A DNA stretch of 25,602 nt, from the IMG/VR virus record IMGVR_UViG_3300039412_000686, positions 1 through 25,602 of that record, one strand, 5' to 3'. Position 1 is the stretch's first letter. Each line of letters begins with the position of its first letter. The stretch comes from a virus. Below the pieces are notes generated by a model, which was given only the letters and a program-made list of their open reading frames with translations, was not told where the DNA came from and ran no database searches. Shown piece by piece: positions 1 through 25,602 of the stretch. A program made the translations under genes and the position numbers.

Positions 1-1
1 T

Positions 2-226
2 TACAACTGTGAAACCGAATTCACGGTTGAAATACAACAGCTCGCTGGATCGAAGAAATCCAAATTCTCTGTCGACTCGACAGCCCCCGTTAGTGTGCAA
101 GCCGAACAGGTCTTGCAACAAGCTATTGCAAGTCTCGGTCCGCCGCCTGAAATCGAAACGCTTGACGTAGATCTTCCGGTTAACAACCCAACCCCAACCC
201 CGGAGGCCACGAATGCACCCGTCTGA
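2..226 (+). CDS. 3' end of an unknown gene (5' truncated by the window edge)
   Basis: The second reading frame is open from the first base to a TGA at 224-226, giving 74 residues of a protein whose start lies outside the window. The fragment is polar, with a Gln-rich stretch (VQAEQVLQQAIASLG) and a Pro/Thr-rich tail (PTPTPEATNAPV), a composition typical of a flexible C-terminus. I do not recognise the family. Its last 14 bases overlap the next gene, and the SD site of that gene lies inside this one, so the two are probably translated together. Its place directly upstream of a Sak4-like recombinase suggests a part in DNA metabolism, but that is inference from position only. Confidence 0.6.
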   Translation, partial: YNCETEFTVEIQQLAGSKKSKFSVDSTAPVSVQAEQVLQQAIASLGPPPEIETLDVDLPVNNPTPTPEATNAPV

Positions 227-404
227 AGCCATTCTCCTCACGCTTTGTTCAACGCTCGCTGAAGTTTTAAAACAAACGAGAAGCGGCAATATCCCGCGTG
301 ACGCGCTTCCTGCGGTCGTCGCGCACGCTTGCTATCTCGCTCTTGAAAAAAACCAGGAAACCCACCTGAAAGACTACCCATCATGCCAACAGAGCAAAAG
401 CTAA
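213..404 (+). CDS. small unknown protein, 63 aa
   Basis: An ATG at 213 follows a clear SD site, GGAGG at 202-206, with a 6-base spacer. The frame overlaps the preceding gene by 14 bases and the following ATPase gene by 22 bases, a nested arrangement usual for co-translated phage genes. The product is mostly helical in composition, with a hydrophobic N-terminal stretch (EAILLTLCSTLAEVLKQ) and an Ala/Leu-rich centre followed by a polar C-terminus. No catalytic or metal-binding motif is visible and I do not recognise the family. The good SD site and coupling make it more likely real than chance. Confidence 0.6.
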   Translation: MHPSEAILLTLCSTLAEVLKQTRSGNIPRDALPAVVAHACYLALEKNQETHLKDYPSCQQSKS

Positions 405-1156
405 TCCGCGAGGCGCGTTTCGGTCCGCCAAAGTGCTGGAAGACTGGCAGCGTTGTCTCCTCCTACCCCAAGCCCCTGCTGGTGCTTCAGTGCGACCTCA
501 ACGGCATTGACATTATCACGCCCCAGCCGCCGCACATTCCTCTTACAGAGTTCGACGCTTGGACGAAAAAGGAACGAAAGGCCCTGCCTTTGATCTCCTA
601 CGTTGATTTCAACGAGAACTACAAGCCCGGCATGACTCTCGAAATGGAAGTGCAGAAGAACAGCGACAGCTTTCCACAGATCGTGCGGACGGTGAACGCC
701 CTTTCGCGCAACTGCCCCTGGCGGACGGTTGTCCTCGACTCCACCACTTCGATGCAAGGTTTCATCTACGGCTATCTTGCTTCGACGGCACCGCAACAAC
801 TTGCCGACGCCCGTAAGTGGGCAGCGTCAATCGGTAAGAAAATCGACGAGGTCATCACCGTACTCTCGAACCTCAAGGACACGCATATCGTTGTCATCAT
901 GCACGAGGACGTGGAGACGAACGAGATTACGAAGCAAAGTTCCTTCACGCCGATGCTCTACTCAAAACTCCGCCTCTACGTCGGCGGCATTCTGTCGCAA
1001 CTCTTCTACCAGAAAATGGACCAGGGAAAGCCCACGATCTGGACGGGAGACGACGGTTTCATTCGCGGGGTTGGCGCACGTTGGCCTGACTTGCGCGAGA
1101 GGAAGAAGATCACGCCGCCAACGTGTCAGGAAATCTACGGAAAGGATATTGCGTGA
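383..1156 (+). CDS. RecA-like ATPase, Sak4-type / AAA_24 phage recombination protein
   Basis: This 257-residue protein has the layout of Sak4-type ATPases, small RecA-core proteins that phages use for single-strand annealing or strand exchange. A P-loop-like segment GPPKCWKTGS sits at residues 14-23. A Walker B strand TVVLDS at 115-120 ends in D119. A strand THIVVIMHED at 168-176 ends in the His-Glu that follows the core in this family, and it is followed by a polar loop and SKLRLYV near 194-200, where Sak4 proteins contact neighbouring subunits or DNA. The Walker A is unusual: the second glycine of GxxxxGK[ST] is Trp19. A probable ssDNA-binding partner lies two genes downstream, as is common for these recombinases. 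The start at 383 lies inside the preceding gene. The fold is recognised from motifs; the exact role is inferred. Confidence 0.72.
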   Translation: MPTEQKLIREARFGPPKCWKTGSVVSSYPKPLLVLQCDLNGIDIITPQPPHIPLTEFDAWTKKERKALPLISYVDFNENYKPGMTLEMEVQKNSDSFPQIVRTVNALSRNCPWRTVVLDSTTSMQGFIYGYLASTAPQQLADARKWAASIGKKIDEVITVLSNLKDTHIVVIMHEDVETNEITKQSSFTPMLYSKLRLYVGGILSQLFYQKMDQGKPTIWTGDDGFIRGVGARWPDLRERKKITPPTCQEIYGKDIA

Positions 1157-1228
1157 AACCTTTACCAAATCTACCGAGGTCTCCAGACGACTTAAAACTG
1201 TAATTAACTACGTACACTATTACCTCGC

Positions 1229-1588
1229 ATGAATAACAATCAACTCCCCCCCGGCACGCCGGATTGGGAAACACGCAAGCGCATGGTCGAAGGTGCGCTG
1301 AAAGGCTCGAAGTTTGAGCAAATGATACAAAACGCCCAGCCAAAGACGCCGGAAGAGCGGATGCAACGCGAGCTGGAAGAGAAAACCTTACGAGTTTTTC
1401 ACGCTTGCGAGGACGTTGTCCGGGCAGAATTAGCCACGGGTCAACCCGTTAACCAAGCCGCACGCGCCCACATGGTTATGGCTTTGTGGAAGGACGAACT
1501 GGCGACAGAGGACAAGGATACGCTTCACTTTATGCTATGCCTTGTGCTTACCGGCGCTCTTCTTGACCGGCTGGATGAGATTTGCTAA
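1229..1588 (+). CDS. unknown phage protein, 119 aa
   Basis: This open frame of 119 residues is collinear with its neighbours. The product is acidic and helical, with a charged middle (EERMQRELEEKTLRVFHACEDVV, a likely amphipathic helix or short coiled coil) and a hydrophobic C-terminal helix (HFMLCLVLTGALLDRLDEIC) too interrupted by charge to be a clear membrane segment. No SD site is visible before the ATG, and the 72 bases upstream hold no other convincing gene. It lies between the Sak4-like ATPase and the probable ssDNA-binding protein, so a role in recombination is possible by position only. I do not recognise the family. Confidence 0.6.
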   Translation: MNNNQLPPGTPDWETRKRMVEGALKGSKFEQMIQNAQPKTPEERMQRELEEKTLRVFHACEDVVRAELATGQPVNQAARAHMVMALWKDELATEDKDTLHFMLCLVLTGALLDRLDEIC

Positions 1589-1600
1589 CAACTCTGGCAC

Positions 1601-1642
1601 CTGGGCGACAAGCGCGCCCAGTAGCCAGTGCTAGTGCGCTGG
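1601..1642 (+). other. tandem hairpins in the intergenic gap 1589-1676
   Basis: Two stem-loops lie back to back just after the 119-aa gene. The first pairs CTGGGCG (1601-1607) with CGCCCAG (1615-1621) over a 7-base loop. The second pairs CCAGTGC (1625-1631) with GCGCTGG (1636-1642) over TAGT, with one G-T wobble. No T-tract follows on the + strand; the next bases are A-rich. They may act as an mRNA processing or stability element or a weak terminator. The function is not shown by the sequence. Confidence 0.35.
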
Positions 1643-1676
1643 AAAACGAAACAAATAAAAATAAAACAAAAAACAT

Positions 1677-2135
1677 ATGTTAAACGAAAATACATCAATG
1701 GACCCGTTGGACGTGCAGTTGGATGACGTGAAAACAGGCTTTCCTCTCATTAAGGCGGAGAGCATTCTTGACTTCACAATCAGCGAGGTCAATTGCAAAA
1801 GCAACGCCGCCAGGACGCTGTCTATCACGTTGAAGACGAACGACCCCTGCCAGTCGCAGGAGAACGAGACGCTCGAACCCGGCCAGAAGGTCTTCGCTAA
1901 CATCAATACGCAAGCCACGGGTAGGGCAGAGCCTCGCATGGTGCAAGGCTTCGTCGCAGAGTTCTATCAATCAACCGGCCTCAAGGGCTGGTCTTTGCGT
2001 GACGTTGTGACCCGGAACCAAGAGCTTGTCGGCCTCACCGTTCGCGCTCGCGTGGGCATCCAACCCGCCGGCCCTGACCGCAACGGCACCCACCGTCAGG
2101 CGCGCAATACCATCACGGCTTGGGTGAAGAAGTAA
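1677..2135 (+). CDS. probable ssDNA-binding companion of the Sak4-like recombinase
   Basis: The 152-residue product has the pattern of a phage family often found beside Sak4-type recombinases and thought to bind single-stranded DNA. It opens with VQLDDVKTGFPLIKAESILDF, then has alternating strands (FTISEVNCKSN, LSITLKTNDP), a turn with ETLEPGQKVFANI and a basic C-terminal part with DRNGTHRQARNTI. The beta-rich layout fits an OB-like fold, but no residue is diagnostic. Many relatives begin with wording close to LDDVxTxFPLI, so the ATG at 1677 or the one at 1698 could be the true start. Neither has an SD site, and the leader is A-rich. The assignment rests on remembered family resemblance and context. 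Confidence 0.5.
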   Translation: MLNENTSMDPLDVQLDDVKTGFPLIKAESILDFTISEVNCKSNAARTLSITLKTNDPCQSQENETLEPGQKVFANINTQATGRAEPRMVQGFVAEFYQSTGLKGWSLRDVVTRNQELVGLTVRARVGIQPAGPDRNGTHRQARNTITAWVKK

Positions 2136-2194
2136 ACAACGCCGTGGTGATCGCACCGTAGAACTGTTGATCTATGGTTAGGTAAAACACCCTA

Positions 2195-2231
2195 GAGCGG
2201 GAAGTGCGTAGTTAACCGCTCGTTTTCTTTT
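2195..2231 (+). terminator. possible rho-independent terminator
   Basis: GAGCGG (2195-2200) can pair with CCGCTC (2216-2221) over a 15-base loop, and the stem is followed at once by GTTTTCTTTT. It lies in the 109-base gap after the probable ssDNA-binding gene and before the HELIE-motif gene. The stem is short and the loop long, so it may be weak or allow read-through. Confidence 0.4.
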
Positions 2232-2244
2232 AACCCGAAATAAA

Positions 2245-2637
2245 ATGAACATCACAATTGAAATAATTCCTCATAGCGAACAGCGCTATCCTACCGTTGG
2301 CGATTGGCAGATTACGTCTGACGGTTTGAAAATTCGCGTCTCGAAAATGTCCGACGAGCGTTATTGCGTTCTAGTCGCGATTCACGAGCTTATCGAAGCA
2401 GTGCTTTGTCGTCAGCACGGCGTGAGCGAACAGCTTGTTGATGACTTTGACGTATCTTTTGAACAATTTCGCGCTGACGGTTTTGTCCAAGAAGGCTACG
2501 AAACGGACGAACCGGGCGACTGCACTGTTGCGCCGTACTATGCCGAACACCAGATTGCCACAGGAATTGAACGCATACTCGCCGAGCGTCTTGGCGTCTC
2601 TTGGCAGGATTACAAAAAGGAGGTTAACGCGTTATGA
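2245..2637 (+). CDS. small phage protein with HELIEA (HExxE) motif, 130 aa
   Basis: The product of 130 residues carries VAIHELIEAVLC at about 44-55, a His-Glu-x-x-Glu helix reminiscent of zincin or other metal-binding helices. A conserved-looking downstream segment reads PGDCTVAPYYAEHQIATGIER (about 91-111), with a further His. This combination (HE..EA..C, then EH..A) recurs in hypothetical phage proteins, but I know of no assigned reaction. The missing third ligand of HExxH argues against calling it a classical metalloprotease. The leader ends in AACCCGAAATAAA with no SD site. The stop overlaps the start of the next micro-gene (ATGA), and a strong SD site for that gene lies within the last codons. 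Confidence 0.65.
   Translation: MNITIEIIPHSEQRYPTVGDWQITSDGLKIRVSKMSDERYCVLVAIHELIEAVLCRQHGVSEQLVDDFDVSFEQFRADGFVQEGYETDEPGDCTVAPYYAEHQIATGIERILAERLGVSWQDYKKEVNAL
2617..2624 (+). promoter_or_regulatory. strong SD site for the 35-aa micro-gene
   Basis: AAGGAGGT lies 9 bases before the ATG at 2634 and inside the upstream gene. It is the best SD match in the window and the main reason to accept the short ORF that follows. Confidence 0.7.
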
Positions 2638-2741
2638 CAATTATGGAAAAGCTTACGTTTATCATTGCCGCCGTTTTTTTCTTCTGCTTTCTCTCCTTTA
2701 TTGCGTGGCTTATGCGAGACGGAGGTAAGCATGATAATTAA
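2634..2741 (+). CDS. 35-aa single-pass membrane micro-protein
   Basis: ATG at 2634 overlaps the previous TGA (ATGA) and is preceded by AAGGAGGT at 2617-2624. The product begins MTIMEKLTFIIAAV, continues through a run of Phe, Leu, Ile and Ala to about residue 27, and ends RDGGKHDN. It is one clear hydrophobic segment of about 20 residues with short charged ends. It may sit in the inner membrane with its basic C-terminus inside, but the topology is not certain. Small early membrane peptides in phages can affect host functions or exclude other phages; nothing here shows which. Its end carries the SD site of the next micro-gene. Confidence 0.6.
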   Translation: MTIMEKLTFIIAAVFFFCFLSFIAWLMRDGGKHDN

Positions 2742-2793
2742 ATCGAAAAACGCATACTGGAAGGCTGCGTTGGCGGCAAAGGAGGGTAAATGA
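2731..2793 (+). CDS. 20-aa micro-ORF coupled to its neighbours
   Basis: ATG at 2731 lies 4 bases after GGAGGT (2721-2726) and inside the end of the 35-aa gene. Its TGA (2791-2793) overlaps the ATG of the exonuclease gene at 2790 (ATGA). The peptide is MIIKSKNAYWKAALAAKEGK, basic and amphipathic. The last codons contain GGAGG (2781-2785), which serves the exonuclease gene, so this ORF may exist mainly to couple translation. It may equally be a functional basic peptide. It is too short to judge by coding statistics. Confidence 0.4.
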   Translation: MIIKSKNAYWKAALAAKEGK

Positions 2794-3629
2794 CTCTTGT
2801 TTTCGACACTGAAACCACAGGGAAAGCGGAGTTCTCCCTTCCCCCGGAGCACCCGGCGCAACCGCGCTTCGTCCAACTCGGTGCTTTGCTCTTCGACGAC
2901 GACTGGCGTGTTCGGGCCGAGCTTAACCTTATCTCGCGGCTTGAAGAGCACCCCGTCGAACCTGGCGCACAGGCAATTCACGGTATCTCACGCGAAGATT
3001 CAAACCGCTTCGGAGTGCCGGAAAAACTGATCGTTGGTACTTTTGCCAATCTCATGGGCAATGCGAAGACTGTCGTCGCGCATAATATCGTGTTCGACAA
3101 ACTTATCATTGACGCGGCGTACGCTCGTTACGGGCAGAAGCCGGTCTGGCCCGCGGAGTTCTGCACCATGACTCAAATGACGCCGATTTGCAAGCTACCG
3201 TCAACGCGACCGGGACAGGCGTACAAATGGCCAAAACTTGAAGAAGCCTACTGGTACGCGTTTCAAGAGAAAATCACCGACGCGCATGATGCGATGGCGG
3301 ACGTTCGCGCTTGCGCGCGCCTTTATCGCTGGTTGACGAAGCCGTCGGAGGAGATTGACAAGCCGCTTGACGCTGTAGGCTCCGTGCCCGTCTCCGGCAA
3401 AGATCACACGGGACAGGTTAATAAATACGAACCCGCTTGGACGGATGAAAACATCATGCCTTGGGGGAAGTATAAAGGGGCGAGGATGGCGGACGTGCCC
3501 GCGTCCTACCTCGGATGGATGTGGAGCACTGGGATAACGAAAATGGAGTTGAAAAATTACGTGTGGAATAGTCGCAACGCGTTGAACGAAGAGATAGCAA
3601 ACCCCGATCATCGGATATTGAAATACTGA
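2790..3629 (+). CDS. DnaQ-like 3'-5' exonuclease (DEDDh) with DUF3820 tail
   Basis: All three exonuclease motifs of the DEDDh family are present. Exo I is FDTETTG (D6, E8), Exo II is AHNIVFD (about 97-103, D103) and Exo III is HDAMAD (H166, D171). These acidic residues bind two metal ions and remove nucleotides from 3' ends. A separate C-terminal block at about 222-247, with MPWGKYKG and DVPASYLGWM, matches DUF3820, a short domain often fused to or found beside phage exonucleases. The SD site GGAGG at 2781-2785 supports the start at 2790. The gene is within a stop-start chain with the micro-genes before it and the phosphoesterase after it. Likely roles are proofreading, end processing for recombination, or host DNA breakdown. 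Confidence 0.85.
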   Translation: MTLVFDTETTGKAEFSLPPEHPAQPRFVQLGALLFDDDWRVRAELNLISRLEEHPVEPGAQAIHGISREDSNRFGVPEKLIVGTFANLMGNAKTVVAHNIVFDKLIIDAAYARYGQKPVWPAEFCTMTQMTPICKLPSTRPGQAYKWPKLEEAYWYAFQEKITDAHDAMADVRACARLYRWLTKPSEEIDKPLDAVGSVPVSGKDHTGQVNKYEPAWTDENIMPWGKYKGARMADVPASYLGWMWSTGITKMELKNYVWNSRNALNEEIANPDHRILKY

Positions 3630-3630
3630 T

Positions 3631-4569
3631 ATGAAAAAAACAACTGTTATTTATCACCGCGCCGATTTCGATGGCTTATTTTGCCGTGAGATTGCCCGCA
3701 AATTCTTACCTGGAGCCGAGTTAATCGGATGGGACTACGGCGACCCCAAGTTACCTTTCCCTGCCGATGGCGAAGTTTACGTCCTGGACTTGTCGCCTGA
3801 ATGCTTCAATTTGACCACCGATAATTTACCCATGATGGCTGTCGGTACGCCGGAAGTCTTTGCTGGCACCTACAACCGGCTCATTTGGATTGACCACCAC
3901 AAGAGCGCGATTGACAAATTTCCGACCTACATTCACGGCTATCGAATTGACGGCGTGGCTGCGTCCCGGTTGGCTTGGCAATGGTTCTCTGCTGACCACA
4001 CTGATTTCGTTGTCCAATGCACCGGACTACCTGACAAACAGGCTTTCATTGACCGCAAAGTGAAAGAACCTCACGCCGTCCGTCTCGTTGGCGAATACGA
4101 CGTCTGGGATAAACGCGACCCGGACGCGGAGCTTTTCCAAATGGGACTGCGGAGCCAATTTTTGAACCAGGATTGCTGGCGTTATCTCCTTGAAGTGGAT
4201 TGCGATCCATCTTTGAGCGTGAGTTTTATAAAGCGCCTTTTGCAACAAGGAAAATACCTCCAGTTCTACGTCAATGAGCAAAACGAATCCATCATCAAGG
4301 CGGCTGGCTTCACCGTCCAATTCGAGGGGTTGACCTTTCTGGCCTGCAACAACGCCCGTTACAACTCGCTCCTTTTCGCCGCTGGAATCAAACCGGAACA
4401 TGACGCCCTGCTTGGCTTTGCGTGGCGCGGCGGCCAATGGGCTGTGTCGCTTTACCACGTGCCCGGCAAGGAGCACCACGACCTCTCTCTGATCGCAACT
4501 AAGTACGGCGGTGGTGGCCATCGCGGGGCCTGTGGGATGCTAATGAAAAACCTACCCTTCCTTGTATGA
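3631..4569 (+). CDS. DHH-family phosphoesterase
   Basis: The 312-residue product shows the ordered metal-binding motifs of DHH phosphoesterases: HRADFDG (9-15), VYVLDLS with D53, WIDHHKSAI with D88-H89-H90, and GEYDVWD (154-160). A glycine-rich GGGGHRGACG near the C-terminus matches the DHHA1 substrate-binding domain. The family includes NrnA/NrnB-like enzymes that cut short oligonucleotides or pAp, RecJ nucleases and pyrophosphatases. The compact length and DHHA1 tail favour action on small nucleotides over RecJ-type activity. Its place after a DnaQ-type exonuclease fits clearing of short products, but this is inference. The start follows the previous stop by one base (TGATATG), and the end overlaps the ATP-grasp start (ATGA). 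Confidence 0.82.
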   Translation: MKKTTVIYHRADFDGLFCREIARKFLPGAELIGWDYGDPKLPFPADGEVYVLDLSPECFNLTTDNLPMMAVGTPEVFAGTYNRLIWIDHHKSAIDKFPTYIHGYRIDGVAASRLAWQWFSADHTDFVVQCTGLPDKQAFIDRKVKEPHAVRLVGEYDVWDKRDPDAELFQMGLRSQFLNQDCWRYLLEVDCDPSLSVSFIKRLLQQGKYLQFYVNEQNESIIKAAGFTVQFEGLTFLACNNARYNSLLFAAGIKPEHDALLGFAWRGGQWAVSLYHVPGKEHHDLSLIATKYGGGGHRGACGMLMKNLPFLV

Positions 4570-5798
4570 ACATCCTATTCTACGACAACGGCCTGTGTAC
4601 CGAACTCGCCGTAAGCTTTGCCCGCGCAGGGCATACGGTTAAGTACCACACTCCGCCTTGGACCTCGCCCTTTCCTAAGTGCGTTAACTCCTGCATCGGC
4701 CTTGGGCTTGAAGGAGTCGAACGAGTGCAAGAATTCTGGCCCTATACAGAAGAGGCCAACCTCGTCGTCTGTCCCGATACGTTCTCTAAGGACGTTGTGA
4801 ACGAGTGCCTTCATCTCGGCCTGCCCACGTTCGGCGCGGGAGAGGCGGAAATACTCGAACACGACCGCTCTTTCACGAAGCAGTTGATGAAGCGCGTCGG
4901 CCTTCCCGTTGGCCCTTACGTCGAGATCAAGGGCATTACCCGGCTAATGGACTTTCTCAAAACGCACGACAAGCGTTGGGTCAAGATCAACCGCTTTCGC
5001 GGCGACATTGAAACTTTCTTCCACGACAACTGGCCGGCTACGCTCGCGGACACGCTCGGCCCGCTTTTGCACTCTTTCGGTGCTTATGCGGAGCAAATGG
5101 ACTTTGTCGTTGAGGAGCCAATTGAAAGCGAGGTCGAGATCGGCTTTGACGGCCTTGTCGTAAACGGAGGGTTTTCCGAACCTTGCCTCATCGGTTACGA
5201 GGCGAAAGACCTGGCCTACATTGGCGTTTTCTGCAAAGCGCCCAAGATCGTGTCCACAGTCAACGACAAACTCGCTTCTTTCTTTCGCTCGAAGCAAACG
5301 CGTTCCATATACTCCACGGAAATCCGCATCGGTAAAGACGGTAAGGGTTATCTTATCGACCCTTGCGTACGCGCTCCGCATCCACCTCTTGCGGCAGAGT
5401 TAGAAGTCTACAAAAACTTCCCAGAGGCTATTATACAAGCAGCTACAAAGGGCACCATCCTCCCTCTCGAACCTGTCGCAAAGTACGTCTGCGCCGTGGA
5501 GGTTAAAAGCGACTGGGTCGAAGACCACTGGTGTGAGCTTTGCTTCGACCCACAGTTACGAAAACAGATTAAGTTGCAACAAGCTTGCAAGATCGGGGGG
5601 AAGTATTACGCCCTTCCTGGCTCGTTTGTTGTCGCCACTATCGTCGGCATGGGGCCAAGCATTGAACGCGCAGAGGCAAACTGCATCAAGGCGGTGGAGG
5701 CGTTTCACTGCCGTGGCATGACTTACGACCTTGACTCGCTGCGTAAAATTAGACAAGAAAACATTCCCGCCGGGCTTGAGTTCGGCATTGAGTTTTAG
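4566..5798 (+). CDS. PurD-like ATP-grasp ligase, 410 aa
   Basis: The layout follows phosphoribosylamine-glycine ligase (PurD) and related ATP-grasp enzymes. There is an N-terminal nucleotide-fold start (MNILFYDNG), a hinge block at about 75-113 with LGLPTFGAGEAEILEHDRSF and KQLMKRVGLPV, then KINRFRGDIETFF with K140 in the ATP-clamp position. An acidic strand VEEPIESEVEIGFDGLV lies at about 182-198. The C-terminal GPSIERAEANCIKAVEAF recalls the PurD tail. In the metal-binding strand, where ATP-grasp enzymes usually show E-x-N-x-R, this protein reads IDPCVRAP (D265, C267, R269). Such enzymes join an acid to an amine using ATP. The substrate is unknown, and no other purine gene is near, so a nucleotide or DNA modification role is as likely as purine supply. 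Confidence 0.65.
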   Translation: MNILFYDNGLCTELAVSFARAGHTVKYHTPPWTSPFPKCVNSCIGLGLEGVERVQEFWPYTEEANLVVCPDTFSKDVVNECLHLGLPTFGAGEAEILEHDRSFTKQLMKRVGLPVGPYVEIKGITRLMDFLKTHDKRWVKINRFRGDIETFFHDNWPATLADTLGPLLHSFGAYAEQMDFVVEEPIESEVEIGFDGLVVNGGFSEPCLIGYEAKDLAYIGVFCKAPKIVSTVNDKLASFFRSKQTRSIYSTEIRIGKDGKGYLIDPCVRAPHPPLAAELEVYKNFPEAIIQAATKGTILPLEPVAKYVCAVEVKSDWVEDHWCELCFDPQLRKQIKLQQACKIGGKYYALPGSFVVATIVGMGPSIERAEANCIKAVEAFHCRGMTYDLDSLRKIRQENIPAGLEFGIEF

Positions 5799-5818
5799 GC
5801 GAAACACGATAAAACAAA

Positions 5819-7048
5819 ATGAAACACCCCTTAAATGAAATCATCGTTGACGAAAGACAACGCATTGATCTTGGCGACATTCCTGCGATGGCAGAATCTC
5901 TCAAGACGCATGGCCAGATCACGCCGATTACCGTCGCACGACAAGCGAATGGCCTTCACCTTGTCGCAGGAATGCGGCGACTTACTGCGGCAAAGTCTCT
6001 GGGTTGGGAGAGTATTGAGGTCTTTGTTAAAGAAGACCTCACGGAGCTGCAAAAGCAGGAACTGGAACTCGAAGAAGACATTAAGCGGAAGGATCGTTCG
6101 TGGCAAGAGAAGTGCCTGGCCTACTTGAAGCTACACCGGCTTCGTGGTCTTTCTGATCCGAAGTGGAGCAAGACGCTTCTGGCCGCGTGCCTAGGTGCGA
6201 GCATTGGCCACATCTCGGAGTGCCTTTCTGTTGCCGTGCAACTCGAAAAGGCCAAGGGCAAAGAGGACGAGTTTTCAAAACGGCTCTGGTCTGCGATGAC
6301 TTTTACAGAGGCCGTGAACTTCTTCCTGCAAAAGCACGTGCAGGCTTCTGGCGCAGAGCGCGAGCGTCGGCGTCAGGTTGCGTTAAAAAACCCAGAGCAG
6401 GCTGCTATTCTGTTAAAGCAAGAAAGCCCTGCTCTTTCCACTGCTTCACTTTGTGAAAGCGTGCAAGAGGAAGCGCCTGCTTTTGAGGACGCTATTGCCT
6501 CGATTACGCTTCACCCGAAGCGGGAACTCTCCGCTTGCTTTCTTGCCTTTGTAAAAGACGAGATTGACTACGCCTCCTTGCTTGAACCTGTTCAAGAGGA
6601 CGGTTGCGGTATCATCTGGTGCCGTGGTTTTGGTTGGTTTAACCACCACAGGGAGCAGTTAAAGAAAACATCTTGGCAATCTTTAAGCTATCCGCTTATC
6701 TGGGAAACTTCGCGCAATGCGTGCGCTGGCTCCACGCCTTTTCCTATGTCTTACAACCTCGGCCTCTTCGTTGAAGGGCCGAAGTATAAAAACGCGCGTA
6801 ACTTTCGCGTTCCTTCCGCCGTCATCAACTGCCCGGAGGACGGAGACAGCTTGCCTCTTCACGTCGTCGCCTTTTCTCTCGACGCTTTATGCGCAGAGCA
6901 GGAAAACGTCTGGCTCCCTTACGGTGGCCCGCTTTGCGCGGTTGCTATGTGCGAACGTACTCCCGTTTTCGAGAACCTTGCCGAGGCGGAGGTCGAAAAA
7001 CTACGCGAGCATTATCGCTCCGTTTATGGAACGGTGGTGTTCTCGTGA
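5819..7048 (+). CDS. ParB-domain protein with a probable degenerate methyltransferase-like tail
   Basis: Residues 1-100 form a ParB/Spo0J N-terminal domain: GQITPITVA (32-40), HLVAGMRRLTAAKSLGW (47-63, the GERR-like box, here GMRR) and ELELEEDIKRKDRSW (81-95). A helical part to about 200 may hold the helix-turn-helix. From about 210 to 409 the pattern resembles the methyltransferase half of phage ParB-methyltransferase fusions. It has GCGIIWCRGFGWF, then SYPLIWETSRN, then YNLGLFVEGPKY and a VPSAVI strand. It has no DPPY motif and no recognisable SAM loop, so this half is probably inactive. A stand-alone DPPY protein follows two genes later. The leader is A-rich (GATAAAACAAA) without an SD site. 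The stop overlaps the Lar-like gene (GTGA). Confidence 0.7.
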   Translation: MKHPLNEIIVDERQRIDLGDIPAMAESLKTHGQITPITVARQANGLHLVAGMRRLTAAKSLGWESIEVFVKEDLTELQKQELELEEDIKRKDRSWQEKCLAYLKLHRLRGLSDPKWSKTLLAACLGASIGHISECLSVAVQLEKAKGKEDEFSKRLWSAMTFTEAVNFFLQKHVQASGAERERRRQVALKNPEQAAILLKQESPALSTASLCESVQEEAPAFEDAIASITLHPKRELSACFLAFVKDEIDYASLLEPVQEDGCGIIWCRGFGWFNHHREQLKKTSWQSLSYPLIWETSRNACAGSTPFPMSYNLGLFVEGPKYKNARNFRVPSAVINCPEDGDSLPLHVVAFSLDALCAEQENVWLPYGGPLCAVAMCERTPVFENLAEAEVEKLREHYRSVYGTVVFS

Positions 7049-7284
7049 ACGAGGATTGCCCTTTTTGCGGCGCTAGTGATGCAACTGTTTTTTGGAACGG
7101 TTCAATGTATTACGTTTCTTGCTGGAATTGCAACACTCAAGGCCCGCCTGTGGCCTCTTTTGATTACCAGGATGTTCTTGCTTACCAAGAAGCGTGCAAG
7201 AAATGGAACGAGAGAAAAAAGAAAACAACAGAAAAACAACATGACTCCAATCATAACATTACACCAAAGAGCAAAACAGTTTAA
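7045..7284 (+). CDS. Lar-like zinc-ribbon protein, 79 aa (GTG start)
   Basis: The GTG at 7045 overlaps the ParB-gene stop (GTGA) and begins NEDCPFCG. The product has paired cysteines C5-C8 and C26-C29, a GPP turn after the second pair and a W54-N-E-R block, the pattern of the Lar (restriction alleviation) and related zinc-ribbon families. Lar of the Rac prophage lowers type I restriction by raising host modification. A longer frame reaches an ATG at 6889, but that would place 52 residues inside the ParB gene in another frame, so the GTG is preferred. The last 44 bases overlap the methyltransferase gene. The combination with ParB and a methyltransferase suggests an anti-restriction group. Other small zinc ribbons look alike. 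Confidence 0.65.
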   Translation: MNEDCPFCGASDATVFWNGSMYYVSCWNCNTQGPPVASFDYQDVLAYQEACKKWNERKKKTTEKQHDSNHNITPKSKTV

Positions 7285-7837
7285 CGCGAAGTTCCCACAA
7301 ATTCTACCTCTAGTCGTGGCGGAAAACGCAGGCAAGCCCTTCCTCTACGGCTACTGGTTTCTTGGTGGCGGTAAGGTTACAAACTTTTACGGTGCTTACT
7401 CGAACGAATATCTTCGTCGCGTCACGACACTTTTCTCTGGTTTCAAAAAAGTCTTGCACCTTTTTTCTGGCTCTTTGCCGCCGTCGCCAGATTATGTTCG
7501 TTTCGGCAATGACCCCACAGGGCAATACAAGTCCGACATTCTCGGCGACGCAGAGCAGCTCTCGTCCGTTTTGAACTTTCATCCTGACCTTATCTTTGCC
7601 GACCCGCCATACACGCAAGAAGAGGCGGAAGAGAAGTATCAAATCTCGCTCTGTAACGGGCCAAAGGTTGTATCAGAGTGTGCAAGAGTGTTGCAACCTG
7701 GCGGTTACCTCATCTGGCTGGATACGAGACTGCCTGTCTTCTCGAACGACGAGATCAAACACGTCGGCTGCATTTCCTACATCCGTTCAACAAGCAATCG
7801 CTTTCGCGCGATTTGCATTTTTCAAAAACCGTATTAA
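7241..7837 (+). CDS. adenine-type DNA methyltransferase-like protein (DPPY), 198 aa
   Basis: The chosen ATG at 7241 gives MTPIITLHQRAKQF; the frame is open further upstream to 7076, but that part is the Lar-like gene read in another frame. Motif I is VLHLFSGS (71-78), a relaxed version of the SAM loop. Motif IV is DLIFADPPY (116-124), the catalytic signature of N6-adenine and N4-cytosine methyltransferases. RVLQPGGYLIWLD (149-161) follows, as expected after the catalytic loop. There is no evident target-recognition domain, so specificity could come from the small insertions or from a partner. It may protect phage DNA from host nucleases. The leader AACAGAAAAACAAC is A-rich with no SD site. 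Confidence 0.72.
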   Translation: MTPIITLHQRAKQFNAKFPQILPLVVAENAGKPFLYGYWFLGGGKVTNFYGAYSNEYLRRVTTLFSGFKKVLHLFSGSLPPSPDYVRFGNDPTGQYKSDILGDAEQLSSVLNFHPDLIFADPPYTQEEAEEKYQISLCNGPKVVSECARVLQPGGYLIWLDTRLPVFSNDEIKHVGCISYIRSTSNRFRAICIFQKPY

Positions 7838-7849
7838 CAAAATACTACT

Positions 7850-8176
7850 ATGACAACTTATCGTATTACATCTCCTGTATTCGTCGCGGCACTGATCGCT
7901 AACGAAGGGCAAGTTTTACAAGCCGCGCCAGTTCTTGGTTGGGCCGTTGGGCGCGAACTCACCCCAGCTATCGAATACTGCAAGCAGCGCGGCTGGCAAG
8001 TTGAATGCCTTGAACGCACGTCACTCTCTGACTGGATCGAGTTCGACGGCGTTACATACGAGATCAAGTGGCATGTCGGCTTGGAGCGTATTCAACGTAT
8101 TACAAAACACGAAGACGGCGAGCAAGAGGACGTTTCTTTCCGCGACTTACCAGACTTCGTGAAAGGGGCGTTATGA
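7850..8176 (+). CDS. unknown phage protein, 108 aa
   Basis: The product starts MTTYRITSPVFVAALIANEG and has two short alpha/beta units: VLQAAPVLGWAVGRE, then YCKQRGWQVECLERT, ending in a polar acidic tail. Similar small proteins beginning ITSPxFVAA occur beside phage polymerase genes, but I know of no function. No metal or nucleotide motif is visible. It is preceded by an A/T-rich leader without an SD site, 12 bases after the methyltransferase stop, and overlaps the polymerase start (ATGA). An SD-like AAAGGGG within its last codons probably serves the polymerase gene. Confidence 0.6.
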   Translation: MTTYRITSPVFVAALIANEGQVLQAAPVLGWAVGRELTPAIEYCKQRGWQVECLERTSLSDWIEFDGVTYEIKWHVGLERIQRITKHEDGEQEDVSFRDLPDFVKGAL

Positions 8177-10845
8177 TCGGCGTACCAAACAAATTCCCCT
8201 TGATTCCTAGCAGTCAACGCATCGCCATCATTGGCGAAGCGCCGGGGAAGGATGACGTCGTGGCAAACGAACCATTCTGCGGTGCGTCGGGACGCTTCCT
8301 TTCTGCGCTTTTATCTAAGGCAGGCATCTCGCGGAGCTGTTGTTTTCTCGGCAACGTTTGTCAGATCAACCCTCCCTGCGGGAAGCTGGAGCTTTTCGAC
8401 TGGAACGGCTACGAGATGCAAGAAGGGATGCGGCAGCTGCGCGAAGACCTTGCATCGTTCAAGCCGAACGTCACCTTGCTCTTAGGCGCAGTGCCCCTGA
8501 ACTGGGCCAAAGAAGCACCGTCAAAAGGGCCAGTCGTTTTCTCGAAGGCGGTTTTCAAACTCTCCTCTTGGCGCGGTTACCTCTTCGACTCCAAGCTTTG
8601 CGGGAAGGCCATTGCAACGTATCATCCTACTTTTACTTTGCGTGACTACTCCGTCGCACCGCTGCTTCTCTTTGACCTTAAGAAGGCAAAACGCGAGGCG
8701 GGATCGCCTACGCTTATCGTTGAGCCTCGGCAATTTCAGATTCCAACCAACCTACAAGCTTGTCTTACCTTGCTTGACGAAGTCAACGAAAAAAGGGCTC
8801 CTGTGGGCACGGACATCGAGGGCGGCATCTCGTCTATGTCCTGCATCTCCTTCACGCTCTCGCGCACTCACGCCTTCGTCGTCCCTTTCCTTCGCAAGGA
8901 CGGCTCGCATTACTGGACTCTCGAAGAAGAATGCGCTATTATGCGGAAGCTTGCGCGCGTTCTCGAAAACCCTCTCGTGCCAAAGATACTACAGAACTGC
9001 CTTTATGACACGTTCGTCCTGCAATACTCCTACGGCATCTGTGTCCGTGGCATTGTGGACGATACGATGCTCAAGGCGTGGGAGCTTTACTGCGAACTCG
9101 AAAAGGGCCTTGGCACTCTTGTCTCAATCTATACGAACGCGGCGAACTATAAAGGCGACCGCAAGGCAGAGGACGATACGACGTTTTACAACTACTGCTG
9201 CATGGACTCTTGTATGGCGTTAGAGATAGCAAAGCACCCCTGGTTTAAGACCGAGCTTCGCCCAACGGGCATGGCGCATTACCAATTCAACCTCGACATG
9301 CTTGCACCACTTCGCTACATGGAAATGCAGGGTATGCGTTATGACTCGGCAAAAGCTGCCGAGCGTCGTGCTGCGTTACAGAAGAAAGAGTTCGAGGAGC
9401 AGGCAAAGCTTAACGCGCTTGTGGGCTGTCGCCTTCCCTCGTGGAATCCGAACTTTGTTTTGAACCACGCAGTGGACTTAATGGGCATGAAAAGAAACTG
9501 GGCCACAAGTTTCTTATCGTTAACCGTTAATTGCAAAAAGCCCTATAAAGAGCAAGCGTTCCGTCTCGCACAACTCTGGGAAAACGAGCCCTTTTCCCTT
9601 GCGTCTATTGGCGAGATAGAGAACTTACTCAAAGTCTCCCTCAACATCTCTTCTCCAAAGCAATGTTGTTCGTATCTTTACGATACACTTAAACTACCCA
9701 CACAGTTCTCTTCCGGGCCAACGCCTCATCCAACGGCGGACTACGAAGCTCTTTTGAACCTCTCAAAGTACTGTCTCAATAGCGAGCAACCAGAAAAGAT
9801 GAAAGTGATCGAGCATATTAAAGTGCTTCGCGCACTCTCCACTCGGTCTGCTATGCTTTCGATTCAAACAGACAAGGACGGACGCATACGCTGTGGATAT
9901 AACGTCGTCGGTTCGGAAACAGGTCGCATCACTTGCTACTCCTCTCCTACTGGTTCGGGTTACAACCTGCAAACAATTCCAAACTACACCGACCCTGCTG
10001 ACGCGCCAGGTGCAATTCTTGGCGACCGTGACCTCTTCCTCGCAGACGAAGGCCATTGGCTTTTTCAATGCGACCTTGAAGGTGCGGACGGCTGGACTGT
10101 TGCCGCGTACTGCAAAATGCTTGGCGACCCGACTATGTTCGACGACTATAAGTTCGGCTTACGTCCTGCGAAAATACTTGCCTTAATGTTGCGTGGGGTT
10201 TCTGTTGACTTTAAAGATAGAGACGCGCTTGCAAAAGCTTCCGTCGCGGTGAAGAAGAGCGACTGGGATTACTTCGCCTGCAAGCGCACACAACATGGAG
10301 CGAACTATCTTGAAGGCCCGCGTACGATTGCAAGTAACATTCTTACGGACTCTGAAGGAAAACTCTTCATGGAAGAGGCAGAGTGCCGCAAGATGCGTGA
10401 CGCGTATTTCATGCGTTACCTTGGCATTCAAAAATGGCATCAGTGGGTCGGAAGGCAGATTGCCACGAGACCGGAACTTACGGCTGCGTCTGGTCAGGTG
10501 CGTAAGTTCTTTGGCCGACCGGACGAAATTCTCACAAAGGCCGTGGCGCACGAGCCGCAGGCGAATACGACTTACGCTACGAACCTCGCCATGCTACGCC
10601 TTTGGAAAGACCCGAAGAACCGCTATCTCGACCCGGAAGGAAAGACGCGCTTGCGTGTGCAACCGCTTCACCAAGTCCACGACGCTATCATCGGTCAGTT
10701 TCGCAAGCACGAAACGGAATGGGCGAAGGTGAAGATTCGTGAGTGGTTCAACAACCCACTCCAGATCGCCGGCCAGTCAATCGTCATCCCGTTTGAGGGC
10801 AAGTTTGGCCCCTCTTGGGGTGAGCAGAACGAGGGGAAGATTTAA
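8173..10845 (+). CDS. uracil-DNA glycosylase / family A DNA polymerase fusion, 890 aa
   Basis: The ATG at 8173 overlaps the previous stop (ATGA) after AAAGGGG; the frame is open to 8068 but that part lies in the 108-aa gene. Residues 1-170 form a family 4/5-type uracil-DNA glycosylase: GEAPGKDD (21-28), PFCGASG (34-40) and HPTFTLR (151-157). Residues 210-355 are a 3'-5' exonuclease with DIE (D214, E216), N275...D279 and YCCMD (Y341, D345). The polymerase follows: SETGRITC (581-588), motif A CDLEGADGW with D634, motif B KRTQHGANY (704-712) and motif C QVHDAIIG (834-841). Motif C reads HDA where Pol I has HDE. This is the phage replicase, with proofreading and a fused uracil sensor that could pause at or remove uracil in the template. 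Confidence 0.88.
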   Translation: MIGVPNKFPLIPSSQRIAIIGEAPGKDDVVANEPFCGASGRFLSALLSKAGISRSCCFLGNVCQINPPCGKLELFDWNGYEMQEGMRQLREDLASFKPNVTLLLGAVPLNWAKEAPSKGPVVFSKAVFKLSSWRGYLFDSKLCGKAIATYHPTFTLRDYSVAPLLLFDLKKAKREAGSPTLIVEPRQFQIPTNLQACLTLLDEVNEKRAPVGTDIEGGISSMSCISFTLSRTHAFVVPFLRKDGSHYWTLEEECAIMRKLARVLENPLVPKILQNCLYDTFVLQYSYGICVRGIVDDTMLKAWELYCELEKGLGTLVSIYTNAANYKGDRKAEDDTTFYNYCCMDSCMALEIAKHPWFKTELRPTGMAHYQFNLDMLAPLRYMEMQGMRYDSAKAAERRAALQKKEFEEQAKLNALVGCRLPSWNPNFVLNHAVDLMGMKRNWATSFLSLTVNCKKPYKEQAFRLAQLWENEPFSLASIGEIENLLKVSLNISSPKQCCSYLYDTLKLPTQFSSGPTPHPTADYEALLNLSKYCLNSEQPEKMKVIEHIKVLRALSTRSAMLSIQTDKDGRIRCGYNVVGSETGRITCYSSPTGSGYNLQTIPNYTDPADAPGAILGDRDLFLADEGHWLFQCDLEGADGWTVAAYCKMLGDPTMFDDYKFGLRPAKILALMLRGVSVDFKDRDALAKASVAVKKSDWDYFACKRTQHGANYLEGPRTIASNILTDSEGKLFMEEAECRKMRDAYFMRYLGIQKWHQWVGRQIATRPELTAASGQVRKFFGRPDEILTKAVAHEPQANTTYATNLAMLRLWKDPKNRYLDPEGKTRLRVQPLHQVHDAIIGQFRKHETEWAKVKIREWFNNPLQIAGQSIVIPFEGKFGPSWGEQNEGKI

Positions 10846-11156
10846 TGGCTATACGACAACGCGACTGGGGCAATCGGATTTATCAGGCAATTCTTACTGT
10901 ACTCGGGCGGCGTTGTACGCTATGCGGCTCAAGGCAAAAGCTTGAACTTGACGTAATCAATCCCACGGTTGATCTTGAAAGCAAACACCATAGGCAATGG
11001 GACATTAGTCAACGTGCTACCTTTTATCGCCGACAACTCGTGAAAGACAACCTTCGCGTTCTTTGTCAAAAGTGCAATACAAAAGAGTCAGATAAGCAAA
11101 TCCTCTTACTTGAAATAGCTTTGCCAAAAAGCAAGAAATCAGAAAACCCTTTTTAA
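10845..11156 (+). CDS. HNH-type endonuclease, 103 aa
   Basis: The gene starts within the polymerase stop (TAATG) and has GAGGGGAAG upstream. Two CxxC zinc knuckles frame the domain (C24, C27 and C74, C77). Between them are LELDVINP, HH at 48-49, an FYRRQL block and NLRVLCQKCN with N69 and N78. This is the small phage HNH pattern that nicks or cuts DNA. The first conserved His of many HNH proteins (DHI) is replaced by Val (DVI), so the general base may be H48 or H49. It may be a homing nuclease or a replication or recombination nuclease; its tight overlap with the polymerase gene argues for an integrated role. Confidence 0.7.
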   Translation: MAIRQRDWGNRIYQAILTVLGRRCTLCGSRQKLELDVINPTVDLESKHHRQWDISQRATFYRRQLVKDNLRVLCQKCNTKESDKQILLLEIALPKSKKSENPF

Positions 11157-11162
11157 AACTCT

Positions 11163-12425
11163 ATGGGCTACCTCGCAAACTACATTCACTTTATGTCCGG
11201 CACGGAATGCCCAAAACGCTTCCTCTTGTGGAGCGCCCTGTCGCTAGAGTCCGCCATTCTCGGCAAGAAGGTTTGGACCATGCACGGGGATTACTTCCCC
11301 ATTCACGCGAATCTCTTCGTCGCTCTCGTGGGCACGGCTGCGTCAGGCAAGAGCACGGCGAAAGATTTCGCGAAAGACGTTGTAACAGAACACTTCCCTG
11401 ACCTTTTCATTTCGGACGACATTCAGTCACGTGAGCACATCTGCAAGGTTATGACTCTGCCCGAGTGTGTGAAAACGTGGAAGGACGAAGAGGGAATTGG
11501 CCCGTTAAAAATGAAAGGCGCGATCTACGACTGGCGCCCGTTCTACGCCATCGTAGACGAGCTTTCCCTCTTTGTCTCCGTGGATGCGAAGAACATGGTT
11601 AACTTCCTCATCGGCATTCATAGCTCAAAGAGCTTCGGCACGGGGTTTAAGAAGGATATGGAAGCGACGCAGCGGTTTAAAAACCCCTACTTCTCCTTGC
11701 TTGCCTGCGCTACGCCGGGTTGGTTCATGTCCAACATGAAAGTTGATCTCTACACCGGCGGCCTTGGTCGTCGGCTTATTATCGTTAGCGACCAAATTAA
11801 GTACGAAGACCGAAAGCCAAGGCCGACGAAGCCAGATAAGAACAACGAACTCTTCTTCTCTATCATCGAGCATTTGCGTGCCATTGAACAGCATCAAGGA
11901 CGTATCGAGTTTTCCAAAGAAGCTGTTGACTTTTGGATTCCTTGGTACATGGCCAACTTCAAAGGCATGGAAGAGCGAGACGAGATAGCGCAACAGTTTG
12001 ACTCCTCTCGTCCAGTGCAAGTGATAAAGGTTGCAACCCTGCTGTTGCTTGACGAGCGACCATTCAAGAATGTCCTTGAACTACACCACCTCCAAGGTGC
12101 TATTGCAATGTTTGAAGACTTAGAGGCAGGGATTAAGTCGTTGACGAAAGGCGTAGGCCCGAACATTACGGCTGGCATAGCGCAACAAATGGTGCAATAC
12201 GTTATCATCAACCAAGGCATGGTGCAGGAGAAGAGACTTTGCGCACAGTTTTATCGTAGCTTTCCTAACTCGACAGTAGGATATAAAGACGCAATGGAGC
12301 AGTTAAGAAAAACAGAACAGCTTTACTTGCTCCGCTTAGAACCTGAGAAGGGGTTTGAAAAGGAGTTTGTCGTAACACCGGAGAAGTATCAGGAGATATT
12401 GAAGAAACAAGGAGAGAAGAAATGA
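11163..12425 (+). CDS. DUF3987-type ATPase, probable replicative helicase
   Basis: The 420-residue product has a Walker A GTAASGKS (57-64) and a Walker B FYAIVDE (127-133). A sensor-like strand SLLACATP follows at 178-185, and GGLGRR at 199-204 provides likely arginine-finger residues. This spacing fits DUF3987 proteins, which in many phages stand where the replicative helicase or helicase-primase would be. A C-terminal winged-helix-like part is suggested by EKRLCAQFYRSFPN and the following helices. No primase motif (zinc finger or TOPRIM) is seen, so the primase must be elsewhere or come from the host. It directly follows the polymerase and HNH genes. No SD site is clear before the ATG. Confidence 0.72.
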   Translation: MGYLANYIHFMSGTECPKRFLLWSALSLESAILGKKVWTMHGDYFPIHANLFVALVGTAASGKSTAKDFAKDVVTEHFPDLFISDDIQSREHICKVMTLPECVKTWKDEEGIGPLKMKGAIYDWRPFYAIVDELSLFVSVDAKNMVNFLIGIHSSKSFGTGFKKDMEATQRFKNPYFSLLACATPGWFMSNMKVDLYTGGLGRRLIIVSDQIKYEDRKPRPTKPDKNNELFFSIIEHLRAIEQHQGRIEFSKEAVDFWIPWYMANFKGMEERDEIAQQFDSSRPVQVIKVATLLLLDERPFKNVLELHHLQGAIAMFEDLEAGIKSLTKGVGPNITAGIAQQMVQYVIINQGMVQEKRLCAQFYRSFPNSTVGYKDAMEQLRKTEQLYLLRLEPEKGFEKEFVVTPEKYQEILKKQGEKK

Positions 12426-12499
12426 ACGTCTTAGGTGAACGAAGTCGAACAATGTACGGCATCGCGCTTGCAATGGCAGATCAGTGGGGAAGTCTTTAA
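12422..12499 (+). CDS. 25-aa micro-ORF at the end of the + strand operon
   Basis: The ATG at 12422 overlaps the helicase stop (ATGA) and follows AAGGAG (12409-12414) by 7 bases. The peptide begins MNVLGERSRTMYGIALAMAD and ends QWGSL. It is the last + strand reading frame before the converging gene, whose stop lies at 12501-12503. The SD site and overlap are good, but the length gives little coding signal. No function can be offered. Confidence 0.4.
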   Translation: MNVLGERSRTMYGIALAMADQWGSL

Positions 12500-12523
12500 C
12501 TCACTGCCCAATCGTCTTCCCCA
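12485..12523. terminator. inverted repeat at the convergent gene junction
   Basis: TGGGGAAG (12485-12492) and CTTCCCCA (12516-12523) form a perfect 8-base inverted repeat around the facing stop codons of the + and - strand operons. The loop is 23 bases and no T-tract follows on either side, so it is not a classical terminator. Position suggests separation of the two transcription units or protection of 3' ends. Confidence 0.3.
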
Positions 12524-15500
12524 TCCTAATGCGTCCACGGACTCTTGCCGTAGCCAACGCCTTATCAAGCAACGCTTGCTTCAATTCTTGCGTCGGCTGC
12601 TTTTCAACCCGCCCCTTGAACTCGTTTAAGATGCGATCATACTCCTCGTGCATAATCCCCATGAGACGCTCACGCTCTTTCGGCACGAGATAAACCCTCG
12701 CGCGCGCCGGGCCGAGATACTCTTCAAAGCCCGGAAGCGTTAGCTTGTTCTTCTTCAAGAACGTCTGATTCTCCTCGCTCAAACCTTTCCTCGTCTCTTG
12801 CTCAACAAGTGCCTTGCGACGAGCTTCCGCCTCGTCCAACGACATTCGTTGCTTATCCGAAATAGGCGTTCTTCCTTGGGTCAACTGCTTCTGTAACGCA
12901 ACACGTTGCGCAACATTCATCTTATCAAAGCCGGGCGTGTTCGCCTCGCGCTCGAACAACGACGGGTTCCTTGCCTCACCCGCGCCAGTGAAGCGAGTGA
13001 ATGGACGTCCAATTTCCGAGAAGAAACTACTTTCGTTCTCCTTCGCCCGGCTCGTAGCGGACCAGACCGGATTGCCTTCGCGTAGCATGGCCATTAGCCG
13101 GGAACCCAGCTTGTCGGGGTTATCTGCCGTTTGATACCCCGTTACCACATCGTGCCCGGTCACCGCGTTTGCAACTGCTCTTGGCGCTGGGCCAACGAAC
13201 GACGAGACTGCTCCGCGAACCATATCGCCGAACGCGTCTTGCAAAACATCTTCCGTTTTCTTCTGCTGATTCAACCCCTTCCAAGCGGCCTCAAGGCCAA
13301 CGTTTCTCATCCCGCGACGCGTGATCGCATCGGCCATGTCAATCGTTCGATGCCGGCCTTTCTTGTCGTCCGTGCCGAGGTCAACCGCGCCGAGCGGCGT
13401 GCCAGGACGACCGAACGGATTACCATTGAGAATGCAGTTTAGAACAATGGGCAAAGTCATTAAAGTTGAAACGCGGCCAACAAGCAAGACAGCTCGCATC
13501 TTAGCCGCTGCAACGGGGTTCTTTGCGCGCAGCCCGGGGTCGAGAATTAAACGCTCAAGCGCGAGACGATTAAACGCCCTGCCTGCTACGACAAAGTCTG
13601 AAATATGCCAGTTTTTTAAAGTGACAATCCAATCACGCTGTAGTCTGGAGTTATACTGCCCCAGCTTATTGTTAAACTCGCGTCGGTTTTCTTCAGTGTC
13701 CTCCGCCAGTCCTTGCTCGACTAGGTTGTCAAACAGGCGGTTTCTTGCAAGACGCGCGGCACGATCAACAACGTTAATAATTTTCGCCGTTGGAATGGCG
13801 CGAGAAAGCCAACCTTGATGCGTAACCTGCCCGCGGCCAGAACCAATCTCCGCCATATCTGCTAGTTCTTTCTGCACTTCTGGCGAATCAAAGTACGCAT
13901 CCTTTAAGGCAAGGACGACGCGTACAATAGCGTCAAGTTCTCTTGGCCCACGTATCTGTCGAACGAAGTCGTAGGCTAAAGAGCCACTGCCAAGTGTGCC
14001 AGATACGCCGCCAAAGAGGTTTGAAAGATGGACAAGAACGTCGGTTGGCCCGATAAGCTGGTAGTCCACAAGAGATTTCGCAAGCAAACTCTCCGCGCCT
14101 TCGCGCACCTTACCGTTAAGATTCAACGCTTGCCGCATTTCTGGTAAGAGGTCTTCGCGGACCCATAGGTTGATTTGACGACGAGCACCCCAGCGGGTGG
14201 CGCCAATGGAGATTACAACCTTCCCCGCAGGTTTGCCACCAATCAAAGGCGCGGGAACGCCCGGTCGTTCCGGTATCGCCAGCCCCTTAGCCATCAGCGT
14301 GCGATAATACTTTTGCTTATTGAACTCCTCGTAATTCGCCTTCACCATTCGCTCGGCAATGTTGCGATAGTTAAAGTCATACCCCGCTGCCGTGCCTTTT
14401 GCCTTCTTGTTAAACGCGGAGCCACGCACAAGAGGGTTTGTCTGGTCGCCTTTGCGTGCGCCGTAAATTTGCGCCTTAATCTCTTCAAGTGCGTTACCTG
14501 TTTTCTTCTCCCCCTCTTCCGCCAGCGGGTCCATGTCCGCTTCGTGCATGGCGATGAGGTTGATGAACGCGCCTGACTCCTCACCCGAACGAGCGAGTCG
14601 TCCGCCAAGCGCAACATGGCGTTTCGTCACCTGGCCTTCGAGTAGTTCCTTATGCCGTGCAATTGCGGCTTGAATCTCAGGGTCAGCAAGTGCCTTATCG
14701 AACTCTTCTTTCGTGTGAATCGGAGAGTCGGTTTGCTCCCACACGTTCTTCACTCCTTGCGCCAGCTCGACTTCATCGTTCTCTATATGCGTTTGCCGAA
14801 TGGCATTAAGCCGGTCTTGCGTTAGCACAGCGCCGAGCTTGTTGATGAATGGCAAGTCGGACCAGTGCTTGCCAAGAACCTGTGTTGCAAGCGAGCGCGC
14901 AATAATGGGCGACGCGATGCCGGATGCGGCATAACGCACGCCTGCATTCCCAGCGTCCTTGTCCGCAGCCATTGTCCTTGGCATAGAAATGTTTGCCACG
15001 CGGTTTGCCATAGCGTTTATCTTTTCCTTAAAAGTTCTGTCGCCCCGTGCGTCAGCCATGTCGTGAAAGATATTATCCGCGACCCAGATTACGTCTTTTG
15101 CTGCTGGTTCATTCTCCTCTGAGGGAACGGCACCCGCGCCACGTGACTGCCCTTTACGTCCTCCCGTCGTGCCTTTGCTTTCCTCGCCCAGCGTTTGCAA
15201 CGCATCGAACGTCCCTTCAAGCGCCGTCCCCGGCTTAATGCCGAGCGCCGTTTTAAACCAACTCCACGCTTGCTTAAGCACGCTTCCGCCGGCTTCGTGC
15301 GGAATGCCGTTAAGATGCTGACGGAAAAGGCGCTCGTTGAAAACTTGCGCGACAAACTCGTGCGAATCGTGCAGACCATAAAGCACGGGGTCCCAGCGCG
15401 TGGCAGATAGACCGTGCTCTTCGTAAAGCTTTCGCACCGCGGCTTCATCAAGCGAGTCGTAGTTTTTCATCACATACGGTTGATAGACGTCTGTAAAGAA

Positions 15501-17288
15501 CCGCTTTACCTTCGCAGGAAGAGCGGCGCGTGCTTTGTCAACCAGGCCGCCAATAGCAGTAATCGCCGCACGTTGACCTTCCGTCTTCGGCGAGTCAAGA
15601 AGCCAGTCAATCGCGGCGTGCGCGCCTTCGTGCAATGCCTGCAAGTGCGCTGACTGCCCCGCCGCAGGATCAATATGGACGTGGTTAGTTGCTCGATTAT
15701 AGGCCGATCGTTTCAATGTGGGGTGTGCCTCGTTCGATACGCCAACCGCGTCCAAGATGTGTGGAAACTGTTCGTTGAGGAATCGCGCAAGCGCGACGTG
15801 CTGTTCGCCGAAAACGTGCGGCTGCGCGATGATGCGGCGGAAGACGTCGCCGACAGACGAGGGCTTGTCAAGGCCGAGAATAGACGGCTCACGGTTAAGC
15901 TCTTTATTTATCCGTAAAACCTCGTTTGCCTGTGCTTCTGTTGTCATTCCTTCTTTGACATAAAGCTGTCCCTCTTCGACTTTTCCACTCTCTTGCAGCT
16001 CCTTCAACCGTTCCGAATGCAAAGGCTCCGTCTCGCCCACGCGAGCGGCAGCTTCCGTGCGGTTCAAGAACTTCCCCGCCTCATCGACAAAGCCTTGCTC
16101 GGCGTTAATATCCGAAAGCTTCCCGTTCTTTGCCGCGGACTGTAAAATCTCTGCGTGTGTTTGTCCTTTATCACCCGGAAGGACAGAGCCATCATCTTGC
16201 CGTAAGGCGGGCTTGAGAGATTGGACGACGTTGTCAGAAGTAACTCCCGCGCCACGAGGCCGCAATGGGTCCGAAGCTGGAACGAACATACCGCCCATCT
16301 TTGCCTCTTGCTCTGACGGACGATATGGCCCAGCCACACTCTGCCTTGCGTTCGGCACAGCACCAGCTTTTGCCTTACCCGCGAACGACACCTGTCCGCC
16401 TTGGTAGTCCGGTCTTGCAGGCGTGCTCGCCGTTGACGGCACGATTCGCTGCTCATCTGCTGTATGTGTTAACAACGTCTCCTGCCGTGGAATCGAAAGC
16501 GGCTTGCCACTTGGGCCGTAAACTGGCGGTGGCTGCACGACCGTAAGCTTCTGCTGCGGCGTGACTTCTGGCTTGGGCAACAGGTCAAGTGGGACGGAAG
16601 TCTTTCCTGCTTGCGGCTGTTCGATTTCCGGCGTTTTTGGCCCTGTATGCGCTGCGCCAACACCTCCGCCAATAGCGGTTAAAGCCGTCGCTACGGCATC
16701 CACTACCTGCGCGGCTTGTTCTCCAGGTTCACGTTGATTCGCAGGCTTTCCCGCCAACGTGCCCATTTGCTCGGCGAGAGGTTTAACGGCTTGCACGGCT
16801 TGTGCGCCAAACGTGCCTGCAACAACACGCTCTCCAACTGGCCCAGCCTTCGGCATTCCGAGAAGAAAGGGTAACGCACCAGCGGCTTGCTGGCCAACGT
16901 GCTCTACGACGTTTTCCGCGGCGCCTGCTGTCGGCCCCATTCGTGCGCGTTCTTGCGAGGACAAACGCGGCAACGCTTCTTGCAAAGCTGCACTAGGCAA
17001 ACCAATAACCGCGCTTAACATCTTGCCAAGTTCCACCGGCGTTTGCAATAACTGCATAACCTTTTCTTGCGGTGGAGAAGCAACGAAGCGTTGCTCAACG
17101 CCGGACAGCTCACGCATCATGCCAGCGTCATCATTCATTGCCCGACTACGTTCTTGCAAGACCATCTGATCAGGTATCGCAGGAGCCACGGCTTCACGGG
17201 GTGAAGCGGTGGAATCTTGCAAAAAGGCAAGAGCCGACGGCTTCTTAACCACCGGTTGATCGGTTAGAAATTCAAGTGCGTTTGGCAT
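12501..17288 (-). CDS. giant internal virion / ejection protein with a zinc metallopeptidase motif, 1595 aa
   Basis: This is by far the largest gene and stands where T7 places gene 16, whose product forms the DNA-ejection channel. The ATG at 17288 gives MPNALEFL and follows the previous stop as TAACATG; a TTG five codons earlier is possible. Residues 1-250 are low-complexity with a repeated xALxFL motif (NALEFL, SALAFL). A zincin helix LHEGAHAAIDWLL has HEGAH at 553-557. About 90 residues later LHDSHEFVAQVF (from about 640) supplies a plausible third ligand, as in the metallopeptidase domains of large polyvalent phage proteins. The middle and C-terminal parts are long helical, charged stretches, some amphipathic, fitting a channel-forming or DNA-accompanying protein. 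No lysozyme-like catalytic motif was recognised. Cell-wall or host-protein cleavage on entry is inferred. Confidence 0.75.
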   Translation of the reverse strand: MPNALEFLTDQPVVKKPSALAFLQDSTASPREAVAPAIPDQMVLQERSRAMNDDAGMMRELSGVEQRFVASPPQEKVMQLLQTPVELGKMLSAVIGLPSAALQEALPRLSSQERARMGPTAGAAENVVEHVGQQAAGALPFLLGMPKAGPVGERVVAGTFGAQAVQAVKPLAEQMGTLAGKPANQREPGEQAAQVVDAVATALTAIGGGVGAAHTGPKTPEIEQPQAGKTSVPLDLLPKPEVTPQQKLTVVQPPPVYGPSGKPLSIPRQETLLTHTADEQRIVPSTASTPARPDYQGGQVSFAGKAKAGAVPNARQSVAGPYRPSEQEAKMGGMFVPASDPLRPRGAGVTSDNVVQSLKPALRQDDGSVLPGDKGQTHAEILQSAAKNGKLSDINAEQGFVDEAGKFLNRTEAAARVGETEPLHSERLKELQESGKVEEGQLYVKEGMTTEAQANEVLRINKELNREPSILGLDKPSSVGDVFRRIIAQPHVFGEQHVALARFLNEQFPHILDAVGVSNEAHPTLKRSAYNRATNHVHIDPAAGQSAHLQALHEGAHAAIDWLLDSPKTEGQRAAITAIGGLVDKARAALPAKVKRFFTDVYQPYVMKNYDSLDEAAVRKLYEEHGLSATRWDPVLYGLHDSHEFVAQVFNERLFRQHLNGIPHEAGGSVLKQAWSWFKTALGIKPGTALEGTFDALQTLGEESKGTTGGRKGQSRGAGAVPSEENEPAAKDVIWVADNIFHDMADARGDRTFKEKINAMANRVANISMPRTMAADKDAGNAGVRYAASGIASPIIARSLATQVLGKHWSDLPFINKLGAVLTQDRLNAIRQTHIENDEVELAQGVKNVWEQTDSPIHTKEEFDKALADPEIQAAIARHKELLEGQVTKRHVALGGRLARSGEESGAFINLIAMHEADMDPLAEEGEKKTGNALEEIKAQIYGARKGDQTNPLVRGSAFNKKAKGTAAGYDFNYRNIAERMVKANYEEFNKQKYYRTLMAKGLAIPERPGVPAPLIGGKPAGKVVISIGATRWGARRQINLWVREDLLPEMRQALNLNGKVREGAESLLAKSLVDYQLIGPTDVLVHLSNLFGGVSGTLGSGSLAYDFVRQIRGPRELDAIVRVVLALKDAYFDSPEVQKELADMAEIGSGRGQVTHQGWLSRAIPTAKIINVVDRAARLARNRLFDNLVEQGLAEDTEENRREFNNKLGQYNSRLQRDWIVTLKNWHISDFVVAGRAFNRLALERLILDPGLRAKNPVAAAKMRAVLLVGRVSTLMTLPIVLNCILNGNPFGRPGTPLGAVDLGTDDKKGRHRTIDMADAITRRGMRNVGLEAAWKGLNQQKKTEDVLQDAFGDMVRGAVSSFVGPAPRAVANAVTGHDVVTGYQTADNPDKLGSRLMAMLREGNPVWSATSRAKENESSFFSEIGRPFTRFTGAGEARNPSLFEREANTPGFDKMNVAQRVALQKQLTQGRTPISDKQRMSLDEAEARRKALVEQETRKGLSEENQTFLKKNKLTLPGFEEYLGPARARVYLVPKERERLMGIMHEEYDRILNEFKGRVEKQPTQELKQALLDKALATARVRGRIRMGKTIGQ

Positions 17289-17289
17289 G

Positions 17290-18021
17290 TTATTCAAAGC
17301 CAAGGGCTTTTAGTTGTTCTTGCGCTTGTTGCAACGTAAGCTTACCCGCCCTGTACGCATCTTTGATCTGTTGCGCTTGCGGCGGAACGCCTTGCGGCGC
17401 TGGTGCTGGCGCAGGACCGCTACCTATGCCCATCTTTTGCAAGCCGGAACGAATACGGTCAGCCACGCCATACGGTTCCTGTGGCACAACGGCTGGAGCA
17501 GCAGGCGTCAAGCTTGCATTCGGGTCAAAAATAACTTTCCCAGTGTGCGGGTCAACAATTTGCCCACCAAGCGGGACGACTTTCCCCGCTCCTTGGTTCG
17601 CCTTGACCACTCGCAACTCTTGCTTCAAGCCTTGAATCTGAGACAAGGCACCTTGCAGTTGATGGCCAAGGAGCATCTTATCCTGCTCGTTCTTCTTTTG
17701 CTGATTCAACTGAGCCGCATGGAAGTCTGCCAGTTGTTGCGCTGCGTTTGAACGATCAGACTCCGCTTGCCTTTTCAAGTCAAGCACGTTCCCTTCGTAC
17801 GCTGCCTTCGTCCCAGCGTTCTGTCGTTCAATATCCAAACGCTGCTGGCCTTGCCCCAGCGTCGCTTGCTGATACGCACCTTGCTGCTGCGTTTGCGCTT
17901 GTTCCGCAGCCAAGCGTTGCCGTTGCATTGGTAATTGAATCAACGCTTGTGCGAGTCTTTCACCGATCGAACCGCCAAAATTAGCGGCATCTTGCCAAGG
18001 GTTTGAGAATACGTATGCCAT
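17290..18021 (-). CDS. coiled-coil internal virion protein, 243 aa
   Basis: The gene lies between the gp14-like and the giant ejection genes, the place of T7 gene 15. The N-terminus reads MAYVFSNPWQDAANFGG, then comes a long Gln/Ala/Arg-rich helical part (about 25-145) with heptad-like spacing, a short beta-like segment with GGQIVDPHTGKVIF, a Pro/Ala linker (APAPAPQGVPPQ) and a last helical unit, KDAYRAGKLTLQQAQEQL, which resembles a short helical hairpin. It is much shorter than T7 gp15, so structural equivalence is only suggested by order. The stop is followed by the next start as TAACATG. No SD site precedes its ATG. Confidence 0.6.
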   Translation of the reverse strand: MAYVFSNPWQDAANFGGSIGERLAQALIQLPMQRQRLAAEQAQTQQQGAYQQATLGQGQQRLDIERQNAGTKAAYEGNVLDLKRQAESDRSNAAQQLADFHAAQLNQQKKNEQDKMLLGHQLQGALSQIQGLKQELRVVKANQGAGKVVPLGGQIVDPHTGKVIFDPNASLTPAAPAVVPQEPYGVADRIRSGLQKMGIGSGPAPAPAPQGVPPQAQQIKDAYRAGKLTLQQAQEQLKALGFE

Positions 18022-18025
18022 AAGA

Positions 18026-18682
18026 TTAAAAGCGTAAGCTGCCGCCGCCGCCGTAGGTTCCGTCTAGCGACGTTATTGGTTGATAACTACCTGAAACATA
18101 AGTCGACGACCCTGTAGGAACCTTTGTTGCGCCATAAACGCTACCAAGCATACCAAGCGTGCCAAGCAAAGAGCCAACGCCTTGCAACGACGCTCCGGCC
18201 TGCCCTGCTTGTGCTAACTGTGCGGGAAAAACAGAAGCAAGGGACTGGCCGATTGCGCTAATGTTTCCTAACTGCGAGTTCGTATTTGTATTCTCCACGT
18301 TCCACGCTGTCTGCTGCGCGGGGTATTGCTGTAATGCTGCGTTTGCATTTTGCCCGCGAGCAATATCCGCGCCAGTTCGTTGCGTTACGTATTGCGCCGA
18401 AGGAGCGTCCACGAGTGGCGCGGTCGAAACGGGCAAAGCGCCCACTTTCTGGTACTCTGCCAACGCTTGCTGCTGACCTTGCTGTCCAGCTTGCTGGTCC
18501 GTTGCCTGTTTCAGGTTTGACTGAAAGATTGGCGTGGCTTTCTTTTGCAAAGCTTGTGTCTGGGCCAACTCGTCCCCGACGGTTTTATTCATCGCCGAGT
18601 TTGCTTGTTGCACGCCAGCATACGACGCACCAGCGCCAGCGAGTGCGGTAAGTGCTCCTGCAATTTCAAGGCCGGTACACAT
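18026..18682 (-). CDS. gp14-like internal virion protein, 218 aa
   Basis: The start at 18682 follows a strong SD site (GGAGGA, 18689-18694 on this strand, 6-base spacer). The N-terminus MCTGLEIAGALTALAGAGAS is a hydrophobic, Ala/Gly-rich segment like those at the start of T7-type gp14, which enters the host outer membrane during DNA ejection. A long Gln/Ala-rich helical part follows, then a second Gly/Ala-rich hydrophobic stretch at about 155-190 (ASLQGVGSLLGTLGMLGSVYG). The end is Gly-rich (YGGGGSLRF). The upstream gene has a similar MC start and composition. The role is inferred from order and composition, not from a catalytic motif. Confidence 0.6.
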   Translation of the reverse strand: MCTGLEIAGALTALAGAGASYAGVQQANSAMNKTVGDELAQTQALQKKATPIFQSNLKQATDQQAGQQGQQQALAEYQKVGALPVSTAPLVDAPSAQYVTQRTGADIARGQNANAALQQYPAQQTAWNVENTNTNSQLGNISAIGQSLASVFPAQLAQAGQAGASLQGVGSLLGTLGMLGSVYGATKVPTGSSTYVSGSYQPITSLDGTYGGGGSLRF

Positions 18683-18685
18683 ATT

Positions 18686-19306
18686 CTATCCTCCGTAATT
18701 TGAAGCGGCAACAGCCTTGCCGCTAATGTTAGGGTTATTATATAGCCAAGGACTGGTCAGCGCAGGGTTTGCTGTAGTGGCATTATTCGCAAAAGAGTTG
18801 GCAAGATAAATATTCGACCAGTTAGAAAATAAGTTTCCAAGCGGCTGGAAAACACTAGGCGCTCCAGTTTGCGCTGCAGTATTTAATGCGGATTGTCCAA
18901 CAAGCGTCGGATTTTGTGTCACGTCTAACTGATTGTAAAGCTGCCCCTTTTCGCTTGCAACTTGCTGTTGCACTTGTTGCGCTTGCTGTTGGCCTGCGTT
19001 TACCACGCCTTGCTCTTGACTGGCAAGCTCGCCCTGCAAGCTGGACCCAAGCTGCTGCGCGGCAGAAGAGTTAGTCAAACCGCGGTTCGCCATGTTGTAA
19101 TTCACGTTCGCGCCCGTTGCACGATACTGTTTAAACAACTGGGGTAGAGCCGCGTTCTCGTAGTTCTTTTGTACTCCCGCGTAATATGCCGGAGTATAAG
19201 AAGAGAACGCATTCTCGATATTCTGCCCACCTTGGGTTAAAGCCGCCTGCGTCTGCTGTTGTTGCGCGGTTAATGCCGCAGTGTTACTCGAACCTCCCAA
19301 GCACAT
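18686..19306 (-). CDS. second MC-initiated virion-associated protein, 206 aa
   Basis: The product starts MCLGGSSNTAALTAQQQQTQ and is rich in Gln, Ala and Asn throughout, with a predicted helical middle (QQLGSSLQGELASQEQGVV and the following Gln run) and an aromatic/Asn-rich end (NLFSNWSNIYLANSFANN). Such proteins occur next to gp14-like proteins in many podophages and are thought to be packaged and ejected. The N-terminal MC-GG resembles the next gene, which suggests related or co-assembling products. AAAGGA lies about 10 bases upstream, and the start follows the previous stop as TAATATG. No enzymatic motif is seen. Confidence 0.55.
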   Translation of the reverse strand: MCLGGSSNTAALTAQQQQTQAALTQGGQNIENAFSSYTPAYYAGVQKNYENAALPQLFKQYRATGANVNYNMANRGLTNSSAAQQLGSSLQGELASQEQGVVNAGQQQAQQVQQQVASEKGQLYNQLDVTQNPTLVGQSALNTAAQTGAPSVFQPLGNLFSNWSNIYLANSFANNATTANPALTSPWLYNNPNISGKAVAASNYGG

Positions 19307-19307
19307 A

Positions 19308-19679
19308 TTATCGTAATCCTTTCATAAAGAGGTGCGTGTAATTCGTCTTCACGTAACCAACCTGTTCCATTAACCTAAAGTATGGAGACTTTTCCTCGAT
19401 TGGCATTAAGAAGAGGTCGACGCCTTCTGTGTGCAACTTCCCTTCAATAAAAGAATGCGCGGTCATAGAGTCAATTACGGTCGCCCTCTTCGTGTCAAGC
19501 CAAAAGGTAACGCAAGGAACTGTCGCAATTCCAGCATAGCCGATTGGAACTCCGTCGCGGAGGAAAGCCACGCCAGGACGAATGACGTTATGATCGTCCG
19601 CCTTCGCCGCTCGCTCAACGGCTTGCAATTCTTCAATCGTCCTTATTTGCCTTATATCCAAAATTCTGTTCGCAATCAT
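19308..19679 (-). CDS. GNAT-fold-like protein, gp13 analogue, 123 aa
   Basis: The product has the strand order of a small GNAT-like fold: an early helix (IRTIEELQAVERAAKAD), VAFLRDGVPIGYAGIA as the paired central strands, VTFWLDTKRATVID, and SPYFRLMEQVGYVKTNYTHLF at the end, the usual wording of GNAT C-termini. The Arg/Gln-x-x-Gly-x-Gly/Ala acetyl-CoA loop is not evident, so it may not bind acetyl-CoA. In T7 the equivalent position (gene 13) holds a short protein with a similar fold that is needed for virion assembly, and this is the best parallel. An SD site GGAAGGA (19684-19690 on this strand) lies 4 bases before the ATG. Confidence 0.55.
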   Translation of the reverse strand: MIANRILDIRQIRTIEELQAVERAAKADDHNVIRPGVAFLRDGVPIGYAGIATVPCVTFWLDTKRATVIDSMTAHSFIEGKLHTEGVDLFLMPIEEKSPYFRLMEQVGYVKTNYTHLFMKGLR

Positions 19680-19680
19680 T

Positions 19681-20979
19681 TTATCCTTCCTCGTTTTCGC
19701 TATTATAGTGTAAGACTAACGCGGAAAAAGTAGCAGGGCCACCTGTGCCGCCACCGTCGCCTTGCGAGACGCCACAAAGAGAAAAATGCGTGCCTCGGTC
19801 GGTGTACGATTGAATATCCGTATCAAAAGACGAGGCGCTGTTGTTGTAAACCAATGTCCACTCTAACGTCGCAGGGTCAGCACTCGTAGGATCGCCTGCA
19901 GACTTCTCGTCCATGCTTGCGTAAACTTTCCACGTATCTGGCGAAACGAGAGCGACGCCACCTTGTGGTGCGTTGCAAACAATGTTCACTCCTGTAGCAC
20001 CTTTGAAAATCCCAGGCGCTTTTCCGTCAAGGAACGGGATTTGCCAGTTGGCTTTAACTGAATCGTACATAATCCTAGATGGGCCACCGTATTGATACGC
20101 TGCAGGAACATTATTTGAGTCCAACCCATAAAGCCAAAGCTGCCCTTGGTAGACGAAGAAAAGCGAAGGCGTGAAGGAAAGACCCGCATTGTCCACGACA
20201 CTATAAGTCGACCATGCCAGTATCTTATTCGCGGGGAAGTAGCTTAGTGCATAAATCAAACCGTTAAGACAAAGCATGTAACGGTTCGAGGAAGGCTCCA
20301 CTCCAGCGCAAGCCAAAGCAGTCAACGCCGCGCCGGCTTTTTGCATCGCGTTAACGACTTGCACATCAACCGGACTGCCAATATCTGTGACAAAAGCGTT
20401 AAGGCTAGAATCACGAACACGTAAAGAACGAATTCCATTATCGTTTAAAGCCAGCACGTCAAGATCACCAATGGCTTTAACGGACGCCGGAGCGTTTGTA
20501 CCAAAGTCCGTAAGCAACTGCGACAAAGACCAGTTTGCAATGTTCGCGTCCACGTTAAAAATCCAAGTAGTATTCCTTGCGAAAAAAGCAAGCTTCCCTT
20601 GATACGGTGCCATTGCCACGACTGGCTCAGGAGTAGACCACCAGTCGGTTAGCTGAACGAATCCATTGCCCGTGGCATTTGAGTCATTCCATGTCAATGG
20701 AGTGTTCACCGCAGACATGAAAACGCTGTTCCCGGAAAGCGCGTAAACCTTTTGGCTAAAGGTGGAGAGGTAGGTTGGCATGGTGCCCGTAACATAACCC
20801 TGTCCCAAGTTCGTCTGCAAGCCGCTTGTCACGTCCGTAAGAGTAAAAACCCAATCCTCGCCCTCGATCCAAGTGCCAGAGAAGGTCACGCTAAAGCTCT
20901 CTTCCGTCCCTGTTACGGCAGCTACGCCACCTTGAAAAGGTGTAGCATTTGTTGAAATCGTCTGTGTCGCGGTGGCCAT
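19681..20979 (-). CDS. tail nozzle-type beta protein (C-terminal half of a gp12-like unit), 432 aa
   Basis: The sequence is almost entirely short beta strands with repeated aromatic turns, such as QGKLAFFARNTTWIFNVD, DLDVLALNDNGIRSLRV, YMLCLNGLIYALSYF and GQLWLYGLDSNNVPAAYQYG. These recur at near-regular spacing like blades of a beta-propeller. T7-type tail nozzle proteins (gp12) have such a propeller followed by outer domains. The gene directly follows the 591-aa protein carrying the usual gp12 N-terminal sequence, with the junction TAACATG. It may therefore be the second half of a two-part nozzle. No SD site is visible, so expression probably depends on coupling. Confidence 0.6.
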   Translation of the reverse strand: MATATQTISTNATPFQGGVAAVTGTEESFSVTFSGTWIEGEDWVFTLTDVTSGLQTNLGQGYVTGTMPTYLSTFSQKVYALSGNSVFMSAVNTPLTWNDSNATGNGFVQLTDWWSTPEPVVAMAPYQGKLAFFARNTTWIFNVDANIANWSLSQLLTDFGTNAPASVKAIGDLDVLALNDNGIRSLRVRDSSLNAFVTDIGSPVDVQVVNAMQKAGAALTALACAGVEPSSNRYMLCLNGLIYALSYFPANKILAWSTYSVVDNAGLSFTPSLFFVYQGQLWLYGLDSNNVPAAYQYGGPSRIMYDSVKANWQIPFLDGKAPGIFKGATGVNIVCNAPQGGVALVSPDTWKVYASMDEKSAGDPTSADPATLEWTLVYNNSASSFDTDIQSYTDRGTHFSLCGVSQGDGGGTGGPATFSALVLHYNSENEEG

Positions 20980-20980
20980 G

Positions 20981-22756
20981 TTAAGAAAGTTTTACATTAA
21001 CTTTTACTGTCACCTGGTTTCCGTTGCTGTCGGTCACGGTGCAAGTTGCAAGACCACCAATGTAATTCGTCCCCGTCCTTCCTTGCGCTACTGTAACGCT
21101 AGTGTTAAAACTGACAACATCGCCAGTCGTATTGTTAATAAAGATGGCAGAGTTGTTAATTGACCAACTATACTTATATGGGCCAACGCCGCCCTTAACA
21201 CTAACCGTCGTTGCCTGACCATTTGTCACCGTTAACGGCGAAGCAGAAGCAGAAAGGGCTGACGTGCCAGAGACCGTCGCACCACCAGAAGCAGTGTAAG
21301 TTAGCGTAACTGTTTGATTCGCAACATAGTTCTCATCCCAAAGAAAGGAAACCATTAAACCCGTAGAAGATGCCACTAAAAGCACCATTGGTTGTCCTCC
21401 GATTGTGGCAACGCTAGTCATTACCGCAGCCGCGACAGCTTGAAGAAAAAGCAAAGTATTAGCATAAGAACCGCTCGCTATCGAACCCGCCCAAATCTCC
21501 CCAAGCCCCGTCGTCGCCATTTTAGTAACGGTTAAAACACCACCCGCTGGGACGTTAATGTTGAACAGGCAGTTGCTAACGCAGATTGCCCCGTCCATAT
21601 TACTCGACGCGGAGGCGATGGCACGAATGGCCTGGCCGTTTACCGCCACTCCAGCGGGGCCATAGACCAGAACCTCGTTACCGTTTGCAAGCGCACTATA
21701 ACCGCTTGTTCCACTGTATGCGTTAATGTTCGCTGCAACCGCCGCTGCCATTGAAACCGGGTCACCCGTCCAAGCCACGGCAGCAGATGTAATGTAAGTT
21801 GCATCGTTAACATAAACGCTCATACTCGGAGGCGTGCCTGTTCCTGCGAAACCCGCGACAATAATAAAACTGGCAGTTGGCGCAACGGCATTTGAACCTG
21901 GGATACCTTTGTTCGTTTGTGACATTGTTATCACGCCAGCGGCGGATGTTGTGGAAGCAACGCCAGTAAAATTATTACCCCCCGTGCCCTTAATCGTAAC
22001 AACGCCAGAAACATTAGAAGCCGTATAGTTAGCTGTAGAGTTCGCCAACGCCACAAGGCTTTGCGCCTGATCCGTGTTGGACTCAAGGGAGGTTAAAACA
22101 AGGCCGCCAACGAAATCTTCCACAAGAGTGCCGTTGTAAAAACAAAACGTCCCGTCTGTGCCAAAAGTCGCGGCGACAAAAGGCAAGCCGTTGTAGATTG
22201 TGCCCGCAACGTATGCTGACATAGGGGAAGGCGGGGCAAGGGGACTTGTTAATTGTTGATAAATGAAAGGTGGTTTACAAAGCCCGTAACTGATGATATA
22301 AACATCCGCGCCAAGAGTATTTACATCTACACCTGGATTGTAATAAGAAAAGGTAAGAGTTGTTACCGCTAAGATGGTTGCGCCTTGAGTAGAAAACCCT
22401 GTTATGCCGTGAAACATAAACGCGCTAAAACTTTGCCCCACAGAAAGTCCGTGAGGAGCGGCGAAGGTGAAAGTTGCAATGTTATTTTTTCTTGCCATTT
22501 TTGTTGTACTAATGCTAGTATCAGCCAGCGTCGCGCTACCGAACGTATAAATCCCGCCAAGCGTGGCTAACGCACCAAAAGTATTCGCCGGCTGTGACCA
22601 CTTCACAAAAGACTTCCGCTTCTCGATCTCGCCACCCTGGTTGATATGACAGTCCACAGCCCTAAGCAAGGTTCCGGGCACGGACGTAAGCTCGCTTCTT
22701 CGCGAGTCCAAGCCGAACTTAAAGTTTTGAATTACAACGGAACCTTGCTTTGGCAT
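20981..22756 (-). CDS. tail nozzle-type protein (N-terminal half of a gp12-like unit) with internal repeats and Ig-like end, 591 aa
   Basis: The first 55 residues (QNFKFGLDSRRSELTSVPGT, then GEIEKRKSFVKW) match the common opening of podophage tail-nozzle proteins. The middle carries units of the type AAAVAANINAYSGTSGYSA + G + V/I strand, at about 232-260 and 335-370, with a weaker third at 437-470. From about 478 an Ig-like beta sandwich follows (QTVTLTYTASGGATVSG, GGVGPYKYSWSINN, ATCTVTDSNGN). Ig-like domains on phage tails often bind cell surfaces weakly. The product is thus a tail component, probably joining the tail tube and exposed to the outside. The start follows the previous stop as TAATATG. 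Confidence 0.65.
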   Translation of the reverse strand: MPKQGSVVIQNFKFGLDSRRSELTSVPGTLLRAVDCHINQGGEIEKRKSFVKWSQPANTFGALATLGGIYTFGSATLADTSISTTKMARKNNIATFTFAAPHGLSVGQSFSAFMFHGITGFSTQGATILAVTTLTFSYYNPGVDVNTLGADVYIISYGLCKPPFIYQQLTSPLAPPSPMSAYVAGTIYNGLPFVAATFGTDGTFCFYNGTLVEDFVGGLVLTSLESNTDQAQSLVALANSTANYTASNVSGVVTIKGTGGNNFTGVASTTSAAGVITMSQTNKGIPGSNAVAPTASFIIVAGFAGTGTPPSMSVYVNDATYITSAAVAWTGDPVSMAAAVAANINAYSGTSGYSALANGNEVLVYGPAGVAVNGQAIRAIASASSNMDGAICVSNCLFNINVPAGGVLTVTKMATTGLGEIWAGSIASGSYANTLLFLQAVAAAVMTSVATIGGQPMVLLVASSTGLMVSFLWDENYVANQTVTLTYTASGGATVSGTSALSASASPLTVTNGQATTVSVKGGVGPYKYSWSINNSAIFINNTTGDVVSFNTSVTVAQGRTGTNYIGGLATCTVTDSNGNQVTVKVNVKLS

Positions 22757-22757
22757 A

Positions 22758-22985
22758 TTACGGAGCGTTTGTTTCGATAGACTTCACAGAGAGCTTGTGC
22801 AGTATGTCCTGCATAGCGGCGTCCGGCACGAGCCAGACTTTGTTAGTCGCGTCCCATCGCACAGAGTGGTCACTTGGGATTACCACTAGGCGGGTCTGGC
22901 AACCTTGCCAGTAGGCCATTGAGAAGCAGAGTAGCATTACCAGCATTGTGGCTGGCGATAACCCGGTCAATTTGCGTTTCATCAT
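22758..22985 (-). CDS. small exported protein, possible outer-membrane lipoprotein spanin, 75 aa
   Basis: The start at 22985 (MMKRKLTGLSPATML) follows AAAAGGAAC and is preferred over an upstream frame extension to 23036. A basic end and a hydrophobic stretch (ATMLVMLLCFSMAYW) lead to QGCQT, where the Cys could be lipidated. The lipobox is poor, however, since residues before the Cys are W-Q-G rather than L-[AST]-G. The rest (LVVIPSDHSVRWD, KVWLVPDAAMQDILHKL) is short and polar. The gene overlaps the 73-aa membrane-protein gene by 116 bases in another frame, the layout of Rz/Rz1 spanin pairs. The role is inferred from this layout. Confidence 0.5.
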   Translation of the reverse strand: MMKRKLTGLSPATMLVMLLCFSMAYWQGCQTRLVVIPSDHSVRWDATNKVWLVPDAAMQDILHKLSVKSIETNAP

Positions 22986-23091
22986 CTTGTTCCTTTTCTC
23001 GCGGCGTGGCGTCCTTCGCAATCTTCGCCTGCACAAGCGAAATCACAAAGGGCACCAACGCCGCGAGAATGACTATAATGCCGGAGGTCAT
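22870..23091 (-). CDS. small N-anchored membrane protein, possible inner-membrane spanin, 73 aa
   Basis: The ATG at 23091 overlaps the stop of the holin candidate (ATGA). Residues 3-20 (SGIIVILAALVPFVISLV) form one membrane segment, followed by a charged helical part (AKIAKDATPREKEQDDETQ) and an amphipathic end. One N-terminal anchor plus a soluble helical tail is the shape of an Rz-type inner-membrane spanin, although it is short for one. The following exported protein starts inside it. Alternatives are a second holin or an antiholin. Confidence 0.5.
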   Translation of the reverse strand: MTSGIIVILAALVPFVISLVQAKIAKDATPREKEQDDETQIDRVIASHNAGNATLLLNGLLARLPDPPSGNPK

Positions 23092-23510
23092 TTCTTGAGC
23101 AGTCCGCGAACGACCGCGTAAACCCCCGCAAGTGCCGCCATGGTCGCGCTGCCGTCGACCGGCGGAATTTTGCCGAGATAAGTGTAGACGCCGATAGCGG
23201 CCTCAACCAAGACGACAATCCAGAACTCTGTCGTAATGTAACCAACCTTGATAACGGGAAGCACCGCCTTCACGTCTTCGTAATCCTTCTCCACAATCGG
23301 CGCGAGAGCCGGAAGGAGTTTGGAAACCGCGCTGAGGCCACCAGCCTTGTGCGCGGCGATCAAAGCGTTGACTTCGTGAGCCGCCTGAATGGCGTCGTCA
23401 AGAAGCGGCTGCGTAGCCGCTTGAATTTGTGACTGAGTGAGAACTGGAGTCGCTACTGCTGTTGCCACTGTGGGCACCGTTGTGGTCGTTGTCTGAGTTG
23501 TATCTGCCAT
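23088..23510 (-). CDS. holin candidate, 140 aa
   Basis: A Thr/Val-rich polar start (TTQTTTTTVPTVATAVATP) and a helical middle (DDAIQAAHEVNALIAAHKAG) precede two hydrophobic segments, TEFWIVVLVEAAIGVYTYLG (about 93-112) and ATMAALAGVYAVVRGLLKK (about 122-140). The last ends in basic residues. The segment GYITTEFW before the first TM is typical of a family of small phage holin-like proteins. Holins open the inner membrane at the end of infection. The gene is clustered with three other small membrane proteins, but no endolysin lies nearby. The leader is A-rich (AAACAAACGAAACAT) without an SD site. Confidence 0.6.
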   Translation of the reverse strand: MADTTQTTTTTVPTVATAVATPVLTQSQIQAATQPLLDDAIQAAHEVNALIAAHKAGGLSAVSKLLPALAPIVEKDYEDVKAVLPVIKVGYITTEFWIVVLVEAAIGVYTYLGKIPPVDGSATMAALAGVYAVVRGLLKK

Positions 23511-23534
23511 ATGTTTCGTTTGTTTTTTCTTTGT

Positions 23535-23801
23535 TTAGTGTTTCAAGAGATGATAGCCCTCAACCGCACCAAAGATAGTGGACACCACGGCGAGAATCGT
23601 GCCCAGCACACGCGCCTTTGTTTTTGTCGCCGTGTCAATCTCCGTTATTGCAGTGTCGTGTCTTTCAAGTTTTACCTCCGCTCTTTCCATGCGAGTCATC
23701 ACCTCAGTGTGGTGATTATCGACTTTAGCGGATAGCGCAATAATGCCAGCATCTATCCTGGCGATCACTGCATTGTTATCGTTTGGATTGAAGTCGCTCA
23801 T
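23535..23801 (-). CDS. coiled-coil plus C-terminal TM protein (XhlA-like), 88 aa
   Basis: Residues 10-60 form a charged amphipathic helix with regular hydrophobic spacing (IDAGIIALSAKVDNHHTEV, MERAEVKLERHDTAITEID), likely a coiled coil. It is followed by one hydrophobic segment, VLGTILAVVSTIFGAVEGY (about 65-83), and a short tail. This order is that of XhlA-type lysis-associated proteins and of some tail-anchored phage proteins. It lies immediately upstream of the holin candidate. The leader has an AAACAAACAAAAAAC run and no SD site. A role as a lysis partner is probable from context and architecture only. Confidence 0.55.
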   Translation of the reverse strand: MSDFNPNDNNAVIARIDAGIIALSAKVDNHHTEVMTRMERAEVKLERHDTAITEIDTATKTKARVLGTILAVVSTIFGAVEGYHLLKH

Positions 23802-23902
23802 GTTTTTTGTTTGTTTGTTTTGCCAGACCGATCACGGCTCTTTGGTGTTATTGTGCAACCATCATAGCTGCCGAACAGGTGGCCGCAGTGCCAGTCAAAG
23901 AC

Positions 23903-24064
23903 TCATTCGGATTCAAGAGGATAAACTGGTTTGCAAGCAAAGATGATAAGGCACAAAATAGTCCATAGGTTTGTCTTTACCTTGACGCGCTTGAGCGATT
24001 CTTCCAGGTGCTCCCGGCTGATTAACAGTGTGTCGGATGATTCTTTCTGGCTCATAGGTTCCAT
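23903..24064 (-). CDS. possible small tail-anchored protein, 53 aa
   Basis: From ATG 24064 (or ATG 24055) this frame gives a polar, charged start (MSQKESSDTLLISREHLEES), a basic amphipathic helix and a hydrophobic segment LWTILCLIIFACKPVY. Other frames are open across the same DNA: a GTG-started frame 23913-24071 begins NNGTYEP, like the small ORF at 24915-25043. Which frame is used, if any, cannot be decided by eye. The region holds the downstream copies of the repeats around the FkbM gene. The remaining bases from 23802 to 23902 show no convincing gene. Confidence 0.3.
   Translation of the reverse strand: MEPMSQKESSDTLLISREHLEESLKRVKVKTNLWTILCLIIFACKPVYPLESE
23964..23974. repeat. 11-base repeat CATAGGTTTGT, copy 1
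   Basis: The same 11 bases recur at 24899-24909 in the same orientation. It accompanies the 22-base repeat in the same order on both sides of the FkbM gene. Confidence 0.5.
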
Positions 24065-24070
24065 TGTTCA
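24049..24070. repeat. 22-base direct repeat, copy 1, downstream of the FkbM gene
   Basis: GGCTCATAGGTTCCATTG then TTCA. It matches 25000-25021 at 21 of 22 positions in the same orientation, and the flanking ATGATT also recurs. It lies 16 bases after the stop of the FkbM gene. Confidence 0.8.
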
Positions 24071-24086
24071 CCGCGTTGTGACACCA

Positions 24087-24851
24087 TTATCGAGGCTTTG
24101 GAAGCACAAATGTATAATTCAAACCATCAATTGCGACCAAGACATAACCACACGCCCTCAATCGGGAAACAGATTTGATCACTTTCCAGGGGCTTGCGGG
24201 CTGGTCAAATTCGACCATTAAAATACGTGGCAAAATGCGGTCATGCAGCATCGCGCGCAGAGCTTCATGCTCCGACCCTTCAATATCCAGCTTTACCAAA
24301 TCAGGCACAGCGTGATTCCGCTCCCTCATTATCTGCCCGATGCTCTTGCATTGCGCCTCCACGAATTGGCCGTTGCTAATTATGGGAAGGATTGAGCACG
24401 ATTCGTCGTTGGGATCTGCGGGGACGTTAAGTTGAAGCACCGTGTCCCCAGAAAATATACCAATGGGAAGAAACGTGAAACGAGGGTTGGCCAGCAGGCC
24501 TGATTTAGAAACATGGCGCAACGCTCTCGGCGTAGGATCAAATGCAAAAACAGTGTGCCCAGCCTTCAAAAGTTTTTCATCAAAGGTGGTGTCCTCGCCA
24601 ACTCCCGCACAATAACAGAGCATCGATGGCGTTATGAACTCAACCGGAACGAGACGACGGCCAAGGTCGCTACCCCAAATCTCAATAGGACCACAGTCAG
24701 TCATTAGTTTGCGCCTGTGGAACGTCGCAAGAGTCAAACACGCACGCGAAGTGGCGTAACAGTAAATCTTGCGCCACACATTGCGCAGCGAAACGGCAGG
24801 AGATCGTTGGAAAATGAACCACGGATTCTTGTTGTGTGATGATGTCTTCAT
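24087..24851 (-). CDS. FkbM-family SAM-dependent methyltransferase, 254 aa
   Basis: The product has the hallmarks of FkbM methyltransferases. There is a SAM-binding loop AGVGEDTTFDEKL (82-94), an acidic strand end FAFDPTPRA (103-110), and VKLDIEGSEHEAL (186-198), the most conserved block of the family, followed by MVEFDQP. A basic, weakly hydrophobic N-terminus (1-48) precedes the domain. FkbM enzymes O-methylate sugars or small molecules and are common in glycan clusters. Between a tail fibre gene and lysis genes it is out of place for core phage functions, so it is probably cargo that alters host surface glycans or virion decoration. Short direct repeats lie on both sides. The start overlaps a 17-codon ORF (24848-24901) as ATGA. 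Confidence 0.8.
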   Translation of the reverse strand: MKTSSHNKNPWFIFQRSPAVSLRNVWRKIYCYATSRACLTLATFHRRKLMTDCGPIEIWGSDLGRRLVPVEFITPSMLCYCAGVGEDTTFDEKLLKAGHTVFAFDPTPRALRHVSKSGLLANPRFTFLPIGIFSGDTVLQLNVPADPNDESCSILPIISNGQFVEAQCKSIGQIMRERNHAVPDLVKLDIEGSEHEALRAMLHDRILPRILMVEFDQPASPWKVIKSVSRLRACGYVLVAIDGLNYTFVLPKPR

Positions 24852-24898
24852 GCGGCGATGGCGATTGGGGCGTTTTTCATTCGGGCGATGAGTTGGTT

Positions 24899-24909
24899 CA
24901 TAGGTTTGT
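24899..24909. repeat. 11-base repeat CATAGGTTTGT, copy 2
   Basis: Second copy of the 11 bases at 23964-23974, 935 bases away. It lies at the start of a 17-codon ORF that runs into the FkbM gene. Confidence 0.5.
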
Positions 24910-24914
24910 ATTGA

Positions 24915-25043
24915 CTACGGAGAGGGGTTCTGCCTAAAGCTCAATTGGTATTGCATGGCATTGGCGCTGGTGGCGGCGGCGCTTTCGTAAATGATTTTTG
25001 GCTCATAGATTCCATTGTTCATGTGCATTTGTAATTCGTTCAT
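24915..25043 (-). CDS. small ORF downstream of the tail fibre gene, 42 aa
   Basis: The ATG at 25043 lies 7 bases after the tail fibre stop, with a weak GGTGAG upstream. The product begins MNELQMHMNNGIYEPKIIYE and continues with an Ala/Ser-rich and Gln-rich end. The segment MNNGIYEP is encoded by copy 2 of the 22-base repeat; copy 1 encodes NNGTYEP in an equivalent frame, so the two may be relics of a duplicated small gene. No function is known. It could be expressed by coupling to the fibre gene. Confidence 0.4.
   Translation of the reverse strand: MNELQMHMNNGIYEPKIIYESAAATSANAMQYQLSFRQNPSP
25000..25021. repeat. 22-base direct repeat, copy 2, upstream of the FkbM gene
   Basis: GGCTCATAGATTCCATTG then TTCA. 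It differs from copy 1 (24049-24070) at one base and lies 951 bases away. It falls inside the 42-aa ORF. Confidence 0.8.
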
Positions 25044-25050
25044 TTTGCAC

Positions 25051-25602
25051 TCACCAAGGTTCCTGCATAAAGTCAATCCTGTATTGAAACAGGCTGGCAT
25101 TAGTCGTATTCCCAGAATAGTAAAACAATGCGCCGGTCGGATTGGCGATCAGATTCAAAGGATTCCCGGCTCCTGCTCCTTTAACATCCTCGGCCAAGTT
25201 ATTTTGAATCACCACAGCCACGCTGTTTGTGTATATCACTTCCCCAATGTATCGGCTTTGTCTCACTGTGGAATTACTCGCGTTTCCAATCGGTGACCAT
25301 CCACTCAAGTTCATCACAATCTGGAAATGGTTGGAATGGCCGGAAACCCATTGGTTAGTCAATATACTATATTGACTACCGATCACATTGGAAAATGAAC
25401 CATAAACAGTGAAATTGTTGGTCATACCAATTGCACCTGTAGGCAAACCCGGCAACACAATTGTCGTTTGATTATTCTGGGTGCTCACCAAATTAGTCAA
25501 TCCGCTGCCATTTAGCCCGTTGAAGATCGGGACCCAAAGCGAGTTGCTGAGGACGAAGGTCTGGCCATTTGTGGACAGCCAAAGACTGCCTTGGGTCAAG
25601 TT
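25051..25602 (-). CDS. C-terminal part of a tail fibre or spike protein (5' end outside the window)
   Basis: The frame is open to the window edge, so the first residues are missing; the TTG at 25599 need not be the true start. The visible 180-odd residues are rich in Asn, Thr, Ser and Gly with repeated short strands (SLWLSTNGQTFVLSNSLWVP, TTIVLPGLPTGAIGM, NHFQIVMNLSGW, NSVAVVIQNNLAED). This is the composition of beta-structured fibre tips that bind host receptors. The ending ASLFQYRIDFMQEPW looks like a complete terminal strand. No chaperone or enzyme motif is seen. Its place before lysis and tail-nozzle genes fits a late structural gene. A bacterial-type surface protein is less likely in this context. 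Confidence 0.55.
   Translation of the reverse strand, partial: NLTQGSLWLSTNGQTFVLSNSLWVPIFNGLNGSGLTNLVSTQNNQTTIVLPGLPTGAIGMTNNFTVYGSFSNVIGSQYSILTNQWVSGHSNHFQIVMNLSGWSPIGNASNSTVRQSRYIGEVIYTNSVAVVIQNNLAEDVKGAGAGNPLNLIANPTGALFYYSGNTTNASLFQYRIDFMQEPW

Follow-up and report, generated by a model that had tools for sequence, protein, structure and literature searches.

An FkbM-family methyltransferase gene between short direct repeats in a variable tail-fibre/lysis slot: possible gain by recombination

Introduction

The closest described parallel to the locus analysed here is found in mycobacteriophage LRRHood, whose genes 43–46 form a 1.35 kb cargo bounded by 29-bp direct repeats; a single copy is retained in relatives, and the insertion has been attributed to recombination at this short sequence (PMC3029335). 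In the mycobacteriophages Island3 and Brujita, the presence or absence of Island3 gene 68 is associated with a sequence of about 50–60 bp common to the neighbouring gene, and the same work discusses morons and the short conserved boundary sequences found at phage mosaic junctions (PMC3029335). FkbM-like methyltransferase genes have themselves been reported as part of the accessory gene content of Sinorhizobium phages and prophages (PMC5537653, PMC10460002).

The virus record considered here consists of a single window – the whole stretch of DNA that was analysed – of 25,602 bases. Like LRRHood, it carries a cargo of about 1 kb that is absent from relatives and is flanked, near gene ends, by short direct repeats exceeding chance expectation. 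However, close relatives of LRRHood show the single-copy empty site, whereas the relatives available here are too distant; moreover, the LRRHood cargo includes a repressor gene, whereas here it is an FkbM gene and the repeat copies have diverged. In the Island3/Brujita case it is the 3′ ends of genes that are shared, rather than, as here, a 5′ start region. The arrangement also recalls morons, with an accessory gene at a late-operon gene boundary and a short shared junction sequence. Unlike in classical morons, no promoter or terminator of its own was detected directly flanking FkbM (the promoter search covered the sigma-70-like type only, and counts were no higher than in shuffled sequence), which places the gene outside the moron definition. 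The FkbM-like genes of Sinorhizobium phages share its accessory status, but those phages infect Sinorhizobium.

The FkbM locus is a case of ordinary phage mosaicism, and gene gain of this kind is already known in phages. It adds one more phage with a host-type, probably surface-glycan-modifying gene beside the tail fibres, in a slot that varies within the lineage. Its interest lies mainly in locating the accessory genes of a little-known podovirus group, the suggested mechanism having already been published for other phages.

Gene order and the methyltransferase

The features around the slot all lie on the minus strand, in the order tail fibre, small ORF B, a 17-codon ORF, FkbM, small ORF A and lysis-like cassette. 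The 3′ part of the tail-fibre-like gene (25051–25602), truncated at the contig end, is placed by synteny with relatives. Small ORF B (24915–25043; 42 aa, MNELQMHMNNGIYEPKIIYE...) has a weak coding signal. The 17-aa ORF (24848–24901; MNQLIARMKNAPIAIAA), read directly from the sequence, has a stop codon that overlaps the FkbM start (ATGA), and translational coupling of the two is possible. On the other side of FkbM, small ORF A (23903–24064) encodes a small membrane protein of 53 aa with one hydrophobic segment (MEPMSQKESSDTLLISREHLEESLKRVKVKTNLWTILCLIIFAC...) in the frame favoured by codon score. An XhlA-like/holin-like ORF (23535–23801) then opens the lysis-like cassette, the remainder of which (22758–23510), assigned by synteny with relatives, encodes small membrane proteins and a lipobox protein (AYWQGC); the membrane proteins at 22758–23801 resemble a lysis cassette. 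Searches of the window for tRNAs and Rfam families gave no match, so no tRNA-type attachment site is seen in it.

The cargo gene itself (24087–24851; 254 aa) was initially annotated as a glycan-type FkbM methyltransferase, and profile matches bear this out, with 40.3 bits for PF05050 (Methyltransf_21; cut-off 22.7) and 43.7 for TIGR01444 (cut-off 37.7). Its SAM-binding and acidic motifs (GxGxD, AFDPTP and KLDIEGSE) are intact, and K[LM]DIEG, GxGxD and AFDPTP are conserved between it and bacterial homologues. The nearest annotated homologues, the best matches among annotated plasmids at about 36% identity, come from Chelatococcus daeguensis and Dinoroseobacter shibae, where they lie in polysaccharide loci; records L123–L125 carry relatives at 28–32% in unrelated contexts. 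In a profile scan, relatives at no more than 40% identity were spread over many phyla, so that no donor can be named. A search of a phage collection found no relative at E 1e-5, and single-protein scans of viral contigs and of genome contigs with FkbM gave no match. Foreign base composition was not seen in the gene (GC 0.50), whose codon score and base composition do not depart from the values spanned by the other genes of the phage. The enzyme probably methylates a host surface glycan during infection, which might, for instance, alter the receptor or shut out competing phages.

A variable slot between tail fibre and lysis genes

Relatives were gathered through alignments of the polymerase and of the gp10-like tail protein, which adjoins the slot in 11 records. 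The PF05050 search covered 20 records related through the polymerase and another 35 related mostly through gp10, many of the 55 being fragments; none of them contained a match, while the window itself matched as a positive control. This agrees with the view, already taken in the initial annotation, that FkbM is an accessory rather than a core function.

In the closest relative (G005; 54% identity in the C-terminal part of gp10), 8 bases separate the end of the last tail-fibre ORF from an XhlA-like ORF – a sub-threshold Pfam match, homologous to window positions 23535–23801 – and no FkbM gene lies between them. The slot is empty in G008, G011 and, apparently, G010. Elsewhere it holds a 46-aa membrane ORF (G002), HTH, fn3-like and response-regulator proteins (G015), a LuxR-type HTH protein (G018), fn3-like and unknown ORFs (G006) or a 106-aa ORF (L207), the fn3-like label being a reading of the sequence without a profile match. 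The same position is thus taken by differing genes in relatives, and the observations support the tail-fibre/lysis junction as a variable slot, with FkbM as one occupant.

Two of these occupants, the response-regulator receiver protein of G015 (PF00072, E 1e-14; L112) and the LuxR-type HTH protein of G018 (L116), are odd cargo for a phage late operon. One polymerase relative, G001, was dropped from the slot comparison, as its tail module is different. A single-protein scan of viral contigs with the C-terminal part of gp10 gave no match, nor did BLASTN of the polymerase against phages.

Direct repeats around FkbM

The main repeat consists of copy A (24037–24070; core 24049–24070), read directly from the sequence, and copy B (24991–25021; core 25000–25021). 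As first reported, the cores have the same orientation, a spacing of 951 bases and identity at 21 of 22 positions. Ungapped extension gives 25 identities in 27; if a 3-base (one-codon) gap is allowed, the copies align over 24037–24070 and 24991–25021, about 31–34 bases, and the match ends there. No other direct pair in the 25.6 kb window reaches 20/22, which makes this its best direct repeat; a 21/22 pair is expected by chance about 0.0013 times over the whole window and 0.0001 times within 1 kb. A search of the window at up to three mismatches found no third copy.

Copy A, downstream of FkbM, spans positions −6 to +28 relative to the ORF A start; copy B, upstream of FkbM, lies shortly past the tail-fibre stop codon. 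Written in the ORF A frame, copy A reads ATG GAA CCT ATG AGC CAG AAA GAA TCA and copy B reads ATG GAA TCT ATG AGC CAA AAA --- TCA. The aligned codons (MEPMSQKES against MESMSQK-S) thus differ by an amino-acid replacement, a synonymous change and a single-codon indel. After MESMSQK-SF, copy B diverges into unrelated sequence and then meets a stop. To judge from this alignment, copy B resembles a disrupted ORF A start more than it does a paralogue. When the flanks are joined through the repeat, 951 bases drop out and ORF A stays whole.

A second, shorter pair was also noted at the outset. Its copy A (23961–23980), inside small ORF A, contains the 11-mer ACAAACCTATG at 23964–23974; its copy B (24896–24915), with the 11-mer at 24899–24909, comprises the A-rich leader and the ATG of the 17-codon ORF. 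The 11-mers are indeed identical (11/11), with 17/20 matches over the ungapped stretch; chance would give about 0.0007 matches of this quality in the flanks compared, which makes the pair a moderately unlikely coincidence.

The initial annotation combined the two pairs into a diverged unit of 105–125 bases. This part did not hold up: the DNA between the anchors (63 nt against 79 nt) matches no better than shuffled sequence does (p ~0.84 global, ~0.76 local), so a duplicated unit of that length is unsupported. The flanks contain two short similar stretches rather than one duplicated unit. The heptapeptide NNG[TI]YEP proposed for the unit is available in a frame on either side; for copy A, however, the coding scores favour another frame (0.12 per codon for the MEPMSQKESS... 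frame, against −0.01 for the NNGTYEP frame). A scan for DNA that could encode MNNGxYEP hit three contigs, in which the motif lay within unrelated ORFs or in a frame other than theirs.

Possible origin of the insertion

Of what had been proposed, cargo gain in a variable slot is supported and duplication of a small-ORF unit of about 110 bases is not. We lean towards the reading, drawn from the sequence, that a podovirus-like phage acquired FkbM, a cellular-type, glycan-modifying gene, between its last tail-fibre gene and its lysis cassette. The gain would have involved recombination within or across the opening ~30 bases of ORF A, the gene that follows this variable slot. Such an event would have regenerated the ORF A start after FkbM and left a broken copy before it, and the 22-base direct repeat would be its trace today. 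An origin via recombination at the repeat is plausible, and we infer that the direction was gain here rather than loss elsewhere. In favour of this account, the extent of the repeat coincides with the ORF A start region (−6 to +28).

Several findings weigh against recombinational gain. No single-copy empty site was found in the relatives checked, all of them diverged at the DNA level. The initial annotation predicted one repeat copy in relatives without FkbM; no convincing copy was found in the 11 relatives, an absence that does not refute the account: they share no more than about 54% protein identity near the slot, their DNA is too diverged to preserve 22–34 bases, and an intergenic element is therefore not expected to survive in them. 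FkbM lacks a foreign composition. Other slot cargo is without strong flanking repeats, the regions searched in relatives giving only weak or fibre-internal ones. Finally, the match between the copies stops after about 34 bases and leaves the second pair unexplained.

A bolder version, in which the ~30-base ORF A start is a recurrent docking sequence for cargo swaps in the lineage, seems distinctly improbable; if it were true, FkbM, response regulators and LuxR-type regulators would be exchanged there, with the start of the next gene rebuilt each time.

Alternative explanations

The main rival to recombinational gain, albeit an unlikely one, holds that both repeat pairs are start-of-gene control elements – translation leaders, a regulator site or an RNA-binding site – kept or copied before small ORFs for their function. 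Both repeats contain or adjoin ATG codons, and the conserved stretches are short with unrelated DNA between them, as expected of sites. A-rich leaders of the ACAAA/ACAAAC type are frequent upstream of gene starts in the window, with ACAAA preceding 6 of 21 starts where 0.8 would be expected. Copy B of the second pair belongs to this type, so that control elements account for that pair quite well. The 22-mer, however, lies mostly inside the coding start of ORF A, is far longer than a leader motif and does not recur at any other gene start of the window.

It is improbable that the flanks are two diverged paralogous small genes produced by small-ORF duplication. The idea draws on the open frames that lie on both sides, on the NNGTYEP and NNGIYEP that they can encode, and on the collinearity of two similar stretches with spacings of 951 and 935 bases. 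Yet the 16-base difference between these spacings breaks the frame, the anchors have no similarity between them, the preferred frames differ between the copies, and neither ORF A nor ORF B has a convincing homologue in the 11 relatives.

Movement of the segment as a mobile cassette by a trans-acting recombinase, with the repeats as attachment sites or a target duplication, is highly improbable. A gene-sized segment with direct repeats at both ends would suit it, but what lies between the repeats is FkbM and tiny ORFs only, with neither a recombinase gene nor the matching inverted-repeat ends that mark a transposon or integrative cassette; a second cassette with the same ends is absent from the window, and the copies have already diverged. 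Chance similarity or an assembly artefact can scarcely be credited: taken by itself, the second short pair would not stand out from the weak repeats that the window contains, but only ~0.001 pairs like the 22-mer are expected there, none of 12 simulated windows contained a 21/22 direct pair, and the exact runs, at most 12 bases, are too short to mislead an assembler.

Other features of the phage and its relatives

A Shine–Dalgarno-like GGAGG precedes only 2 of the 21 gene starts; together with the A-rich leaders, this scarcity hints at a host with non-Shine–Dalgarno initiation.

All eight relatives checked (G002, G005, G006, G008, G010, G011, G015 and G018; L109–L119) have Sec signal peptide-like starts on at least one protein of the head/tail region. 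In six of them the protein concerned is 210–300 aa long, its gene immediately following the capsid-like one in G005, and most relatives also show such starts on tail-fibre-like proteins before the lysis genes. Signal peptides are unusual for virion proteins of tailed phages; the window ends before the corresponding region.

The gp10-like packaged-DNA stabilization protein (19681–22756) is split into two adjacent ORFs, for an N-terminal (20981–22756) and a C-terminal part (19681–20979), as it is in G005, whereas a single gene encodes it in Rhizobium phage RHph_N65 and Microcystis phage Mae-Yong1326-1. The replication region includes a protein with a ParB N-terminal domain (PF02195; 5819–7048), and at 8068–10845 a DNA polymerase A with an exonuclease domain carries a fused N-terminal domain of the uracil-DNA-glycosylase superfamily.
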